Shown in pieces: positions 1 to 64,000 of a stretch of DNA of 64,000 nt; position 1 is the stretch's first letter, and every line of letters begins with the position of its first letter. Location of the stretch: the NCBI GenBank assembly GCA_030706405.1, contig JAUZOO010000005.1, forward strand, positions 1-64,000. Direction: 5' to 3'. The notes below the pieces were generated by a model. That model had not been told where the DNA came from. It made no database searches and saw nothing but the letters and a program-made list of their open reading frames with translations. A program made the translations under genes and the position numbers. This DNA is from Bacteroidota bacterium (GTDB taxonomy: Bacteria; Bacteroidota; Bacteroidia; Bacteroidales; JAAUTT01).

Positions 1-480
1 TAACTCCTCTTTTTTACTTTCCTAATAAAATCTCGTTTTATTTAAACTTTATTTCGGAGCGCTTTCGAGTTTGTTTAGGTTAGGTACATCCTTCGTTGCC
101 CATCTCCCTTCTCTTTACTGCTACAATATTTTAAAGAACTTATTCCGTTTTTGCGGGGTGCAAAGGTATTTGCATTTTCTGATTTTCCAAACAAATATTT
201 ATTTATTTTTAATTCATTGAGCAACTACCTGCCTGAGCCATTCAAAAATGGTTTCAGCGACTCTGCATTAACAAAAGAACGTTTGTGATTAATTGGGATG
301 CAAATATAGGGCTGAATTATGATTCTGCAAACAATTTCTTAATATTTATTCCTTAAAAACTTTATACAACTGGCTTGCAGATTGTTAAAATTTCACTATT
401 CTTCGTTTTATATTATGTACATTTATTATATGTTTATAATTTAGCCCCGAATTTTAATTAGTAACTAATAAGGTATTCTT
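1..480. other. Left-edge gap; leftward operon leader
   Basis: No credible coding region is seen. The left 160 bases read on the minus strand contain GTTCTTTAAAATATTG followed by a purine-rich stretch, which resembles the leader that precedes rRNA operons in Bacteroidota. The right part, about 200-480, is very AT-rich and holds nothing else I can name. It separates a leftward transcription unit (off the window) from the rightward mannosyltransferase gene. The rRNA-leader reading is an inference. Confidence 0.4.
161..191 (-). promoter_or_regulatory. Bacteroidota-type promoter, leftward
   Basis: On the plus strand CAAAGGTA (161-168) is the complement of a TAnnTTTG -7 element. CAAA at 188-191 is the complement of a TTTG -33 element, 19 bases away. 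Both motifs and the spacing fit the sigma-ABfr consensus of Bacteroidota. It would drive transcription toward position 1, out of the window, possibly of a stable RNA operon. Confidence 0.6.
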
Positions 481-1221
481 GTGGCAAATAGCTTGGTAAT
501 TATTCCTACGTACAACGAAAAGGAAAACATCGAAAAGATTATTCGTAAAGTATTTTCATTACCTAAAGAGTTTGATATTCTGATTATTGAGGACAATTCA
601 CCTGACGGAACAGCCCAAATTGTTAAGAATTTACAAACTGAATTTTCGACCCAACTCTTCATGGTCGAAAGAAAAGGAAAACTTGGATTGGGAACGGCCT
701 ATATTGCCGGGTTTAAATGGGCTTTAGCTCATAATTACGAATATATCATCGAGATGGATGCCGACTTTTCACATAATCCGGATGATTTAATCAGTCTTCA
801 GGAGGCTTGTTCTGTTGGTGGAGCCGATTTATCGATTGGTTCGCGCTACAAATCGGGGGTTAACGTGGTTAACTGGCCAATGGGAAGGGTATTAATGTCG
901 TACTGTGCTTCAAAGTATGTAAGGTTCATAACCGGAATGAACATTAATGATACCACTGCCGGGTTTAAATGTTACACACGAAGGGTGTTGGAAAATATTG
1001 ATCTGGACTCAATCCGGTTTAAAGGTTATGCCTTCCAGATTGAAATGAAATTTACCGCATGGAAGCTGGGTTTTACCTTGGAAGAAGTCCCCATTATCTT
1101 TACCGATCGTAAAGCCGGAGCCTCGAAGATGAGTGGTGGTATCTTTAATGAAGCATTTTGGGGTGTAATAATCATGAAGTTACGTAGTTATTTTAAACGG
1201 TACCATAGAAAAACCTTGTAA
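481..1221 (+). CDS. Polyprenol monophosphomannose synthase (GT2)
   Basis: The enzyme is expected to transfer mannose from GDP-mannose to a polyprenyl phosphate at the cytoplasmic face of the membrane, giving a lipid-linked donor for glycan or protein glycosylation. The 246-residue protein is a single GT-A domain. It has the N-terminal VIIPTYNEKEN, IEDNSPDGT (36-44), the GLGTAY donor-binding segment (69-74) and the metal-binding MDADFSH (92-98). There is no C-terminal GtrA-like membrane part, so it is the short soluble form. The start is GTG, giving MANSLVIIPTYNE, exactly where the family begins. It lies 44 bases upstream of dihydroorotase on the same strand, an order I associate with Bacteroidota. 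Family assignment is firm; the exact polyprenol is not visible. Confidence 0.9.
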   Translation: MANSLVIIPTYNEKENIEKIIRKVFSLPKEFDILIIEDNSPDGTAQIVKNLQTEFSTQLFMVERKGKLGLGTAYIAGFKWALAHNYEYIIEMDADFSHNPDDLISLQEACSVGGADLSIGSRYKSGVNVVNWPMGRVLMSYCASKYVRFITGMNINDTTAGFKCYTRRVLENIDLDSIRFKGYAFQIEMKFTAWKLGFTLEEVPIIFTDRKAGASKMSGGIFNEAFWGVIIMKLRSYFKRYHRKTL

Positions 1222-1265
1222 CCTGAACTGACCTCGTTTCGGATATTAATAAAACCTCAACAATT

Positions 1266-2615
1266 ATGGATGTAGGGATACTTATTAAAGATGCTATCAT
1301 TATAAATGATGGCTTTGAAGTACAAGGGAGTGTATTAATAAAAGACGGACTCATCTCGAACGTATTTCTTAAATATGTTCCTGAAGATGTACTAAAATCG
1401 GCAGAGATCATCGATGCAACCGGTAAATACCTAATTCCGGGGATTATCGACGACCAGGTGCATTTCCGTGAACCGGGACTCACCCATAAAGCCGACATCT
1501 ATACGGAAGCCAAAGCAGCCGTGGCCGGCGGGGTAACTTCGTATATGGAGATGCCTAACACCAATCCTCAGACTACAACACAGGAATTGCTGGAAGAAAA
1601 ATACCAGATTGCAGCCGAAAAATCGCTCGCAAACTACTCTTTCTTTATAGGAGCTAACAACGATAACCTTAACGAACTTCTTAAAACCGATCCGAAAAAT
1701 GTTTGCGGAATAAAGGTTTTTATGGGTTCGTCGACGGGTAATATGCTGGTCGATAATATCGAAACGCTCGAACAGATATTCAAACAATCGCCGCTTCTGA
1801 TTGCTACTCATTGCGAAGATGAGGCTACTATCAAGGCTAATATGACATTATACCTCGAAAAATATGGCGACCAGATGCCGGTATCGTGCCATCCGTTAAT
1901 CAGGAGTGCAGAAGCTTGTTATAAATCGAGTGCTCTTGCCGTTGAGTTGGCTAAGAAATACAATACGCGGCTTCACTTGTTACACCTTTCGTCGGCCATG
2001 GAAATGGGACTCCTTTCAAACCATGTTCCAGCTAAAGATAAACGTATTACCGGCGAAGTATGCGTTCACCACCTATGGTTTGACGATCGGGATTATAAAA
2101 AGTATGGGAACCGCATCAAATGGAACCCTGCCGTAAAAAGCCAGAATGATAAGGAAAAGCTGATGGAAGCTTTACTTAACGACACGCTCGACATCATTGC
2201 GACCGATCACGCACCGCATACCCTGGAAGAAAAAAACAATAGCTATACCAAAGCTCCATCGGGCGGTCCGCTGGTTCAACACTCGTTAAATGTGATGCTT
2301 GAACTTCGTAAACAAGGAAAAATATCACTGGGTAAGATTGTGCAGAAGATGTGCCACCTGCCTGCCGACATCTTTCAAGTTCACAAACGGGGCTATATCC
2401 GCGAAGGATATTTCGCTGATTTGGCTTTGATTGATCTGGATAAGAAATGGACGGTCAACACCGACAACATCCTGTACAAATGCAAATGGTCGCCGTTTGA
2501 AGGATATACGTTTACCGGCCGCGTAGTACAAACCTTCGTAAACGGAAACCTAATTTACGATTATGGTGAATTTAACGAATCGAAAAAGGGAATGCGGTTA
2601 ACTTTTGACCGATAA
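1266..2615 (+). CDS. pyrC: Dihydroorotase
   Basis: This is the third step of pyrimidine synthesis, interconverting carbamoyl-aspartate and dihydroorotate in the cytosol. At 449 residues it fits the class I (amidohydrolase/dihydropyrimidinase-like) dihydroorotases. Metal-site features visible are HFR at 66-68, K150 in IKVFMGSSTGN (candidate carboxylated lysine), H182 in IATHCEDE, H237/H240 in RLHLLHLSS, and the catalytic D314 in IATDHAPHT. All ligands are retained, so it should be active and is not a pseudo-DHOase. It follows the mannosyltransferase after 44 bases and ends just before a strong terminator. Allantoinase is the main alternative, but the surrounding genes and the sequence style favour PyrC. 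Confidence 0.92.
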   Translation: MDVGILIKDAIIINDGFEVQGSVLIKDGLISNVFLKYVPEDVLKSAEIIDATGKYLIPGIIDDQVHFREPGLTHKADIYTEAKAAVAGGVTSYMEMPNTNPQTTTQELLEEKYQIAAEKSLANYSFFIGANNDNLNELLKTDPKNVCGIKVFMGSSTGNMLVDNIETLEQIFKQSPLLIATHCEDEATIKANMTLYLEKYGDQMPVSCHPLIRSAEACYKSSALAVELAKKYNTRLHLLHLSSAMEMGLLSNHVPAKDKRITGEVCVHHLWFDDRDYKKYGNRIKWNPAVKSQNDKEKLMEALLNDTLDIIATDHAPHTLEEKNNSYTKAPSGGPLVQHSLNVMLELRKQGKISLGKIVQKMCHLPADIFQVHKRGYIREGYFADLALIDLDKKWTVNTDNILYKCKWSPFEGYTFTGRVVQTFVNGNLIYDYGEFNESKKGMRLTFDR

Positions 2616-2635
2616 ACATCTTCCTGATAAAAGCA

Positions 2636-2672
2636 AAAATCCCGTCAAGATTAGTCCTGACGGGATTTTTTG
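2636..2672. terminator. Bidirectional intrinsic terminator
   Basis: CCCGTCA (2641-2647) pairs with TGACGGG (2658-2664). The stem is flanked by an A-run on the left and a T-run on the right, so it can end both pyrC (+) and the converging polysaccharide synthase gene (-). Confidence 0.85.
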
Positions 2673-2674
2673 TG

Positions 2675-5600
2675 CTATTCCTGCTTCACATTTCCGGTTC
2701 GTTTTAATACGCCCCAGTGAGCCAACTCGCCTTTAATTGCTTTCAGGTACGATTTTATCAATACAAAGAACAACAGTTGACGATATATTATCCGTTGAAT
2801 GAACATATATGCCGCTATTTTAGGTGTAAACTTCTGCCCATCGAAGCTGTAAGCGACAAATGAAATGACACAATCGACAGCAAAGAAGCCAAAATACGCG
2901 ACAATTACCTCGGGCGCTGTTTTGGAGAAAAGCGCAAAGATTGTCAGGATATCGACAATAGGCGAAAACAGGGGTAATATCAATTGATATATCAGCACAT
3001 TGGGCAATACAATCCATCCCAAATTTGGTTTGCGGGTATTGAACAGCAAATCGCGGTGTTTCCAAAAACTTTGCATGATGCCAAACGACCAGCGGAACCG
3101 CTGTTTCAGAAACATTCGGGTCGATTCCGGGGCTTCTGTCATGGAGATGGCGTCGTTACAAGTACGTACGCGGTATCCGGCACGTAAAAAACGCAACGTT
3201 AAATCGCAATCTTCGGCCAAGGTATCGGTGGTAAAAGCGCCGACTTCGAGCATTGCCGATTTACGGAAAGCCCCAATAGCCCCGGGCACAACCATAATAG
3301 AATTTACATAATCGAAAGCCAACCGATCGAAATTCTGACTGGTAGTATATTCGATGGACTGCCAGTTGGTAAGCAGGTTTACTTTATTTCCCACTTTTAC
3401 ATTCCCCGCTACCGCAGCAACCTGCGAATCACCAAAATAAGGCATTAACATTGACACCGCATCTGGTTTAAGCAATGTGTCGGCATCGATACATACCAGG
3501 AATTCCCCTTGGGCATGTTCAATTCCAAAATTTAATGCAGAAGCTTTCCCTCCATTGGGCTTCGTCAATACCGTAACTTTTGGATTATTATCAAAAGCAT
3601 CTTTAACCAGTTGGAAAGTGCGGTCTTTTGAGCCATCGTCAACAAACACGATTTCAACGTTGGGATAATCACATTTTAACAGATTTTCGATGGTTCTTAC
3701 CACATTTACCTCTTCGTTATAAGCAGGAACTATAATGCTTACCGAGGGGTTTCCTGCCGAAATAGACCGGGGGGAATGCTTTATTTTGTAACGATTACGA
3801 ATAGCAAGCACGGCAATGCTCAGGATACGGCCAAGCACCAATATCAATGCTACAAAAAAGACTCCGTACAGAAAATGCTGGTAGAAAAAGGTAAACTCAA
3901 AAAGCGCAGAATCGGCCATTTCAGCATAGTGACGCATCTCACCTTTCACCGGAGGCATAACATCGTCGCGGGTTTTGCCCAACAATTGGGAGATCGTTAC
4001 AAACGTGTATCCTTTTTTCTTGAAAAACTCAATAATCCTCGGAAGGGCTTTCACTGTTTCAGTACGGATACCTCCGGCATCGTGCAACAAAAGGACACTT
4101 CCATTTTCCTCCTGCTTAATTGTCCGGGCAACGATGGTATCTGCAGAAACTCCTTTTTCCCAGTCATTCGGGTCGATAGAAAGGCCAACACTTATATAAT
4201 GTTCGTTACAAGCTGTTGCAAGCGGAAGAATCTGGTAGATATTTTCCGGATCGGAATCGGTATTATAAGGCGGGCGAAAAAGAATGGTGCTGTGCCCCAA
4301 CATACTTTCGAGCAAAATACGGGTCAAACTGAGTTCAAGACGAATGCGCGAGGCCGAAACTTCTTCGAGGTTGGGATGACTAAAGGTATGGTTTCCGATT
4401 TCATGGCCTTCGTCGTAAACCCTTTTCAGTAAAGGGATGTTGGCTTCGGCATTCACACCAGTCACAAAAAAGGTGGCATGAACATTATTATCCCGAAGTA
4501 TTTTTAAGATTTTGGGGGTGTACTCATCGTTGGGTCCGTCGTCAAAAGTGAGGGCTATCTTTTTCGTGGCATCGCCGGAGCGTTTAATCACAAAGCTGGT
4601 GGGCAAGGTCTCGTAGGTTTCTTCCGATATTAATTTATCATCTGCAGCCACTTCTATTTTAACTTTACCGGGGGTTGGAGAACTGACAATATCAAGGATT
4701 TCGCCTTCACCAATAAAATCGACATTGTATGGCGACTGAATGTTCCTCAGTTTCGAAAAATCAAACGGATGAAGATTTAGGGAATCATCTTGTAGCGATT
4801 TATCATAAAACTGCCACAGACGGGTATCCTCCGCCCCCAAGTACCACACGGCCACACCGGCAGTTCCAAAATCTTCGGAGGCCCTGATTGCATTAAAGCT
4901 GGTTGCGGCATCGGTAAAACAGACCTCATGCTTTTGGTTATTCCCGTCGGAATAAGAATACCGGAGGTTGTACGAATTGTTATCAAAATCAATGTTGCTA
5001 TTATTGGCAATGGCACGGTTGATGGCCTCCTGGTAAGTAACATCTTCGCCCTGATAACCAACCTGCCAGTCGTACCCGTAAGCAGCGATACACAAAACCA
5101 CTTTCTCTGCCGAAACCTTATTGCACACATCGTCCATGGCTTTCTCTATCCACGCCTGCTCCGCAATTGGTCCCGGCATACTGCTGGCGTTATGCTGGTC
5201 GTACCCCATCAAAAACAAAAAATCGTTATACTGCGCCAGTTCTTTGTAATTATAATCGGGGTTAAATGGCACAATATCCTGAGTAATGAGGTATCCCTTC
5301 TGGTTAAGTGCCTGATATAATTCCTTCTGAAACTGAATCAGATGTTCGTCGGTTTTTTCGGTTAATTCTTCAAAATCGACATTAACGCCCTGAAACTGAT
5401 ATTTTGCCAATGTCCGTAACAGACTTTGAATAAACTTCGTTCGTTTTTCCTTTGAGATTATTATCCGGTGAACATTCCGACCGTTCCATTTCTGATTAAA
5501 ATAATTTGATAACATCGGGACGATAGCCACCCTGTGTTTTCGCATCACATTCAGGGCTTTTACATCAATATCCGTGGCAATGGTATCACTTTTATCGCCC

Positions 5601-6031
5601 ACAAACAGCCACTCGGGCAATACCATATTCATTTTGCCAATGTTATTGCGCAGCGAGTAAAACGACTGATTATCCCAGTTTACATAGAAACCGGCCCTTA
5701 CCGGGAAATATTTTCGCACTACCGACGCGGGCAATAGTTTATTCTGATAAAAATTATGTTTTTCGTTCTGGCGGATTTCTTTAAGCGTTTTTTGAAAAAC
5801 AGTCTTTTCCGAATCCGGCAACGACGCTTTTATTTCATCTTTTGATAAGCGCTGAAATATCGCATGCCGGGTTGAAAGTACCGGCATATGTATGTTGGGG
5901 CTGCGCAATACCGAAAATATCAATGCCACCAGGCATAAAACGGCAATGACTAAAAAGATGTGAAAGCCCCATACAAAACGTTTCCATCGTCCGGGTTTCT
6001 CGGTTTGGAATACCTGTTTCTGTGCTGCCAT
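2675..6031 (-). CDS. Trifunctional GH18-like / CE4 deacetylase / GT2 synthase
   Basis: An unusually large (1118 aa) membrane enzyme that appears to make and modify a beta-linked, probably GlcNAc-type, polysaccharide. Domains in order: cytoplasmic N-terminus and one membrane segment (about 22-42); an extracytoplasmic GH18-like barrel (about 110-420) with GVNVDFEE, keeping D219 and the catalytic E221 but lacking the first two Asp of the DxxDxDxE motif; a NodB/CE4 deacetylase (about 488-690) with TFDDGP (D497, D498) and metal ligands H548/H552 in NHTFSHP; a membrane segment (about 715-745); and a processive GT2 (about 762-990) with DDG 798-800, DAD 849-851, ED 940-941 and QRFRW 977-981, then further membrane helices. 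A GH8 gene lies 7 bases upstream in the same operon. PNAG, chitosan-like or another polymer cannot be told apart from sequence. Confidence 0.88.
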   Translation of the reverse strand: MAAQKQVFQTEKPGRWKRFVWGFHIFLVIAVLCLVALIFSVLRSPNIHMPVLSTRHAIFQRLSKDEIKASLPDSEKTVFQKTLKEIRQNEKHNFYQNKLLPASVVRKYFPVRAGFYVNWDNQSFYSLRNNIGKMNMVLPEWLFVGDKSDTIATDIDVKALNVMRKHRVAIVPMLSNYFNQKWNGRNVHRIIISKEKRTKFIQSLLRTLAKYQFQGVNVDFEELTEKTDEHLIQFQKELYQALNQKGYLITQDIVPFNPDYNYKELAQYNDFLFLMGYDQHNASSMPGPIAEQAWIEKAMDDVCNKVSAEKVVLCIAAYGYDWQVGYQGEDVTYQEAINRAIANNSNIDFDNNSYNLRYSYSDGNNQKHEVCFTDAATSFNAIRASEDFGTAGVAVWYLGAEDTRLWQFYDKSLQDDSLNLHPFDFSKLRNIQSPYNVDFIGEGEILDIVSSPTPGKVKIEVAADDKLISEETYETLPTSFVIKRSGDATKKIALTFDDGPNDEYTPKILKILRDNNVHATFFVTGVNAEANIPLLKRVYDEGHEIGNHTFSHPNLEEVSASRIRLELSLTRILLESMLGHSTILFRPPYNTDSDPENIYQILPLATACNEHYISVGLSIDPNDWEKGVSADTIVARTIKQEENGSVLLLHDAGGIRTETVKALPRIIEFFKKKGYTFVTISQLLGKTRDDVMPPVKGEMRHYAEMADSALFEFTFFYQHFLYGVFFVALILVLGRILSIAVLAIRNRYKIKHSPRSISAGNPSVSIIVPAYNEEVNVVRTIENLLKCDYPNVEIVFVDDGSKDRTFQLVKDAFDNNPKVTVLTKPNGGKASALNFGIEHAQGEFLVCIDADTLLKPDAVSMLMPYFGDSQVAAVAGNVKVGNKVNLLTNWQSIEYTTSQNFDRLAFDYVNSIMVVPGAIGAFRKSAMLEVGAFTTDTLAEDCDLTLRFLRAGYRVRTCNDAISMTEAPESTRMFLKQRFRWSFGIMQSFWKHRDLLFNTRKPNLGWIVLPNVLIYQLILPLFSPIVDILTIFALFSKTAPEVIVAYFGFFAVDCVISFVAYSFDGQKFTPKIAAYMFIQRIIYRQLLFFVLIKSYLKAIKGELAHWGVLKRTGNVKQE

Positions 6032-6038
6032 AGCGAAG

Positions 6039-7307
6039 TTATTTAATAAGGTTTGTGGTTGTTGACGGAATCTGGTAATTCCCCGAAATTACAATCATAC
6101 AAAGTAATTGCAGGGTATTGTCATAGTACTGATAATCGTTGAACTGAAGTTTAAGCATATAATTCCACAAATCGGTAAGCCATTTTTGAGAAGAAGGATC
6201 AACCATTGCACCAACAGCCAACGGGGCCAGAAATGCCGGTGTAGCATAGTCGTTTCCATGAATATCGTCTCCATCGAGCGTAAACCCGGAATATAGATTA
6301 TCAGGATCGCCCTTTGCTTTGCGCTCCATCGTTCGGTTCATTTTGCACACCATTGAATAGGCACGCCGGTCGCCCGAAATTAAAAAATCGCAGGCCAAAC
6401 GCCATGGAATGCGGCAGGCATTGTAATAATAATGCCCATCGTGCCCCGATTCGAGGTAATGAGCTTTGGCCGGGATGTATTCGCCTTTGCTAAATTGGAT
6501 AAAATCGGGCAGTAACCCTGCCTTAGGACTGTATTTTCGTTGAATATGCTCCAAAATCTTATACTCTTTATCGAGTACCTTTAACCAAATACTATCGTGG
6601 GTTGCCTGAAAAAACTCGCGAAAATGCCCGGGCATAAAATCGGAAGTGCGTGTATCAGCATATTTAGGATCGTCATCTTCGAGGGCATCGCTCAGTAAAA
6701 CCGTGTGACGGACAATATTTAACTCGTGCTTGCGGATGGCGTCGAGCATCAGCAGGGCTTCTTTCCGGTAATTAATAACACCGCCACTCCCCCACTGTTT
6801 GTCGGCCAACAAAAGCGAAAAAGCAATGTCCATATCGGCATCGGAAGCCGAATAATTATTATCGTGAGCCGATTTGGTAACACACCCTGAAGCTATCTCC
6901 CAAGTCATTAAATACGGACTAACCAAACTTGGGTGAGCTTTGTAAAACCGAAAGAGGCCATCGAAAATATTCTTTGCTTCGGGGTCAAAACCTGCCATTG
7001 TAACGGCAATAATCATCCCGTAAGCCTGTCCTTCCGAAACGCAAATTATCCCGTGCTCGCGGTTGGTCTTCTCATTATCGAAAACATAAAATTGAAAAGG
7101 ATCGGCACAATCGCGGCGTATATGCACGGTCTTCCATTGCTTATAAAAGGCAACCGTAACTTCATCCAGCTGATGAGGGGTGTAGTTTTCAGGTTTTATA
7201 TGTGGCTGAACATACCCCGTACGCAAAAGGTACGACGCGGAAGGCGGTTGTTGACAATACAACACCGTCGAAAGAAATAGAAATCCTAAAAAAAACAGCT
7301 TACCCAT
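6039..7307 (-). CDS. Exported glycoside hydrolase family 8
   Basis: A secreted endo-glycanase (cellulase/chitosanase/BcsZ-like family). Numbering from the upstream in-frame Met at 7328, the general acid is E99 in VSEGQAYGM, and ASDADMDIAFSLLLA (161-175) is the GH8 signature with D163/D165. I prefer the start at 7307 (MGKLFFLGFLFLSTVLYC), which gives a clean signal peptide. A CAAATATA promoter-like element (complement of TATATTTG) sits at 7326-7333 and would place the longer start inside the promoter. It is the first gene of the operon with the GH18/CE4/GT2 synthase, only 7 bases apart, so it probably trims or releases the polymer made by that protein. By family, substrate could be beta-1,4-glucan or chitosan; the neighbouring deacetylase favours a deacetylated aminoglycan. 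Confidence 0.85.
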   Translation of the reverse strand: MGKLFFLGFLFLSTVLYCQQPPSASYLLRTGYVQPHIKPENYTPHQLDEVTVAFYKQWKTVHIRRDCADPFQFYVFDNEKTNREHGIICVSEGQAYGMIIAVTMAGFDPEAKNIFDGLFRFYKAHPSLVSPYLMTWEIASGCVTKSAHDNNYSASDADMDIAFSLLLADKQWGSGGVINYRKEALLMLDAIRKHELNIVRHTVLLSDALEDDDPKYADTRTSDFMPGHFREFFQATHDSIWLKVLDKEYKILEHIQRKYSPKAGLLPDFIQFSKGEYIPAKAHYLESGHDGHYYYNACRIPWRLACDFLISGDRRAYSMVCKMNRTMERKAKGDPDNLYSGFTLDGDDIHGNDYATPAFLAPLAVGAMVDPSSQKWLTDLWNYMLKLQFNDYQYYDNTLQLLCMIVISGNYQIPSTTTNLIK

Positions 7308-7325
7308 AGATGAAAACCTTACCCT

Positions 7326-7333
7326 CAAATATA
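7326..7333 (-). promoter_or_regulatory. Possible -7 element of the GH8-synthase operon
   Basis: CAAATATA on the plus strand is TATATTTG on the minus strand, matching TAnnTTTG. I see no convincing TTTG -33 partner at 19-21 bases, so the call rests on the -7 motif and its position about 20 bases before the preferred ATG at 7307. Confidence 0.35.
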
Positions 7334-7433
7334 AGCAACAATTAACGTTTATCGAAGTTCCGGCAAAAAATCAGATAAACAACCTGGGCATAAGTATCGT
7401 CGAAATTGAAAACCCATTGAGATGGATTGAACT

Positions 7434-7797
7434 TTACCCAACAAGCACTGGAGGTCACCAGACAGAGAGGGAAATATCCCCGACAAAAACAGATGAACTA
7501 TTGGCAAGCATGTGAATATTTTCGCAAACATAGAAAGCCATTTAGCAAAGTGGGGAACACCTTCGGCAGACATAGATAAAACCCCGATAGACAGGGGAAC
7601 CCTTTCGGCAGGCATAGACGACCCTCTGACAAAGAAGGAAATAGTTTCGCAAATATTGAAACCTGTTTAACAAAGTGGGGAATATTTTCGGCAGACATAG
7701 CTGAATTTCAGACAGAGCAGAAAATCTCGCTGATAGATATTGAACAACATCAGACAAAATAGGGGGTGTTTCCGACAAGAACAAAAGAGAGTAAAAA
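7434..7797. repeat. 21-bp periodic imperfect tandem repeat, locus A
   Basis: About 17 degenerate units run through the gap between the divergent GH8 and mprF genes. The recurrent CA (or TA) dinucleotide inside cores such as GGCAGACATAG, CGCAAACATAG or AACAAAGTGGGG recurs at 7442, 7463, 7484, 7505, 7525, 7546, 7567, 7588, 7609, 7630, 7650, 7671, 7692, 7713, 7734, 7755 and 7776: a 21-base step with only two 20-base exceptions. All three minus-strand frames stay open over much of it, but no start or coding signal is convincing. I read it as non-coding or as a decayed repeat. The rest of the 7329-7902 gap contains nothing else I recognise. Confidence 0.75.
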
Positions 7798-7902
7798 ATG
7801 CAGAAAGATAAAACATACCGCTGCGCTTATCCGATAAAAAACATACCGGCTTTAGATTTCTGCAAAAATTCCTAAATTTAAAATCTTCAATAAAAAAGAT
7901 TA

Positions 7903-10497
7903 ATGAAAGCTATTCTTAACAAAATCAAATTTTTACTCGGAAACAAAACAACCTGGCAAATCATCCTTGCCCTGTTTATGCTGGTGTTATGCGTTTATTT
8001 TATCAAGAATGAACACCTCGAACTTCAGAAAATTCAACAAACACTGGGAACTGCAAGACCCGGATTTATCATTCTGGGCATATTGCTGACCATTGTCTAC
8101 ATCTTACTCCAGGCCTGGATGTATGTCGAAAGCTTTAAAGCCACCGAGTCGTCCATTCCCTTGTCAACCGCCATCAAATTATTCCTGAAACGAAATCTTG
8201 TAAGCGTTTTTTTACCGGCAGGCGGATTCTCCTCGCTGGCCTTCTTTAACAAGGAACTGCATCAGAAACAAATTACCAACACCCAGATTTATTTTGCCTC
8301 CTACCTCTATGGACTTTGCGGACTGGCCACAGTGATCGTGGTGGCTGTTCCTACCTTATTATATATGGTATATAAAAGCAGCCTGTCGGCAAACGAAATA
8401 ATTGCGTTTGTCTTTCTGCTGATATTGGTTTCGGCCATGTCGTGGGCGGCCTGGTCTATTATCAAAAAAGGATTCCTTCATAAACTGATCTTAAAGCACA
8501 GCCCCAATATTGCTATCTTGCTCGACGATATTAATGCCACCTCGTTTAACAAAAAACATTTTATTAATACGCTATTAATATCGATGCTCATAGAGCTGGT
8601 AGGAATTGCCCATATTTATGTTGCAATATTGGCCTTGGGGCAGCAGCCATCGCTCGAATTAGCAATTGTTGCCTATGTGGTAATGGTAATATTGCTGATT
8701 GCATCGCCATTTTTGCGGGGGCTTGGGGCTATCGAAATCTCGATGGCGTATGCGTTCGTTCAATATGGTTACCCCACAGTAGTGGCGGCTACGGTTACAC
8801 TGCTGTTCCGTTTTTTCGAATTCTGGTTACCATTGTTTGCTGGCGTTTTCAGCTTTTTTTCCAAAAAGGAGAGCATACTGTACCGCATTTTACCCACAAT
8901 CATAATCCTCTCGCTGGGACTCATCAACGTCCTGTCGGCACTTACGCCCTCTATCCCCACAAGGTTAAGAATGCTCGAAGATATTTTCCCACTCGGAATT
9001 GTAGAGGTTTCAAGTCACCTGGTATTACTGTTCGGGATTATTCTGTGCCTGGTATCTTATTATTTGCTGATTGGTTCGCGCAATGCCTGGTGGCTGGCCA
9101 TCATCCTCAGCGGTTTTTCGGCAATCGGACATTTGCTCAAAGGTGTGGATTACGAAGAAGCAATTTTTGCATCCGTATCATTCCTCTCGCTGATTGTAGC
9201 GCGCGATTATTATTATTTTAAACCCAACCCCCATTTTCAAAAGAAGAACCTGCCCAATATCCTGATGGTATTCACGGCTTCGTTTCTCTATGCGCTGATA
9301 GGATTTTACTTTCTCGAAAAACGCCATCTCGGAGTTGATTACAGCATGAAGGAGTCGCTCGAAACTGTACTCAAAATGTATTTTACGTTTGACAATCCTT
9401 TTCCCTTCACCAAATTTGGGAAATTGTTTATCGAATCGGTTTACCTTAGCGAAGTAGTCGTTGTTTCGTATATCATTTATATTTTCCTTCATCCCTACAC
9501 CCACCCTATTCCAAAACAATCGGAATTGCATTCAAAAGCCGACGAGTTACTAAAACAATATGGTCAGTCGCCGCTCGACTACTTTAAAACCTATCCCGAT
9601 AAACAAATTTTCCTTTCGGAAGCTGTTAACGGATTTGTTTCGTTCAAAACCTCGGGAAAATACGCCGTAGTACTTGAAAACCCTGTATGCAGCGACGATC
9701 AGGACCTCATTACCCTCATTACCGAATTCGACCTGTTTTGCCGTAAAGCGGGGCTCATCAGCATTTACTATCGAATCCCGGAGGTGTCGCGAAATCTATA
9801 TCAGGATCTCCGCAAGCGCACCTTGCTGATTGGCCAGGAAGCTCGCGTTGATATCGAATCGTTTACCCTTTCGGGCAAAGACATGAAGTCGATCCGCAAT
9901 GCCCTCAATAAAATTGAAGCCTCGGGTTGTTTCCTGAAGATTTACGAACCTCCGCTTAAGTCGGGGCTTGTACAAAAACTCCAACAAGTATCGGACGAAT
10001 GGTTAAAATCTAACGAACGGGAAGAAGTAGGATTTTCGCAAGGTATATTTAATCCTGCCGAGATTAAAAACCAGATGGTGTTTACCGTTGAAAACAACGA
10101 CGAAAAAGTACTCGCATTTTTAAATATCATCCCCGATTTTACCCCCAATGAAGTTACTTATGATCTGGTTCGCATGTCCGATGATGCCCCTAACGGCGTA
10201 ATTGATTATTTACTGGTTAATATTTTTACCCATTTTAAAGAAAAAGGAATTCGTTATGTTAACCTTGGACTTGTACCGTTGGCGGGAATAGAAAAAGCCG
10301 AAAACATTACCGAACGGGTACTTAAATTTGCCTACGAAAACATCAAAAACTTTAACCATTACCGCGGACTACGCGAGTACAAAGAAAAATTCTGTCCCGA
10401 ATGGTCCAATAAATACATCGCCTACTCCTCCGACTTTGAACTGGTCATGCTGCCCAATATTCTGAAAGACATCGGACGTATGGATGACTTGGAGTAA
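7903..10497 (+). CDS. mprF: MprF-like phosphatidylglycerol aminoacyltransferase/flippase
   Basis: A bifunctional membrane protein expected to add an amino acid (lysine in the classic enzyme) from aminoacyl-tRNA to phosphatidylglycerol and flip the product outward, lowering surface charge and giving cationic-peptide resistance. The 864 residues match full-length MprF. Roughly residues 1-530 are repeated hydrophobic helices (UPF0104-like flippase plus additional helices). About 540-864 is the soluble DUF2156/GNAT-like transferase, with features such as FVSFKTSGKYAVVLENPVC and YRGLREYKEKFCPEWSNKYI near the end. It is transcribed away from the GH8-synthase operon and ends before a terminator. In Gram-negatives the transferred amino acid can differ (Lys, Ala, or ornithine in related enzymes), and this cannot be read from sequence. 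Confidence 0.88.
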   Translation: MKAILNKIKFLLGNKTTWQIILALFMLVLCVYFIKNEHLELQKIQQTLGTARPGFIILGILLTIVYILLQAWMYVESFKATESSIPLSTAIKLFLKRNLVSVFLPAGGFSSLAFFNKELHQKQITNTQIYFASYLYGLCGLATVIVVAVPTLLYMVYKSSLSANEIIAFVFLLILVSAMSWAAWSIIKKGFLHKLILKHSPNIAILLDDINATSFNKKHFINTLLISMLIELVGIAHIYVAILALGQQPSLELAIVAYVVMVILLIASPFLRGLGAIEISMAYAFVQYGYPTVVAATVTLLFRFFEFWLPLFAGVFSFFSKKESILYRILPTIIILSLGLINVLSALTPSIPTRLRMLEDIFPLGIVEVSSHLVLLFGIILCLVSYYLLIGSRNAWWLAIILSGFSAIGHLLKGVDYEEAIFASVSFLSLIVARDYYYFKPNPHFQKKNLPNILMVFTASFLYALIGFYFLEKRHLGVDYSMKESLETVLKMYFTFDNPFPFTKFGKLFIESVYLSEVVVVSYIIYIFLHPYTHPIPKQSELHSKADELLKQYGQSPLDYFKTYPDKQIFLSEAVNGFVSFKTSGKYAVVLENPVCSDDQDLITLITEFDLFCRKAGLISIYYRIPEVSRNLYQDLRKRTLLIGQEARVDIESFTLSGKDMKSIRNALNKIEASGCFLKIYEPPLKSGLVQKLQQVSDEWLKSNEREEVGFSQGIFNPAEIKNQMVFTVENNDEKVLAFLNIIPDFTPNEVTYDLVRMSDDAPNGVIDYLLVNIFTHFKEKGIRYVNLGLVPLAGIEKAENITERVLKFAYENIKNFNHYRGLREYKEKFCPEWSNKYIAYSSDFELVMLPNILKDIGRMDDLE

Positions 10498-10520
10498 CAT
10501 AAACCTCGCCCTCCTTCCTA

Positions 10521-10548
10521 AGCCTTGACCATTGGTCAGGGCTTTTTG
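10521..10548 (+). terminator. Intrinsic terminator after mprF
   Basis: AGCCTTGACC (10521-10530) pairs with GGTCAGGGCT (10533-10542) across a short ATT-type loop, with one G-T wobble, and is followed by a T-run. Confidence 0.75.
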
Positions 10549-10758
10549 TTTAATTAAACAAAAGCTAAAAAATATTTCAACAAATTACCTTTTCATAATA
10601 ATAAATAAGCAGTTTCCCCGTTTAATAAATAAAAAGAAAATCTAAACTCCACGAGAGTCTAAGCAACAATTAAGGAACCGGGGTTTATGCCTCAAGACAA
10701 TCTGTTCAAAGAGTATTAAAACAACGAATTTCAATACTAACCCTTAATTCATACCGCT

Positions 10759-11559
10759 ATGGCTACTAAAATTAACATCTACAATGAAGAATGGTGCGAC
10801 ATGGTATTCGATGGTAAAAACAAAGAATACGGAGCCTTTGCCCTTCGCACCCACAACGACCAGACCCGAACCAAGGCTTTATTTATCACCATCTCGCTGA
10901 CAACAGTGCTGGCTGCAGGAACTCTGCTAAATCAAAAAAGCCACACCCAGGCAAGCGATGAACTTAATGGTAAAATGAAGCTTATCAACGTCACGCTGGA
11001 ACAGCCCAAGACTGAGCCTCTCGACATCGTGGCTCCTCCTCCTCTTCCTACGAAGCCAACTATCCAATATTCACAATACGAAGTCAGCAACAAAGAATTT
11101 GTCGACGACCTGCCAACCCAGGATCAATTACTTGCTTCCCATGCTGTAATTGCTTACAAAACCCAGGATGGAGATGAAAACGGAGCTGTTGAAGATCTCA
11201 GACCAATAAAAGCTGCTGTTGGAGACGAACCGGCTGAAAATACATTCATTAGTGCAGAACAGATGCCCCAATTTCCCGGCGGAATGGAAGCTATGCAGAA
11301 ATTCCTTCAGGAAAACCTGAAATATCCGCCCACAGCCAGTGAAATGGGAATAGCCGGCAAGGTTTACGTCAGTTTTGTGGTGGACAAAACCGGAACCATC
11401 AATAATATTAAAATTGTTAGAGGCATTGGCGGAGGCTGCGACGAAGAAGCTGTACGCGTTATTAAGATGATGGGCAAATGGACTCCGGGCAAACAAAACG
11501 GCCACCCGGTATCAGTATTCTTTACCCTTCCGGTGACATTCGCTCTTTCAAACCAATAA
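10759..11559 (+). CDS. TonB-family energy transducer
   Basis: This links the proton motive force (through ExbB/ExbD) to outer-membrane TonB-dependent receptors. The 266 residues show the Bacteroidota layout: a cytoplasmic start with DGKNKEYGAFALR (about 18-30), one membrane segment (about 40-58), a proline-containing periplasmic linker (PPPLPTKPTIQYSQYE region), and a C-terminal TonB domain beginning at QMPQFPGGMEAMQKFL with YPPTASEMGIAGKVYVSFVVD, ending in VSVFFTLPVTFAL. No exbB/exbD lies next to it; it is a single gene with its own 200-base upstream gap and its own terminator. Which receptor it serves cannot be told. Confidence 0.9.
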   Translation: MATKINIYNEEWCDMVFDGKNKEYGAFALRTHNDQTRTKALFITISLTTVLAAGTLLNQKSHTQASDELNGKMKLINVTLEQPKTEPLDIVAPPPLPTKPTIQYSQYEVSNKEFVDDLPTQDQLLASHAVIAYKTQDGDENGAVEDLRPIKAAVGDEPAENTFISAEQMPQFPGGMEAMQKFLQENLKYPPTASEMGIAGKVYVSFVVDKTGTINNIKIVRGIGGGCDEEAVRVIKMMGKWTPGKQNGHPVSVFFTLPVTFALSNQ

Positions 11560-11578
11560 ATGTCTCATCTGAAATAAA

Positions 11579-11619
11579 AGCGCGGAGTTGCAATAAATCT
11601 TGCAGCTCCGCGCTTTTTT
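11579..11619 (+). terminator. Strong intrinsic terminator after tonB
   Basis: AGCGCGGAGTTGCA (11579-11592) pairs with TGCAGCTCCGCGCT (11601-11614), one mismatch, followed by TTTTT. It also marks the boundary between core sequence and the AT-rich accessory stretch. Confidence 0.9.
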
Positions 11620-11670
11620 ATATCTCCATTATTGAAAGACTTTACGTTTTAACAATAAGTTGAATTGTTT

Positions 11671-11713
11671 AATCCGCTTAGCATCCTGTCTTATAGATTC
11701 CGCTCGGCAGAGG
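11671..11713. repeat. Intergenic repeat R1, partial copy 1
   Basis: AATCCGCTTAGCATCCTGTC plus ATAGATTCCGCTC match the right half of the R1 repeat that recurs at 18.5, 19.2, 19.8, 20.4, 20.9 and 21.8 kb. It lies just past the 3' end of the leftward reductase gene. Confidence 0.6.
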
Positions 11714-11719
11714 TAAGAC

Positions 11720-12274
11720 TCATTTCTTTGTCGATTCATAGTATAGAGCCACTACACCACAACCCAATGTTTTTGTTTTTAAAAGTTTAAGATTAACTCT
11801 ATCCTTGATGTTTTTAAATAATGGCAAACCCGTTCCTAAAACAATTGGCTGAACGCAAAGCTGGTATTCATCAATTAATCCGAGTTGAGTTAGTGCTACT
11901 ATTAAACTCGGGCTGCCAACTAAAATGCTTTTGCCCGCTCGTTGCTTGAGCTCTAAAATTTCATCTTTAATGATTTCCCTTTTCAATTTTGTATTTTTCC
12001 AATCAACATTTCTCATTGTGCGGGAAAAAACAATCTTTGAAATATTATCTATTAGTCCTGCAAATTCATCCATTGGCTTGTTTCCAGTAGGCTTTTTTAC
12101 TACAGATGGCCAATAACTTTCCATAAGTTGGTATGTTATCCGTCCGTATATAAGAGTGTCTGCATTGCTTAATAACTCATTATAATGTTGATGTATTTCT
12201 TCATCTGCAATCATTGCTGTGTGATCGCAAAATCCATCAAGAGTCATATTCATTGTTGCAATTACTTTTCTCAT
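11720..12274 (-). CDS. Dihydrofolate reductase-family protein (RibD-C-like)
   Basis: A 184-residue NADPH-binding-type reductase of the RibD C-terminal/DHFR superfamily. It starts MRKVIATMNMTLDGFCDH, the family's usual N-terminus. It continues with DTLIYGRITYQLM (cofactor-binding GRxT), SKIVFSRTM, LKQRAGKSILVGSP (the glycine-rich strand) and LIDEYQLCVQPIVLGTGLPLF. Such proteins (YyaP/YwjB-like) are common mobile cassette genes; true folate reductase activity is not implied. It lies 63 bases downstream of the YCII gene on the same strand and is followed by an R1 repeat half. Confidence 0.8.
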   Translation of the reverse strand: MRKVIATMNMTLDGFCDHTAMIADEEIHQHYNELLSNADTLIYGRITYQLMESYWPSVVKKPTGNKPMDEFAGLIDNISKIVFSRTMRNVDWKNTKLKREIIKDEILELKQRAGKSILVGSPSLIVALTQLGLIDEYQLCVQPIVLGTGLPLFKNIKDRVNLKLLKTKTLGCGVVALYYESTKK

Positions 12275-12337
12275 ATTTTGCCTTATTAGTAATTGTTTTT
12301 CTGTTTGTTTCCTGCAGAATCCTTCACATTGGATTTT

Positions 12338-12721
12338 CTATTTACTAATTGGATAAACAAAACCTGTTTCAACCTCTTTTGTTTTAATTGGTCTAACTTC
12401 AATTGTGGCCGAAGGAACATATCCAAATTCGGGATTATCCTTTGCGATTTTAATTGCTTCCTCCAGGTCAGTGGCTAATATATGATAATATCCTACATGC
12501 GTTTCTTGGTCAACTGTAATATCCTTTTCTATCCAGCCATTACCAGTCTTTTTAAGAACCACACCTTCCCGAACAATTGGTTGTGCCGCAATTAATTTGT
12601 TTTCCCTTTTAAGGTTTCCAATATAAACTTCGCATTGTTTAATAAATGCCAGGTGCTGATCCTCCGTTAGAGATTTCTTAGCATCTTTTTCGTTTCGGAT
12701 GTAGAACATAAATTCTTTCAT
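12338..12721 (-). CDS. YCII-related (DGPF) domain protein
   Basis: A 127-residue protein starting MKEFMFYIRNEKD. Its core LAFIKQCEVYIGNLKRENKLIAAQPI followed by VGYYHILATDLEEAIKIAKDNP is typical of the YCII/DGPF ferredoxin-like fold. The family's role is poorly known; members occur alone or next to sigma factors. Here the only close neighbour is the DHFR-like gene, 63 bases downstream. No catalytic residue can be assigned with confidence. Confidence 0.75.
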   Translation of the reverse strand: MKEFMFYIRNEKDAKKSLTEDQHLAFIKQCEVYIGNLKRENKLIAAQPIVREGVVLKKTGNGWIEKDITVDQETHVGYYHILATDLEEAIKIAKDNPEFGYVPSATIEVRPIKTKEVETGFVYPISK

Positions 12722-13156
12722 TTCCGTAGTTTTTTAAGAACAAACAATTAAAATATCGTTATGTTTTAGTCGACGAGACTTTTGGCAATGACCGTCAACA
12801 TCATCGTAAACTCAATACTGCATGTTATTTCTTATTAGTTCCAACTTTTTGAAATTAATTGAAGTTGCTGTTTTTTAACATCGGTTTAATTTTTCAATAT
12901 AAAAAGAACGCGGGCTTTAGGGCAAAAGAACTTGTATTTTTATGGTTATCTTAAAATTAAAAGTCTAATTTTAACTAATATACTAACCAAAATATATATT
13001 TTTTGTTTCTGTTAAAACCAATTATTGATTCTGAAAAAGGTAGTTACCATATTTTCATTGATTCATTTGTTGTTAAATGAATAGACAGCATGGTACTTTA
13101 TAAAGTAGCTGTTTTGCTGTACTTATTTCATTGTACCATTTATCATTCATAATAAT
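12722..13156. other. Gap with R1-like fragment and hairpins
   Basis: No gene is seen. ACTCAATACTGCATGTTATTT with CTTATTAGTTCC (about 12810-12840) resembles the left half of repeat R1 and the repeat near 26.63 kb. The remaining sequence is very AT-rich, and several palindromes crowd the 120 bases before the copper-barrel gene (listed separately). Confidence 0.5.
13041..13139 (+). promoter_or_regulatory. Cluster of palindromes before the copper-type operon
   Basis: The cluster contains GGTAGTTACC (about 13041-13050), ATTCATTTGTTGTTAAATGAAT (about 13060-13081), ATGGTAC (13090-13096) pairing with GTACCAT (13133-13139), and TACTTTATAAAGTA (13094-13107). All lie within 120 bases of the ATG at 13157. 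They could be operator sites for a metal-responsive regulator or simply folded leader RNA; no regulator gene is adjacent. Confidence 0.35.
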
Positions 13157-14212
13157 ATGAAGAGATTACTCTTTCTTTTATTTGGCATGCTTTGTTACTG
13201 TGTAAACACATTCAGTCAATGCGATTCAATGAGTTGTCGGAGCATAAATGAGATTGACATAAATCCAGCTTCCATTTTAGACGGCTATCAGCATAAAGCT
13301 AAGATGTGGATGTTCGCTTACAATTATATGAACTCAGTTATGCAAAATAATTATTCCGGTACAGCCAAAATCGTTGACCAGGCAATTTTTGAGAAATATA
13401 TAATGTCACCAGCAACCATGCGTATGGATATGCACATGCTAATGGGCAGGTACAACGTTTCTAATAAGTTCTCTCTGATGGTTATGGTCAATTATTTATA
13501 TATGAATATGGACATGAAAATGTTATCCGGCCAAATGAATATGAACAATATGCCGGGCATAGGTTCGTCCACAATGGATATGACTGGTACCGCTCATGGT
13601 TTCGGAGACACTAAAATTAGTGGTATGTATAATTTGTTATCAATAGCGGGGCATTCGTTAGTTGCCGATGTTGGTTTAAGCATTCCCACTGGTTCAGTTA
13701 ATAGAATGGATAAAAATAATATAACCTTTTACGGTCAAAAGCTGGTTTACAATATGCAAACAGGTTCCGGCACTTTCGATTTTATGCCCGGTATAACTTA
13801 TGTATACCGCCCAAATGCCTACGCACTTGGTGCACAGGCTATATCTGTAATTCATCCTTATTATAACTCATTGGGCTATAAGTTGGGAAATGAATTAACA
13901 GTAAACACTTGGGCTGCTTACGAATGGTGGCAAAGACTTAGTGCTTCAGTTCGTATAAATTATAATGTATCGGGACAAATTCAAGGTTATGATGCTTCGA
14001 TTCCGCCATCACTTGAACCATCTGCCGATCCTAAAAATTATGGAGGCACATTTATAAAGGGATTTATTGGTGCGGCCTATTTCTTTTATGACGATTTTTT
14101 AAAGAATAATAAAATTGCCGCCGAATTCGGCATTCCGCTATATCAAAATTTTAACGGAATTCAAGCAGCAACCAATTACAACCTAATTGTTTCATGGGCA
14201 TTAACTTTTTGA
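13157..14212 (+). CDS. Methionine-rich outer-membrane beta-barrel (copper-type)
   Basis: A 351-residue secreted protein with signal peptide (MKRLLFLLFGMLCYCVNTFSQ) and alternating aromatic strands ending in ...YNLIVSWALTF, as expected for an outer-membrane barrel. The striking feature is dense MxM sequence: MRMDMHMLMGRYN (about 93-105), YLYMNMDMKMLSGQMNMNNM (about 113-132) and STMDMTG. Such methionine pairs bind Cu(I) in many proteins. It is followed 11 bases later by an MbnP-like lipoprotein, so the two probably form one operon for copper uptake or handling. Barrel proteins of this kind next to MbnP are known from genome context; function is inferred, not shown. Confidence 0.75.
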   Translation: MKRLLFLLFGMLCYCVNTFSQCDSMSCRSINEIDINPASILDGYQHKAKMWMFAYNYMNSVMQNNYSGTAKIVDQAIFEKYIMSPATMRMDMHMLMGRYNVSNKFSLMVMVNYLYMNMDMKMLSGQMNMNNMPGIGSSTMDMTGTAHGFGDTKISGMYNLLSIAGHSLVADVGLSIPTGSVNRMDKNNITFYGQKLVYNMQTGSGTFDFMPGITYVYRPNAYALGAQAISVIHPYYNSLGYKLGNELTVNTWAAYEWWQRLSASVRINYNVSGQIQGYDASIPPSLEPSADPKNYGGTFIKGFIGAAYFFYDDFLKNNKIAAEFGIPLYQNFNGIQAATNYNLIVSWALTF

Positions 14213-14222
14213 AAATATCGAA

Positions 14223-14987
14223 ATGAAAAAGTATTTCAACATAGCATTTTTTACAATTGTTATATATCTCAGCTTTAGCTGCACCCAAAAGAACGATAAC
14301 ATCCCGGAATCTACAGGACAATTGTATTTTCATCTTCACGCCAATATCGATAATTCAGAAGTAACCAGTTATAATTCGGTAATTCAATCGGCAAATGGCC
14401 GGAAAATATCCTTAAGCCTTGCCCAGATGTATATTTCCCATATTGAACTGGTAAAGCTCGATGGCTCTCTCTATCCGGTATCAGGTAAGGTATTATTAAA
14501 AGATTTAGAAAATGAGGATTATCTCGTTGGAAATGTTCCGGCAGGGAATTACAGATCGGTGCACTTTTCTGTGGGGCTCGATTCCGTCTCCAATACCAGA
14601 ACACCTGTTGCGTCCGATACGGTTTTTAATCGTCCCGAAATGTGGTTTGCCAGCACTGCACAGCCGCAGGGTTATGTATTTTTAAATGTGCAGGGAAAAA
14701 TTGACACTACCGCAAAGGCTAATGGTTCACTTGCTCAAATGATTCCGTTTGTGTACAAAATTGGCTCCAATAAGAATATAAAAAAGGTGATAATGCCCGA
14801 CTATATTTTTACAGTATTACCCAACCATCAGGGATATGTTCATCTGCTCATCAATTATATGAGAATATTTGATGGCATTGATATACGCAAAGCTGATAAT
14901 TTATCTGTTCAAACAATGTCCGATAATTCAAATACCGTTACACAGCAAATTGTAAACAACATTCCCGGTATGTTCCGTTATGAATAA
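14223..14987 (+). CDS. MbnP-like lipoprotein
   Basis: A 254-residue lipoprotein (lipobox around LSFSCTQKND). It has the MbnP-family layout: FHLHANID near the N-terminus, ISLSLAQMYISHIELVKLDG, GNVPAGNYRSVHFSVGLDSVSN, and a WFAS-x-QPQGYVFLNVQGKID core. MbnP proteins bind copper, in the best-studied case through oxidised tryptophan made by the di-haem partner MbnH. No MbnH-like gene is present here. The gene is 11 bases after the methionine-rich barrel and presumably forms a surface/periplasmic copper pair with it. Confidence 0.75.
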   Translation: MKKYFNIAFFTIVIYLSFSCTQKNDNIPESTGQLYFHLHANIDNSEVTSYNSVIQSANGRKISLSLAQMYISHIELVKLDGSLYPVSGKVLLKDLENEDYLVGNVPAGNYRSVHFSVGLDSVSNTRTPVASDTVFNRPEMWFASTAQPQGYVFLNVQGKIDTTAKANGSLAQMIPFVYKIGSNKNIKKVIMPDYIFTVLPNHQGYVHLLINYMRIFDGIDIRKADNLSVQTMSDNSNTVTQQIVNNIPGMFRYE

Positions 14988-15029
14988 TGCTTTTTGAGCA
15001 GGACTTTTCTTAAGGACTTTTCTATAACC

Positions 15030-15173
15030 TTTAGCATTGAGTATATGCAGCGTGCGGGTGTCTGTGGCTTCTTTCTTATCCTCCGTTACCGCCTTTGCCA
15101 GCGAGCTATGAACTTAAAATTTGCTCTGAATTAAAAATCAGCAGAGCTTAACCCGCTTTTTATATATGTTGCC
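15030..15173. repeat. Intergenic repeat R2, copy 1 (attC-like)
   Basis: The ends are complementary. GAGTATATGCAGCGTGCGGG near 15038-15058 faces ACCCGC...TATATATG near 15150-15168. The centre carries GCCTTTGCCAGCGAGC and CTCTGAATTAAAAATCAG, both found again in copies at 17.75 and 22.0 kb. Outer ends are TTTAGC and GTTGCC. The 3' end of the M48 gene lies inside it. Confidence 0.65.
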
Positions 15174-17262
15174 GATTCGTTGCGTTTATAAACTTATCGC
15201 TTATCGAGTAGTTTTTTATTAGTCCTTCTTGGTACGTCAATATTTTCTTTTTCATTAAAAAATATTTTCTCGACAATAGAAACGCATAGTTATGCATTGC
15301 TGAATATAGTATGTTAAGATTATCATCAAAATACGAAACACCTCCAAAATACTCGAATGTTTGAGAAGCATATAGTTCTAATTTTTCTTTAATCTCCAAA
15401 GTGATTTCAGCCTGAACTATAGAATCTGACAATAATTGATTTATTCCATTCTTCAGCAATTCTTCCGTAGGCTTAAGTTTACTTAAGTTAGCTCTAATTT
15501 GTTCGAATGGTGTTTTTACATTTACAAATTGCAATTCATTTAAAAGTTTGGTATAAACCTCATACTTTGAATCAAATGTTTTATCAAATTCAAAGAACTC
15601 TCTATAAAGTTGTTCAAGTATTTCATGTTTGTTTTGTTTGCTCTCTTCTCTTTTGAAGTATGCATATATTTCGTTATCATTTCTTTTAATAAGCTCATTC
15701 AGTCTATCCAATTCTGGTTTGAGTTTGTCAATAAGTTTACCTGCATTTTTTCGCTTATATCGAACTCCATCGTAGTCAAAAGTTTTTATACGTAATGAGT
15801 TGTTTGAGATATTCGTTAGTGTTTGAATATCATTTTGTATTGCAATAGCAGAATAAACCAGATCAACTTTTTCGTCAGAAAACAACTTATTAAAAGTAAT
15901 TTCATCAACATTTAGCTTACTTGCGTTCAAATCAAAATCTATTGGATTCTTATTGTCGTAATAACTATTGTAGATTTTCGAAAATGAATTTGATAAGGTT
16001 TCGTGTTTATATTCTTCGAGAAGTTTGTCGGATGTAATAGTTTCTGCCTCTCCATTATAACTTATTGTCTCAAAAATCTTATCTGTTAATTGTTTTTGCA
16101 ATTTAAAAACATCAGAAAATATATGATTTGCAATACAATCAGAATTATACTCTGTTGAAAAGCCCGTTTTTTCTAATTTTTTTATCCTTTCATCTATTGT
16201 TGGATGTGAAGCCCATTGGTCTTTAATAACTAACTTGGATTTGTCGAATTTGCTTTGTTCTTCTAGCGATATATCTGGAAGGTCATTTGTAATTACAAGA
16301 CTATTTACTTCAGCAATAAAATGAATAACAGCTAATTGGTCTTTATACAAATTTTCACTTTTTTTATTTTCTGAAATTCTACTATCGTAAAAATTTAAAA
16401 CATTATTATACGAATTATCTGCCAATGCCATTCTTAACAACGATTTTTTCAAAGGTTCATAGCCTGTTACGCTTGCTGCGATTTCATCTGCATGAAATTC
16501 CATTTCTCTTGAAAGTCCCATGTAATTTTTGTTTACTACTTCATATAACTTTCTCAAAACCCACTGTATTCCCTCATTTATTTTTACCGCGATGGCAACA
16601 AATATTGAAAAATAACCACTAACATTTGCCCATCGTTGAATAAGACTTTCATAAGACTTGTTGTCAAACAGCATATTGAAGATTACCTGGTTTACATTAT
16701 AAACATAACTTCCAACTTTCATTGTTCGTTGAGAAAAATGGCCGAACTCATGTGATAATATAGCCTTTAACTCTTCTTTTGTTACAGTATTTACCAATCC
16801 TAATCCGATATTTAAATTCTTCTTTATCGGCAGAAACATACTCCAAAAGCTAGAGTCGTAGAATACTGATGCATTCACTTCAGATGATAAATAGACTTTT
16901 TTAGGAAAGCTTGTCCCTACATTATCAACAATCTCCCTAATCATTTTAAATAATTCAGGTTCTTGTTGCTCTGTTATTTCAATCAGATGCGAACGGTCTA
17001 CTTTGTGCGACTTAAAAATAAACTTCAGTAAAAAAATCAAAATCAATACTCCCAAACTCGCCAACCCTATTCCTAATGCAATTGTTGCAAACATTGGCTT
17101 AATTGCAATTAACAAAATACCACCAGCGATACACAAACCCGTTAAAAAAATAGCTAATATCAGAATTATCAAATATGTTACTGCAAAAAAACTTATTCCC
17201 AAAATTGCCTTTGCTGCTTGATTTTTAAACTCTTGTGACAGTTTAATTTCTCGTTTAATCAT
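15160..17262 (-). CDS. M48-family membrane metalloprotease with long C-terminal region
   Basis: A 700-residue zinc protease related to HtpX/Ste24-like M48 enzymes. Two or three hydrophobic segments (about 20-84) precede the peptidase domain. The zinc site is HEFGH at 171-175 (AILSHEFGHFSQ), with the third ligand E255 in MEFHADEIAAS. Residues after about 400 are charged, mostly helical and of unknown role, making this much longer than HtpX (about 290 aa). It lies 27 bases downstream of the BACON-like lipoprotein gene and may share its transcript. Its GC content is low, like the surrounding cassette-like genes. Protease identity is firm; substrates are unknown. Confidence 0.85.
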   Translation of the reverse strand: MIKREIKLSQEFKNQAAKAILGISFFAVTYLIILILAIFLTGLCIAGGILLIAIKPMFATIALGIGLASLGVLILIFLLKFIFKSHKVDRSHLIEITEQQEPELFKMIREIVDNVGTSFPKKVYLSSEVNASVFYDSSFWSMFLPIKKNLNIGLGLVNTVTKEELKAILSHEFGHFSQRTMKVGSYVYNVNQVIFNMLFDNKSYESLIQRWANVSGYFSIFVAIAVKINEGIQWVLRKLYEVVNKNYMGLSREMEFHADEIAASVTGYEPLKKSLLRMALADNSYNNVLNFYDSRISENKKSENLYKDQLAVIHFIAEVNSLVITNDLPDISLEEQSKFDKSKLVIKDQWASHPTIDERIKKLEKTGFSTEYNSDCIANHIFSDVFKLQKQLTDKIFETISYNGEAETITSDKLLEEYKHETLSNSFSKIYNSYYDNKNPIDFDLNASKLNVDEITFNKLFSDEKVDLVYSAIAIQNDIQTLTNISNNSLRIKTFDYDGVRYKRKNAGKLIDKLKPELDRLNELIKRNDNEIYAYFKREESKQNKHEILEQLYREFFEFDKTFDSKYEVYTKLLNELQFVNVKTPFEQIRANLSKLKPTEELLKNGINQLLSDSIVQAEITLEIKEKLELYASQTFEYFGGVSYFDDNLNILYSAMHNYAFLLSRKYFLMKKKILTYQEGLIKNYSISDKFINATNRQHI

Positions 17263-17289
17263 AATATTGTTTTTTTAGTCTTTGTAAAG

Positions 17290-17685
17290 TCATTTAGGCT
17301 TTTGAGTAATTGTAACCCTATCAAAATAATCCCCAGCCTCAAGTCCAACAGTAATAATCCTTTTAACATTATTAGGATTTGCATCTACCTTGATAAAGAG
17401 TGTATTCTTGTCACGGCGTTCAACATCAAAACAGTTCTGCTTAATTGTGTAATTATCAGATTGTAAATCTACACCCACGAAACCATAATACCATGTAGTG
17501 TCAACTGAAACATCAGAAACCCACCACCAGTTACCTCCGGTTTTAATGGTTACAGAATCTCCCGAAGCACTAAATTCAGCAGCTTTGGTCGAAAGATGAA
17601 TATTGTCATCCCATATTCCCTTTTCCTTGCAGGAAATGAAAATAATAATTGAAATAATCAAAAGGTTTAGCCTGCTCTTTTTCAT
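17290..17685 (-). CDS. Small BACON-like lipoprotein
   Basis: 131 residues from the ATG at 17685, giving MKKSRLNLLIISIIIFISCK, a lipoprotein signal with lipobox ISC. A longer in-frame extension runs back into the R2 repeat and is unlikely to be real. After the lipobox come FSASGDSVTIKTGGNWWWVSD, a middle Cys, and RIITVGLEAGDYFDRVTITQ at the end. That layout (tryptophan after a turn, and a final VxITQ strand) is typical of BACON/Ig-like domains of Bacteroidota surface proteins. It is found 27 bases upstream of the M48 protease. Ligand unknown. Confidence 0.6.
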   Translation of the reverse strand: MKKSRLNLLIISIIIFISCKEKGIWDDNIHLSTKAAEFSASGDSVTIKTGGNWWWVSDVSVDTTWYYGFVGVDLQSDNYTIKQNCFDVERRDKNTLFIKVDANPNNVKRIITVGLEAGDYFDRVTITQKPK

Positions 17686-17740
17686 AGCTTCATGCTTTAA
17701 TGTTATCAATGCTCTATTAAAAGTGCCTTTTTGCCTTGTT

Positions 17741-17890
17741 CCTAACATTGAGGATATACAGCGTGCGAGAGTTCGTGGCAACTTCGCTATCCACCGTTAT
17801 TGCCCTTGCCAGCGAGCTTGGAACTTTCAAATTGCTCTGAATTGAAAATCAGCGGAGCTAAACCCGCATGATGTATACCTTGTGTTGGCG
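17741..17890. repeat. Intergenic repeat R2, copy 2 (attC-like)
   Basis: The clearest copy. Outer ends are CCTAAC (plus strand, 17741) and GTTGGC (17883-17888), i.e. AAC...GTT as in attC sites. Inner arms GAGGATATACAGCGTGCGAG and CCCGCATGATGTATACC are complementary. It shares GCCAGCGAGC and GCTCTGAATTGAAAATCAGC with copies 1 and 3. Confidence 0.7.
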
Positions 17891-17895
17891 GTAAT

Positions 17896-18414
17896 TTATT
17901 TTTTATAATTTACTTTCTCAACTTTTTGTTCCTTATCATTCCACCAAAAAGTAAATGTTAATTGGCTGTTTTTAAAACTGTTTTTAGATTCGCTCCATTT
18001 GAAATCATATATCAAATAAAGTTTTTCAGAATCTTCTGAAGTTATAACATCAACTTTATCAATGTATCCAGACTTTATCATATCCAATCCAAGTGATTCA
18101 CAAAGATCTTTCACCATGATAGAATCCCGATATTCTTTGGGAAAGCCTTTTATATCTATCACTGATTTAAGAAAAGTGCTATCAGATTTTTCAGTCGAAA
18201 ATGCGTTTGTCTCATTTTTAACAATTACTGAAATTCTTTGACCTCTAATTTCTTTAAGAAATGATTGGGATGATGAGGATTTATTATTAAATGAATATTT
18301 TATCCCGGCACTATCCGATGTAGCCTTTTTTTCTGATGAATGACAAGAACTAACAAGAAATATCAATAAGAAACCAAGATTCAAAAATGAGATTTTATTA
18401 ATCATAACAATCAT
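17896..18414 (-). CDS. Unknown lipoprotein
   Basis: 172 residues starting MIVMINKISFLNLG (an alternative start at 18405 removes three residues). It has a hydrophobic segment and lipobox VSSC at about 21-24, so it is probably a surface or periplasmic lipoprotein. The rest is polar and mixed alpha/beta in appearance, with VIVKNETNAFSTEKSDSTF and LYLIYDFKWSESKNSFKNSQ. It ends in LTFTFWWNDKEQKVEKVNY. I do not recognise a family. It is bordered by R2 on its 3' side and R1 on its 5' side, like a single-gene cassette. Confidence 0.65.
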   Translation of the reverse strand: MIVMINKISFLNLGFLLIFLVSSCHSSEKKATSDSAGIKYSFNNKSSSSQSFLKEIRGQRISVIVKNETNAFSTEKSDSTFLKSVIDIKGFPKEYRDSIMVKDLCESLGLDMIKSGYIDKVDVITSEDSEKLYLIYDFKWSESKNSFKNSQLTFTFWWNDKEQKVEKVNYKK

Positions 18415-18493
18415 TTTAGGTAAATTATAAATTAGGTTTTTCTTTTTTTCAATTCAAACAAAATAAAACAAGTGATGCGTTTTTTAAATTGTC

Positions 18494-18571
18494 GCCAACA
18501 TCTTTATAACACCAATCTTGCAGTCATTTCTTTATTAGTTTCGGTTTTATTTACTTCCGCTCAGCGAAGTA
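18494..18571. repeat. Intergenic repeat R1, copy 3
   Basis: GCCAACATCTTTATAACACC, then CAATCTTGCAGTCATTTC, TTATTAGTTTCGG and CCGCTCAGCGAAG. It is shortened in the middle compared with the full copies at 19.2-20.5 kb. On the minus strand it ends GATGTTGGCGAC just before the next gene. Confidence 0.65.
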
Positions 18572-18606
18572 TTAGCAGCTGGTTTTATTGCTTCTATCAA
18601 ATTAGT

Positions 18607-19191
18607 TTAACCTGCTTTTCTGGCAAATGCGTTTTTAACTGTCAATCGTAAAATCCAAATCATTGATTTATTCGGATTCAGTTCGATTTTATCCAGAGTT
18701 CCCCCACAACGAACAAAAGAATTCCCAAAGTTTGCAGGGTTTTGTTTGTCTTTGAAGTGAAATCTTTCAAAACATAAAATATTAGTTCCTTTAGCATTTG
18801 TAGAAGAGGTAAAAGCTTCATTTGTTGTATCACTGACAGAAAACTTCAGGCAATTTAATGAACCATCTTTTATGGTTAATGGATGCGCCGACATAATAAT
18901 CTTCTGCCCTTTAAACTGCATTATATTATTTTCTAGCTCTTTATAAGTCATTTGTTCATTTACTACCATTCCAGCCGCAGAAAATATATTGACATATAGT
19001 ACTATTGCTTTAAAATCTGATGTATCATGGTCGGCAGCCTTTAATAATTTCGAAGATTCTTGAAATGCCGATTTCCAATCCTCTGTTTTTAAGTAAGGAA
19101 TTAACCCTTTAAAATCTTCATAAGTAACAGTCTGGGCTTGCATCATTGTCAATCCAAACACAAATACAAGTGCCGTAAGGATTCTTTTCAT
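18607..19191 (-). CDS. Unknown secreted protein
   Basis: 194 residues with a clear signal peptide, MKRILTALVFVFGLTMMQAQ. The mature part contains EDFKGLIPYLKTEDWKSAFQE, then a region beginning NNIMQFKGQKIIMSAHPLTI with a hydrophobic beta pattern. It ends in a basic MIWILRLTVKNAFARKAG. No family is recognised. R1 repeats flank it on both sides, and it is AT-rich. Confidence 0.65.
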   Translation of the reverse strand: MKRILTALVFVFGLTMMQAQTVTYEDFKGLIPYLKTEDWKSAFQESSKLLKAADHDTSDFKAIVLYVNIFSAAGMVVNEQMTYKELENNIMQFKGQKIIMSAHPLTIKDGSLNCLKFSVSDTTNEAFTSSTNAKGTNILCFERFHFKDKQNPANFGNSFVRCGGTLDKIELNPNKSMIWILRLTVKNAFARKAG

Positions 19192-19242
19192 TGTTTAATT
19201 ATTATAAGTTATTCATTTCTGTCTGACGTGTGTTTTAACCTA

Positions 19243-19364
19243 GCCTTTAACATCATTCTTACACCAATCTTGTAGTTATTTCTACATTAGTTTCGGCCTT
19301 CTTTATTACCCGAATTTCCAAAATCCGCTTAACGCCCTATTTTATAGATTCCGCTCAGCAAAGG
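19243..19364. repeat. Intergenic repeat R1, copy 4 (full)
   Basis: A full-length copy: TTTAACATCATTCTTACACC, CAATCTTGTAGTTATTTC, ATTAGTTTCGGCCTTCTTTA, then the near-palindrome CCCGAATTTCCAAAATCCGC, and TATAGATTCCGCTCAGC. About 120 bp. It lies between two leftward genes. Confidence 0.75.
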
Positions 19365-19371
19365 ATTGTCA

Positions 19372-19740
19372 TTATTTATTATTAAGTGTCTCCTTTATGT
19401 CTAATAAAAATAAAATTGTCTTAAAACGTTCTATGTCCATTCGTTGATTCCATGCTTGTCCTATCATTCCGAAAGTCATAATTATAAGCAAGCCTGCCCG
19501 ACTCAAATTCAAAAAATTCCACTCCAATAATTGAGCAAATCCAGCTATGTATAAAATTCCTCCTAAAATAATGCTTAATACTAGATATAGAAAAAATACT
19601 CTTTTTGTAGATTTTAAATGACTTATAATTAACTGTCTATTGTTACAGTCATTAATTCGATTTGTATTAATTACAAAAAATAGCTTCCTTGTATTTAACT
19701 CATTAATTTTTTCATTTAAACTTGCTATAATATCTTCCAT
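19372..19740 (-). CDS. Unknown two-helix membrane protein
   Basis: 122 residues. The first 40 are polar (MEDIIASLNEKINELNTRKL). They are followed by a hydrophobic segment (about 49-71, VFFLYLVLSIILGGILYIAG) and a second one (about 80-98, AGLLIIMTFGMIGQ), then a short polar tail. It is likely an inner-membrane protein with both ends in the cytoplasm. No family recognised. R1 copies lie on both sides. Confidence 0.6.
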   Translation of the reverse strand: MEDIIASLNEKINELNTRKLFFVINTNRINDCNNRQLIISHLKSTKRVFFLYLVLSIILGGILYIAGFAQLLEWNFLNLSRAGLLIIMTFGMIGQAWNQRMDIERFKTILFLLDIKETLNNK

Positions 19741-19770
19741 ATCTCAATAGATATTTGTTATTGTTTAAAA

Positions 19771-19875
19771 ATCATAAATCTTGTAGTCATCCCCATTTTA
19801 GTTTCGGCCTTCTTTATTACCCGGATTTTCCAAAATCAGCTTAGCGCCTTGTTCTATTGATTCCGCTCAGCGAAG
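19771..19875. repeat. Intergenic repeat R1, copy 5
   Basis: AAATCTTGTAGTCATCCCC, TTTTAGTTTCGGCCTTC, CCCGGATTTTCCAAAATCAG, GCTTAGCGCC and ATTCCGCTCAGCGAAG. Same order as copy 4. Confidence 0.7.
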
Positions 19876-19889
19876 AGCCAGTTATTTCT

Positions 19890-20324
19890 TCACTTTATTT
19901 CTAATGAATCCATTATGAAATCAACCATTTTAGCTGAATTTTCACTCCAATCATAATCATGGAACGAAATTCTAACCAATCTATTCTCTATTGCAATATA
20001 CTTAATGTAAATCCTATATCGCTTCATTTGGTCATAAGAATCAAGAATGCCTATTGAATATTGTTGATTTTGTAATAGTTTTTTATTTAAAATTTGAAAA
20101 TTGTAACCTTTCATTTTGTCAGTATTCTTCTTTTCAATATTCAGATTCGACTCTATATGTTTTAATTCATAAGGTGTATCATCAGAATTTATATAAGTTG
20201 AGATGTAAAAACCCATAGAAGAATCCTCACTTTCAAAATACAATTGTTCATTATTGTCTGATTTATTATCAGACCAATTATCAGGAATCAAAATACTCCA
20301 ATTTTGAGATTCAAGTTTTGCCAT
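19890..20324 (-). CDS. Unknown small protein, PsbP/DcrB-like pattern
   Basis: 144 residues without a signal peptide. It begins MAKLESQNWSILIPDNWSDN and continues LYFESEDSSMGFYISTYI, YSIGILDSYDQMKRYRIYIK and RLVRISFHDYDWSENSAKMVDF. The order (an early IPDxW, alternating strands, a final helix after a 'W' loop) recalls the PsbP/DcrB-type fold, but this is only a pattern match. It is cytoplasmic by prediction. It is bounded by R1 copies 5 and 6. Confidence 0.55.
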   Translation of the reverse strand: MAKLESQNWSILIPDNWSDNKSDNNEQLYFESEDSSMGFYISTYINSDDTPYELKHIESNLNIEKKNTDKMKGYNFQILNKKLLQNQQYSIGILDSYDQMKRYRIYIKYIAIENRLVRISFHDYDWSENSAKMVDFIMDSLEIK

Positions 20325-20367
20325 TAAAATCTAATTTTCAATAGTAGTTTGTCTTTTTATAATTTTC

Positions 20368-20487
20368 CACAACACCATTTTAACTCCAATCTTATAGTCA
20401 TTTCCATTTTAGTTTCGGCCTTCTTTATTATCCGAATTTGCAAAATTCGCTTAGCTCTCCTGTTTTATATGTTCCTCTCAGTGAAGG
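20368..20487. repeat. Intergenic repeat R1, copy 6 (full)
   Basis: AACACCATTTTAACTCCAAT, CTTATAGTCATTTCC, TTTTAGTTTCGGCCTTC, CCGAATTTGCAAAATTCGC (a compensated palindrome) and TCCTCTCAGTGAAGG. The paired change GGAT/ATCC to GAAT/ATTC relative to copy 8 suggests the hairpin itself is maintained. Confidence 0.7.
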
Positions 20488-20525
20488 CCCCGCCATTACT
20501 TAAATGCCGTGTGTGTAAACCGTTT

Positions 20526-20849
20526 TTATTTATTTTTAATTAAATTTTTGGTCAATTTAAATAAAAAATCAGGATTAGGCATTTGATTAATATATTCTAA
20601 TATTTCATTATCATTAAAACTCTCAGAAATATATTTTATACCTTTTTCAGTTATAGCATAGTCGCTTTCTGTTCCATTGTCAAACCACTTTGATACTTTA
20701 ATCAATCCATGTTCAATTAATACCTTAATTTCCTTAGCCACATTTCCGGGGAAGTCTGCTAAGTCAAAATACTTTACAAACCCATAAATACTCTTTATAC
20801 CAGAATCGGAACCAATTAGGAACAATATTAATTTTTGTTTTAAGGTCAT
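20526..20849 (-). CDS. Small winged-helix-like protein
   Basis: 107 residues starting MTLKQKLILFLIGSDSGIKS. It has a helix, then VAKEIKVLIEHGLIKVSKWF with NGTESDYAITEKGIKYISE, the usual 'recognition helix - strand - wing - ITEKG' order of small wHTH domains. It may bind DNA or act as a regulator or immunity-type protein; no partner is evident. R1 fragments flank it. Confidence 0.55.
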   Translation of the reverse strand: MTLKQKLILFLIGSDSGIKSIYGFVKYFDLADFPGNVAKEIKVLIEHGLIKVSKWFDNGTESDYAITEKGIKYISESFNDNEILEYINQMPNPDFLFKLTKNLIKNK

Positions 20850-20858
20850 TTTAATTAT

Positions 20859-20895
20859 TTTCTTATTACCCCAATTTACAAAATCCGCTTAGCCA
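20859..20895. repeat. Intergenic repeat R1, partial copy 7
   Basis: TTATTACCCCAATTTACAAA followed by ATCCGCTTAGCC: only the central segment of R1 is present. Confidence 0.5.
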
Positions 20896-20933
20896 AGACA
20901 TCTCCGTTTTGTCGTTCACGTTTACAGATTATG

Positions 20934-21779
20934 CTATTCGTTAAGATTCCGGTCATTATTTTTTGGTTTAAGTTTCGCTTTTGCTTTTTCCTGTGCAGTA
21001 GCATTGTCAAAATCTGTAATGATTGAAATTGAAGATAGCGTACTTACTATATTCCCTTTGGTTTGGTTTCTAGCATTTGATAATTTATCAGCCACCATTA
21101 ATTTGTAGGCTTGTTCAAAGTCTGTGTTTGTTGGAGTCCTCTTTAATGTTTTACTATCGCTTTTTGTTCCAATACTTTGTTTAACATATTTAGCTGTGTT
21201 TGGAAAAATAATGTAGATAAATTGGTTGTTATCCAAAGAGGTCCTGAATTTATTACAAGTTGCCACACTCGATTCTCCCGGTTGGTTATGTGGACCTCTA
21301 TCAAACACAACCCCTATAACTGAATCTATAGGATTGTTATTTTTATCAAGTTTATATGTTATCGTTAAATCTCCAATACCAACGCCAAGTTTTTTTAAGT
21401 TATCCCAGTGGCGTTGTCCTTTTTTGTTACCTGGTAAAACCGTTCCATGTAAAATATGTGGATTAAACACACAATGGTATTCAGACTCAAAACTATTCGA
21501 AGATTGTGTTGTCCCTCCAACTATCGCTCCCGACCAGTCATCATCTTTATCACAATCGGCCCGATAACCAACCGAAGACGAATCTCCGTAAATTGTTAAA
21601 CTATACCCCTTTTTGTAATAGCCATGCAACGTACTTCCACTTTCGTTAACTCTGAAGCTTATAGGTGCTTTTGAAATAACAGGAATATTTTTGGGATTAT
21701 TTTCTGCTGTTTGACCAAACAGCATGGAACTGAATAATACCAAAATTAATACTGAGCTTAATAGAATTTTACTTTTCAT
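20934..21779 (-). CDS. Secreted protein, possibly GH75 chitosanase-like
   Basis: From the ATG at 21779 (MKSKILLSSVLILVLFSSMLFG, clear signal peptide) the protein has 281 residues. Longer in-frame starts (21788, 21830) lie in the repeat. The mature part has YRADCDKDDDW, VFNPHILHGTVLP, GVGIGDLTITYKLDKNN, VIGVVFDRGPHNQPGESSVAT. The order 'Asp-rich segment - GD - V.V.DRGP..GE.S' resembles family GH75 chitosanases and related barrels. I regard this as suggestive only. The C-terminal 90 residues are polar and lysine-rich. It lies between R1 copies 7 and 8. Confidence 0.5.
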   Translation of the reverse strand: MKSKILLSSVLILVLFSSMLFGQTAENNPKNIPVISKAPISFRVNESGSTLHGYYKKGYSLTIYGDSSSVGYRADCDKDDDWSGAIVGGTTQSSNSFESEYHCVFNPHILHGTVLPGNKKGQRHWDNLKKLGVGIGDLTITYKLDKNNNPIDSVIGVVFDRGPHNQPGESSVATCNKFRTSLDNNQFIYIIFPNTAKYVKQSIGTKSDSKTLKRTPTNTDFEQAYKLMVADKLSNARNQTKGNIVSTLSSISIITDFDNATAQEKAKAKLKPKNNDRNLNE

Positions 21780-21823
21780 AAAAGTCATTTTAATGTTAAG
21801 TAGTCTCGGTTCTAAACTTACTG

Positions 21824-21968
21824 CCAACATCTTTACTACACCAATCTTGTAGTTATTTCTATATTAGTTTTGGTCTTCTTTATTACCAAGCTTTTGCTTG
21901 GAGCTATTATATGCCGATTTAAATCGGCTATGTTCCAAGCGGATTTGCAAAATCCGCTTAGCGAAGGA
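21824..21968. repeat. Intergenic repeat R1, copy 8, with three hairpins
   Basis: GCCAACATCTTTACTACACC, CAATCTTGTAGTTATTTC, TTAGTTTTGGTCTTC, then three perfect palindromes: CCAAGCTTTTGCTTGG (21886-21901), GCCGATTTAAATCGGC (21913-21928) and AAGCGGATTT/AAATCCGCTT (21937-21959). The copy ends in GCTTAGCGAAGG. The first two palindromes are absent from the other copies, so it looks like an insertion. Confidence 0.75.
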
Positions 21969-21980
21969 ATTCTATCGTTT

Positions 21981-22055
21981 TATTATTGTCTTTGCCAGCG
22001 AGCCCTGAATTGAAAATCAGCAGAGCTGACCCGTATAATGTATACAATGCTTTAG
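21981..22055. repeat. Intergenic repeat R2, partial copy 3
   Basis: TATTGTCTTTGCCAGCGAGC, CCTGAATTGAAAATCAGC, AGAGCTGACCCGTATAATG and TATACAATGCTTTAGC match the second half of R2 copies 1 and 2. It is joined directly to R1 copy 8. Confidence 0.65.
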
Positions 22056-22064
22056 CACTCGTTT

Positions 22065-22574
22065 TTATTCTCCTTGATGTATCCATATATATTTTCGTCC
22101 ATCCCAATATATTAATCCCCCAGCTATTTTCATATCCTCTACGCCAATTGCAGGTCTAATTAAATTTATCACTTTAGATCCAATTATATCGCCGGTCTCT
22201 TTGTCAAATTGAGTTTCATAAGCAGTCTTATTATTATAAACTTTCCACATTTTCAACCAGCCAAAATTATCGGATCCATTTCCAAAATTCTTACCTGCTC
22301 CAAATATGTAATATTTAAATATTTTTGAATGAATTATTAAAATACCTTTTTTCTTTGTTTCTTTTTCAATAATCAAGGCCGCACAATCGATACTTTTATC
22401 TCCGTTAAAATCACTTAGTAAAAGGCCCGGTTTAATAAATGGAAAAAGTTCATATTTCTTATTCAACCCATACTTAATCATAGTCTTTAAAAACCAGTCT
22501 GGACATTTTACATCTTGTCCAATTATTGAATTGGTTATCAAAATAATTATTCCTATGAGTAGTCCCTTTTTCAT
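22065..22574 (-). CDS. Unknown secreted protein
   Basis: 169 residues with signal peptide MKKGLLIGIIILITNSIIGQ. The mature part has VKCPDWFLKTMIKYGLNKKYELFPF and then LLLSDFNGDKSIDCAALI, a DFNGD calcium-loop-like motif seen in FG-GAP/VCBS-like repeats, here single. It ends with GGLIYWDGRKYIWIHQGE. This recalls small periplasmic proteins encoded near toxins or immunity genes, but no family is certain. It lies between R2 copy 3 and the large inverted repeat at 22.6-22.8 kb. Confidence 0.6.
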   Translation of the reverse strand: MKKGLLIGIIILITNSIIGQDVKCPDWFLKTMIKYGLNKKYELFPFIKPGLLLSDFNGDKSIDCAALIIEKETKKKGILIIHSKIFKYYIFGAGKNFGNGSDNFGWLKMWKVYNNKTAYETQFDKETGDIIGSKVINLIRPAIGVEDMKIAGGLIYWDGRKYIWIHQGE

Positions 22575-22614
22575 AAAATGAATGCTAACATCCTAATATC
22601 TCCCATTGCATTTA

Positions 22615-22807
22615 CCCCCGTTCGGCGAAGTTTAGCGAAGCATAACTTCGTCGTTCCAAGTACCGGTCTCCTGACCGGATTCAATTCGCTCTAAAAAATT
22701 ACAAAACCGGCATTTTAATTAACCGATCAGGAGACCGGTATATAGACCGACGAAGTCACAGACGTTCGCCGAGCTTGCCTCGTAGCTCAATCTTCGCTCA
22801 ACGGGGG
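22615..22807. repeat. Large nested inverted repeat (MITE-like hairpin)
   Basis: Three nested pairs occur in order. Outer: CCCCCGTTCGGCGAAG (22615-22630) with CTTCGCTCAACGGGGG (22792-22807). Middle: AACTTCGTCG (22644-22653) with CGACGAAGT (22748-22756). Inner: ACCGGTCTCCTGACCGG (22662-22678) with CCGATCAGGAGACCGGT (22723-22739). The 193 bases can fold into one long hairpin. It lies just past the 3' end of the Argonaute gene and is GC-richer than its surroundings. Confidence 0.8.
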
Positions 22808-22853
22808 ATTTTTTAATTAGCAACAGTTTTTATAATTTTTTTTAAGTAAATTG

Positions 22854-24278
22854 TTACATATAAAAAGCATAAGATTCTTTTGGTTGCTCATTTTCACCAA
22901 GATATTTCATTATTTCTCCTACACGTCTAGCACAGCCAATAGTTATAGGATATTTGTTGTCAAATTGTGTATTATTCCAATTCATTTTTGTCAATCCAAG
23001 AACTTCTTTACATACCGTCTTAACAGATGAAACAGAACTTATTATTCTAATTTCTAGAGGAGCAGGAATGTACATACCTGGGAATGTTTGATACTGGTGC
23101 ACAGAACCTCTTGTATAAAGTATATGTCTTTGCTCTGATAATGAAAACAACGAGCCTCTAACTGGTGGATATAGATTATTCCTAAAGAAACGCAAGTCGG
23201 TTTCCATAAGCGTTAGAATATCATATTCTCTTATGCCCAAGTCTTGCATTGCCTGTGTAAAACCATCCAATTCATCTTCATAGTATTTTGAAGTCTTATG
23301 CAAGACCACTCTACCTGGTATTGTGCCTGTTGCAAATTTGTATTTGGTCAAAGCATCTTTAATTAATGTTAAAGATTGCTCATAAGTTAAATGAGGTTTT
23401 TTATCGTCTTTGTCTTCCAACACAGGAGTACCACGTAAAATCACTCCTTTCCCATTTTCATTGAATATTTGAGCTAAACTGGTTTGAATGGTCTTTTTGT
23501 CTCTACTCCTATAAAAACTAATACCTACAAAACAAACTTTAGGTTTATTTTCATCAACTTCTAATTTCCAAGGAATTGTTTGTAGACCTTTATAGTATAA
23601 TGCGGTGCAAAAATTCCATGCTTTTGTTGCAGCGTCTTGTGATTTATTATTATCGTGCAACACATATTCACGTAGCAATTGAATCGGTGTGTTGTAATGC
23701 ATTGCACGAGCTTTTAATGCTCTTCTAAAATTCAATTCCAATTCAGATTCTTCATTATCCTCTGCATTGCTTTCTACTGGCTCATCATCCTTGTTCTCTT
23801 TTACAATTTTTCCTTCAAAACTCTTGGGAATAATGCAAATAATAACATCACAATTTTTTATATCGGACAGAAATCCAATATTTTCAGAATATAATTCAAC
23901 AGCATCAATAATTTTTTTATCTCTATTAAGCTCTTTTAAAATAGGCTTTATGTCATTGGGCGAAAGTATTCTTTCGTAATTAGTTCCGTAAATTAACTTT
24001 GCACAAAACCCTTTATCCTGATTAAATCCAGGAAAGGATTTAAATAAACCTTTTTGTTTTCCTTTAGGACTTGCAGGAATATAACTTTCAAAACGTTTTA
24101 GCCAGTTTTTTAAATTTTCAACATCTTCTTCAATGCCTATTATCCCAAGTAATAATTGATTTTTCCTTGCTTCAATTACGGTATCATATACATCTAATCC
24201 TGCAATACCTTCTCTTGGACAAATACTTTTGCCTTTACCAAAAAATAAATATGGTTCCTGTATATACTCCGCTTTCAT
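22854..24278 (-). CDS. Short prokaryotic Argonaute (MID-PIWI)
   Basis: A 474-residue short pAgo expected to bind a guide and sense complementary nucleic acid, then activate its partner. The MID region has the ALYYKGLQTIPWKLE signature (226-240), which leads into PIWI. PIWI begins KVCFVGISFYR (248-257), where the first catalytic Asp position is S254. It continues VVLHKTS..YEDELDGF (324-340) and IPAPLEIRI (404-412), ending in YAFYM. There is no PAZ or N domain and no DEDX tetrad, so it should not slice. The start overlaps the DUF4062-APAZ stop by four bases (24275-24278, ATGA), indicating translational coupling. The family reading is strong; whether the guide is RNA or DNA is not visible, although SPARTA relatives use RNA guides against DNA. 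Confidence 0.9.
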   Translation of the reverse strand: MKAEYIQEPYLFFGKGKSICPREGIAGLDVYDTVIEARKNQLLLGIIGIEEDVENLKNWLKRFESYIPASPKGKQKGLFKSFPGFNQDKGFCAKLIYGTNYERILSPNDIKPILKELNRDKKIIDAVELYSENIGFLSDIKNCDVIICIIPKSFEGKIVKENKDDEPVESNAEDNEESELELNFRRALKARAMHYNTPIQLLREYVLHDNNKSQDAATKAWNFCTALYYKGLQTIPWKLEVDENKPKVCFVGISFYRSRDKKTIQTSLAQIFNENGKGVILRGTPVLEDKDDKKPHLTYEQSLTLIKDALTKYKFATGTIPGRVVLHKTSKYYEDELDGFTQAMQDLGIREYDILTLMETDLRFFRNNLYPPVRGSLFSLSEQRHILYTRGSVHQYQTFPGMYIPAPLEIRIISSVSSVKTVCKEVLGLTKMNWNNTQFDNKYPITIGCARRVGEIMKYLGENEQPKESYAFYM

Positions 24279-25666
24279 ATTCCAAATAAATCTACATTCC
24301 CATTTTCGTCTTTTAGCTTCTTCTGAGCTATAACATCTTCAAGATTATTCCAAATAGTATCTGGAACAATTGGTGCAAAATCAAATTTCTCGATATTTTC
24401 AAGCTTAATAAAAGGATATTCCTTGTACTCGCTAAATAACGATTCCATTTGCGAAGGCTGTAGATAACGTAAAATGAAATTATAATGATTAAATACGTGC
24501 ATGTTTCGTTCTGTTTTTTTTAACCATTGAATATTTTTATATGCTAAATGACAAACACTAAAATTCGCCCAAAGGAAAATCCAGTCGGGTTTTATGGATA
24601 AATACCAATCATCGTCCAAGTTTATAAAACTTGTACGAAACGCAAGACATTTTAAATTAAATACTTTACTCTTATCTTTTAAATCATACCTTATATCAAC
24701 AACTTTTCTTGTAGCACTCTTTTTAGTCTTAGTCCATTCAATTGACCTTGGCTTCCATCTACCTATATCATCCTGTTGTATAGGAAGAAAAGCAAATAAC
24801 TTTTCATCTTTAAACCATTTAATTTTCATTTTATGGAGTTTGGCTTCAAGGCATTTTTTTAAAAGGTATTTGAACTGGGATAGTTGGTCGGCTGATAAAT
24901 TATAAAACTCATCACAAGAAAAAGGTTCTGCCGTTCCCTTGTCAATAATTTTAACCAAGCCAATTGTGTCATTCTGAAGATTGTGAAATGTGATTATTTT
25001 TCCATTCCAAATTATCCAATCGTGTGGAAAAGAAATATTTTGCATATACAATGCAGAAACTACATAATCGTGTAAGCTTGGTTTATAGAATGGCCGCTTT
25101 CTTTCTTTGTTATATTGCTTAACCGCATTTTTATCAATATTCAAATCTGCAATGTACAAATGACTTGGGAATTGAATTTTTACAAGATTAGAGTAAATAG
25201 ATTCAGTCCTATTAAAATACTCATTCTGTTTTTTATCAATTTCCATTTTTAACGCCTTCTCTAATTCTGTTCCTAATTCAAAGGCATCTTGTACAGTTTT
25301 TCTGAAATAATTTGGTTCGACCTTGCCCTCAAATTCTTTCTGGAAAGAATCTTTAGTATAAGTTGTATTTATGACAATTATTGGAATATTCAAACTTCTA
25401 GCAGTTTGATATTCTAACTCGGTAATAGACTCTTTTCCCTCAGGTTGCCAACCATAACGACCACCTAGAATCAATACATAAATATCTGATTCCATCACTT
25501 TATTTAAACAAGCCGTAAGAGAATCCGTACTTTGGGCTTCCATTGTGAACTCAGACATTATAGGAAAACCTCCGACCTTTTCAACAGCTCTCAAAGCAGC
25601 TTTTCTCTCGTTAGTTAAATCAAATATTGTGCTGCTTATGAATATTTTAGGCTGAGTAATAAACAT
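24275..25666 (-). CDS. DUF4062-APAZ effector partner of short Argonaute
   Basis: A 463-residue two-domain protein. N-terminal DUF4062 (about 5-110) has KIFISSTIFDLTNER (7-21), VLILGGRYGWQPEG (64-77) and ITELEYQTA (81-89). E85 sits where TIR NADases carry their catalytic Glu, and DUF4062 is a TIR-like fold by pattern. A linker (about 110-165) is followed by APAZ (about 166-450), with WIIWNGKIITFHNL, WFKDEKLFAFLPI, WTKTKKSATRKVVD, LKCLAFRTSFINLDDDWYLSI and the conserved 'KKTERNMHVFNHYNFI' run (383-398). APAZ replaces the missing N-terminal half of the pAgo and holds the complex together. The gene is first in a two-gene operon, with a 4-base overlap to pAgo. By analogy with SPARTA the effector would be switched on by target binding and cause cell death or dormancy. 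The reaction is inferred, most likely NAD(P) hydrolysis. Confidence 0.88.
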   Translation of the reverse strand: MFITQPKIFISSTIFDLTNERKAALRAVEKVGGFPIMSEFTMEAQSTDSLTACLNKVMESDIYVLILGGRYGWQPEGKESITELEYQTARSLNIPIIVINTTYTKDSFQKEFEGKVEPNYFRKTVQDAFELGTELEKALKMEIDKKQNEYFNRTESIYSNLVKIQFPSHLYIADLNIDKNAVKQYNKERKRPFYKPSLHDYVVSALYMQNISFPHDWIIWNGKIITFHNLQNDTIGLVKIIDKGTAEPFSCDEFYNLSADQLSQFKYLLKKCLEAKLHKMKIKWFKDEKLFAFLPIQQDDIGRWKPRSIEWTKTKKSATRKVVDIRYDLKDKSKVFNLKCLAFRTSFINLDDDWYLSIKPDWIFLWANFSVCHLAYKNIQWLKKTERNMHVFNHYNFILRYLQPSQMESLFSEYKEYPFIKLENIEKFDFAPIVPDTIWNNLEDVIAQKKLKDENGNVDLFGI

Positions 25667-25714
25667 ATTTTAATTTCTGTTCATTATTTAAATCATAATC
25701 TATTCTATTCTTGT

Positions 25715-25848
25715 GCATAACGGCGGTGGTATATTTCGGGCGGCTTTAAGAACTGTTTTCTTTTCTTCTGTTAGGACCTACTTGATAAGGAATTGCAAAC
25801 TTTTCAAGTTGCACTATCTTAACGAGTGAAATATAGCCGCATATTAGC
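25715..25848. repeat. attC-like inverted repeat before the Argonaute operon
   Basis: GCGGTGGTATATTTC (25723-25737) is complementary to GAAATATAGCCGC (25828-25840). On the minus strand the outer ends read GCTAAT... and ...CGTTATGC, after which the DUF4062-APAZ gene starts about 50 bases later. The geometry is that of an integron attC site, with unequal arms and a loop of about 90 bases, but the sequence differs from R1 and R2. Confidence 0.6.
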
Positions 25849-25849
25849 T

Positions 25850-26596
25850 TTAATTTTTCTTTGAATCTTTTTCTTCATAAAAGAGAAAATATCTATAAAC
25901 ATCCTTAATATAATTTGCCTTAAGAAACTTATACCTAGAAATAAATTGACAAACAATGTAGATTAACAACAAGATAATAAATGATTTGTTGTACCACATA
26001 ATTGAATCATTGTATATCAAATTCAAAATTCCCCAAGTAATAACTATAAAAAAAGGAAATGAAATTGATTCATATAAGTTTTTTAAATCTTTTAGTCGTT
26101 GATATTTTAAGTTTGAATAATTCAATAACAAGTATGTCTCACTCAATATATGTTGGTTTTTCTTTGAACTATTATTAATTTTCAATTTATTAAGGTTCGT
26201 TTCAATCGCATTTGAACTTTTCTTTCCAATTGCAAGAGGCTTTTTGTTAAAAAGATAAAAACAGAGACCTAGCTTTAATATTTTTTCTCTACATGATGCT
26301 TTAGTATACTTCTCTCTATCTTCAAATAATGCACTCGAATAAAGATCTCCCCAAAGTAAATTTGCTATACCTATCAGTATTTTTTCAGTAAATCTTAGAA
26401 GATTTCCAAGAATGTATGAACCCAAAAGCAATAATATAGTAACATAGACTACTGCATTCTGAGTTTTTAAAAATTCGATTACTATATCTTTCTGTAAAAC
26501 AGAAACTGAGATCAAGTATTTCGTAATAATTAATATCCAAATCAGACCTGATATTGAGTAGTTTATATAATCTTTGATATCAAATTTATCTGTCAT
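25850..26596 (-). CDS. Unknown multi-helix membrane protein
   Basis: 248 residues. Hydrophobic segments lie at about 15-33 and 48-70, then a long charged middle part (about 85-170), then two more at about 176-196 and 204-222, and a lysine/glutamate-rich tail ending EEKDSKKN. Topology suggests four membrane helices with a cytoplasmic loop of about 100 residues. No family is recognised. It lies upstream of the Argonaute operon on the same strand but is separated from it by an attC-like repeat, so it is more likely an independent cassette than a third subunit. Confidence 0.6.
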   Translation of the reverse strand: MTDKFDIKDYINYSISGLIWILIITKYLISVSVLQKDIVIEFLKTQNAVVYVTILLLLGSYILGNLLRFTEKILIGIANLLWGDLYSSALFEDREKYTKASCREKILKLGLCFYLFNKKPLAIGKKSSNAIETNLNKLKINNSSKKNQHILSETYLLLNYSNLKYQRLKDLKNLYESISFPFFIVITWGILNLIYNDSIMWYNKSFIILLLIYIVCQFISRYKFLKANYIKDVYRYFLFYEEKDSKKN

Positions 26597-26987
26597 TTTT
26601 TTCTTTTTAAAATTAAAGCTAACATCATTGCAATTTCAATACTACATATTATTTCAAAAATATTTATAATATACAATAATGAAATCATTCCTTCCTTAGC
26701 TCCGGTCTTCTATACTTTATCAACGTTTCAAGAGTATCGATTTATGAATCGTTGATTTGTCATATCTAAATTTCACTCCTCTAAATTATACATTATTACA
26801 TACTATTGTTTAGGCAATGGTTAAAAATAACATGTTGTTTAACATTCGGGGAGATTGGGGAGGTATAAATAGAAAGCCCGCCTTCCGGTTTTGTCAATGC
26901 GCGTGTAATTATTTAATTTTTCATCAACCATAAGGATAGCGCAGCAAAACAAAGGAAAGCGGGCTTTTCGGTAAAGCTTTGGTAAGG
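26597..26987. other. Gap at the right end of the accessory stretch
   Basis: AGCTAACATCATTGCAATTT, then CAATACTACATATTATTTC (about 26626-26660), resembles the R1/12.8-kb repeat. The middle is AT-rich with no gene. The right part holds the long inverted repeat at 26873-26967. Confidence 0.5.
26873..26967 (-). terminator. Long imperfect hairpin with terminator-like ends
   Basis: AAAGCCCGCCTTCC with GGTTTTG (26873-26893) faces CAAAAC and GGAAAGCGGGCTTT (26945-26967) across about 50 bases that include ATGCGCG/AGCGCA. It lies directly downstream of the leftward helical/regulatory-domain gene. The stem could act as its terminator; the length and the inner stem also fit a small mobile hairpin. Confidence 0.55.
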
Positions 26988-27911
26988 TTATCGCTTTTCG
27001 AGTTTGAGTTCAACCACTGTTAACTCGGAGCACGAAACGGCAACCTCAGTAAAGCAATCCTTAAAACCAGGTTTGGAAGCTTGTAAGCGGTACATTCCAT
27101 CGCCCATCGATTTAACGTTAAAACCGCCTTTGTCGGCGCTAACCTTTACAATTTTCCCATCCGGCAGTGCAGGAGTGCCCTCAATGGCTACTATGGTAAC
27201 AATAGCACCAATTACAGGTTCGTTGGTAGCGGCATCAAGTACCGTTCCACGCATCGCGATAGAGCTTTTACCTGTCATCACAATCTTACGCGATCGTTGG
27301 TAAACCTCGTAAAAATCGGGATGATCCATCCGTACAATCTCAACCAGGGCGTCGAGCTTTTTGAGCGCTTCGTCGGCTTTGGCAAACAAATCGGCTACCT
27401 GACTGGTAACCTGCGATTGTTTCATCAACTCGGTACGCGGAGCATTAACCACCTCTAAAAACAAGTTACGCCGTTCCTTTTGCTGGGTCTGGGATATGGC
27501 ATTAATCCCAAAGTTACTTAATAGATCCAGTTTCTCGTCAGCACGTTTAAGTACCAAATCAACACAGTTTAGCAATGCCATATCCGACATAGCACGCAAT
27601 TCGGTTTGAGTCACTTTTACCTCGGCCAATAACCTTGCATCATTGGAAACTTTGGCAAAAGCAATGATTTTATTGGTATTGTCATACGTAAAATTAATCA
27701 GCCTTTCCCTATGTTCTCTTTTTATGGCGGTTATCCCGCTTAAATCAGACGACTGGTCGGTGGTTAACAATAGAATCTCTCGAATAATGTTTTCCAGTTC
27801 ATCCAATGTTTCGGGGAAAAACGGTAATAAGGCAATAATTGCCGGATAAGACCTCAGGCTAGGTGCCAGCCCCAGAAGCATCTTTAAATAACATGATTGG
27901 TAATTCGTCAT
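26988..27911 (-). CDS. Helical protein with C-terminal carboxypeptidase-regulatory-like domain
   Basis: 307 residues. Residues 1-220 are mostly helical with repeated hydrophobic heptads (such as ETLDELENIIREILLL and ADEALKKLDALVEIV) and no signal peptide. Residues about 222-305 form a CarboxypepD-regulatory-like beta domain: GTVLDAATNEPVIGAIVTIV, DKGGFNVKSMGDGMYRLQASKPGF and a final VVELKLEKR. This domain is common in Bacteroidota receptors and surface proteins, but its presence on an apparently cytoplasmic helical protein is unusual. Function unknown. Codon and GC use is closer to the core than to the AT-rich genes on its left. Confidence 0.7.
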   Translation of the reverse strand: MTNYQSCYLKMLLGLAPSLRSYPAIIALLPFFPETLDELENIIREILLLTTDQSSDLSGITAIKREHRERLINFTYDNTNKIIAFAKVSNDARLLAEVKVTQTELRAMSDMALLNCVDLVLKRADEKLDLLSNFGINAISQTQQKERRNLFLEVVNAPRTELMKQSQVTSQVADLFAKADEALKKLDALVEIVRMDHPDFYEVYQRSRKIVMTGKSSIAMRGTVLDAATNEPVIGAIVTIVAIEGTPALPDGKIVKVSADKGGFNVKSMGDGMYRLQASKPGFKDCFTEVAVSCSELTVVELKLEKR

Positions 27912-28123
27912 TTTTTTGGGTTTAAGGGTTTACAATGAAAAATCAAATAATTAAAACTAAGATAATAATTATTAGAAATATGATTTATCCAAAATCGGGA
28001 TAATGCATTATGAATTTAACGGGTTATTTTATCCGGCAAGTTGTCAATAGCCGGTCGTTGGCCGATATCACCGGGTTTTATCCACCTCCCACACCTTATT
28101 TACCCCCGTTTTAATCTGTTTAG

Positions 28124-28396
28124 AGATGCGTACTTTTTGTTTATAGATGCTCTCTATCGTTTTATAGAAGCGTACTTTTTGTTTATAGATAGAATAAATA
28201 TGTTTGCAGATACATTTATTCTGTTTTTAGATGCATTCTTTTTCGGTTGACATGCATACTTTCCTTTTTCAGATACGTACTTTTCATTTTTAGATGCCTC
28301 CTACCGCTGTTGAGATGCGTCCTTTTCTATTTGAGATCCCTCCTTTCCATTTTCAGATGGGTGCTTTTTGGTTTGAGATCCCTCCTTTTTTAATTA
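28124..28396. repeat. 21-bp periodic imperfect tandem repeat, locus B
   Basis: Thirteen units with the core AGATGC(G/A)TACTTTT begin at 28124, 28145, 28166, 28187, 28208, 28229, 28250, 28271, 28292, 28313, 28334, 28355 and 28376: an exact 21-base step throughout, although the units themselves vary widely. The consensus differs from locus A at 7.4-7.8 kb, but period, length and intergenic setting are the same. One plus-strand frame encodes degenerate heptads (for example LFIDALY, RFIEAYF), but it has no supported start and stops early. Confidence 0.85.
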
Positions 28397-28442
28397 AACG
28401 GCGTCTATTGTTAACAGAGTACCGAATAATTTGAAAGCTGTA

Positions 28443-28631
28443 TCAATCATGTTAACCCTGTCTTTTTTTCATTTCTGGATGTAGACAGGATTACAGGATT
28501 AACAGGATTAAAAGAAACCACTCCTTCTTTAAGGATGATTTTGGGCTGTTACTAATCAATATTTTACAAGTAACATATTTCTTTACTATTGAACGGACGT
28601 TAATATCTTGTCAATCATGTTAATCCTGTCT
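28443..28631. repeat. Direct and inverted copies of a TTAATCCTGT element
   Basis: TCAATCATGTTAAYCCTGTC occurs at 28443-28462 and 28611-28630 (one difference). Between them, at about 28483-28510, GACAGGATTACAGGATTAAC and a further AGGATTA form an inverted, tandem version. This short ACAGGATTA family is scattered widely in bacterial genomes; its role is unknown. Confidence 0.65.
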
Positions 28632-28763
28632 GTTCAGTTTTTCTTATCACCTGCCGCTACATCTTAACCTAGGGGCGATATGCCTGGGAATGGGGGCTAC
28701 CCGTCTTAAAGAGAAGTTTTGTGGGCGTCTTTTCAGGGTATAACTTTGAATGAAGAAACAAAA

Positions 28764-28796
28764 TAAAAGCCCGTATTCCTGAGAACACGGGCTTGG
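28764..28796 (-). terminator. Intrinsic terminator of the DPP III gene
   Basis: AAGCCCGT (28767-28774) pairs with ACGGGCTT (28787-28794). Read leftward, the stem is followed by TTTATTTTG, fitting termination of the minus-strand gene that ends at 28830. Confidence 0.8.
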
Positions 28797-28829
28797 TTAT
28801 AAAGTAACTTTTCGCGATGCGGCTATTGC

Positions 28830-30890
28830 TTAGTTATAGGTCGGCAAAAATGAATGTTGTTTGCCGTATCTCATCATCTGGCCGATGAAATCGACAGGAT
28901 AGGAAACTTTAACATCCGTAATTTTTCCATCCTTCTCAATAAGGGTGTATTCCGGATTAATAAACCCGCTGTAAGGTGCAAGGTTCAGCTTCTTATAGCG
29001 TTCCAGCACTTCTGCGTGCAATTTAGGATCAACCTTAACGCCATAATTTTCAACCAAAGCTTTGCCGCCTTCAAAATCGCCTTCGGATTTGATGCGCTGT
29101 ATTTCTTTAAGCAATTCTCCAAAAAGTTTATGCAGCTTTTCAAAATCGTTAATCACAAAATAGGTTTTGCCATCCTTCACCTTTTTTTCGATAACGTTAT
29201 CGGCTTTACCTTTTTCGAAACACCACGAAGCTATTAACTGGCGGTTGCGCATATGGGCTTCCTCAATGTTTTTGCCGGGCTGTATGCGGGTAAGCTGGGT
29301 CATGAGGCCGTTACGGATGTATTTGATGTATTCGGCTTTGGCCGCGTCGGTCGATGGCAAAAGCTTCAGTTCAACCATTTTCGGGTCCATCAGGTAATAC
29401 AGGGCGAAAAGGTCGGCACGGGCTTCTTCAAGTGCCGACTGGTAATTTTTAAGCGCGTCGGAACTAACTCCCGGAAGTAACTGTCCGGAGCCATGTCCGA
29501 GGCATTCGTGCAAATCGGTGTGCAAATTATCGGTAATGAACCCGTATTTGTTTACCAGATCAACTTCATCTTTGTTGTACGAGAATTCTTCGAGGAAACC
29601 ATTGCCTTTGGCTGCCTGATCGTAAGCATAAGTGATGTTCTCGATAGTTACCGATTTAGAACCGTGTTCCTTACGAATCCAGTCGGCATTGGGCAAGTTG
29701 ATACCGATTGGCGTTGACGGATAGCAATCGCCCCCAAGTTGTGCCACATTAATAACTTTAGCCGAAACTCCTTTTACCTGTTTCTTTTTGAAACGACCGT
29801 CAACCGGCGAATGGTCTTCGAACCACTGGGCATTGGCACTGATAATTTCGGTGCGGTGTGTAGCCTCTACATTCTTAAAGTTAACCACCGACTCCCAGGT
29901 TGCTTTAAGGCTGAGCGGGTCTTCGTAATTTTCGATGAACCCGTTAATAAAGTCGATGTGCGATTTTAAATCGCCCACCCAAATAACATTATACTCGTCC
30001 CATGTTTTAAGGCTTCCGGTTTTATAATATGCAATCAGTTTCTCGATTCCATTTTTCTGCGTTTCGTTTTCGGCAACTCCGGCAGCCTTTTCGAGCCATT
30101 TTACGATTTCTTTGATAGCTGGACCGTAAAGACCGTCGATCTTATATACTTTTTCGAAAACCTTTCCGTTTTCCTTCACTAGTTTGGAGTTCAGTCCGTA
30201 AGAGATAGGCTCCTGATCGGACGGGTTGCGCATTTTATCATAAAACGCTTCGGCATCGTGTTGATTAATGCCTTCGTAAAAATTTACGGCCGAATTAAGG
30301 ACGAGGTCCTTGTCATGTTCGAGGCAAACCTTTTTGGGAAGGATGTTGGGGTCGAACATTACCGGCATAATCTTAGCCAGAAACTTATCGGCAGTTTCGC
30401 CCGATGCAAGCGGAAGCTTTGTCTGATCCGAATTTGCGATCAGCTGCTTAAAATAGTCTTGCGAAAACTCAGGAATGAATTTATCCTTAGCATAATGGTG
30501 GTAGATACCGTTGGAAAACCAAACGCGCTTGGTATAAACCATAAACTTTTTAAAGTCATCGCTATTACGGTCGCCTTTGTAGGTTTCGTAAATGGTTTCG
30601 AGCGTACGGCGAATGGCCAGATTATATTTTCCGTTCTGGTCAAACAAAATATCGCGACCGGCAATGGCAGCCTGACTGAGATAATAAACGAGTTCTTTCT
30701 GTTTAAGGCTCAACGTATCGAATCCGGGAACCTGATAACGAAGAATTTTGAGGTCGGCAAACTGTTCAACAATGTATTTGAACGTGTCAACCTGCTCTCC
30801 GTTTCCGGAAAGTTTGGTTCCGGGCTTACAAGAGAATGACAATGAACTAATCATAATTGTTATAAAAATAAAATTTTGAAATTTTCTCAT
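28830..30890 (-). CDS. Dipeptidyl-peptidase III (M49), lipoprotein
   Basis: A zinc exopeptidase that removes dipeptides from peptide N-termini. From the ATG at 30890 it has 686 residues with a lipoprotein signal (lipobox LSFSC), so it is probably membrane-anchored in the periplasm or at the surface. An upstream in-frame Met would spoil the signal peptide. The zinc motif is HECLGH (461-466), the six-residue form with Cys known from Bacteroides DPP III, and the third ligand lies in EEARAD (488-493). Both halves of the two-lobed fold appear present. It is a single gene with terminator downstream and a CAAATTTA promoter-like element upstream. Identity is secure. Confidence 0.92.
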   Translation of the reverse strand: MRKFQNFIFITIMISSLSFSCKPGTKLSGNGEQVDTFKYIVEQFADLKILRYQVPGFDTLSLKQKELVYYLSQAAIAGRDILFDQNGKYNLAIRRTLETIYETYKGDRNSDDFKKFMVYTKRVWFSNGIYHHYAKDKFIPEFSQDYFKQLIANSDQTKLPLASGETADKFLAKIMPVMFDPNILPKKVCLEHDKDLVLNSAVNFYEGINQHDAEAFYDKMRNPSDQEPISYGLNSKLVKENGKVFEKVYKIDGLYGPAIKEIVKWLEKAAGVAENETQKNGIEKLIAYYKTGSLKTWDEYNVIWVGDLKSHIDFINGFIENYEDPLSLKATWESVVNFKNVEATHRTEIISANAQWFEDHSPVDGRFKKKQVKGVSAKVINVAQLGGDCYPSTPIGINLPNADWIRKEHGSKSVTIENITYAYDQAAKGNGFLEEFSYNKDEVDLVNKYGFITDNLHTDLHECLGHGSGQLLPGVSSDALKNYQSALEEARADLFALYYLMDPKMVELKLLPSTDAAKAEYIKYIRNGLMTQLTRIQPGKNIEEAHMRNRQLIASWCFEKGKADNVIEKKVKDGKTYFVINDFEKLHKLFGELLKEIQRIKSEGDFEGGKALVENYGVKVDPKLHAEVLERYKKLNLAPYSGFINPEYTLIEKDGKITDVKVSYPVDFIGQMMRYGKQHSFLPTYN

Positions 30891-30911
30891 GGCGTTGGAT
30901 TTTAGAATGTA

Positions 30912-30919
30912 CAAATTTA
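30912..30919 (-). promoter_or_regulatory. Possible -7 element of the DPP III gene
   Basis: CAAATTTA is the complement of TAAATTTG (TAnnTTTG), 22 bases before the chosen ATG. A -33 partner is not convincing. Confidence 0.4.
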
Positions 30920-30974
30920 ACATTCCCTACCATCCAATTGCAATGAGGTAAACAAAAAAGACATACATAAGGTT

Positions 30975-32075
30975 GATGGTATGATACCCGCTGTAAAAAA
31001 GAGGCTTGAAAGACTTGGTTGCGTAATTGCATCCTGTTTAATATGGCAAGCGCACTTAGAAATACTAAAGTCTGACAGCTTATAAGTTTTTCATTTCTTT
31101 TTGCGCCCAAAAAGAAACGAAACAAAGAAAAAGTCTGACTGCGGAAACTCGTTCCGCCTATCGGCTTCACTCAAACAACCCGCAGCCATCATAGGTATTC
31201 TTTGTATAAGCCTCCGGCAGCACTGAACGTTAAATATTTCTATGTACTTCAATTCAGAACATCCGAAGGATAAAACAATAATTCCATAAAATGACTGCAA
31301 GCTGTTTATTCGCTCAAGCGCTCATGAGCTCGTCTTGCAGACTTCGGTTGAATGAAGTCGAGGAACGAGACGAAATGAGTTTTTGCAGTCAGAGTTTTTG
31401 GTGACTTTTTTCGACAAAAAAGTCACAAGACATTAAATAATGCATTCCCCGCTGTTAAAAAGAGACTTAAAAGATTTGGTTTGCGTAATTGCGTCAGGAT
31501 TTTTTCGAGACCAGAGGCTGGCGCGTATTTGTAATGCGTGCCTTACGCAAAATACACTCGTTACAAACGACCGCGAGCGCTGTATTCTGAATTAAAGTTT
31601 ATCGAAAAATTTAACGTTCAGGGCCGCCGAAGGCTTATACAAAGAATTCCGATGATGGCTGCAAGCTGTTTGAGTGAAGCCGATAGGCGGAACGAGTTCT
31701 TGCAGTCAGAGTTTTTGGTGACTTTTTTCGACAAAAAAGTCACAAGACATTAAATAATGTATTCCCCGCTGTTAAAAAGAGACTTTAAAGATTTGATTTG
31801 CTTAATTGCGTTAGAAGTTTTTCGAGCCCAGAGGCTGGCGCGCATTTGTAATGCGTGCCTTACGCAAAATACACTCGTTACAAACGACCGCGAGCGCTGA
31901 ACGTTAAATATTTCTATGTACTTCAATTCAGAACATCCGAAGGATAAAACAATAATTCCATAAAATGACTGCAAGCTGTCTGAATGAAGTCGAGGCACGA
32001 GACGGAATGAGTTTTTGCAGTCAGAGTTTTTGGTGACTTTTTTCGACAAAAAAGTCACAAGACAGTAAATAATGC
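30975..32075. repeat. Cluster of long direct and inverted repeats
   Basis: Three related units fill this gap. A segment of about 140 bases (31441-31582) recurs at 31758-31899 with few changes, and a decayed version begins near 30979. An 82-base segment is identical at 31222-31304 and 31897-31978. A block of about 115 bases at 31138-31255 recurs inverted at 31598-31714. Each unit ends with the same 26-base palindrome (GTGACTTTTTT...AAAAAAGTCAC) at 31401-31426, 31718-31743 and 32033-32058. Short open frames with shared peptide text (such as RRLIQRIPMMAA, SEADRRNEF) occur in the copies; I treat them as by-products. Confidence 0.85.
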
Positions 32076-32155
32076 ATTCCCCGATCCCTATTAATAATTT
32101 AATTGTCTGCAAAAAACATATTGTTAAATTTGATCCCAACTACTTAACCATTACT

Positions 32156-33235
32156 ATGAACCTAAAAACACTAACCCTGCTTTTCGTCATCCTGACTTTT
32201 TCGTATCCTGCAAAGTCACAGAACGACAGCATTTTTAAAATATTTCAGTTCCCGGCTAATTCCATTCCCCGTATTGACGGCAACACCGACGACTGGGCCG
32301 ACTTTCCCGATTCGTACACCATAACCAACAAACATTTTACGGACGATACCAAAAAACATCCGTTGATGGATACTTCCAACCTGTCGGTAAAGATAAAGGT
32401 GGCATGGGTGAAGGGTTTAAACCGGCTATACTTTTTGTATGAAGCCTCCGATAATTACTGGGATTTCAGCCGTACCGACCTGCATCACGATATTCTCGAA
32501 CTAATAGTGGACGGCGATCGTTCCGGCGGCCCGTTAATCGACCGCTTTCATCCGTTTAAAGGTCAAATTCCCGATTGGGAGGCTTATCATTCCTTTCATG
32601 GAGTACACGCACAGAATTACCACATTTATACTCCCGCCGAAGGTCAGGACTGGTGCCTGGCATGGGGAGCACAACCGTGGATTAAGGAAATGCCTTACGC
32701 TAATGTTGCATATAAATACAATTTCCGGCCGGGGCAGTCGGGCAAACTTATCATGGAGTTCTGGATTACCCCGTTTGACTATGCCGGAGCCGAAGGGCCT
32801 CAACGTGCTGTAGAATCGCTTCTTTTCGAAAACAAGATTATCGGGCTTGGTTTTGCAATTATCGACTTTGATGATGTAAATGCGTCGGAAAATAACGGGT
32901 TTTGGAACATTGCCAAAGAACATAAAATGTACGGAAATGCATCGTTTCTCCCTCCTTTCCGGTTAATGCCGCTGGAAAACCGGTACAAGAAGCCTATTGA
33001 AGCAAAATGGGACTTTAAAATTATAGATACCGAAAAACGTATCGTTGCATTCCTCGATAAATCGGAAGGCATCATCAACGCATGGAAATGGGATTTTGGT
33101 GATGGAACCGTTTCGAATGAAGAAAATCCCATTCATACCTATATTAAAGGTGGGCAGTACATTGTAACGCTGTGGACGGAAGGTCCGGGTGGGACGTCGA
33201 GAATGGCTAAGGTATGGGATGTAACTTTAAAATAA
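32156..33235 (+). CDS. Secreted CBM9-like sugar-binding protein with PKD domain
   Basis: From the ATG at 32156 it has 359 residues with signal peptide MNLKTLTLLFVILTFSYPAKSQ; the upstream in-frame extension runs into the repeat cluster. Residues about 30-250 match the CBM9-like family (PRIDGNTDDWADF near the start, then WDFSRTDLHHDILELIVDGDRSGG and ENNGFWNI later). About 275-359 is a PKD-type Ig domain (WKWDFGDGTVSNEENPIHTY then VTLWTEGPGG). It probably binds plant polysaccharide. It is 17 bases upstream of the GH28 gene, so the two likely work together on pectin-type substrate. Confidence 0.8.
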   Translation: MNLKTLTLLFVILTFSYPAKSQNDSIFKIFQFPANSIPRIDGNTDDWADFPDSYTITNKHFTDDTKKHPLMDTSNLSVKIKVAWVKGLNRLYFLYEASDNYWDFSRTDLHHDILELIVDGDRSGGPLIDRFHPFKGQIPDWEAYHSFHGVHAQNYHIYTPAEGQDWCLAWGAQPWIKEMPYANVAYKYNFRPGQSGKLIMEFWITPFDYAGAEGPQRAVESLLFENKIIGLGFAIIDFDDVNASENNGFWNIAKEHKMYGNASFLPPFRLMPLENRYKKPIEAKWDFKIIDTEKRIVAFLDKSEGIINAWKWDFGDGTVSNEENPIHTYIKGGQYIVTLWTEGPGGTSRMAKVWDVTLK

Positions 33236-33252
33236 GCTAAAACAACTAAACT

Positions 33253-34632
33253 ATGAAAAGAACACTGGTATTTTTACTAACAACATGTTTATTGGTAACA
33301 ACAGGTTACGCTCAAGGCCAACAAACCATTTTCAACGTGCTCGACTATGGAGCCAAGGGCGATGGCACAACACTTGACAGCCCTGCATTCCAAAAAGCGA
33401 TAGATGCAGCTTCAAATGCGAATACCGGAGCACAGGTTCTGGTTCCGTCTGGAAAAAAATATCTTCTGGGAACAATTCTTTTGAAGAGTAATATCGATTT
33501 TCACCTGGAAGGCAATGCCGAACTTCTGATAAGCACAAATAAAAATAACTTTATTGAAGACGCTTTGATTCTAGCCAAAGGAGCCAATAAACTTAAGATT
33601 AGTGGCACTGGCGTCATCAATGGCCGCGATATGGAATTCTATACCCATTATGATTCTACCGATGAGTGGTATATTAATAAAGAATGGCGTCCGAAACTTT
33701 TTATCCTAACCCGTTGCACCAATCTTGAAATTAAAGATATAACCTTTGGGTGGGCTCCCTTCTGGGGATTGCACCTGTTGGGATGCGAGAACGTTGTCAT
33801 TAATAATCTAAAGGTTCGAAACAATCTTCAGGTGCCCAATTGCGACGGAATAGACCCCGATCATTGCCGCAATGTAACCATCACCAACTGCCATATTGTT
33901 TCGGGCGACGATTGTATTGTTGTAAAAGCTACACGTCAGAGCGAAGATTATGGTCCTTCGGCAAACATTAAAGTTTCGGATTGTGTTTTGGAGACACAGG
34001 ACTCGGGTGTGAAAATTGGAACAGAGACTACGCAGGATATTCACGATATAACCTTTGAACGCTGCAAGATAATTACTTCGAGCAGAGGTATCTGCATCCA
34101 GCTACGCGACGAAGGGAATGTTTATAACGTGTTATTTAAGGATATTGACTTTGTATCGCGGTATTACTCGGCTCCCTGGTGGGGACGCGGAGAAGGTATT
34201 TCGCTCACGGCAATTCCCCGTACAGCCGAAACTAAGCTAGGACGAATTCACGATGTTACCATTAAAAATGTGAAAGGTTTTTCGGAAAACAGCATCCGGA
34301 TTAATGGAACCAAAGAAAGCCGCATATCCGATATTAAACTCGATAATGTTGATATCACCATGGTTAAAAATTCGAAATATTCCGGAGAAGTTTATGATAA
34401 CCGGCCAACGAAGGTTTATACTCCTTTGGAAAAGCATAAAACCGCAGGATTTTTCATTCGTTATGCCGATAATGTATTGTTGAAGAACTGTAAAGTCTGG
34501 TGGAGCAGCTTATCGCCATCTTATTTTTCGCACGCGCTTGAAGCTGAATTCTCAACTGGTATAAGATACGAGAATTTGAAAGGACAATCGGCCTTCCCTT
34601 CTCAAATCGAAACCGTTTTAATAAAGAAATGA
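33253..34632 (+). CDS. Secreted GH28 polygalacturonase
   Basis: 459 residues with signal peptide MKRTLVFLLTTCLLVTTGYA and the pectate-lyase-superfamily start FNVLDYGAKGDGTTLDSPAFQKAID. GH28 signatures are NCDGID (196-201), SGDDCI (217-222) and DSGVKIGTET, where classic enzymes have G-H-G, so the His is changed. The parallel beta-helix repeats run through about 400. It should hydrolyse alpha-linked galacturonan or a related pectic side chain. It is co-transcribed with the CBM9-like/PKD protein. There is no SusC/SusD pair here, so this is not a full polysaccharide utilisation locus. Confidence 0.85.
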   Translation: MKRTLVFLLTTCLLVTTGYAQGQQTIFNVLDYGAKGDGTTLDSPAFQKAIDAASNANTGAQVLVPSGKKYLLGTILLKSNIDFHLEGNAELLISTNKNNFIEDALILAKGANKLKISGTGVINGRDMEFYTHYDSTDEWYINKEWRPKLFILTRCTNLEIKDITFGWAPFWGLHLLGCENVVINNLKVRNNLQVPNCDGIDPDHCRNVTITNCHIVSGDDCIVVKATRQSEDYGPSANIKVSDCVLETQDSGVKIGTETTQDIHDITFERCKIITSSRGICIQLRDEGNVYNVLFKDIDFVSRYYSAPWWGRGEGISLTAIPRTAETKLGRIHDVTIKNVKGFSENSIRINGTKESRISDIKLDNVDITMVKNSKYSGEVYDNRPTKVYTPLEKHKTAGFFIRYADNVLLKNCKVWWSSLSPSYFSHALEAEFSTGIRYENLKGQSAFPSQIETVLIKK

Positions 34633-34683
34633 CCCTTTGCTTTACCACTAATTCGAATTAAGGATTGAAAATATTATGCAATA

Positions 34684-34952
34684 CGTCCTGAAGGAACGAA
34701 ATATTAATAGCCCTGGCTTTTAAGTCAGGGTTAAAGAAAGAGCTGTCACCTTTACCGGCGCACGAATAACTTTAGAAGTGGAGATAATCCGGATTGCGCC
34801 GTAATGGGAGCTTCTGGCAAAAGCTTTAGTTTTCGGCGCAAAATAATAAACCGTTTCAACCCAAAATGATTCGTGCGCCGCAAACGAATCTTTGTATTTT
34901 AATCCCCGGCTTAAAAGCCGGGGCTATCTATATTCAACTCCTACCGGAGTTA
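34684..34952. repeat. MITE-like element made of nested palindromes
   Basis: Left to right: GTCCTGAAGGAAC, CCCTGGC/GTCAGGG (34711-34730), GGCGCACGAAT (34757-34767) inverted at 34869-34879, TTGCGCCG (34794-34801) inverted at 34834-34841, CCCCGGC/GCCGGGG (34904-34923), and CTCCTACCGGAG near 34938-34949. The symmetric order suggests a non-autonomous mobile element or REP-type unit of about 270 bp. Confidence 0.65.
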
Positions 34953-35007
34953 TTCACGAACAAGACTTAAAGAGATTTTACAATCAACCTTTAATTTGCA
35001 CTACAAC

Positions 35008-35045
35008 AAAAAAGCCTGTCATTTTTAAACGACAGGCTTTTTTGT
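35008..35045. terminator. Bidirectional intrinsic terminator
   Basis: AAAGCCTGTC (35011-35020) pairs exactly with GACAGGCTTT (35031-35040), with A-run left and T-run right. It ends the rightward GH28 unit and the leftward serine operon. Confidence 0.9.
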
Positions 35046-35072
35046 TTGGGTATTTATTATATCGAACAGATG

Positions 35073-36314
35073 CTAGTCTAAGCTGTGAACAACCAGTCCG
35101 GAGCGGAGTTTAGGTTCAAACCAGGTGGTTTTGGGAGGCATAATATTACCTGTGTCGGCAATATCGATAAGTTGTTTCATCGAAACCGGGTGAAGGGCAA
35201 ACGCAGCCTTCATTTCTCCGTTATCAACACGACGTTTTAACTCGCCAAGCCCGCGGATACCGCCTACAAAGTCGATACGTTTGGAGTTACGCAGGTCAAC
35301 GATGTCGAGGATCGGCGTCAGAACAAGGTCAGAGAGAACTGTAACGTCGAGGCATCCGATTGGGTCATTGTCATTATAAGTTTCGGGTTTTGCAGTAAGC
35401 GAATACCACTTTCCTCCGAGATACATGCTGAAGTTGTGCAGCGAGGTAGGGCGGAATTCGTTGGTTCCTTTGTCTTCAATCACAAATCCTTTTTCAAGAG
35501 CTTTCAGGAAATCGGCTTCCGAGAGGCCATTGAGGTCTTTAACCACACGGTTGTAGTCCATAATTGCCAGTTGGTTGGCAGGAAAATGAACAGCGAGAAA
35601 GAAATTGTATTCTTCGTTACCGGTATGGTTCGGATTAGCCTGTTTACGTTCGTTTCCAACCAGAGCAGCAGCAGCAGTACGGTGGTGACCGTCGGCTACG
35701 TAAGTGTATTTAATGGTTTTAAAGATATCGGTGATGCGCGTGATAACACTTTTGTCGCGGATAACCCAGAAATGGTGGCCAAAACCATCCACAGAAGTAA
35801 AATCATACTCCGGTTGAACCTTCACAACGTCAGCAACGATAGCGTCGAGCTCAGCATTTTCGGGATAAGCAAAGAAAACAGGCTCATAGTTCATGCCCGA
35901 AACTCGTACGTGGTTCTTACGGTCTTCTTCTTTATCCGGACGGGTAAGCTCGTGCTTACGGATAATGTTATTCATGTAATCTTCCACGGCAGCGCAACCT
36001 ACAATTCCGTACTGGGTACGCCCGTTCATGGTTTGCGCGTAGATATAGAGATATTCTTCTCCGTCGGCAACCATAACGCCATCGGCAATCATCTTAAAAA
36101 AATTGTCTCTTCCTTTTTGATAAACGCTCACATCATGTTCGTCTACGGAATCAGCGAGGTCTATTTCAGGTTTAATAACATGAAGGAAAGAATATTGGTC
36201 GGTAGCCTCTTTTTTAGCCTCTTCGCGGTTAAGCACGTCGTACGGACGCGATGCAATCTGCTGGGCTTTGTCTTTAACAGGGCGGATGCCCTTAAATGCT
36301 TTGAGTATAGCCAT
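35073..36314 (-). CDS. DUF1015 protein of the serine operon
   Basis: 413 residues, starting MAILKAFKGIRPVKDKAQQIASRPYDV, the usual DUF1015 N-terminus. A highly conserved ADGHHRTAAAA motif (about 211-221) resembles the GxRRxxAA loop of ParB/serine-kinase-like folds. It is the third gene behind serC and serA in the same direction (gaps 81 and 112 bases), an order repeated in many Bacteroidota. No serB phosphatase is present in the operon, so a role in handling phosphoserine or serine is plausible but unproven. Confidence 0.8.
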   Translation of the reverse strand: MAILKAFKGIRPVKDKAQQIASRPYDVLNREEAKKEATDQYSFLHVIKPEIDLADSVDEHDVSVYQKGRDNFFKMIADGVMVADGEEYLYIYAQTMNGRTQYGIVGCAAVEDYMNNIIRKHELTRPDKEEDRKNHVRVSGMNYEPVFFAYPENAELDAIVADVVKVQPEYDFTSVDGFGHHFWVIRDKSVITRITDIFKTIKYTYVADGHHRTAAAALVGNERKQANPNHTGNEEYNFFLAVHFPANQLAIMDYNRVVKDLNGLSEADFLKALEKGFVIEDKGTNEFRPTSLHNFSMYLGGKWYSLTAKPETYNDNDPIGCLDVTVLSDLVLTPILDIVDLRNSKRIDFVGGIRGLGELKRRVDNGEMKAAFALHPVSMKQLIDIADTGNIMPPKTTWFEPKLRSGLVVHSLD

Positions 36315-36426
36315 TGTTTAAATTTTAAAAGCCCCCCTTAATCCTTCCGAAAAGGAAAGACTAAGAGCGGCTCTATAATTAATTAAGTGTTTTCAATAAT
36401 AGTCTCCCTTAGGGGAGATTCGGGGC

Positions 36427-37350
36427 TTACTTATTTACCTTGAATTTAGTATTGCCAGTCTGGAAGAAATCCACGATCTGACGGGCAGCAGCTAAACCAG
36501 CATTAATGTTAGCCTCTTCGGTTTGAGCTCCCATCTTTTTAGGAGTGCAGAAGATACGACCGGCAAATTTCTCGGCGAGTTCAGCAGCGTTGTCCGGAGC
36601 TACGTCAGAAACATAGCGGAAATCAGGACGGGCTTCAAAAACTTTTACCAGCGAAGCTTCGTCAATTACTTCCTTACGGGCGGTATTAACGAGGGTTGCA
36701 CCTTTCGGCATCTTCGAAAGCAGGTCGAAATTAATAGAGCCTTTGGTTTCTTTGGTTGCCGGAATATGCAACGAAACATACTGACATTTCGAATAGAGTT
36801 CGTCAACCGATTTTACCGGAGTGATACCGTCTTTAACGATAACATCTTCGGGAACAAACGGGTCGAATGCGTAAACGTCCATACCAAAACCTTTGGCGAT
36901 GAGCGCTACGTATTTTCCAACATTACCGTAAGCGTGAATACCGATGGATTTTCCACGGAGTTCGGTTCCGGAGGTTCCATTGAACGTGTTACGGGCTAGA
37001 TAAACCATCATACCAAAAGCCAGTTCGGCTACGGCATTGGCATTCTGTCCGGGAGTGTTCATGGCAACTACGTTATTAGCTGTAGCCGCTTCGAGATCGA
37101 TATTGTCGTAACCGGCTCCGGCCCGAACCACAATCTTGAGGCTTTTGCCAGCTTCGAGAACTTCTTTGTCAACAATGTCGCTGCGGATGATTACAGCATC
37201 GGCAGTAGCAACTGCGTTAACGAGGTCGCTGTGTTCTTTGTATTTTTCCAACAAGGCGAGTTCGTATCCGGCATCTTCCACAATCTTGCGGATACCGTCA
37301 ACGGCAACCTTAACAAAAGGTTTGTCGGTGGCAACAAGTACTTTCTTCAT
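36427..37350 (-). CDS. serA: D-3-phosphoglycerate dehydrogenase, ACT-less type
   Basis: First step of serine synthesis: oxidation of 3-phosphoglycerate with NAD. 307 residues, the short form lacking ACT or ASB regulatory domains. Visible parts: RAGAGYDNIDLEAA (76-89), a nucleotide-binding loop HAYGNVGK where the usual GxGxxG begins with Ala, catalytic R225 in VNTARKEVID, and TPKKMGAQTEEA, where the usual catalytic His is K271. This Lys variant is known from Bacteroides-type and Entamoeba enzymes and is thought functional. It lies between serC and the DUF1015 gene in one operon. Confidence 0.92.
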   Translation of the reverse strand: MKKVLVATDKPFVKVAVDGIRKIVEDAGYELALLEKYKEHSDLVNAVATADAVIIRSDIVDKEVLEAGKSLKIVVRAGAGYDNIDLEAATANNVVAMNTPGQNANAVAELAFGMMVYLARNTFNGTSGTELRGKSIGIHAYGNVGKYVALIAKGFGMDVYAFDPFVPEDVIVKDGITPVKSVDELYSKCQYVSLHIPATKETKGSINFDLLSKMPKGATLVNTARKEVIDEASLVKVFEARPDFRYVSDVAPDNAAELAEKFAGRIFCTPKKMGAQTEEANINAGLAAARQIVDFFQTGNTKFKVNK

Positions 37351-37431
37351 ACTTTCGTTGTTTTAGGGTTAAGCACCAAGAGCCAGAAACCGCAACTTAA
37401 AAGTTCGGCTCCTGACTCCTGACTCTGTTAT

Positions 37432-38502
37432 TTATGCTTTTAATTTAGCGAATTCCTGCATTGCAGCAACAAGGGCTTCGATACCTTCAACCGGCATTGC
37501 GTTGTAGATAGAAGCGCGGAAACCACCTACGGAGCGGTGACCTTTAATACCTACCATACCTTTGCCTTTGGCGAATTCCATGAATTCATCTTCAAGCGCT
37601 TTGTATTTGTCTTCCATTACAAAACAAACGTTCATAATTGAACGGTCTTCTTTAGCAGCAGTGCCTTTGAATAGCGGGTTGCTGTCAATTTCGTTGTAAA
37701 GAAGTTCAGCTTTTTTCTTGTTGATTTTGTATAATTCAGAAACGCCGCCCAGATTCTTAATCCATTTCAATGTCTGAAGACATGCGAAAATTGGAACGCA
37801 GGGAGGAGTATTGTACATCGAACCGTTATCGATGTGCAGCTGATAGTTCAACATCGAAGGAATGGCACGTTTTACTTTACCCAGAATGTCATTGCGGACA
37901 ATAACAAAAGTTACACCGGCAGGGCCGAGGTTTTTCTGTGCACCACCATAGATGAGGGCGTATTTAGAAACATCCATCGGACGGCTGAGAATATCAGACG
38001 ACATGTCGGCAACCAAAGGAACGTTTACATCAAGGTCGGTGTGTAACTCAGTTCCAAAAATGGTGTTGTTGGTGGTGATGTGCAGATAATCGGCATCGGC
38101 AGGCACTTCATAATTTTTGGGAATATAGCTAAAATTGGCATCTTTCGACGATGCAACTTCAACAACTTCGCCAAATAATTTAGCTTCTTTTAAAGCTTTG
38201 CTTGCCCAGGTACCTGTGTTAAGATACGCAGCTTTGGTATTCAACAGATTGTAAGGAACCATACAAAACTGCATGCTGGCACCACCTCCTAAGAAAAGCA
38301 CTGAGTAACCTTCGGGGATGTTCAATAATTCTTTGAATAACGAAACAGCTTCGTTCAGGATGGCCTCGAAATCCTTACTACGGTGCGATATTTCCATGAG
38401 CGACAAGCCGCTGCCGTTCAGGTTTTGTATCGCTTTCACTGTTTCCTGAATGGTAAACTCAGGTAAGATAGATGGTCCTGCATTAAAATTGTATTTTTTC
38501 AT
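37432..38502 (-). CDS. serC: Phosphoserine aminotransferase
   Basis: PLP-dependent transamination of 3-phosphohydroxypyruvate to phosphoserine, second step of serine synthesis (and a step of PLP synthesis). 356 residues, typical length. [15 protein letters not shown] is the family start. GGGASMQF (72-79) binds phosphate, and K190 in [11 protein letters not shown] is the Schiff-base lysine. First gene of the serC-serA-DUF1015 operon. Confidence 0.95.
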
Positions 38503-38654
38503 CTGTAAATTATTTAATTAAGTTTATATGAACCCTCCGGCACTATACCCAATCGTCAGATAGTCATGCTTTGCGAAGTTCATGATGAAAGTAATTTTTT
38601 ATAGTTAACTAATTTATTTTTAATACGATACTTATTGTTATAGAAAAAACAATC

Positions 38655-38662
38655 CAAAGTTA
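38655..38662 (-). promoter_or_regulatory. Possible -7 element of the serine operon
   Basis: CAAAGTTA is the complement of TAACTTTG (TAnnTTTG), about 150 bases before the serC start. This would give a long leader. No clear -33 is seen. Confidence 0.35.
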
Positions 38663-38720
38663 ATTCAATTTTACTACGATAATAAAAATTGATGACAATA
38701 ATCATAAAATGTTATCAACA

Positions 38721-39467
38721 TCAATTAACAAAAGCTACTGGTTCCCGAAGTTTTACAAGCATTCCGTGCGAATAAACCGGGATAATGTCAGTTAAATCGC
38801 GGGTAAAACAAAACTCGATAACATCGTCGAGCCCGTTTTTGCGCAACCGTGTGCGTTGGGCTGCCTTCTGAATGTAGCCAATGATATCATTTTTAGCCAG
38901 TAACCATAAGTCGAGCGAAGCATGGGCAGAATCACATTCGGTGTAATAACTCTTACTTTCGAGTAGCTTTTCTGCAATTGCACCGGCAAGAATTGTATCT
39001 TCCAGACTAAAACGGTTTTTCCATCCGGCACAAAGGATTATTACGTCTCTCTTTTCATTTAAAATCCAGTTAGACATGGCTCTGAGATTTATGAATGAGC
39101 CAACGGCAACCTTATAGCACGAACTAGCCATATTTATAGCCTGAGTTCCATTGGTAGTACTATATGCAATGGTTTTACCAGAAATCCGTTCGGAGGTAAA
39201 ATTAAATGGCGAATTACCAAAGTCTGCAAAATCGAGTGTATGACCATCGCGTTCCGCAGCAACGATATAGCCTTTATGTTTGTATTCCCTGGCTTCGTTG
39301 GCCGAACTAATGGGGATTATTGTACCAACATCATTCATGAAGGCTGTACAAATAGCTGTAGAGGCACGTAGAACGTCCACCACTATTACAATTGCATCGG
39401 GGTTATGAAAACAGTCAAAAACAGCCGGAGAAAAGCAAACTTCTATTTTTTTCTGGTCATCGTCCAT
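38721..39467 (-). CDS. comB: 2-phosphosulfolactate phosphatase family (ComB)
   Basis: 248 residues: VEVCFSPAVFDCF-like start, VIVVDVLRASTAICTAF (27-43), AAERDG, GNSPFNF, AYSTTNGTQAI (101-111), ILCAGWKNRFSLEDTILAGAI (144-164). These are the family's conserved blocks with the acidic metal-binding residues. The archaeal enzyme makes sulfolactate for coenzyme M; in Bacteroidota the same family likely serves another sulfonate or phosphate ester, possibly sulfolactate for sulfonolipid. No other sulfonate gene is adjacent. Confidence 0.88.
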   Translation of the reverse strand: MDDDQKKIEVCFSPAVFDCFHNPDAIVIVVDVLRASTAICTAFMNDVGTIIPISSANEAREYKHKGYIVAAERDGHTLDFADFGNSPFNFTSERISGKTIAYSTTNGTQAINMASSCYKVAVGSFINLRAMSNWILNEKRDVIILCAGWKNRFSLEDTILAGAIAEKLLESKSYYTECDSAHASLDLWLLAKNDIIGYIQKAAQRTRLRKNGLDDVIEFCFTRDLTDIIPVYSHGMLVKLREPVAFVN

Positions 39468-39477
39468 TCATTACAAA

Positions 39478-39516
39478 ATTAAAAAAGGCATAAAGGGCGC
39501 GTTGCTCTTTATGCCG
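39478..39516 (-). terminator. Intrinsic terminator of gcvT
   Basis: GGCATAAAG (39487-39495) pairs with CTTTATGCC (39507-39515). Read leftward the stem is followed by TTTTTT. Confidence 0.85.
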
Positions 39517-39545
39517 GGGAAAATATGTGGCGCAAATTTAGAATT

Positions 39546-40637
39546 TTATTTAGAATAAAACGGAAATTTTACGATTTTTGCCTTTATGTTTTTGTTACGG
39601 ATGCTGATAAATATTTCTGTATCAATTGCAGAGTATTCATATTTCACATAACCCATACCGATTCCTTTCTTCAAACAGGGCGACATGGTTCCGGAGGTTA
39701 CAACTCCTATTTCCGCCCCTTTGCCATCAACAATAGTATATCCGTGACGAGGAATTCCTTTGTCGACCAGTTCAAAACCTACCAGTTTCCGCTCAACGCC
39801 TTTAGAAAATTGTTTATAAAGAATCTCGCGATCGATAAAATCTTTTCCATCCACAAATTTAGTAATCCAGCCTAAACCAGCCTCAATGGGCGAGGTTGTA
39901 TCATCGATATCGTTTCCATAAAGGCAAAAACCCATTTCGAGACGAAGGGTATCGCGAGCGGCTAATCCAATAGGCTTGATGCCTAATTCCTTACCAGCTT
40001 CAAAAATAGCATCCCATATCTTTTGCCCGTTGTTATTGTAGAAATAGAGCTCGAATCCTCCGGCACCAGTATATCCTGTAGCTGAGATAATGACATTTTC
40101 TACACCGGCAAAGGTTCCGGTAGTAAATTCATAATAAGGAATTCTGGAGAGGTCAACCTTGGTGAGTTTTTGGAGTACATCGATAGCAAGTGGCCCCTGA
40201 ATGGCTAGTTGGGATATATTATCCGAAGCATTTTCCAACTCTGCATCGACCGTATTTTGACTGTTAATCCACTCCCAGTCTTTATCGATATTGGATGCAT
40301 TGACGACTAACATGTATTTTTCTTCTTCGTATTTATAAACAAGAAGATCGTCAACAATGCCACCCTTCCCGTTAGGAAAACATGAATATTGAGCTTTGCC
40401 TACTTTAAGTTTGGAAACGTCGTTGGTAGTAACTTTCTGGATGAGATCCAAGGCATTGGGCCCTTTAACCCAGAATTCGCCCATGTGGGACACGTCAAAA
40501 ACACCTACACCTTCACGAACAGTAAGGTGTTCGTCGGTTACACCCGAATACTCTACCGGCATTTCAAATCCGGCAAAAGGCACAATGCGTGCGCCTAGAG
40601 CTTTATGTACATCGTAAAATACAGTGCGCTTCATCAT
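39546..40637 (-). CDS. gcvT: Glycine cleavage system aminomethyltransferase
   Basis: The T-protein moves the methylene group from lipoyl-H-protein to tetrahydrofolate, releasing ammonia. 363 residues. Family blocks: [34 protein letters not shown] (47-60), [29 protein letters not shown] and [20 protein letters not shown], with the catalytic Asp in the last. The start is one of two adjacent Met codons (40637 or 40634). Other gcv genes are not in this window. Confidence 0.95.
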
Positions 40638-40652
40638 TTAAAATTTGAAGCA

Positions 40653-40660
40653 CAAAAGTA
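40653..40660 (-). promoter_or_regulatory. Possible -7 element of gcvT
   Basis: CAAAAGTA is the complement of TACTTTTG (TAnnTTTG), 16 bases before the gcvT ATG. This would give a very short leader, as is common in Bacteroidota. Confidence 0.45.
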
Positions 40661-40673
40661 TAAATTTTAGCAT

Positions 40674-40719
40674 ATCTGGTACATGTTATTTATCAACTGT
40701 AAATTAACATATACCAGAT
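40674..40719 (-). terminator. 15-bp stem between the barrel gene and gcvT
   Basis: ATCTGGTACATGTTA (40674-40688) pairs with TAACATATACCAGAT (40705-40719) with one mismatch. There is no clear T-run, so it may be a terminator, an operator or a small repeat. Confidence 0.45.
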
Positions 40720-40732
40720 GTACTAGAAGAGG

Positions 40733-41974
40733 TTAGTCATATTTGGGCTTAAAGAACCATATATCGGAGAAGGTGATGCCAAAGGTCATTGCCTGATATT
40801 TTTCAGTGATGACTCCGGTTCCACTATTAATAGTTCCCTTTTGTCCATATTGATATGAAAGGTTTATACGAAGTTTTGGAGAAACCGGGAGGCCCAATCC
40901 AGCGGTAATACCAGCATCGCGTAACTTGTCGCCCCCAATCATAATGTATGGGGTGCTGTAATACGCTCCTAATCTTATTCTTGACCGTTGAATCAGGTTA
41001 CTATAAATGGAAGGACTGGCAGAATATTCCAAGCCAACACTAAAATCTTTACTATCTGTAAATAAAGTATTTTTAGCATAAGAATATGCACTTGATGAAT
41101 TACTTTTTGACCAGTAACTACATTTATAGTCAGAGGTTAAGGTTAATCGTTGGTAAAGATTTAAAGCAATACCTACTCCCCAAAACGTAGGAAATGTTAA
41201 ATTTTTATCTACAGATTCGTCTCGGAGTACATCTTGTTGGTTTAACGTAAAATTGTATTTATTTCCGTATATCCCGCCAATTGTTCCTTTTATATCTTTA
41301 GATATGTTTACCGAGTACTGAATCCCGTAGTTTAACATCATATTTCGCAAATCGGTATTCGTTTCTTGCGTTAGACTGCCCGAAAAATACCTAGAGTTAG
41401 AACTTTCCTCTGTTTGCTTAATAGTTCCAAATAAATAGCTAAAGTTAATTCCAACTGATAATCCCTTTAACAACCTAAATGAGTTAGCCCAGTAAAACTG
41501 ATTAAATCCGCCTTCTCCATGTTGGATAATTGTTAAAAAATCAGTAGTGCCTTCAATCGTTTTTTTTGTAATAATATTATTTCCAACAGTACTATATGGG
41601 GTAATACCCATACTGGTTCCCCACCATTTGGTTCCTCTAAAACCAAATGCCAAGTAGCTAAAGTTTAGACGTCCCGGGTGCTGAGTTTGAGAACCGTCTT
41701 TGAATGTCGAAAGGCGCCCTTCCATACCAGATTCCAGCAAGAAAAAAAGACTGTCAATACCACTCAAAGAAGCAGGATTGATAGGGTTTAAAGAGCTATT
41801 GGTCGACAAAGCAATTCCGCTACCACCCATTGCCCTGTTCTGGCTAAATCCGCTTTGCCTTAAATCTCCAATGCCATACATCGAATAAGGAGAGCTAGTC
41901 GTCGTTTGCCCCAATACTCCGGAGCATGTACTTAACGCAAAAAAAAGGATGATAATTTGATATTGAAGTTTCAT
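40733..41974 (-). CDS. Outer-membrane beta-barrel protein
   Basis: 413 residues from the ATG at 41974 (MKLQYQIIILFFALSTCSGVLGQ, signal peptide); a longer start adds seven residues. The mature protein begins SSPYSMYGIGDLRQSGFSQNRAMGGSGIALST, followed by LNPINPASLSG, the start typical of Bacteroidota OmpP1/FadL-like barrels. It ends in a strand ITFSDIWFFKPKYD. It lies 57 bases downstream of the DUF4270 lipoprotein gene and is probably co-transcribed. The carried substrate is unknown. Confidence 0.75.
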   Translation of the reverse strand: MKLQYQIIILFFALSTCSGVLGQTTTSSPYSMYGIGDLRQSGFSQNRAMGGSGIALSTNSSLNPINPASLSGIDSLFFLLESGMEGRLSTFKDGSQTQHPGRLNFSYLAFGFRGTKWWGTSMGITPYSTVGNNIITKKTIEGTTDFLTIIQHGEGGFNQFYWANSFRLLKGLSVGINFSYLFGTIKQTEESSNSRYFSGSLTQETNTDLRNMMLNYGIQYSVNISKDIKGTIGGIYGNKYNFTLNQQDVLRDESVDKNLTFPTFWGVGIALNLYQRLTLTSDYKCSYWSKSNSSSAYSYAKNTLFTDSKDFSVGLEYSASPSIYSNLIQRSRIRLGAYYSTPYIMIGGDKLRDAGITAGLGLPVSPKLRINLSYQYGQKGTINSGTGVITEKYQAMTFGITFSDIWFFKPKYD

Positions 41975-42031
41975 GTATTTTATCACTAAAGTCAAAAATT
42001 GCTTATAATACTCTAATTAAAAAAGTCAAGA

Positions 42032-43315
42032 CTAATAACGCCAGTAGGTTATTCTTAAACGTGTAGGGTTGACTGCTTGTTTAGGTGAGGCCAGAATAAG
42101 CCTCTCCAAAGTTGTACTGTTTTCCAATGGAACCGAAACAAGCAGGGCCGGAGGTATTGATGAAATCGTTGTAATTTCGTCAGCAATAAAAGAAGTTATA
42201 TCAACGCTGTATGAAGATTGAGTATGCATAGGGTCGATATATGGGGTGGATGTTATCACCGCCCCAGTCGAAGAATTGCTTAATGGAGATTTAATATTGA
42301 AGTTATTATTGTAGTCTGTGTTATAAAAATTTAGACTTGACGGTAGTGATATTATCCCCTCTACAGGGCTTAATATAAGGGATGCACTAATAATTCTAAT
42401 TTTCTTATCTGTATCAGTAAGTCTTCGTATGGTAGGAAATTCCATCCTAGTCATTATTCCTGTTCCGGTTTGTGCAAAACTTAAACCGCCCGTTTTTTCA
42501 GACGCCACTCTATCGGTTAAATATTTCAAACTTTTTAATGGACTATTACTTAAGTCTGTCTTTATGCTGTTAAATTGCAGGTTCCCGTTATTGATTTTAA
42601 AATCGACGTGCCCATTTTTCTCGTTCTTGTAATATAACCTTACATAACAACTGGTGTCAGCAGCAGCAAATCGTATAATGGAAGAATTGGTCCCTACTGA
42701 GGGGATAAGCGCTAAGCCTTTATAAGTGTTGCCAAATTTAACAGAATTGGTAATTATAGAATCTCCTTGGTCTATAAGTTGAAATAACCTTTGTCCCCAA
42801 CTGTCGGAAAGTCTAATATGAAAATCCGGAAAGGTATGAGAGATGGTTGCCTGTCCTAATATTACACTACTATAAGTAGCTTCCTTGGTATTACAAATAT
42901 AGCCACTGGTATTTTTTAAGTCTTCAAGTTTTTGTGTTAGTTCATGCACTTCCATTGTAAAAGGCTTGGTCGAATCACCATACCAGTAATTAGTAAAATG
43001 TGAAATAAGCACGATTGAATCAAAAGCAGAATACCGTGGAATAGTTAAAGGAGCCGGGGGGGCTATCTCAAAAAAACTTTTGGCAGTTATATTTCCGAAA
43101 TAACCATCCGTATAGTTACCAACTAAAGCTTTTTCATATCCTGAAGTCTGGATAGAGTCTACTTTAACAGTATAGGTGCTTATCGAAAACGTGTCTGTTA
43201 CAATAACGTCACTTGGACTATAAACCAATTCCTTACCGATCGATAAAGGACCTTCACTGCAAGCAGATAAAACAACGTAGAAAAATAATCCTATGAAAAG
43301 TGTAAATTTATGCAT
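42032..43315 (-). CDS. DUF4270 lipoprotein
   Basis: 427 residues, lipoprotein signal with lipobox LSAC at about 16-19. It matches DUF4270 by its order: an early DTFSISTYTVKVDSIQTSG, then LVGNYTDGYFGNITAKSFFEI, FDSIVLISHFTNYWYGDST in the middle, and a C-terminal VDITSFIADEI with a final RLRITYWRY. DUF4270 proteins often sit beside kelch-repeat lipoproteins in Bacteroidota, as here (divergent, 242 bases apart). Likely exposed at the cell surface; function unknown. Confidence 0.8.
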   Translation of the reverse strand: MHKFTLFIGLFFYVVLSACSEGPLSIGKELVYSPSDVIVTDTFSISTYTVKVDSIQTSGYEKALVGNYTDGYFGNITAKSFFEIAPPAPLTIPRYSAFDSIVLISHFTNYWYGDSTKPFTMEVHELTQKLEDLKNTSGYICNTKEATYSSVILGQATISHTFPDFHIRLSDSWGQRLFQLIDQGDSIITNSVKFGNTYKGLALIPSVGTNSSIIRFAAADTSCYVRLYYKNEKNGHVDFKINNGNLQFNSIKTDLSNSPLKSLKYLTDRVASEKTGGLSFAQTGTGIMTRMEFPTIRRLTDTDKKIRIISASLILSPVEGIISLPSSLNFYNTDYNNNFNIKSPLSNSSTGAVITSTPYIDPMHTQSSYSVDITSFIADEITTISSIPPALLVSVPLENSTTLERLILASPKQAVNPTRLRITYWRY

Positions 43316-43557
43316 TGCTGAATATTTTGAAGTAAATTAAACTTAGAAAAACTGTCTTCGAAAGTTTATTATACAATTCGGCTTAATTAACCGATTAACA
43401 AACTAAAAACATCTACTTTATTGACTTATACTGTAAAGACGTATAATATCAGGTTTAATAGGGTTTATATGGATAATAAACCCTATTATGTCGAAAATGT
43501 TTCACTTTGAATTGCCTAATTTGTAGGTTTGAACATAAAATTAATATTTGAAATATT

Positions 43558-44628
43558 ATGAGAAATAGTTTATGGATTTTGTTTTTTGTATCTATAGCCT
43601 TTGCTTTTAGTTCATGCTCAAGCAGTAGTAGCAGTAGTTTGGTAGGGAACTGGACACGTGTAGCTCCCTTTCCACTTTACGCCAGGTCAGGTGCAGTTTC
43701 TTTTACTATTGGGAACTACGCTTATGTAGGATTAGGATACAATACATCAGAGAGTAATCGTTATTTTAACGACTTTTATAAATACAATCCAACCACTAAT
43801 GCATGGACTAAAGTTGCCACTTTCCCGGGAAGCGGACGAGTAAAGGCTGTAGCCTTTGTAGTTGGAGACACCGCTTATGTTGGAACTGGGTATAAATATG
43901 ACAATACTACCGGAATTAAAAATTATTTTGCCGATTTTTATAAATTAGTTCCATCTGGAGACACTGGTAAATGGGTACAGATTAAGGATTTTGCAGGAGG
44001 AAGGCGTTCTTCTGCTGTAGCTTTTGCCGTTGGAGGTAAAGGATATGTCGGAACTGGTACTTATTACGATGGAATTGGAACAGTTACCACAAACGATTTT
44101 TACCAATATGATCCCAAAACAGGAACTTGGTCAACCAACGCTGATATTAATTTTTCATCCGGTATGAAACGTAGCGATGCCGTTACTTTCGTAATTAATG
44201 ATAAGGCTTATATTGTTTCCGGATATAATCAGGGCTCAGCTGAATATGCCTTTGACTTTTTCAAATTTGACCCGACTCTAACCGGTAATAAGTGGGTTCA
44301 GTTGCGTAATGTGAAGAATACGAGCTCAGATAGTTATGACGACGACTATAGCGATATTACACGCTATAAAGCTGTCGGTTTTGCATCCAGTACAAAGGGA
44401 TACCTTACTTTAGGGTACCTAGGTTCGACATTAGGTACAACTTGGGAATATGATCCTACGACCGATTTATGGAGTAAAAAAACCAGTTTTGAAGGGGCTT
44501 CAAGAACCGATGCTGTAGGTCTTTCGGTTAGTGGACGACTTTTTATCTCAACTGGAGCGCAAGGCTCCAATTTCTTAGACGACACTTGGGAGTTGAAACC
44601 CAATCAAGAATATGATGAAAATAATTAA
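43558..44628 (+). CDS. Kelch-repeat lipoprotein
   Basis: 356 residues with lipobox FSSC, followed by a run of serines. Five to six kelch-type blades follow, each with 'FxxGNxxYVGxGY...F..F..Y.P....W' (for example FTIGNYAYVGLGYNTSE with NDFYKYNPTTNAWTKV, then FVVGDTAYVGTGYK). They form a beta-propeller. It is likely a surface adhesin or glycan-binding protein acting with the divergent DUF4270 protein. There are no catalytic NanM-type residues I can point to. Confidence 0.85.
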   Translation: MRNSLWILFFVSIAFAFSSCSSSSSSSLVGNWTRVAPFPLYARSGAVSFTIGNYAYVGLGYNTSESNRYFNDFYKYNPTTNAWTKVATFPGSGRVKAVAFVVGDTAYVGTGYKYDNTTGIKNYFADFYKLVPSGDTGKWVQIKDFAGGRRSSAVAFAVGGKGYVGTGTYYDGIGTVTTNDFYQYDPKTGTWSTNADINFSSGMKRSDAVTFVINDKAYIVSGYNQGSAEYAFDFFKFDPTLTGNKWVQLRNVKNTSSDSYDDDYSDITRYKAVGFASSTKGYLTLGYLGSTLGTTWEYDPTTDLWSKKTSFEGASRTDAVGLSVSGRLFISTGAQGSNFLDDTWELKPNQEYDENN

Positions 44629-44632
44629 CAAT

Positions 44633-44661
44633 AAAAAAGGGAGCTCTAGGCTCCCTTTTTT
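44633..44661. terminator. Bidirectional intrinsic terminator
   Basis: AAAAAAGGGAGC pairs with GCTCCCTTTTTT across CTA/TAG. It lies exactly between the kelch gene (+) and the LytTR regulator (-), and its right end overlaps the regulator's stop codon. Confidence 0.9.
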
Positions 44662-45376
44662 ATTGTTCCCGAATTGATTCCAGAAAGGGTTTCTTATAAC
44701 TTTCGCCAATAGGTAGCCATTTCTCTCCTATTACAATCCGGTTCCGGACGATAGAGGTAATTTTGTTAACTGCAATGATATACGATTTATGAATCCGAAA
44801 AAAAGTATCGGAAGGCAGTTTTTCACTCATATTTTTAAGGGAATTGAGCGTGACTATCGATTTGCCGGACGTTAAAAATATTTTCACATAATCTTTTAGT
44901 CCTTCAATGTAGGAAATGTCATTTAGCGGAATTCGCTGCGTTTGGTAGTCCGATTTTACAAGAATATATCTATCTGATTTTTTTTCAAAAGAATGAAATT
45001 GAAAGGCTCCTCTCTTTTCGCGTAAAGTGAATATTTCATAAGTCTTGTTTACAGCTCTTAAAAAACGATCGAATGCAATTGGTTTTAGCAGGTAATCCGA
45101 TGCATTGAGGTCAAAACCTTCAATAGCATATTCGGCAGAGGTTGTGATGAAGATAAAATAAGGCCGAATCTCCAGCGACTTTATTAAATCAATACCAGAT
45201 ACTCCTTCTAATTTAATTTCGAGGAAGATAAGGTCGATTTTTTCGTTCCGTAAAATATTTAGGGCTTCAAAGGCACTGGTGCATTTGCCTTTAAGTGTTA
45301 AAAACGGTATTAATTTAATATACTCTTCTGTTTGATGTTGGTCCTGCAGGTTGTTATCTATTATTATACAGTTCAT
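44660..45376 (-). CDS. LytTR response regulator with degenerate receiver
   Basis: 238 residues: receiver (1-120) and LytTR DNA-binding domain (about 138-236, with YIEGLKDYVKIFLTSGKSIVTLNSLKNM and FFRIHKSYIIAVNKITSI). The phospho-acceptor is E53 (LIFLEIKLEGVSG), where active receivers have Asp; the codon is GAA on the coding strand. The acidic pocket is reduced to D7-N8-N9, while the lysine in YLLKPI is kept. It may act constitutively or independently of phosphate. No histidine kinase is adjacent. Confidence 0.88.
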   Translation of the reverse strand: MNCIIIDNNLQDQHQTEEYIKLIPFLTLKGKCTSAFEALNILRNEKIDLIFLEIKLEGVSGIDLIKSLEIRPYFIFITTSAEYAIEGFDLNASDYLLKPIAFDRFLRAVNKTYEIFTLREKRGAFQFHSFEKKSDRYILVKSDYQTQRIPLNDISYIEGLKDYVKIFLTSGKSIVTLNSLKNMSEKLPSDTFFRIHKSYIIAVNKITSIVRNRIVIGEKWLPIGESYKKPFLESIREQ

Positions 45377-45677
45377 TATAAATTTAATATGTTGGTGTTA
45401 ATAAATAGCAGTATGCATATTGAGTGCAGGGAAGTAACCCGGCTCCGACTAATCTGCATTTACGAATTAAATGGTTAAATAGAGGTTGACGTTGAATAAA
45501 CAGGCCGAAGTTACAATATTTTTAGAAACCAGATATGGCACATTTCTATTGTTTAGCGTTTGATGTTTATTGGAAAAAGAATAGCTCCGAGACTAAAATA
45601 GGTCGAGCTTAAGCGAGGTTCTTTACTAGTTTTTGTTAAATTTAACTTATTGAAACCACTTAACTAATATAACGGAC
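45377..45677. other. Gap without recognisable signals
   Basis: Divergent upstream region of the LytTR regulator and the four-helix membrane protein. I see no gene, no terminator and no convincing promoter motif. Confidence 0.5.
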
Positions 45678-46166
45678 ATGGAAAATTCTCTACTGATTTT
45701 TAAGGAACAGTATCGTCAGGTGAAGGTTACGCATTATGCTGTGTTTTTCGGCATTATTGTTATAATGGCATTTGCCGTCCTGTATAATTATTTTGAAGGG
45801 GCTTTAAAAGGATTGGGTGAATCGGCCGTAATAACACTGGAACTTGTACTCTTGGTCTATGCTGTCGGAGCTGTTTATATTGGTGATTTAATGTTTATTC
45901 GTCGGTTAAAGATTCTAACTGCACGGCATAGCATTCAAAAGAAAATGGAGCTTTATCGTTCGGCTTTGGTTTTTAAGCTTGCACTGGTTGAATCTATTGC
46001 TGCCTTGGCAGGTTTATTGTTAATTGTATCTGGCATTTACCTTGTTCTAATTGTTCCTGTTGCCTTGATATTTATTCTTATGCGAAATAATCCGACGACA
46101 TCACGGGTTCTGTCCGATTTGCCATTATCATTAGCTGAACGTGAACAACTTGCATCTTTGCTATAA
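45678..46166 (+). CDS. Unknown four-helix membrane protein
   Basis: 162 residues, four hydrophobic segments in two pairs (about 20-40, 52-70, 98-116 and 119-135). A basic loop RRLKILTARHSIQKKMELYRS lies between the pairs, and the tail is short and polar. No signal peptide. The layout suggests an integral inner-membrane protein with a cytoplasmic middle loop. Not recognised beyond this. A terminator follows. Confidence 0.65.
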   Translation: MENSLLIFKEQYRQVKVTHYAVFFGIIVIMAFAVLYNYFEGALKGLGESAVITLELVLLVYAVGAVYIGDLMFIRRLKILTARHSIQKKMELYRSALVFKLALVESIAALAGLLLIVSGIYLVLIVPVALIFILMRNNPTTSRVLSDLPLSLAEREQLASLL

Positions 46167-46186
46167 AGTATATTTTTAAGGTTCTG

Positions 46187-46228
46187 AAGGTTAGCTTTGT
46201 TGGATTACTGAGCTAACCTTTTTTATTT
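46187..46228 (+). terminator. Intrinsic terminator
   Basis: AAGGTTAGCT (46187-46196) pairs exactly with AGCTAACCTT (46211-46220), followed by a T-rich tract. Confidence 0.85.
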
Positions 46229-46255
46229 TTAAAAGATACCTCCCCCATTTTTCAC

Positions 46256-46263
46256 TTACTTTG
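46256..46263 (+). promoter_or_regulatory. Possible -7 element before the EamA gene
   Basis: TTACTTTG followed by CAA differs from TAnnTTTG only in the second base; the same TTACTTTGCAA stands before proS. It lies about 18 bases before the ATG. A -33 is not seen. Confidence 0.35.
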
Positions 46264-46281
46264 CAACTTTAACAAAATATT

Positions 46282-47193
46282 ATGGCACATTCAGGTAATT
46301 ATAAAGGGGTTATTTACGCGGCAATTGCCGGATTGATGTGGGGAATATTGTCTGTTGCTCTCAAGATTACATTAAATGTATATGCCTTGTCGTCGTTTAC
46401 TATTGTATGGTTTCGATTTTCAATTGCATTTATAATATTGGCTATTGTTCTTTTTATTAAACGGCCAGCACTCTTCAGGGTATTTTATAAACCTCCTTTA
46501 AAGTTAATCGGGGCTACCTTATGTTTAGGATTTAACTATTACGCGTATATGAAAGGCCTGGAATATACAACTCCGGGCAATGCTCAGATATTTACCCAGG
46601 TAGGTCCTGTTTTATTCGCTATGGCAGGGATTTATATCTTTAAAGAGAAAATCACCTGGAAGCATATTTTAGGCTTTCTGATTGTACTTTTTGGCTTGGG
46701 ACTATTCTACTGGGAGCAACTTTTTGCCATGGCCAATCAGAAGATATATTCTTTTGGAATTCTCTGGATTCTTGCCAGTGCAGTAACCTGGGCTTTCTAT
46801 GCAATATGGCAGAAGGAGCTTTCTCAGCAATATTCTACCAACCAGCTTAATTTGTTTATCTATGGGTTATGTTCCATAGTGTTTGTGCCGGGAGTTCATT
46901 TGAGCGGTTTTCATAGTCTCGATTTTCCCGGATGGTTGTTGGTTATTTTTCTTGGGTTGAATACCCTTATAGCTTATGGGGCAATAGCTCTTGCGTTCAG
47001 GCATCTCGATTCGAGCAAGGTGAGTGTAATTGTTACGGTAAATCCTATTGTTACTTTTGCAATAATGTATTTATTTGCAGAGATGAATGTTACCATAATT
47101 GCTCCTGAACATTTTTCGCTTGCCAGTATATTAGGCGCGATGTTAGCCTTGGCCGGAGCTATTTTTGTTATTCTTTTTACCCGTAAAGATTAA
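46282..47193 (+). CDS. EamA-family (DMT) transporter
   Basis: 303 residues with about ten membrane helices in two EamA repeats (about 5-140 and 155-300). Family-typical places are GLMWGILSVALKITLN at the start, YTTPGNAQIFTQVGPVLFAMAGIYIFKEKITW at the end of repeat 1 and LDSSKVSVIVTVNPIVTFAIMYLFAEMN near the end. It exports or imports a small metabolite, often an amino acid; substrate not determinable. The next gene starts 7 bases downstream, so the two may be coupled. Confidence 0.88.
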   Translation: MAHSGNYKGVIYAAIAGLMWGILSVALKITLNVYALSSFTIVWFRFSIAFIILAIVLFIKRPALFRVFYKPPLKLIGATLCLGFNYYAYMKGLEYTTPGNAQIFTQVGPVLFAMAGIYIFKEKITWKHILGFLIVLFGLGLFYWEQLFAMANQKIYSFGILWILASAVTWAFYAIWQKELSQQYSTNQLNLFIYGLCSIVFVPGVHLSGFHSLDFPGWLLVIFLGLNTLIAYGAIALAFRHLDSSKVSVIVTVNPIVTFAIMYLFAEMNVTIIAPEHFSLASILGAMLALAGAIFVILFTRKD

Positions 47194-47200
47194 ATTTGGT

Positions 47201-50200
47201 ATGTTACGAAGATTAGAGCCCTATATCCTAATAGCCATAGTAAGCTGCTTCGTTTCATTTACCGATGAATTTAGTTCGGATTGGGGAGATCCCCGAAACA
47301 GACTATCTTCGGGAGAATCCTTCTTTTATCGTGGAAAAACATTATTGGAGAATAATAAACTCGACAGTGCCTATGTTTATCTCACTAAGTCCCGAAACAT
47401 TTTTCTGAATGCCAATAATTTAAAATCGGCAATCAACAGCATCTACTATCTCGGGGAAATTCAATCCCGAAAAAACAATGTCGCTGCTGCCATATCTTTT
47501 TTCCAAAGCGCTGATAAATATATTATTAGAATGAAAGGCCTGCATCCCCTTCGGGCAGATGTTGAACTTATGCTTAGTAATCAGTATTTTAAAAAAAATG
47601 ATTTTGTGCAGGCATATAAGATCATAGAGGGATGCCTGAAACAGTCCGCTTCTATTAAAATTTCGGATAGTACCTTGGCTAAGCTCTACTATCGGAAAGG
47701 CACGCTTGAATATTATAAGGGTGATTATACGCAGGCTGCTGAATCCTATCAAAAGTCCAGAAGCATTGGAGAAATAGCATTTGGGAAAAAATCATTGTTT
47801 GTCTCCGATCAGGTGAATAACCTGGGTGTTATCTTTTTCATGATTGGCCGTTACGACGAGGCTTTGGCATATTATCGCGAGTCGGAATTGATTATGACAC
47901 GTGGGCGTATTTCTTCTCCTGTTGCTTTGGCTGGAACTTACTCCAACATTGGGCTTATCTTTAAGAGTAAGAACGACATGGCAAATGCCGTCTTATTTTT
48001 TAATAAGGCTTATTCACTGGTGTCGGCTCATCCGCAGCATGCAGAGTCTACCTTGGCCAGTTCCTGCATTAACCTGGCATTTGTTTATCAGATGTTGGGT
48101 AATCGTGAGAAACAGTATGACTTTCTGAAAAAAAGCATGTTATATGTTGACAAAGTAGATCCGGTACTCGCTTTAAAAATATACATGCAACTTGCGTTCT
48201 ATTATACTGATATTAAAGATTATTCATCGGCTGAAAAACAGTATGGACTGTCTATCCGGAGGGCTCAAAAACTATTAAAAGGTAGTCCTGAATTAGCTTA
48301 TCAATATTTTAATTATGGAGAATTTAAGGATGAATGTCAAAAACCGACAGAGGCGTTAACCCTGTTTAACAAGGCATTACCTTTATTTATGGAAACGTTT
48401 GGAGAACATCATCCCTCCACGGCCAATTGTTATCTGGAAATAGCGCGTTCATTTGCCAAAACCGGAAATACTGACTTAGCATTACAAAATGTACAGAAAG
48501 CTCTTATTTCGGTATGTACAGAATTCTCAAGTATGGATTATTCAAAAAATCCTGAAGCAAGAATGGCTTTGTCTGAAACAGGTCTTGTAAGAATTTTGAA
48601 ATTTAAGGCTGATTTATCTAACGAAATTGCTGGCAAAGAATCAATTATATCGAAACGAATTACTTTGTATAACAGAGCGTGGCAAACATACCTGCAGACT
48701 CTGAATGAAATAGATAAAATTCGGATTGGTTATAACACTGATGATAGTCGCGTATTCCTTTCTGATAATGAGCATGAAACGTATTCAACTGCCTTAAAGT
48801 GCGTTTATAATTTATATCATTTAACTCATCAGGAGCAGTATTTACAGCAGGCGTTTATGATTGCCGACAATGCACATGCATCCAGTCTTCAAAGTGTATT
48901 AAAAGAAAAAGAGTTAACTGAACATTCCAGATTTACGGATACTTTGTTTATCCGCGATCAAAAATTACGAAAGGATATCTCGATGTACCAGGGTCTGGTT
49001 CAGAAAGAGAATTCGTCGAAGAGGCCGAATAAGGGACGGATCGGTTTTTGGAATGAGAAAATTGCCAATCTTACACTTCAGGTTGAACAGCTTAGCGCTA
49101 TTCTTAAAAAACGCAACCCTACCTGGTATCAATATCGTTACGGATTAAACAACAGCGGCGGCTTACGTCATTTGCAGTCATATATCGATAAAAATGAGGC
49201 ATTGGTAGAGTATTATCTGACAGATTCCGATATTTATTCTTTTTGTTTAACCAATAAGTCCTTACGATGCCGTAAACAACCTATTCCTGACAATTTTGAA
49301 ACCTCTATTCAAAATGTGCTGACTTTTGTAAAACAACCCAGGATATATCGGGGAGACTCAACATATTGCCTTAATTATCGGTCGGCAGCATGGAAACTTT
49401 ATAAATTGTTGCTTTATTGCGATGAGGATATGATTCGGGGAAAGCACTTGATCGTAATTCCATCGGGAGAACTTAGTTATATTTCCTTCGAAACGTTACT
49501 GACAAGCCCCACCCTTACTAAGAAATATAGTTTCAAAGACTTACCATACTTAATTCGCGAACATGCTGTGCGTTATTCGTTTGCTGCAAATATGCTACAA
49601 TATACCAGTGATGCCAGAAAATTACCGGGAGGAATGGTGGCTTTTGCCCCAGATTATAAGGTCTCCACGAATAAGTACCTAAAAAACGCTAATACCGAAC
49701 GAGGAGCTCTCGAATCGCTGACTGAAACGTCCGAAGAAGTGGCTTCGATTGCAAAGTACTTTCCGGGAAAACTATTTAGGGCAGAAAGGGCGAGTGAAGA
49801 AAATTTTAAAAAGTACGCATCCCGCTATGGCACAATTCATCTGGCCATGCATGCTCTTGTGAATGACCAGGACCCGCTTCAGTCGAGGCTTGCGTTCACC
49901 GCCGGGGCCAGCAGCAATGAGGATGATTTTCTGTATGCCGGCGAAATTTACAATCTCAATCTTAATGCCGGGCTTGTGGTTTTAAGTGCCTGCAATACAG
50001 GAGTTGGCAAGCTTAGCAAAGGGGAAGGAATGATGAGCCTCACCCGGGGATTTGCTTTTGCGGGTGTTCCCAGTATCGTAATGACGCTGTGGCCAGTAAG
50101 CGATGCCTCTAGCGCGAATTTAGTTGCTGGGTTCTATCGTCATCTTTCCGCTAATTTAAATAAAGACAATGCCTTACAACAGGCAAAGATTGATTTTATC

Positions 50201-50377
50201 AATAAATCGGATATAATCCACGCTCACCCTTATTTTTGGGCTGGTTATGTGCTTATTGGCGATAATCAGCCTATAAAAAAGGATGTTCCTTTTTATGTTT
50301 TTTATATCGGTATGGCAGTATTGTTTTTACTGTTTGGCGTAATCTGGATTTTCAGAAAAAAGTCTGCTAATTCTTAG
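47201..50377 (+). CDS. TPR-CHAT protease-like membrane protein
   Basis: 1058 residues from the ATG at 47201 (an earlier Met lies inside the EamA gene). After a hydrophobic N-terminal segment come many TPR repeats (about 40-440, for example YYRKGTLEYYKGDYTQAAESYQKS), a helical linker, and a C-terminal CHAT caspase-like domain (about 690-1010). The catalytic pair is visible: His in IHLAMHALVND (about H884) and Cys in VVLSACNTGVGKL (about C931). It ends with a single membrane helix and RKKSANS, which should keep the catalytic part on one side of the membrane. CHAT enzymes act in regulated proteolysis and, with Cas7-11 or gasdermins, in defence; no such partner is next to this one. It overlaps the converging GH73 gene by 11 bases. 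Confidence 0.87.
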   Translation: MLRRLEPYILIAIVSCFVSFTDEFSSDWGDPRNRLSSGESFFYRGKTLLENNKLDSAYVYLTKSRNIFLNANNLKSAINSIYYLGEIQSRKNNVAAAISFFQSADKYIIRMKGLHPLRADVELMLSNQYFKKNDFVQAYKIIEGCLKQSASIKISDSTLAKLYYRKGTLEYYKGDYTQAAESYQKSRSIGEIAFGKKSLFVSDQVNNLGVIFFMIGRYDEALAYYRESELIMTRGRISSPVALAGTYSNIGLIFKSKNDMANAVLFFNKAYSLVSAHPQHAESTLASSCINLAFVYQMLGNREKQYDFLKKSMLYVDKVDPVLALKIYMQLAFYYTDIKDYSSAEKQYGLSIRRAQKLLKGSPELAYQYFNYGEFKDECQKPTEALTLFNKALPLFMETFGEHHPSTANCYLEIARSFAKTGNTDLALQNVQKALISVCTEFSSMDYSKNPEARMALSETGLVRILKFKADLSNEIAGKESIISKRITLYNRAWQTYLQTLNEIDKIRIGYNTDDSRVFLSDNEHETYSTALKCVYNLYHLTHQEQYLQQAFMIADNAHASSLQSVLKEKELTEHSRFTDTLFIRDQKLRKDISMYQGLVQKENSSKRPNKGRIGFWNEKIANLTLQVEQLSAILKKRNPTWYQYRYGLNNSGGLRHLQSYIDKNEALVEYYLTDSDIYSFCLTNKSLRCRKQPIPDNFETSIQNVLTFVKQPRIYRGDSTYCLNYRSAAWKLYKLLLYCDEDMIRGKHLIVIPSGELSYISFETLLTSPTLTKKYSFKDLPYLIREHAVRYSFAANMLQYTSDARKLPGGMVAFAPDYKVSTNKYLKNANTERGALESLTETSEEVASIAKYFPGKLFRAERASEENFKKYASRYGTIHLAMHALVNDQDPLQSRLAFTAGASSNEDDFLYAGEIYNLNLNAGLVVLSACNTGVGKLSKGEGMMSLTRGFAFAGVPSIVMTLWPVSDASSANLVAGFYRHLSANLNKDNALQQAKIDFINKSDIIHAHPYFWAGYVLIGDNQPIKKDVPFYVFYIGMAVLFLLFGVIWIFRKKSANS

Positions 50378-51326
50378 GCTTTTTGTCTCTCAAGTACAAA
50401 ACATCTCCAACATTCACATCAGTGTCTTTGTCGAGCCGGTTTAACCGTCGAATATGCCTGATTTTTATCCCGTAAAGCTGTGAAATGGTATAAATATTCT
50501 CGCCAGCCTGAACCGTATGAAAATCATTGCCTTTTTCTGCTCTGCGTCGTTTAGGCTGAAGATAGATAATTTGCCCCGGCTGTAATTGGGCGTCTTTGGG
50601 AAGGTCGTTGTAACTGGGCAACTGAAACCGGAACTTGTCAAATTCTTTGGTAAGCTTCTCAAAGGTATCTCCGTTTTTCACAATTACATATTCAACGTCG
50701 TTGCGTTTGTATACCGGACGGGTCTTGAGTGTGAACGTAAAATCGGGTTCAGCTTTAGCCGACGGACTTTTCTTTTCGGCACGTTTAGCCGGGGTGTATT
50801 GAAAATACGATGCCAGTCCCTGGTCGTAAACATACAACTTATTATCCTGAATGAGTTTAATAAGCATATCGGCATATCTGGGATTGGTAGCATATCCGGC
50901 TCGTTTTAAGCCTCGCGCCCAGCTTTCGTAATCAGTTGGTTTATACTCGAATAAAAAAATATAACGTTGCCCGGAAAGCAAAAATTCAGAGTGATCATAA
51001 AATGATTCTTCAGCAGATTGGTATTTCCGAAAGCATTCGTTTTTTGTATCATCATCCTGATAAATGGCCGGGCCTTTCCAGTTATGGCACTTAATTCCAA
51101 AATGGTTACGGGCTTCTTTGGCCAAGCGACTGTTTCCATTTTCCGATTCCAGCAAGCCCTGAGCCAACGTGATACTGGCAGGGATGCCGCTTCGTTTCAT
51201 TTCAGCAATGGCAATATCCTTATACGTGTTCACATATTCGTCGATGGAAGTGCGTTTTTTCACCTGTGCAAAACATTCAGCAGTAATAAAATAGCAGACA
51301 ATTATAAGCAGAAAGTGTCGTTTCAT
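50367..51326 (-). CDS. GH73 glucosaminidase with LysM domains
   Basis: 319 residues from the ATG at 51326 (MKRHFLLIIVCYFITAECFA, signal peptide). Residues about 27-175 form the GH73/FlgJ-like endo-beta-N-acetylglucosaminidase domain, with catalytic E60 in ITLAQGLLESENGNSRLAKE, then FGIKCHNWKG and YATNPRYADMLIKLI. Two LysM-type modules follow (about 210-255 and 272-315). It cuts peptidoglycan glycan strands in the periplasm. The 3' end overlaps the TPR-CHAT gene convergently. Confidence 0.88.
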   Translation of the reverse strand: MKRHFLLIIVCYFITAECFAQVKKRTSIDEYVNTYKDIAIAEMKRSGIPASITLAQGLLESENGNSRLAKEARNHFGIKCHNWKGPAIYQDDDTKNECFRKYQSAEESFYDHSEFLLSGQRYIFLFEYKPTDYESWARGLKRAGYATNPRYADMLIKLIQDNKLYVYDQGLASYFQYTPAKRAEKKSPSAKAEPDFTFTLKTRPVYKRNDVEYVIVKNGDTFEKLTKEFDKFRFQLPSYNDLPKDAQLQPGQIIYLQPKRRRAEKGNDFHTVQAGENIYTISQLYGIKIRHIRRLNRLDKDTDVNVGDVLYLRDKKPKN

Positions 51327-51383
51327 GGATATTAACTTATCAATCACGTGGTTAAACGTTGCGAATATACACACGGATAATAT

Positions 51384-51420
51384 AAAAGCCGAAGCGTTTT
51401 TTAATTTTCTTCGGCTTTTT
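51384..51420 (-). terminator. Intrinsic terminator after the RluA gene
   Basis: AAAAGCCGAAG (51384-51394) pairs with CTTCGGCTTTT (51409-51419). Read leftward it is followed by a T-run. Confidence 0.85.
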
Positions 51421-51440
51421 ATAAGATCTTGTTTATAAAT

Positions 51441-52121
51441 TTATTCCCCAATAATATCGAGAAATGTTTTCCAGAGTTTGTCGTCGGGTACGGGTGCAAC
51501 GATGGTTATTTGTTCGTCGCGAACAGGATGGATGAACGTAACTTTACGGGAATGAAGGTTGATGCCTGCATCCTTGTTGCTACGAGGAAATCCGTATTTG
51601 AGATCGCCTTTAATGGGACAGCCCATCGCCGCCAACTGGCAACGTATCTGATGGTGACGTCCGGTTTCGAGGTTTATCTCCAACAGATGATAATTATCCG
51701 ATGAAGCAATTAACCGATAGTGAAGAATGGCTTTTTTAGAGCCGGGAACTTCGTTCGTGTGACAGTACGATTTATTCGTTTTGGTATTGCGGACGATATA
51801 GTGCTCCAACGTCCCTTCGGGTTGCGAAGGCTTATTTTTAACAATAGCCCAGTAAATCTTTTCAACCGATTTTTCCTGAAACATAACATTGAGGCGGGCC
51901 AAAGCTTTGGAGGTACGAGCAAAAAGCACAACCCCGCTCACTGGTCGGTCAATACGGTGAACCACGCCAAGAAAAACTTCGCCTGGTTTTTGATATTTTT
52001 GTTTGATATAATCTTTTACCAATTCATCGAGCGGCTTATCGCCTGTTTTATCGACCTGTACAATTTCGGCAACACTTTTATTTACAGCGATAATGTGATT
52101 GTCTTCGTATAATATTTCCAT
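51441..52121 (-). CDS. RluA-family pseudouridine synthase
   Basis: 226 residues from the ATG at 52121 (MEILYEDNHIIAVNK, the family's normal start); a longer frame adds 13 residues. The catalytic D58 is in GVVHRIDRPVSGVVLFARTS, followed by EKIYWAIV, RHHQIRCQLAAMG and the C-terminal LHSRKVTFIHPV. There is no S4 domain, so it is a short RluA-type enzyme that converts specific uridines in rRNA or tRNA. It lies 54 bases downstream of panB and may share its transcript. Confidence 0.9.
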   Translation of the reverse strand: MEILYEDNHIIAVNKSVAEIVQVDKTGDKPLDELVKDYIKQKYQKPGEVFLGVVHRIDRPVSGVVLFARTSKALARLNVMFQEKSVEKIYWAIVKNKPSQPEGTLEHYIVRNTKTNKSYCHTNEVPGSKKAILHYRLIASSDNYHLLEINLETGRHHQIRCQLAAMGCPIKGDLKYGFPRSNKDAGINLHSRKVTFIHPVRDEQITIVAPVPDDKLWKTFLDIIGE

Positions 52122-52175
52122 GTTTGAAGAAGTGCCGGAGATTAAACTTTTATAAGCCAACCTCCACCTAAAAAA

Positions 52176-52991
52176 TTAATATTGTTCCTTTGCGTTAGGG
52201 AAATCCTTAGATTTAACGTCGTGAATATAAGACTGTACTGCACCTTTAATCTCGTCGTATAAATTATGGTACCGACGCAGAAAACGAGGCGAAAATTCCT
52301 GGGTAATTCCAAGCATATCATGCAAAACCAAAACTTGTCCGTCAACACCAGAACCAGCTCCGATGCCTATAATCGGAATCCTGACTTCCTGGGCGACCTG
52401 GGCGGCAAGTTTGGCCGGAATTTTTTCGAGTACGATGGCAAAGCATCCGATTTCTTCGAGCAAGTGAGCATCTTCAATAAGTTTTTGAGCTTCTGCTTCT
52501 TCCTTAGCGCGTACTACGTACGTTCCAAATTTATGAATAGATTGCGGGGTAAGACCTAAATGCCCCATAACCGGGATGCCGGCACTAAGGATACGTTCAA
52601 CGGATTCCTTGATTTCGGCCCCGCCTTCGATTTTTATAGCTCCTGCTCCGGTTTCTTTCATAATCCGAATGGCTGAATTTAATGCTTCGAGCGAGTTCCC
52701 CTGATATGTTCCAAAGGGCAAGTCCACCACTACCAAAGCCCGCTGAGCTCCGCGAACTACGGACGATGCGTGATAAATCATCTGGTTAAGGGTGATGGGC
52801 AATGTTGTTTCGTGACCAGCCATTACATTTGAGGCAGAGTCGCCTACTAATATAACATCTATACCCGAGTTGTCGAGTATCCGGGCCATGGAATAATCAT
52901 AACCGGTCAGCATCGAAATTTTTTCTCCTTTTAATTTCATTTCGGCCAACACATGGGTAGTTACCCGTTTTACATCATGATGAACTGACAT
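52176..52991 (-). CDS. panB: 3-methyl-2-oxobutanoate hydroxymethyltransferase
   Basis: First committed step toward pantothenate/CoA: transfer of hydroxymethyl from methylene-THF to ketoisovalerate. 271 residues. Metal ligands and active site are visible: D51 in [14 protein letters not shown]90 in [12 protein letters not shown]122 in [17 protein letters not shown] (143-151) and the catalytic Glu in [11 protein letters not shown]. Upstream, CAAAGTTA at 53138-53145 could be a promoter element. Confidence 0.95.
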
Positions 52992-53300
52992 TGCAAAGAG
53001 TTTTTATGTAAGTGATTATAAAATAAAATAATCTTCCATTGAAGATATTTGCATCCCGAAAGGAAAACATTACCCATTCATTTCGAAATGATTTACGTTA
53101 GGATTCCCTAAAATTTCACAAATTCAGTAAACAGTACAAAGTTATATAATTTATATGGAGAAGCGGTTCGATATTTGTGATGAAACAACGCTGTTGTATT
53201 AAAAAGCTTGGTATAAAATCTAAATTATTTGTTTGGGTTTCACCGCGAAAAGGATTATCATTGCAACCATTGATAATGGGACAACCTAATATTAAAGTTC
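52992..53300. other. Divergent promoter region of panB and larC
   Basis: No gene is supported; a 63-codon frame crossing into larC is out of frame with it. Possible promoter elements for both directions are present (53138-53145 leftward, 53232-53263 rightward). Confidence 0.5.
53232..53263 (+). promoter_or_regulatory. Bacteroidota-type promoter of the lar operon
   Basis: TTTG (53232-53235), 20 bases, then TATCATTG (53256-53263), one base from TAnnTTTG. It ends 37 bases before the larC ATG. Confidence 0.5.
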
Positions 53301-54581
53301 ATGAAAATATTGTATTACGACTGTTTTTCGGGAATCAGCGGAGACATGAACCTGGCAGCCATGGTTGATCTGGGCGTTGACCCGACATACCTTCTCAACG
53401 AGCTAAAAAAACTGAAAGTTGACGGTTATTCCATTTCATTTGTTCCCGACCAACGTAAAGGTATTTCCGGAACCCGTGCCGATATTTTGATTGAAGAGGA
53501 GCACAGTCATGCCCATGGTCATACACATTCCCCGCCTCACAGCTTTCAGTTTTCAGGGAAACTGCCGGTTTTTCAGAAGGAAGCGCACGGGCATCACCAT
53601 TCGCATCACGAACGAAATTTTGCCACAATACGTAACCTTATACAAAACAGTGAATTATCAAATTTTGTAAAAAAGCTGAGTATCGATATATTCAAGAGGA
53701 TAGCCGAAGCCGAAGGAAAAATCCACGGAAAGCCATTAGATGAAGTTCATTTTCACGAGGTCGGGGCTGTCGATTCGATTGTGGACATTGTAGGTGCAGC
53801 TATCTGCATCGATTTTTTAAAGCCCGATAAAATAATAGCGTCTCCGCTTGAACTTGGCGGAGGCACTGTAAAATGTGCCCATGGCGTTTTTCCTGTTCCT
53901 GCACCAGCAACCCTCGAAATTTTAAAAGACGTTCCCGTGAAATTGGGAGCTGTCCCCGTTGAAACAACTACGCCCACAGGTGCCGCCATCATTAAGGTAT
54001 TAGCGGATGAATTTACGGAGAAACCGGTCTTTAAACTTACAAAAATTGCATACGGAATCGGGCATCGCGACAATGCCATTCCCAACGTGCTCAGGGTTTG
54101 CCTGGCCGAACCTAACAATGTCGAAGTTTCGGGTTTTGAAACCGCCGTGGCTACTATTGTAGAGTGCAACATCGACGATATGAACCCGGAAACGTATGAA
54201 TATGTAATGGAAAAACTTTTCGAGGCTGGCGCCGATGATGTTTATTTCCAGTCGATTATAATGAAGAAAACCCGTCCGGCTGTAAAAATTAGCGTATTAT
54301 GCTCCAATGAGCTGGCTTCGACGGTTGAAAATCTTCTTTTAACACAAACGTCTACGTTGGGCGTTCGAAAATACGAAGTCCGAAAAACAATGCTCAAACG
54401 CATCTGGGTTACTGTCGGAACTAAATGGGGTGAAGTTCGTGTGAAACAGGGAACCCTTGACGGGGAGGTTATCAAATCCAAACCAGAATATGAAGATTGC
54501 CTGAAAATATCCAGGGAGAACAACGTCTCTCTTTCTGTCGTTTATAAAGAAATTGCAGGTTTACTAAATCAATTAAAATAA
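53301..54581 (+). CDS. larC: Nickel-pincer nucleotide nickel-insertion protein LarC
   Basis: The cyclometallase that inserts Ni into the pincer nucleotide using CTP in the characterised enzyme. 426 residues in one uninterrupted frame, whereas the Lactobacillus gene needs a programmed frameshift (larC1/larC2). Visible: YYDCFSGISGDMNLAAMVDLG (5-25), a His-rich stretch 68-103 that could store or deliver nickel, EVHFHEVGAVDSIVDIVGAA and VECNIDDMNPETYEYV. It overlaps larE by one base, and larB follows. Confidence 0.92.
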   Translation: MKILYYDCFSGISGDMNLAAMVDLGVDPTYLLNELKKLKVDGYSISFVPDQRKGISGTRADILIEEEHSHAHGHTHSPPHSFQFSGKLPVFQKEAHGHHHSHHERNFATIRNLIQNSELSNFVKKLSIDIFKRIAEAEGKIHGKPLDEVHFHEVGAVDSIVDIVGAAICIDFLKPDKIIASPLELGGGTVKCAHGVFPVPAPATLEILKDVPVKLGAVPVETTTPTGAAIIKVLADEFTEKPVFKLTKIAYGIGHRDNAIPNVLRVCLAEPNNVEVSGFETAVATIVECNIDDMNPETYEYVMEKLFEAGADDVYFQSIIMKKTRPAVKISVLCSNELASTVENLLLTQTSTLGVRKYEVRKTMLKRIWVTVGTKWGEVRVKQGTLDGEVIKSKPEYEDCLKISRENNVSLSVVYKEIAGLLNQLK

Positions 54582-55375
54582 TGGTTCCTAACAGGTTTGA
54601 CATTCTGCTTAATCATTTACAAGGCCTCAAAAAGGTTGCCGTAGCCTTTTCGGGCGGAGTTGACAGTACCTTATTATTGAAAGCGGCGCAGATGGCCCTT
54701 GGCAATAATGTTTTGGCTATATCTATCCGAACCATGTACATTCCTGGTTGGGAACTGGAAGAAGCGGTAAACTTCTCCCGTCAGCACGGCATCCGTCACA
54801 AAATTTTTGAAATGCCGTTTCTCCATCAGATTCGAAATAATCCCAAGAATCGTTGCTACTGGTGTAAGTCAAACCTGTTCAAATACATGCAATCCGAAGC
54901 TCAAAAGGAAGGCTTCAATACGGTTATTGACGGTACTAATTTTGATGATCTGAAGGATTATCGTCCGGGACTCCAGGCCCTGAAAGAATTGAATATTCAA
55001 AGTCCGTTGTTGGAACTAAAAATTACCAAGGATGAAATTCGGGAATTTTCCCGAAACCTAAACCTCCCAACTGCCAACAAACCAGCCTACGCCTGTCTTT
55101 TAACGCGGTTTCCATACGACGAGGAAATTCATAATAGTGATCTTAGACGAGTTGAAAAGGCCGAAAAATATTTACGCACACTTGGTTTTCAGGGTTCGCG
55201 GGTGCGGGTTCACGGAACTTTGGCTCGCGTTGAGATTCCCCGCCATGACCTAAATTCTATTCTCAATGCCGATTTATTTCATAAAGTATCACGCGAACTT
55301 TCTGAGATCGGCTTTACCTACGTAACCCTCGATATGGAAGGGTATCGTACCGGTAGCCACAATGAGTCTTTATAA
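54581..55375 (+). CDS. larE: Pyridinium-dicarboxylate sulfurtransferase LarE, three-Cys type
   Basis: Adds sulfur to make the dithio-dicarboxylate precursor of the nickel cofactor. 264 residues, PP-loop ATPase VAFSGGVDST (21-30). Cysteines at C92 and C95 (RCYWCKSN) and C172 (AYACLLTR) match the three-Cys set of LarE enzymes that hold a [4Fe-4S] cluster, as in Thermotoga, instead of only the sacrificial Cys of the Lactobacillus enzyme. So sulfur donation may be catalytic here. One-base overlap with larC; larB starts 10 bases later. Confidence 0.92.
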   Translation: MVPNRFDILLNHLQGLKKVAVAFSGGVDSTLLLKAAQMALGNNVLAISIRTMYIPGWELEEAVNFSRQHGIRHKIFEMPFLHQIRNNPKNRCYWCKSNLFKYMQSEAQKEGFNTVIDGTNFDDLKDYRPGLQALKELNIQSPLLELKITKDEIREFSRNLNLPTANKPAYACLLTRFPYDEEIHNSDLRRVEKAEKYLRTLGFQGSRVRVHGTLARVEIPRHDLNSILNADLFHKVSRELSEIGFTYVTLDMEGYRTGSHNESL

Positions 55376-55384
55376 AAGGAAATA

Positions 55385-56161
55385 ATGACGCCCGAAGAAA
55401 TAAAAAAAATATTGCAGGAAGTTAAAGACGGAAAAGCTACGGTCGATTCGGCCATGGACTTATTGCGTGATCTTCCCTTTGAAGATGTTGGATTTGCCAA
55501 GATTGACCATCATCGTGAGTTACGGACCGGTTACCCCGAGGTTATCTTCTGTGCAGGAAAAACTATCCCACAGGTGGTGAAAATTGTGGAAATGATGTAC
55601 GATAAAGGTAATAACATTTTAGGGACCCGGACTACAGAAGAGGTTGCTGCAAAAATTCAGGAACGTTTTCCTGAAACCGAATATAATGAGGCCGCCCGGG
55701 CTTTTGTGATAAAACGGAAAACGGTGGAATATTCGGATAGTTATATTTCCATTGTAACAGCTGGAACCGCCGATATTCCGGTAGCCGAAGAAGCTGCTAT
55801 TACTGCCGAAATTTTTGGTAACCGTGTGGAACGAATCTTTGATGTGGGAGTGGCCGGAATTCATCGTCTTTACCAACGCCTCGACCTTATCCGTGGTGGA
55901 AAGGTGATTGTTGCCGTGGCCGGAATGGAAGGTGCTTTGGCTAGTGTTATCGGCGGGTTGGTGAATAAACCGATTATCGCCGTACCTACCAGCGTTGGCT
56001 ATGGTGCTAATTTTAACGGGTTATCGGCATTGCTTACGATGCTCAATTCATGTTCTGCAGGTGTCAGTGTTGTCAATATCGACAATGGTTTTGGTGCTGG
56101 CTACATTGCCAGTATGATAAACCGCATTGGCTCCGAAACGCCAAGTCACTTAATACCTTAA
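55385..56161 (+). CDS. larB: Nicotinate-adenine dinucleotide carboxylase/hydrolase LarB
   Basis: Carboxylates and cleaves NaAD to start synthesis of the nickel-pincer nucleotide. 258 residues. Its C-terminal two thirds resemble PurE: TAGTADIPVAEEAAITAEIFG (124-144), VAVAGMEGALASVIGGLVNKPIIAVPTSVGYGA and the final NIDNGFGAGYIASMINR. It completes the larC-larE-larB set. Lactate racemase LarA, the best-known user of the cofactor, is not in this window. Confidence 0.92.
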   Translation: MTPEEIKKILQEVKDGKATVDSAMDLLRDLPFEDVGFAKIDHHRELRTGYPEVIFCAGKTIPQVVKIVEMMYDKGNNILGTRTTEEVAAKIQERFPETEYNEAARAFVIKRKTVEYSDSYISIVTAGTADIPVAEEAAITAEIFGNRVERIFDVGVAGIHRLYQRLDLIRGGKVIVAVAGMEGALASVIGGLVNKPIIAVPTSVGYGANFNGLSALLTMLNSCSAGVSVVNIDNGFGAGYIASMINRIGSETPSHLIP

Positions 56162-56177
56162 TCACATAGTACCTTCC

Positions 56178-56816
56178 ATGTCCGTTCTTTTATCTACAAG
56201 TTATTTCGGTCCCGTTCAATATTATACCAAGCTTATTTCGGCAGAAAAAGTTATCATCGAACGATTTGAACATTTTCCTAAACAAACGTGGCGTAACCGT
56301 TGTAGTATCTATGGTGCCAACGGACCTCAAACGCTTTCGGTGCCAGTAACCAAAGGCGATGTTTTGAAGGTTTATACTAAGGATATTCGCATTGATTATT
56401 CCATGCCGTGGCAAAAAATTCATTTTAAAGCCATTGAATCGTCCTACCGATGTTCACCATTTTACGAGTATTATATTGACGATCTTATTTCTTTCTTCGA
56501 GAAACGATATGATTTTTTGTACGATTATAACCTTGATATTATCAATGTAGTATGCGAGTTAATAGGATTTAGCCCGATCATTGAAGAAAGTGACAATTAC
56601 ATTGTTGATCTCCCGGCAAATTACATTGATTATCGTGATGCCATTCATCCCAAGCCACGAATGTTTAAGCCCGATCCTTCGTTTGCTGCTCCTGTTTACC
56701 GGCAGGTTTTTGAGCCAAAATCGGGTTTTGTATCGAACCTTAGCGTTCTGGATTTATTATTTAATACCGGTACCGAAGCCTTAGTGTTGCTTAAAAAGAG
56801 TTACATCGTTGCATAA
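56178..56816 (+). CDS. WbqC family protein
   Basis: 212 residues starting MSVLLSTSYFGPVQYYTKLI, with WRNRCSIYGANGPQTLSVPV, DYSMPWQKIHFKAIESSYRCSPFYEYY and a C-terminal SNLSVLDLLFNTG, the conserved blocks of the WbqC-like family. Members occur in glycan loci or as single genes; activity is unproven. It lies 16 bases after larB in the same direction but is probably not part of nickel metabolism. Confidence 0.85.
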   Translation: MSVLLSTSYFGPVQYYTKLISAEKVIIERFEHFPKQTWRNRCSIYGANGPQTLSVPVTKGDVLKVYTKDIRIDYSMPWQKIHFKAIESSYRCSPFYEYYIDDLISFFEKRYDFLYDYNLDIINVVCELIGFSPIIEESDNYIVDLPANYIDYRDAIHPKPRMFKPDPSFAAPVYRQVFEPKSGFVSNLSVLDLLFNTGTEALVLLKKSYIVA

Positions 56817-56819
56817 AAA

Positions 56820-56845
56820 AAGGCCGTCCGTTGCCGAACGACCTT
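56820..56845 (-). terminator. Intrinsic terminator of the FadL-like gene
   Basis: AAGGCCGTCCG pairs with CGAACGACCTT with two mismatches. Read leftward a T-run follows, so it serves the minus-strand gene ending at 56896. Confidence 0.65.
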
Positions 56846-56895
56846 CACCCTAAACCTAATTGGAACTTAATCCAAAAACCACATTCTTAAATATT

Positions 56896-58428
56896 CTAAA
56901 ATTTAAAACCAAGAGTAGCAATAATCCTGCCAGAACTCGACTTTATTTTTGAAAGTTCCGGAACTACGTAAGTTTTATTGTCTGTTGTGCTATAGTATTC
57001 GTAATCATATAGCTTATGGTAATATGTGCTATTAAATACGATATATCCAAAATCGAGAAAGAAGGATTTGCCGCGATAACCCATACCGAAAGAGTACGAT
57101 TGTGTACTGGCATCTTTGTTAAACTGATCAGATTTATATGGACTTCCATAATACCCGTAGCCCCCGCGTATAGCATAATCCCCAGCTTTTAGTTCTGCAC
57201 CTATCTTTAAATTGCCAGTTGCTCTAAAGCTGTTCTGAATGTTATTATTAGCGGTCGTATATGCATAATCGTCAGCACGTACTTTTGCTTTGGTATAATC
57301 AACAAATTCATAATCTAAACTAAGTATTCCATATTGAGATTGAAGAGCCACACTAGCTATGGTTTTCATCGGAGTCGTAATTTTATAGCTGTATGTAGTT
57401 ACGTCAGTGCTAGAGTAAAATGAAGTTTGATTTTGGGTATTATCAGGAGGTGAATTTTTAAATTGGGTACTCATACTTGTCGAAAACTCAGAATCGAGGT
57501 TGTAAAATGTAGGAGTGTGGAACGCCAAACCAATCCTGATGAGTTCTATCGGCCGATATATAAGTCCTGCTTTAAAATTGTAACCAGTTCCCCTGACATT
57601 AAACTGATCGTTAAAAGTGAACGATGTTAAATAGTCGGAACTATTATTGTATTCACTATGGCTTTTTAGTTCGTCATACGAAACGCTTTGAATACCTATA
57701 GTAGCACCAAGATAAAGTTGATGGCTGTAATTGGCTCCAAACGAAAATGCGTATTCGCCAATACCTCCTTTGGTGGTAATTGTCCTTTCTACATCTTGGT
57801 TATAGCCAAAATCTTTAAAATCGTGCAGAAAGAGATTATAAGTAGCAGAAGTACTTTTTTTGTCATAAAATAGAGCGTAAGTGTCCCATGCAAGGAGCTC
57901 ATAATTATAGTCCAAGTTATTTACTTTTTCATTGAGGGTCGTTCCAGGAACGGAGTTTGCATTCATGATAAACTCATCCAGCATAGAACTGTTTGTATTC
58001 TTTCCTACAATGGTAATATTTCTGTTGAAATCGCTCAATCTATTATAGGTCACACCCAAACTTGTACTCACCCATCCTTGGTCTTTATTTGTATTGAAGG
58101 TATAGACGTATCCTATATTGTTTAAATTGAGGTTATACTTACTGTCGGAATAATTGTTTCCGTAAAATTTTGATTTAGTGTTATCTATATTTAAGGAAGG
58201 AGTGAGCGTAAATTCGGAAGTCCTGTAAGCTCCTATACCTGCGGGGTTTATACTCAACGAAGTCATATCAGCTCCTAAGGCCCCAAACGCGCCTCCCATA
58301 CTCATGCCCCGGGCTGTACCGCCGGTATAATATTGTGATAACCGTAATACATCCGATTCATTCTGAGCCAATATTGGAAGGGAAATTAGACACAAAAAAT
58401 AGGTTATGGATAATCTCATTGTTTTCAT
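56896..58428 (-). CDS. OmpP1/FadL-like outer-membrane barrel
   Basis: 510 residues with signal peptide MKTMRLSITYFLCLISLPILAQ (a start three residues later also works). The mature start LRLSQYYTGGTARGMSMGGAFGALGADMTSLSINPAGIGAYRTSEFTLTPS is the classic hatch region of Bacteroidota OmpP1/FadL-like hydrophobic-compound transporters. Many amphipathic strands follow, ending ...RIIATLGFKF. It lies 85 bases downstream of the Ser/Tyr-rich lipoprotein gene. Confidence 0.85.
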   Translation of the reverse strand: MKTMRLSITYFLCLISLPILAQNESDVLRLSQYYTGGTARGMSMGGAFGALGADMTSLSINPAGIGAYRTSEFTLTPSLNIDNTKSKFYGNNYSDSKYNLNLNNIGYVYTFNTNKDQGWVSTSLGVTYNRLSDFNRNITIVGKNTNSSMLDEFIMNANSVPGTTLNEKVNNLDYNYELLAWDTYALFYDKKSTSATYNLFLHDFKDFGYNQDVERTITTKGGIGEYAFSFGANYSHQLYLGATIGIQSVSYDELKSHSEYNNSSDYLTSFTFNDQFNVRGTGYNFKAGLIYRPIELIRIGLAFHTPTFYNLDSEFSTSMSTQFKNSPPDNTQNQTSFYSSTDVTTYSYKITTPMKTIASVALQSQYGILSLDYEFVDYTKAKVRADDYAYTTANNNIQNSFRATGNLKIGAELKAGDYAIRGGYGYYGSPYKSDQFNKDASTQSYSFGMGYRGKSFFLDFGYIVFNSTYYHKLYDYEYYSTTDNKTYVVPELSKIKSSSGRIIATLGFKF

Positions 58429-58467
58429 AAAGCCTGTTTTGAATTATACATAATAAGTGAAGATACA

Positions 58468-58503
58468 GGAATCCCATATAACCTCGGAGTTTAATGGGAT
58501 TCC
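58468..58503. terminator. Hairpin between lipoprotein and FadL-like genes
   Basis: GGAATCCCAT (58468-58477) pairs exactly with ATGGGATTCC (58494-58503). There is no T-run, so termination is uncertain. Confidence 0.45.
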
Positions 58504-58513
58504 CTGAATATTA

Positions 58514-59770
58514 TCAGCGTCTCCTTGAACCACCACCGGATGACGAACCTCCAGAGCTCGATCCAGACGATGAAGATGACGACGATGAGCCTGAAGAATA
58601 CGAACCCCGGCTGCTGCCTGATGAGTAGGAATTACTTCCGGAGCTGTAGCTGCTACTTGAAGGAGCCGAATATCTCGGTTGCGACGAATAATCGGATGAA
58701 CTGCGGCTGTTCGAGTTGTTTTCCGAATAGGTACTTCTCCGAGTTACGGAAGAAGACGTATTTTCGTTATACGTAGGCCGAGAATACGTTCTTGGTTTAC
58801 TGTATGTAGGCGTATACGTTCTCGAATTATTTTCAGCCTCGCTTCGAGCTTGATAGGCTGAGCCATCACTGTTATATCGACGGCTAGTGGATGTATTCGT
58901 ATTGCTGGCCGGAGCCATTCGTGTATAAGCTGCTCTTTCGGCCGAAACCCTGCTACTTCCGTAATATTCTGAACTATATCTGCGGCTGTTGGGGTTAATT
59001 GTGCTGTTGGTTCTTAATCCGCTTCCGTAAGTCCTTATCGAAGCCGATTTTTCACGACTATACCCCAATCCGTTACTACCTAATCTTCCGGTCAGGCTTG
59101 AACGGTTGTTTATTCTGCCATATCTACTGTTGCTGGCATAACCATAATTAGAATATCCGCCCCAATAACCATTATAATATCCAGTCCAGTACGGAGAATA
59201 ATACCCACCATAATACCCATAGTTACCGTAATATCCGTATCCATACCCGAAACCATAATAAGGCCATCCCCAACCAAAGCCTACGCTCCAGCTTGGGCCA
59301 TACCAGTAAGGATCATAATAATACGAGTCGTAGAACGAATCACTGTAGAATGGATCATAATATCCACCCCAGTAACCATCGTGGAAACGACGGAGCCTTG
59401 TGGAATAGTAATTGTTGGTGATGTAGGTATTGCCTTCGCTTGCCGAATACGAATCTTCGTAACGAATACTGTCATTACTATAGGCAGCATTTCCGCGGTT
59501 CAAACTGTAATTCTGGTAATTGCCTTCGGCTGCAGGGTTTGCTGCGGTGTCGATGATTTCTTCAGATTCAAGCGATTCGCGGTACCTTTCGTAATTACTC
59601 ACATCTTCTCGCTTTTTGTCAGTAGGAGTGGCTTTGGCGATTACTTGTGTACCGGATTTCTGTCCGGGTTTATAATAAAGGTCGTCGGTCCCGGAACTGG
59701 CAAAATAACTGGAAGAACAAGCGCTCGCTAAAAACGCTGCAAACATTGGAATGATAATTTTTGCTTTCAT
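58514..59770 (-). CDS. Ser/Tyr/Gly-rich lipoprotein
   Basis: 418 residues from the ATG at 59770 (MKAKIIIPMFAAFLASACSS, lipobox SAC). After about 100 residues there is a very aromatic Gly/Tyr/Trp region (SVGFGWGWPYYGFGYGYGYY and neighbours, about 165-220). The second half is Ser/Arg/Tyr-rich and ends in an almost pure Ser/Gly run and RRR. The protein is low-complexity and likely surface-exposed or matrix-forming; such proteins are often annotated 'vitellogenin-like' in Bacteroidota without functional meaning. Its upstream end overlaps the proS leader on the opposite strand. Confidence 0.75.
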   Translation of the reverse strand: MKAKIIIPMFAAFLASACSSSYFASSGTDDLYYKPGQKSGTQVIAKATPTDKKREDVSNYERYRESLESEEIIDTAANPAAEGNYQNYSLNRGNAAYSNDSIRYEDSYSASEGNTYITNNYYSTRLRRFHDGYWGGYYDPFYSDSFYDSYYYDPYWYGPSWSVGFGWGWPYYGFGYGYGYYGNYGYYGGYYSPYWTGYYNGYWGGYSNYGYASNSRYGRINNRSSLTGRLGSNGLGYSREKSASIRTYGSGLRTNSTINPNSRRYSSEYYGSSRVSAERAAYTRMAPASNTNTSTSRRYNSDGSAYQARSEAENNSRTYTPTYSKPRTYSRPTYNENTSSSVTRRSTYSENNSNSRSSSDYSSQPRYSAPSSSSYSSGSNSYSSGSSRGSYSSGSSSSSSSSGSSSGGSSSGGGSRRR

Positions 59771-59815
59771 AACTCGCCCTCCAAATGATAAGTATAATAA
59801 TTGGTTCAAATTTAT

Positions 59816-59823
59816 TTACTTTG
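59816..59823 (+). promoter_or_regulatory. Possible -7 element of proS
   Basis: TTACTTTG followed by CAA, the same near-consensus form as before the EamA gene, 52 bases before the proS ATG. Confidence 0.3.
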
Positions 59824-59874
59824 CAAGTATATAAATTCATACAAATCTATACAAATACTATACCAAAAAGAATT

Positions 59875-61350
59875 ATGGCGAAGGAAATTACAAGCAGGGC
59901 GGATAATTATTCGCAATGGTACAATGACCTGGTAATCAAGGCGGGTCTTGCCGACAACTCTGCTGTTAGGGGCTGTATGGTGATTAAACCTTACGGCTAT
60001 GCAATTTGGGAGAAAATGCAAAGTATCCTCGATAAAAAATTTAAGGAAACCGGCCATTCCAATGCCTATTTCCCGTTGTTTATACCTAAGTCGTTTTTTA
60101 GTAAGGAAGCCGACCATGTGGAAGGTTTTGCCAAAGAATGTGCCGTGGTTACCCATTACCGTTTAAAAAATGACCCCAACGGAAAAGGTGTTGTGGTTGA
60201 CGATGATGCAAAACTCGAAGAAGAACTGATCGTTCGTCCTACCTCCGAAACAATTATTTGGAATACCTATAAAAGCTGGATTCAATCGTACCGCGATTTG
60301 CCTATTCTTGTAAACCAGTGGGCCAACGTGGTGCGCTGGGAAATGCGTACCCGCTTATTCCTCCGTACTGCCGAATTCCTTTGGCAGGAAGGCCATACAG
60401 CCCATGCCACCAAGGAAGAAGCGATTGAAGAAACCAATAAGATGGTGCATGTTTATGCCGATTTTGCCGAAAACTATATGGCAGTGCCCGTTATTATTGG
60501 AAACAAAACGGCCAACGAACGTTTTGCCGGAGCTCTCGACACTTTGTGTATCGAAGCCTTGATGCAGGACGGAAAAGCTTTGCAAGCTGGCACTTCGCAT
60601 TTTTTAGGTCAAAATTTTGCCAAAGCATTCGACGTTAAATTTGCCAGCAAAGAAGGATCGCTCGATTACGTTTGGGCTAGTTCGTGGGGCGTTTCTACCC
60701 GGTTGATGGGAGCTTTAGTTATGGCTCACTCCGATGATAACGGATTAGTGCTTCCTCCAAAACTCGCACCCATTCAGGTTGTTATTGTTCCTATTTTTAA
60801 TAAAGCAGAACAACTGTCGGTTATTTCTGAAAAAGTTCTTCCTATCAAAAAACAGTTGGAGGCCAGAGGAATATCGGTTCAGTTCGATGACCGCGATAAC
60901 TTCAAACCTGGGTTTAAATTTGCCGAACACGAATTGAAGGGAATTCCCGTTCGTATAGCAATTGGCCCCCGCGATGTGGATAACAATACTCTGGAAATTG
61001 CCCGTCGCGACACTCTCGAAAAAAAGGTAGTAGCATCGGATACTGCCGTTGATTATATTGTTGATTTGCTCAACGATATTCAAAAAGGTATTTATGATAA
61101 AGCCTTTAAATATCGGGCCGAACACACTTTTAAAGCTGACACCTACGAGGAGTTTAAACAGATCCTCGACGAAAAAGGCGGTTTTGTTTTAGCACACTGG
61201 GACGGTACCCCCGAAACCGAAACCTTGATTAAGGAAGAAACCAAAGCTACTATACGTTGCATACCGTTCGATAATCCTCAGGAAAACGGAGTATGCATCC
61301 GAACCGGTAAGCCATCCACACAACGGGTATTATTTGCCCGGGCATATTAG
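59875..61350 (+). CDS. proS: Prolyl-tRNA synthetase (eukaryote/archaeon-like)
   Basis: Charges tRNA-Pro. 491 residues from the ATG at 59875 ([20 protein letters not shown]); the longer in-frame extension is leader sequence. It is the short class II form without the bacterial editing insertion domain: motif 2 [28 protein letters not shown] follows [23 protein letters not shown] directly. The anticodon-binding domain and a C-terminal domain ending FARAY follow. This form is normal for Bacteroidota. Confidence 0.95.
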
Positions 61351-61360
61351 TAATTGATGA

Positions 61361-61408
61361 TTTTAGGCCTAAAAGATACTGTAAAGTAGTTTTAGGCCTA
61401 AATTTTGT
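61361..61408 (+). terminator. Two copies of a TTTTAGGCCTAAAA palindrome
   Basis: TTTTAGGCCTAAAA at 61361-61374 and TTTTAGGCCTAAA at 61390-61402, each self-complementary, together able to form one longer stem followed by ATTTTG. Probably the proS terminator. Confidence 0.55.
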
Positions 61409-61437
61409 TATTGGTTTTACTCTTTAACCTCCCTCCT

Positions 61438-62124
61438 ATGGACGCTATCAACAAAAAGGAAGAAATACTCAAACTTATTGCAGAGAAATCCGTACATAAG
61501 CAAAAAGTTTACGATAGCACATTTTTGACCTTCCAAAAAATAAAAAAAGTATTACATAGCATTGATAATGATCTTAATGAAAGCATTTCCGGCATTGATA
61601 AACGTGTTCGGCTTGAATATAAAGATCAGGGCGATTTTGAGGCACAACTTAAAATAGCTGGCGATCTTCTCGTTTTTAGCATGCATACCAATGCTTTCGA
61701 ATTTGACCGTAACCATCCGGTTTGGAGCCTTTCGTATGTTAAAAACAATCCGATGAACACCGTTTGCGGAATGATCAGCATATATAATTTCCTTGATGAT
61801 TCGTTTCGTTACGGACGCCTCGACGATTTAGGCTATCTCATTGCACGTATATTTGTAAACCGTGATCATTTTTATTTTGTGGAAGGAAAACGACAAATGG
61901 GATATTGGTGTAACAATTTTGGCACCGCACAAATAGATGAGGATACGCTGCGGGATATTATTTTTTCTTCAGTTCAGTATGCCCTCGAATTTGACCTGTT
62001 GGTGCCGCCTTACGATAATGTTAAGATTGTGTCGGTAGCCCAGATGAATTCAAAAATAGAATCTTCGCGGATACAAACAGGTAAGCGACTTGGTTTTACC
62101 TTTAATTCAGATGATGTTTCATAA
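61438..62124 (+). CDS. Conserved protein of unknown function
   Basis: 228 residues from the ATG at 61438 (MDAINKKEEILKLIAEKSVHKQKVYDSTF). No signal peptide, mixed alpha/beta. Recognisable blocks: VRLEYKDQGDFEAQLKIAGDLLVFSMHTNAFEFD, WSLSYVKNNPMNTVCGMISIYNFLDDSFRYGR and NRDHFYFVEGKRQMGYWCNNFG. I recall such proteins from Bacteroidota only, without a known role. Its 3' end overlaps the start of the next gene by 14 bases. Confidence 0.7.
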   Translation: MDAINKKEEILKLIAEKSVHKQKVYDSTFLTFQKIKKVLHSIDNDLNESISGIDKRVRLEYKDQGDFEAQLKIAGDLLVFSMHTNAFEFDRNHPVWSLSYVKNNPMNTVCGMISIYNFLDDSFRYGRLDDLGYLIARIFVNRDHFYFVEGKRQMGYWCNNFGTAQIDEDTLRDIIFSSVQYALEFDLLVPPYDNVKIVSVAQMNSKIESSRIQTGKRLGFTFNSDDVS

Positions 62125-64000
62125 GATTGAAATAACCATATTATCTGATAAATACTTTCTTAGGTATCTTACAGGGCTAATTTTTTGTTTTAATTTTCTT
62201 ATTTGTAATGCACAAAACGAAGGCTTTTCGTTGCCCAAAATTGATACTGTTAACTTAAAAGAAGGTCAGGTTTTCGTTTATAACAATAAAAATTACCGGG
62301 TTACGAAGGATGTGATTCTATACATTCCCTCAAGTGTTAAATATGAGGTAAAACCCGATAAAGGCGAAGAATTTTTTAACAAGCTGGCAGAGACTGCAAA
62401 TAAACGGCGTTGGACACGCGAACTGCATAATATCCTTATCGCCCCTTCCAACGAAACTGATAAAAAGGATTCACTAAAGACGACTCTTAGCATTTCTCCG
62501 TTTATGGCCTATGAAGGCCGTCCTATTCGCAAAATACAAGTAGTGCAGTTGGATGTTTTTGGACCAACCATCGATGATATTAACCGTTTGCCCCGCAACT
62601 GGCTGGAACGGGTTGCAAATAAAGTTCATACCAAAACCAAAGAACAGTTTATTCGTAAAAGTTTACTTTTTAAATCCGGAGAAAAATTCAATGCGTCGTC
62701 AGTGTCCGATAATGAACGGGTATTGAGACAAATGCCATTCATTGAAGACGCTCGGATCATTGTAGCACCTGTTGCTTTAGGAACCGATTCTGTTGATGTT
62801 GTAGTAATTACAAAGGACGTTTGGTCTATAGCTTTTAACCTAAAAGTAGAGGATGTTTATGCCGGACGGTTTGATTTCTGGGATAGAAATATTTTAGGGT
62901 GGGGACACGAAATTCAAAATGGGATTCTATGGGATTCTCGTAAATCGTCTACCCCGGGTTACGAAGGAAATTATCGTGTCAATAATATTGCCGGGAGCTT
63001 TGTTAACGGCGACTTAAACTATTATAACAGTTTCCATACCCGAACGGTTGGGGTAAGTATGAACCGTAGCTTTTTTACGCCCAACGTTAAATATGCCGGG
63101 GGACTGTCGTTTGCCAATACCAAGACCTTAGTTAAAGAATCCGTTAGTCCTAAATTAGATACGATACGTTATAACAGTTACGATGTGTGGGTTGGACGTT
63201 CATTCCTGATTCATCAAAACCCCAAAAACAATATGCGTCATAATCTCACTTTTAGTACCCGAATTATAAGCGACCAATTTTTTAAACAGCCTTCTGTTAC
63301 CGAAAATTCATATTACAACTTACAAGATAAAATACTGTGGCTTAACTCAATCGGATATAGCCGACAAAACTTCTTTAAAAGTAATTTCATTTACAATTTT
63401 GGGCGAACTGAAGATATCCCGGTAGGGAGTGAGGCATTGTTTACCATGGGAATTGAAAAAAATCAGTTCATTGTACGCAAGTACGGAGCCATAAAACTTG
63501 CTGCCGGACATTTTTTTTGCAATTGGGGGTATTTTTATAATAGCTTTACCTTGGGAAGCTTCTTTAATGAGTCCAATGCCCCAGAACAATCGATTTTAGA
63601 AATTAAAGGAAATTACTTTTCGCCATTATTGGTTCTTAACCGGTATAAAATTCGTCAATTTGTTAATGTGGGTTATACCGGAGGAATTAACCGGTTCACA
63701 AATGAATATCTTACTATTAACAGAAGCTTTGGACTTAACGGATTTAAAAACGATTCTGTTTACGGCAAAAAACGGTTTACCATGCATTGGGAAACCGATT
63801 GCTTTACGCCTTGGCGGTTCTATGATTTCCGTGTTATAATGTTTTTGTCAGCCGATCATTGCTGGATTGCCGACCGATCCCGCGATCTGTTTCGTCGTTT
63901 GCCTTATACAGGTATTAACTTTGGCATAAGGGTTCGTAATGAACGTCTGGTGTTTAATACCCTCCAAATTAGTTTTTCATTCTTTCCCAATATCCCCCCC
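62111..64000 (+). CDS. POTRA/Omp85-like outer-membrane protein, 5' part
   Basis: The frame is open for 630 codons from ATG 62111 to the window edge; the gene is incomplete. A hydrophobic segment ends in FLICNAQ (signal peptide, about residue 37). One POTRA-like module (about 140-240) begins RKIQVVQLDVFGPTIDD. It contains FIRKSLLFKSGEKFNASSVSDNERVLRQMPFIEDARI and then DVVVITKDVWSI. The rest is beta-barrel-like with alternating aromatic residues. It resembles BamA/TamA-type assembly or export proteins with a reduced POTRA part. The start overlaps the upstream gene by 14 bases, suggesting coupling. Confidence 0.75.
   Translation, partial: MMFHKIEITILSDKYFLRYLTGLIFCFNFLICNAQNEGFSLPKIDTVNLKEGQVFVYNNKNYRVTKDVILYIPSSVKYEVKPDKGEEFFNKLAETANKRRWTRELHNILIAPSNETDKKDSLKTTLSISPFMAYEGRPIRKIQVVQLDVFGPTIDDINRLPRNWLERVANKVHTKTKEQFIRKSLLFKSGEKFNASSVSDNERVLRQMPFIEDARIIVAPVALGTDSVDVVVITKDVWSIAFNLKVEDVYAGRFDFWDRNILGWGHEIQNGILWDSRKSSTPGYEGNYRVNNIAGSFVNGDLNYYNSFHTRTVGVSMNRSFFTPNVKYAGGLSFANTKTLVKESVSPKLDTIRYNSYDVWVGRSFLIHQNPKNNMRHNLTFSTRIISDQFFKQPSVTENSYYNLQDKILWLNSIGYSRQNFFKSNFIYNFGRTEDIPVGSEALFTMGIEKNQFIVRKYGAIKLAAGHFFCNWGYFYNSFTLGSFFNESNAPEQSILEIKGNYFSPLLVLNRYKIRQFVNVGYTGGINRFTNEYLTINRSFGLNGFKNDSVYGKKRFTMHWETDCFTPWRFYDFRVIMFLSADHCWIADRSRDLFRRLPYTGINFGIRVRNERLVFNTLQISFSFFPNIPP

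Follow-up and report, generated by a model that had tools for sequence, protein, structure and literature searches.

A GH18–CE4–GT2 fusion protein with a chitosanase-type GH8 partner and an mprF-like neighbour in a Bacteroidota genome: a probable maker of partly de-N-acetylated poly-GlcNAc

INTRODUCTION

The nearest characterised relative of the protein described in this work is Streptomyces MatB, in which an outside CE4 deacetylase is joined via a transmembrane (TM) helix to an inside GT2 glycosyltransferase, and whose product was identified as PNAG with an antibody and with dispersin B (PMC5972031). Similarly to our fusion, the GT2 of MatB is nearest to PgaC and its CE4 to PgdA; unlike it, MatB as described there has no GH18 domain, has MatA as a partner and comes from a Gram-positive host (PMC5972031). 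In the E. coli PgaABCD system a PgaC-type GT2 also goes with a deacetylase and a glycoside hydrolase acting outside, but in separate proteins, the latter two activities being annotated together in PgaB. Rhizobial NodB and NodC are likewise a CE4 and a GT2 acting on GlcNAc oligomers, again as separate proteins, and BcsZ, the GH8 accessory to cellulose synthase, is also encoded beside a GT2 synthase. The C. difficile HexSDF locus is described as combining an MprF-like flippase with a glycosyltransferase and a deacetylase of CE4 type, controlled by a two-component system (PMC10128005). The premise of the initial annotation of our locus, that synthase, deacetylase and glycosidase are always separate in PNAG systems, does not hold, since PgaB is two-in-one by annotation and MatB is a CE4-GT2 fusion (PMC5972031).

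The window analysed here is a stretch of 64,000 nucleotides from a Bacteroidota bacterium (GCA_030706405.1, contig JAUZOO010000005.1), in which GH18, CE4 and GT2 domains share one polypeptide. We take this fusion to belong to the GH18_trifunctional family (CDD cd06549), presumably defined by GH18, GT2 and a polysaccharide deacetylase in one bacterial protein; the order GH18, GT2, deacetylase that we assume for that family may differ from the GH18-CE4-GT2 order found here. To our knowledge, no member of the family has been characterised, and in a literature search covering the fusion, MatB, mprF/virJ, GH8 and cd06549, mostly without full text, we found neither the fusion nor a link to mprF described.

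RESULTS

Positions 2675-6031 of the window (minus strand) form a single intact open reading frame of 1118 aa, encoding in order a TM helix, a GH18 barrel, a CE4 deacetylase, a TM helix and a processive GT2. The three activities that the initial annotation had read in one polypeptide are each recognised by Pfam: Glyco_hydro_18 (strongest match over residues 191-399, E 1.1e-20), Polysacc_deac_1 (residues 488-591, E 3.3e-33) and Glycos_transf_2/Glyco_tranf_2_3 (residues 762-984, E 3.8e-38). A frameshift or assembly error joining separate genes, and chance, are excluded because the same three-domain frame is intact, at least 1100 aa long, in 75 of 80 related loci. Among the other five, three are truncated at a contig start or end (L076, L081, L085), in one the length of the match is not divisible by three (L050), and one starts at query residue 110 (L048).

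Hydropathy and positive-inside charges predict that the N-terminus is inside, that a first TM helix (residues 24-42, 5906..5962, minus strand; residues 14-42 in the AlphaFold model) leads to GH18 and CE4 domains lying outside, and that a helix at residues 718-742 (3806..3880, minus strand) returns the chain to the cytoplasm, where the GT2 would lie, followed by C-terminal TM helices (residues 1002-1099, 2735..3028, minus strand). The claim of two domains outside and the GT2 inside is thus supported by these predictions and by the AlphaFold model, with a mean pLDDT of 81.8; the relative placement of the domains in the model is not reliable, because its pTM is 0.55. With an outside CE4, a TM helix and an inside GT2 predicted in one protein, the fusion has the architecture of MatB.

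The GH18 barrel (residues 111-410, 4802..5701, minus strand) superposes on the 5jh8 chitinase with a VIA-align Z of 36.6 (rmsd 1.9, 303 aligned) and on SleL (4s3j) with a Z of 35.1. The barrel is present, with the catalytic Glu and the preceding Asp that make up DxE. As the initial annotation noted, the catalytic Glu is kept and two Asp of the DxxDxDxE motif are missing: D219 and E221 (5369..5377, minus strand) stand at its conserved end, and Q214 and N217 take the places of the first two Asp. This is not a special feature: both Asp are likewise missing from the related structures 5jh8, YdhD and SleL, and N217 and E221 occur in all 82 ungapped rows of an 84-row alignment. In a wider set of 38 homologues, two have Asp in place of the catalytic Glu (L101, L103) and the two roseobacter sequences have lost it (L155, L200), so the activity of the GH18 domain may be dispensable.

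The CE4 domain (residues 488-686, 3974..4570, minus strand) has invariant D497/D498, H548, H552, R586, D623 and H650 in the alignments, including the Asp-His-His metal triad (D498, H548, H552) and the catalytic motifs. It is 40% identical to the PgdA-type Bc1960 (4l1g), and in pairwise comparison NodB scores 115 bits and E. coli PgaB 24.6 bits. This kinship was drawn from sequence comparison, since the VIA matches listed were taken up by two domains and include no CE4 chains.

In every ungapped row of the 84-row alignment, the GT2 domain (residues 762-1000, 3032..3748, minus strand) keeps DADT, EDCD and QRFRW. With its TM helices it superposes on hyaluronan synthase (VIA Z 34.1, rmsd 2.9, 372 aligned). 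It matches positions 6-391 of the 407 of the PgaC_IcaA model TIGR03937 with 201.8 bits, below the curated cut-off of 422.3, and the NodC model with 107.3 bits, while E. coli PgaC outscores NodC for 38 of 38 fusion GT2 domains. The closest references tested were actinobacterial CE4-GT2 proteins (265 and 236 bits, versus 145 for PgaC). Pairwise scores, which for the GT2 and CE4 domains express nearness and not descent, were used for the GT2 because the basal branching of a tree that included two CE4-GT2 references together with NodC and E. coli PgaC could not be used, the branches of the references being 9-10 changes per column long.

The initial annotation had proposed a survey of how far the fusion has spread. 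Whole-genome profiles for the fusion, the GH8 and the mprF-like gene were evaluated on the top two scored candidates per genome. On this basis the fusion is present in 22 of 395 Bacteroidota genomes, and no in-frame stops were seen in the 36 hit-bearing genomes of the Bacteroidota and order samples. It is common across Bacteroidota and also occurs in Alphaproteobacteria and Deinococcus; therefore, it is a known, widespread kind of protein and not a new one. No conserved fusion operon was found across Bacteroidota, the neighbours varying by lineage (84 loci).

Upstream of the fusion, 7 bp before its ATG, lies a gene for a 422-aa GH8 hydrolase (6039..7307, minus strand; Glyco_hydro_8, E 3.9e-31) with an N-terminal hydrophobic segment by hydropathy; it starts at ATG 7307 and not at the earlier TTG 7328. 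A terminator-like hairpin of 16 pairs directly 3' of the fusion gene (2635..2670, minus strand) suggests that both genes form a two-gene transcript. The GH8 is closest to the chitosanase-type enzymes 5xd0, 7cju and 1v5c. We take the chitosanase type to be marked by the acid Glu of SEG, a Glu in the YLES insertion and an Asn where CelA has Asp; the corresponding E92, E286 and the N of YYYNACR are present. Its score with the BcsZ model NF008305 is 47.9 bits, below the cut-off of 299, and this weak score, together with the chitosanase-type relatives, ruled out a BcsZ-like cellulose role.

Five genomes of the order have a GH8 (E<=1e-50) as well as the fusion, and in all of them (5/5) the two are adjacent, with the GH8 upstream. 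These make up 5 of the 17 fusion-bearing genomes of the order, and no GH8 was found in the flanks of 80 named fusion loci. The GH8 partner pointed out at first thus stands for this lineage, where its position looks like a new context feature, and not elsewhere; as most fusions lack it, the GH8 is, by gene content, not essential to them. In the GH8 tree the fusion-paired enzymes, that of the window included, fall outside a 12-row set of solo GH8s (support 99/100), accompanied by one solo enzyme from the same genus. Long tails resembling type 9 secretion signals are found on 8 of the 12 solo-set proteins and on none of the paired ones.

Divergently from this pair, across an intergenic region (7308..7902) with three degenerate 49-nt repeats, lies a gene at 7903..10497 (plus strand), a neighbour that the initial annotation missed. 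Its product scores 535.5 bits with the NCBIfam model bifunc_MprF (NF033480), below the cut-off of 600, and has both Pfam domains, LPG_synthase_TM and LPG_synthase_C; for these reasons we call it mprF-like, MprF being a lysyl-phosphatidylglycerol synthase/flippase. It is the sole neighbour in the window that clusters with neighbours of other fusion loci. An mprF-like gene also adjoins the fusion in Flavobacterium, in another Bacteroidales genome together with acvB/virJ, and in the four Sphingomonadaceae records examined (4/4), among which Sphingobium TomTYG73 has it in the same overlapping run as a two-component system. This adjacency looks like a new context feature. In the 395-genome sample, again with the top two candidates per genome, the mprF-like gene (E<=1e-60) is absent from 15 of 22 fusion genomes, and in 4 of 7 genomes with both genes they are not close; the statistics on their co-occurrence are uncorrected for phylogeny. 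VirJ gives a partial match in the window's genome, not near the fusion. Fusion loci with such an mprF-like neighbour share a deacetylase, a glycosyltransferase, an MprF-like flippase and a two-component system with HexSDF, and differ from it in the kind of glycosyltransferase, in the lack of a lysinylation domain in HexF and in its glycolipid product (PMC10128005).

DISCUSSION

We propose that the fusion by itself probably makes poly-GlcNAc and removes part of its N-acetyl groups, and that the GH8 trims the deacetylated product. The cytoplasmic GT2 would polymerise GlcNAc from UDP-GlcNAc and thread the chain through the fusion's own membrane helices. On the emerging chain, the tethered CE4 would strip some of the N-acetyl groups and the tethered GH18 would cut at acetylated stretches, while the separate GH8, presumably exported, would cut deacetylated (GlcN-rich) stretches. 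This would yield poly-GlcNAc chains of restricted length that have lost part of their N-acetyl groups, carry positive charge and stay in the periplasm or at the surface. Unlike E. coli, the window's genome has no PgaA-type TPR outer-membrane porin scoring over the cut-off, its best match to TIGR03939 reaching 44.1 bits against a cut-off of 366.65, a value that one control genome exceeded. A single gene with synthase, deacetylase and trimming hydrolase would be a compact test bed for how the making of amino-sugar biofilm polymers is coupled to their modification; such polymers are little studied in the phyla carrying the fusion.

Within this proposal the linkage of the polymer can be read in two ways. 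The resemblance of the GT2 to PgaC, nearer than NodC in every domain compared, suggests a β-1,6 polymer. The chitosanase-type GH8, the GH18 structurally nearest, among the matches listed, to the 5jh8 chitinase and SleL, and the CE4 nearer to NodB and PgdA than to PgaB suggest β-1,4; however, MatB has the same CE4 affinity and yet makes dispersin B-sensitive PNAG (PMC5972031). A β-1,4 chitosan-type polymer instead of PNAG, which would be compatible with our main proposal, is a serious possibility, though we lean against it.

A product of another kind is improbable in our view. Instead of free polymer, an amino-glycolipid or a lipid with a short oligosaccharide, anchored in the membrane, could arise in a HexSDF-like manner if the GT2 added GlcNAc to a lipid, the mprF-like flippase moved it and the CE4 deacetylated it outside. 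The recurrent mprF-like neighbour, accompanied by a two-component system in Sphingobium TomTYG73, fits this route, as does the aminohexosyl lipid described for the C. difficile locus, but HexS is annotated as a monogalactosyldiacylglycerol synthase (PMC10128005), whereas Pfam assigns the glycosyltransferase of the fusion to GT2. Moreover, this GT2 matches processive synthases over the full length and brings TM helices of its own, a lipid product would leave GH18 and GH8 without a role, and most sampled fusion genomes (15/22) lack the mprF-like gene at the threshold used. More improbable still is a nutritional role, in which the two hydrolases, GH18 and GH8, would degrade chitin or chitosan of external origin as food and would sit with the synthase by coincidence. 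The secretion-type tails of related solo GH8s, some of which lie beside genes that appear, from their sequence, to be LacI-type or SusD-like, would agree with such a role; the paired GH8s lack these tails and adjoin the fusion in all five genomes, and the large majority of homologues carry the GH18 and the synthase in one protein.

Returning to the partly de-N-acetylated polymer, the mprF adjacency is a hint that both genes serve the defence of the envelope. We tentatively suggest, while considering it rather unlikely, that the fusion and the MprF/AcvB lysyl-phosphatidylglycerol cycle make up one envelope 'cationisation' module in Bacteroidota and Alphaproteobacteria. Equally tentative is the idea that envelope stress would call up two cationic products together, a membrane lipid and a de-N-acetylated amino-sugar polymer. 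In a bolder form, the mprF-like flippase or its lipid would directly serve the polymer as acceptor, anchor or flipped intermediate. If functional, the link would join lysyl lipids and deacetylated polysaccharide, two envelope-charge strategies usually studied apart, and would assign a function to a protein family that is widespread and so far uncharacterised.

Two other neighbours were seen at the homologous loci. The one DUF3131 protein searched (L155) had no PDB sequence relative below E 0.8, and the one member scanned (L019) of an upstream 309-aa protein family had no Pfam match. DUF3131 adjoins the fusion in the three roseobacter records examined, and the 309-aa protein is found at 6 of 83 clustered loci (the 84 less L001).

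Architecture and distribution of the fusion protein

Our analysis shows that the gene at 2675-6031 on the reverse strand codes, in a single uninterrupted frame of 1118 aa, for a protein with GH18, CE4 (polysaccharide deacetylase) and GT2 (processive synthase) matches, confirming the initial annotation of glycosidase, deacetylase and synthase in one polypeptide. The GH8 gene reported as co-encoded is present upstream on the same strand (start ATG at 7307) and ends 7 bp ahead of the fusion gene, which is followed at its 3' side by a strong terminator-like hairpin. A frameshift or an assembly error joining separate genes was looked for, and the frames are intact and at least 1100 aa long at 75 of 80 loci, hosted by Bacteroidales MAGs, Solitalea, Hymenobacter, Chitinophagaceae and many Flavobacterium. 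The fusion occurs in 22 of 395 evenly drawn Bacteroidota genomes (12 of 171 genera), and a plasmid collection gave 20 records with at least 80% query coverage: one from Prevotella, in the same phylum, one from Deinococcus, 11 from Sphingomonadaceae and seven from Rhodobacterales. From the intact frames and these counts, the fusion is a stable family of patchy distribution. It is already widespread, and presumably recorded as the CDD entry GH18_trifunctional (cd06549). In Flavobacterium sp. YO12 the length of the fusion match does not divide by three, reflecting a frameshift or a sequencing error near query residue 136.

Hydropathy places a transmembrane helix at residues 24-42, with four K/R ahead and two behind, a second one near 718-742 and several more between about 1004 and 1060. 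An AlphaFold model from a 35-row alignment (mean pLDDT 81.8) contains the barrel and the deacetylase, then a long helix (698-752), and after it the GT2 with the C-terminal helices, although its pTM of 0.55 makes the placement of the domains relative to one another unreliable. Taken together, hydropathy and model predict that GH18 and CE4 lie outside the membrane and the GT2 on its inner side, in agreement with the topology first proposed.

Conservation of the three domains

The GH18 domain is closest in structure to the Chromobacterium violaceum chitinase 5jh8 (Z 36.6, rmsd 1.9, 303 aligned), followed by Bacillus SleL (Z 35.1, rmsd 2.4, 304 aligned). As the initial annotation stated, the catalytic Glu is present (D219-x-E221) and the first two Asp of the motif are replaced (Q214 and N217). 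These are likewise absent from 5jh8, YdhD and SleL, so the replacement characterises the subgroup and does not point to decay. Across 38 wider homologues the catalytic Glu is kept in 34, is Asp in two and is lost in two, both from roseobacters; in one roseobacter record, L155, Pfam no longer detects the GH18.

All CE4 metal and catalytic motifs are invariant in the alignments, and the closest solved relatives are PgdA-type deacetylases (40% to 4l1g). Loss of the polymer-synthase motifs was also checked for, and DADT, EDCD and QRFRW are all retained. The GT2 covers the PgaC_IcaA model almost end to end, with a score under the model cut-off, and together with its transmembrane helices superposes on hyaluronan synthase 8snc (Z 34.1, rmsd 2.9, 372 aligned). 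E. coli PgaC outscores NodC for all 38 fusion GT2 domains tested.

The GH8 partner

The best solved relatives of the GH8 are 5xd0 ('Glucanase') and the chitosanases 7cju and 1v5c, CelA being far weaker. Counting the window's own GH8, 18 of 18 close homologues keep both the acid Glu (E92) and a further Glu, E286; the E286 equivalent is found in chitosanase-type and not in CelA-type sequences, and from what is reported for chitosanase K17 it would be the catalytic base. Among 393 genomes of the order, a GH8 of this type occurs in 18, the fusion in 17 and both in five (G000, G002, G476, G561 and G588), in all of which the GH8 lies directly upstream of the fusion, overlapping it or within about 20 bp. 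No GH8 was found in the flanks of the 80 named fusion loci, 75 of which extend 1500 bases or more upstream. A split in the GH8 tree (99/100) separates 12 solo GH8s from the five paired GH8s and a solo GH8 from the same genus. Eight of these 12, 487-568 aa long, end in a C-terminal tail that, by our reading of its sequence, resembles a type 9 sorting domain. The paired GH8 thus seems to belong on the side of the synthase, and to have been gained or retained in one part of the family.

A proposed route of polymer synthesis

We think it probable that the fusion is an all-in-one system for synthesis and modification of a GlcNAc polymer, with the GH8 trimming its deacetylated parts. The GT2 would polymerise GlcNAc inside and extrude the chain, CE4 and GH18 would modify and cut it outside as it emerges, and the GH8 would cut the deacetylated stretches. 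This scheme would join in one chain the functions of E. coli PgaB and PgaC, and extends the design of the Streptomyces CE4-GT2 fusion MatB, for which PNAG synthesis has been shown (PMC5972031). The linkage can be read in two ways: the PgaC-like GT2 points to 1,6, and the chitosanase-type GH8 to 1,4. The same ambiguity arose for MatB, whose authors found PNAG (PMC5972031). Since no PgaA-type porin scored over the cut-off in the window's genome, the product may remain in the periplasm or be released through another exporter.

Linkage to an mprF-like gene

Divergent from the GH8, an mprF-like gene (7903-10497, forward strand) starts 595 bp from the GH8 start and carries both lysyl-phosphatidylglycerol (Lys-PG) synthase domains; we call it mprF-like since it scores under the NCBI MprF cut-off. 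The intergenic region holds three degenerate 49-nt direct repeats (7552-7725; 69-73% alike).

The mprF-like gene is the sole window neighbour that clusters with neighbours of other loci, and its linkage to the fusion recurs in two phyla. In the 395 genomes it occurs in 13 at E<=1e-60, seven of them with the fusion vs 0.7 expected (Fisher 8e-7; by genus 7e-5; neither corrected for phylogeny), and is absent at this threshold from 15 of the 22 fusion genomes. The two genes lie within 8.5 kb in three of the seven (G000, G325 and G364) vs 0.04 expected, and not in the other four. Among 179 genomes of the genus of G325 (taken to be Flavobacterium), the fusion occurs in 13, the mprF-like gene in 12 and both in five, always head-to-head with 306-790 bp between matches; this placement is common to Flavobacterium and the window, where the GH8 lies in between. 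G246, a genome of this genus from the phylum sample, has the two genes far apart.

The gene adjoins the fusion at five Flavobacterium loci (L038, L049, L052, L058 and L075), in G364 and in G325, which may be the L038 genome, and, partial at a contig end, in a Sphingobacteriales contig (L043). In G364 (L183:11945-14525) it is two overlapping frames, one per half. In G476, it lies 11 bp from a 480-aa AcvB/VirJ-type gene, both oriented towards the GH8-fusion pair. Fusion, virJ and mprF-like genes fall within about 10 kb, in differing order, in all four Sphingomonadaceae full-length-fusion records examined (of 11), and in Sphingobium TomTYG73 these three, a response regulator and a histidine kinase overlap or nearly touch. 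A fifth Sphingomonadaceae record with the GT2 part only (L201) showed no mprF-like gene, and none lies near the fusion in the stretches examined from Prevotella (L160), Deinococcus (L154) and three roseobacters (L155, L199 and L200).

It is possible, though less likely than not, that the locus raises envelope positive charge in two layers, by lysyl lipids and by a de-N-acetylated amino-sugar polymer; gene neighbourhood association is the one line of evidence for this reading. AcvB hydrolyses Lys-PG in the periplasm and shares an operon with LpiA, an MprF homologue (PMC13197417). In C. difficile, the HexSDF locus, governed by a two-component system, makes a cationic glycolipid by means of a glycosyltransferase, a deacetylase and a flippase of MprF-like type (PMC10128005). 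The GH8 operon form and the fusion-mprF linkage are the parts not found described in the literature searched.

Other neighbours of the fusion

L024 and six other Flavobacterium loci carry, immediately before the fusion on its upstream side, a second and separate gene for a polysaccharide deacetylase. At six further-named loci (L019, L020, L059, L073, L082 and L088) the gene directly upstream codes for an exported, barrel-like protein of about 310 aa, with no Pfam match in the one scanned (L019), which is a candidate outer-membrane partner. In all three roseobacter records examined the fusion is followed by a DUF3131 gene; the two in which active-site residues were checked, L155 and L200, have a degenerate GH18 site. 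In Kocuria rosea (L156:7029-8015), a gene labelled 'chitinase', whose GH18 match is below threshold, is convergent to a CE4-GT2 fusion and is perhaps the unfused counterpart.

Follow-up and report, generated by a model that had tools for sequence, protein, structure and literature searches.

What kind of element is the 21-bp phased repeat that lies between a peptidase gene and the gene of a 307-aa protein in a genome of the Bacteroidales? The repeat, here termed array B, is part of a stretch of 64,000 nucleotides (positions 1 to 64,000 of contig JAUZOO010000005.1, GenBank assembly GCA_030706405.1) that was analysed as a whole and is referred to as the window. A first-pass annotation, made from the sequence alone, had described array B as thirteen intergenic units at an exact 21-base step and had pointed to a second locus, A, with the same period. 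It had proposed that the two represent a general class of element that may so far be undescribed, to be refuted by the absence of further such loci from the genome and of conservation in relatives, and had hinted at a small RNA. We asked whether array B is a coding sequence, an RNA, a passive repeat or a set of DNA sites belonging to a neighbouring protein.

Array B is an intergenic array with an exact 21-bp step

Array B occupies positions 28124..28396 of the window, with no strand assigned, and is composed of 13 units of 21 bp with the plus-strand consensus AGATGCGTACTTTTTGTTTTT. The step is exact, with zero indels despite 75 mismatches. The consensus is matched by 198 of the 273 bases, compared with 131.5 ± 2.9 in shuffled sequences (maximum of 2000 shuffles, 144). 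Identity at lags of 21, 42, 63 and 84 ranges from 0.60 to 0.65; the window-wide average of the combined lag statistic is 0.281 ± 0.034. When periods of 15-29 were compared, only 21 stood out (0.725), the runner-up being 28 at 0.53. The ends of the array are sharp, flanking units dropping to 7-8 matches of 21, and an AGA motif is kept at 12-13 of the 13 units. TRF renders the same region as split 21- and 42-bp arrays.

The array lies 433 bp past the stop codon of a 697-aa peptidase gene (28830-30923, minus strand) and 212 bp ahead of the start of the 307-aa gene (26988..27911, minus strand). Stop codons occur in all six frames and no ORF runs through it. The unit number, step, coordinates and intergenic setting given by the first-pass annotation thus all held. 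One reading would take the repeat as a degenerate heptad-coding sequence or a peptide gene, as the period is divisible by three (21 = 3 × 7) and short repeat-bearing ORFs are found on the plus strand (28041-28250 and 28247-28393). A peptide-coding repeat at array B was rejected because stops interrupt every one of the six frames. The sister arrays described below include periods of 20, 22, 41 and 43 bp, which would shift the frame, and the arrays of homologous loci share no open frame; the coding reading is all but excluded.

A structured RNA at array B likewise gained no support: folding of the two strands gave z-scores of -1.3 and -1.4, no better than shuffles, although pseudoknots are outside the model. 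The small RNA hinted at earlier is therefore unsupported at this locus. In Rfam nothing passed the threshold; the weaker matches were to Thr_leader, at 28727-28835, beyond the array. A whole-genome BLAST search did not reveal a second copy of array B, and synteny through the 697-aa peptidase neighbour was not kept in the two genomes of the same genus in which that gene was recovered near-complete. A short tandem repeat of 8-9 bp (ACAGGATTA) is located just past the array, at 28485-28511. Two genes away from array B, a 463-aa protein (24275-25666, minus strand) matches the PADLOC model Aga_REase-PNTD1-PNTD2, a prokaryotic-Argonaute-associated defence protein, with an E value of 3e-92.

Homologues of the 307-aa gene carry upstream arrays of the same period

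The 307-aa protein contains a helical domain (residues 1-207) followed by a CarboxypepD_reg/transthyretin-like domain (residues 218-306; PF13620 match, 4.4e-8). Both are seen in the structure model (pLDDT 88, pTM 0.52). A fold search of the model against the PDB gave matches for the CarboxypepD_reg domain only and none for the helical domain. The protein is acidic, with a pI of 6.2, and no phage or plasmid relatives of it were found.

In a first set of homologues of the 307-aa gene, most had a 21-bp array alongside, with a different sequence each time. For a broader test, loci of the 307-aa family were collected from 30 genomes of the order, one per genome, of which 28 had enough upstream sequence, and an upstream array was called at a score of at least 0.45. 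Arrays were found at 24 of the 28 testable loci, and without exception their best period was exactly 21 or 42. At L364, from a genome beyond the 24, the array is downstream of the homologue; 3' arrays were also seen at L175 and L176. Array quality ranges from near-perfect (0.98) to decayed with the period unchanged. The sequence differs at each locus, the GC content of the 21-bp consensus units spanning 0.14 to 0.62, and correlates only weakly with protein similarity (Mantel rho 0.21, p 0.03). At the PGK gene, used as a control in the same order, an array was present at 1 of 26 loci. These association figures come from one order of Bacteroidota and rest on simple ORF and period heuristics, with thresholds of 0.45-0.5 set by eye; the gap between the families and the control is nevertheless large.

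Other protein families are paired with arrays of their own period

Across the order, genes encoding DUF6261 proteins are preceded by palindromic arrays of 41-43 bp at 21 of 23 loci, a figure that combines 18 of 22 from automatic scoring, L209 and L216 from reading of the table, and a case in Prevotella nigrescens. All five DUF6261 genes in the present genome have an array. In the P. nigrescens case (NZ_CP082843.1, L374:3730-3893), the 41-bp palindromic array overlaps the annotated DUF6261 start (3845), and that start is therefore probably placed too far upstream.

The DUF6261 units contain two dyads, the centres of which are often 20.5 bp apart. Complementarity of the palindrome arms is 0.71 within units and 0.69 across units, and one-sided changes far exceed paired changes, with no covariation. 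Because the arms change independently, the dyads fit duplex DNA sites better than hairpins. Array sequence shows no correlation with protein similarity (Mantel rho 0.00, p 0.51), and consensus units are unrelated even in protein pairs with a normalised similarity of 0.55. The DUF6261 structure is all-helical, several of the proteins are acidic, and a fold search gave no convincing PDB match. Homology between DUF6261 and the 307-aa family was not significant (hhalign probability 2.3).

HU-HIG genes present a similar arrangement, with palindromic arrays of ~22 bp at about 11 of 25 loci by table reading; arrays were present at about 2 of 25 weakly matching ordinary HU genes. The HU-HIG/TIGR01201 (HU_rel) proteins of Bacteroidota, which are expanded in several of these genomes, are the only partners whose fold is known to bind DNA. 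An HU domain is absent from the 307-aa and DUF6261 proteins, and no known DNA-binding fold of any kind was found in either. A third family, with a helical N-terminus and an fn3-like C-terminus, has three paralogues (L105, L315 and L320) with arrays upstream. Separately, a 21-bp array at L305:235-465 is located 5' of a gene (677-1075, plus strand) for a 133-aa protein that matches nothing in Pfam or NCBIfam and may represent another partner family.

The arrays are thus coupled to particular protein families, and the family sets the period, which is 21 or 42 bp in the 307-aa family, 41-43 bp in DUF6261 and about 22 bp in HU-HIG. In most cases the array immediately precedes the gene, and its sequence is free to differ. 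The conservation in relatives, the absence of which the first-pass annotation had made a point of refutation, is therefore present, as order-wide arrays of the same period and different sequence beside 307-aa homologues, and also beside DUF6261 genes but with the longer period. The partner gene and the family-specific period had been missed.

These data bear on a passive origin, in which the array is a minisatellite or MITE-like repeat that expands by slippage and the neighbouring gene plays no part. Arrays do range from near-perfect to decayed, some have been copied around the genome, and in Porphyromonas gingivalis MITEs contain similar arrays (PMC4596501). Against this origin, the frequencies of 24/28 and 21/23 versus 1/26 in the control show that position is not independent of the gene, and the period is family-specific; array B has no indels and no second copy. 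A plain minisatellite was rejected on the gene-family linkage and the family-specific period, and we consider the passive reading unlikely.

The array class is numerous within the genome

We scanned 1.24 Mb for periodicity, scoring lag identity at three multiples of each period. Periods of 20-22 and 41-42 bp were in excess, whereas an order-2 Markov control of the same 1.24 Mb gave zero matches. The 2.04 Mb sampled contain about 23 arrays, locus A included, that are non-coding and have a period of 20-22 or 40-42 bp; this extrapolates to roughly 55 per genome. The count was made manually from the table; coiled-coil-like coding arrays were left out, and L105 and L320, flagged as coding only through a spurious frame across the array, were taken in. 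The absence of further loci, which would have counted against a general class, was thus not borne out, and the proposal of a possibly undescribed class with a common period is supported by these loci together with the arrays at homologues. The shared period of locus A also held, although array A (about 7462-7776, no strand assigned) is a weaker 21-bp array of the same class (0.45). It is flanked by a 429-aa gene on the minus strand and an 864-aa gene on the plus strand, with no recognised partner gene adjoining. Periods of 21-24 bp were also prominent in contigs of other Bacteroidales analysed by TRF and the same lag scan.

Most arrays in the genome have their own consensus, and some have no partner gene nearby. 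Several arrays other than B have copies in the genome at 64-88%, with or without a protein gene: L134/L206, L105/L322, L103/L316, L114/L135, L104/L132/L148/L140, L143/L147 and L336/L146. One dispersed family with a period of ~20 bp (GCAGGACG) is found at L104:5805-6031, L132:12119-12347, L148:581-786 and L140:3826-3931; its copies share both ends (GGCGTCAATA...GCAGGACGAGGTATATCGGGG in L104 and L132), as if the array had been copied whole between sites. Two segments ~1 kb apart in the region of a DUF6261-linked array (L204:2312-2480 and 3197-3365) are 93% identical. Intergenic arrays with an 11-bp period (TACGTTTATAT type) occur at L120:11230-11335 and L147:8720-8830 and may be a variant of these arrays with a period of one helical turn.

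The evidence favours sites on duplex DNA over an RNA

The gap between array B and the start codon of the 307-aa gene (27912..28123, minus strand) is the expected site of the gene's promoter. Over 37 loci, the promoter-like motif TAnnTTTG occurs at 2.36/kb in the 80 bp that immediately precede the start, compared with 0.36/kb farther upstream, and is absent from the arrays; the gap at locus B itself has no match. Terminator-like hairpins of the rho-independent type are rare between array and gene (2 of 37 loci). Column conservation of the 21-bp arrays shows excess power at 21 and 10.5 bp, with the caveat that local smoothness can also give low-harmonic power. Taken together, the variation of the dyads, the folding of array B, the column power and the motif and terminator data favour duplex-DNA sites upstream of the gene's promoter.

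An alternative that remains possible is that transcription of the array yields an RNA which, either intact or after cleavage into units, binds the neighbouring protein and controls it in the style of a type III toxin-antitoxin system. In those systems (ToxIN, CptIN and TenpIN), a tandem RNA antitoxin lies upstream of the protein, with a rho-independent terminator between the repeats and the gene (PMC5086642). The likeness consists in a tandem array 5' of a small protein gene and in a unit length kept within a family while the sequence diverges, as for ToxI-type antitoxins (PMC5086642); a mild A-over-T skew of the arrays in gene orientation (p 0.025) also speaks for this model. The differences are that a terminator is generally lacking here, neither RNA structure nor covariation was found (array B has no stable fold on either strand), and the proteins are unrelated, no match to a ToxN/CptN/TenpN endoribonuclease being found in Pfam, NCBIfam or PADLOC or by fold. 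Moreover, TAnnTTTG is enriched between array and start and not before the array, whereas type III systems have a single promoter upstream of the repeats; no transcription data are available. The RNA model also gives no reason for the helical phasing.

Discussion

We propose an element of two parts, with array B as its cis-array and the units of the array as docking sites for the neighbouring protein. The coupling of array and family is shown; the mechanism is inferred without binding data, and we give this reading a probability of about 0.45. In the proposed element, an array of phased non-coding units and the adjacent gene of a small helical protein would form one entity. The units would be docking sites on duplex DNA and, because they are two or four helical turns apart, would all look to the same side of the helix. 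The neighbouring protein would assemble on the array in several copies, and the assembly would control the gene's own promoter, seemingly located between array and gene. The 307-aa family would use directional sites, and DUF6261 and HU-HIG dyad sites; orphan copies of arrays elsewhere could mark or organise chromosomal sites.

Besides the linkage to gene families and the results that favour duplex-DNA sites, docking is supported by periods that are multiples of about 10.5 bp and by gene-less array copies in trans. Against it stand the acidic proteins without a known DNA-binding fold, the 3' arrays at L175, L176 and L364, and the partnerless arrays. That the neighbouring protein binds the array is an inference, strongest for HU-HIG, and no binding has been shown. 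As array sequence tracks the protein not at all (DUF6261) or weakly (307-aa family), it is doubtful that a conserved surface recognises specific sequences in the ordinary way. In operator and iteron arrays, a protein binds phased repeats that adjoin its own gene, and the present arrays resemble them in that helically spaced repeats lie next to a gene whose product may bind them. A common motif is the norm among the operators of related proteins, however, and here the site sequence does not follow the protein.

It is also possible that the protein recognises array geometry (regular spacing, curvature or dyads every two turns) and not the bases, so that any repeated 21-mer would suffice. The period fixed per family, the unrelated sequences and the wide range of unit GC agree with such a mode of reading. 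Units within a locus nevertheless keep a common sequence even when decayed, as with the AGA of array B, which would be needless for pure spacing.

The nearest described arrays to the putative docking element are BrickBuilt, with a 23-nt unit, and MITEPgRS/MITE464, with a 41-nt unit, both from P. gingivalis (PMC4596501). Like the arrays reported here, they are intergenic tandem arrays of the Bacteroidales with units of about two or four helical turns (about 22-23 or 41 nt, the unit of array B being 21), no spacers and several copies per genome. They differ in consisting of near-identical, species-specific copies within a MITE that has IS5-type inverted-repeat ends (PMC4596501). The present arrays have their own sequence at each locus, with B as a single copy, and are tied to protein families across the order; terminal inverted repeats were not established. 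One of the 19 published BrickBuilt copies, BrickBuilt_14 (PGN_0871/PGN_0872), adjoins the gene of a PF00216 (HU-type) DNA-binding protein (PMC4596501) and may be the gene-linked copy of its array family. This layout is that of the HU-HIG array L143 in our data, which has an orphan copy in L147.

A bolder reading is that the 307-aa, DUF6261, helical plus fn3-like and HU-HIG families all belong to a large undescribed class of array-protein pairs across the Bacteroidales. Each family would read a fixed-period, fast-changing array for locus-specific self-marking or chromosome organisation, with orphan arrays acting in trans. We lean slightly against this joint claim. The pairing itself appears to be undescribed, as no account of it was met in the literature searched; this is provisional, since most subscription papers were outside the search.

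The pairing would unite dozens of intergenic repeats per genome regarded as junk with several functionally uncharacterised protein families in a single system open to testing, with the rule that the protein family fixes the period and leaves the sequence free. The 22-, 23- and 41-nt repeats of P. gingivalis, which have been known for a long time, may thereby gain a partner and a purpose, and DUF6261 a function. If it is true that the protein reads spacing and not sequence, this would be an unusual form of nucleic-acid recognition.
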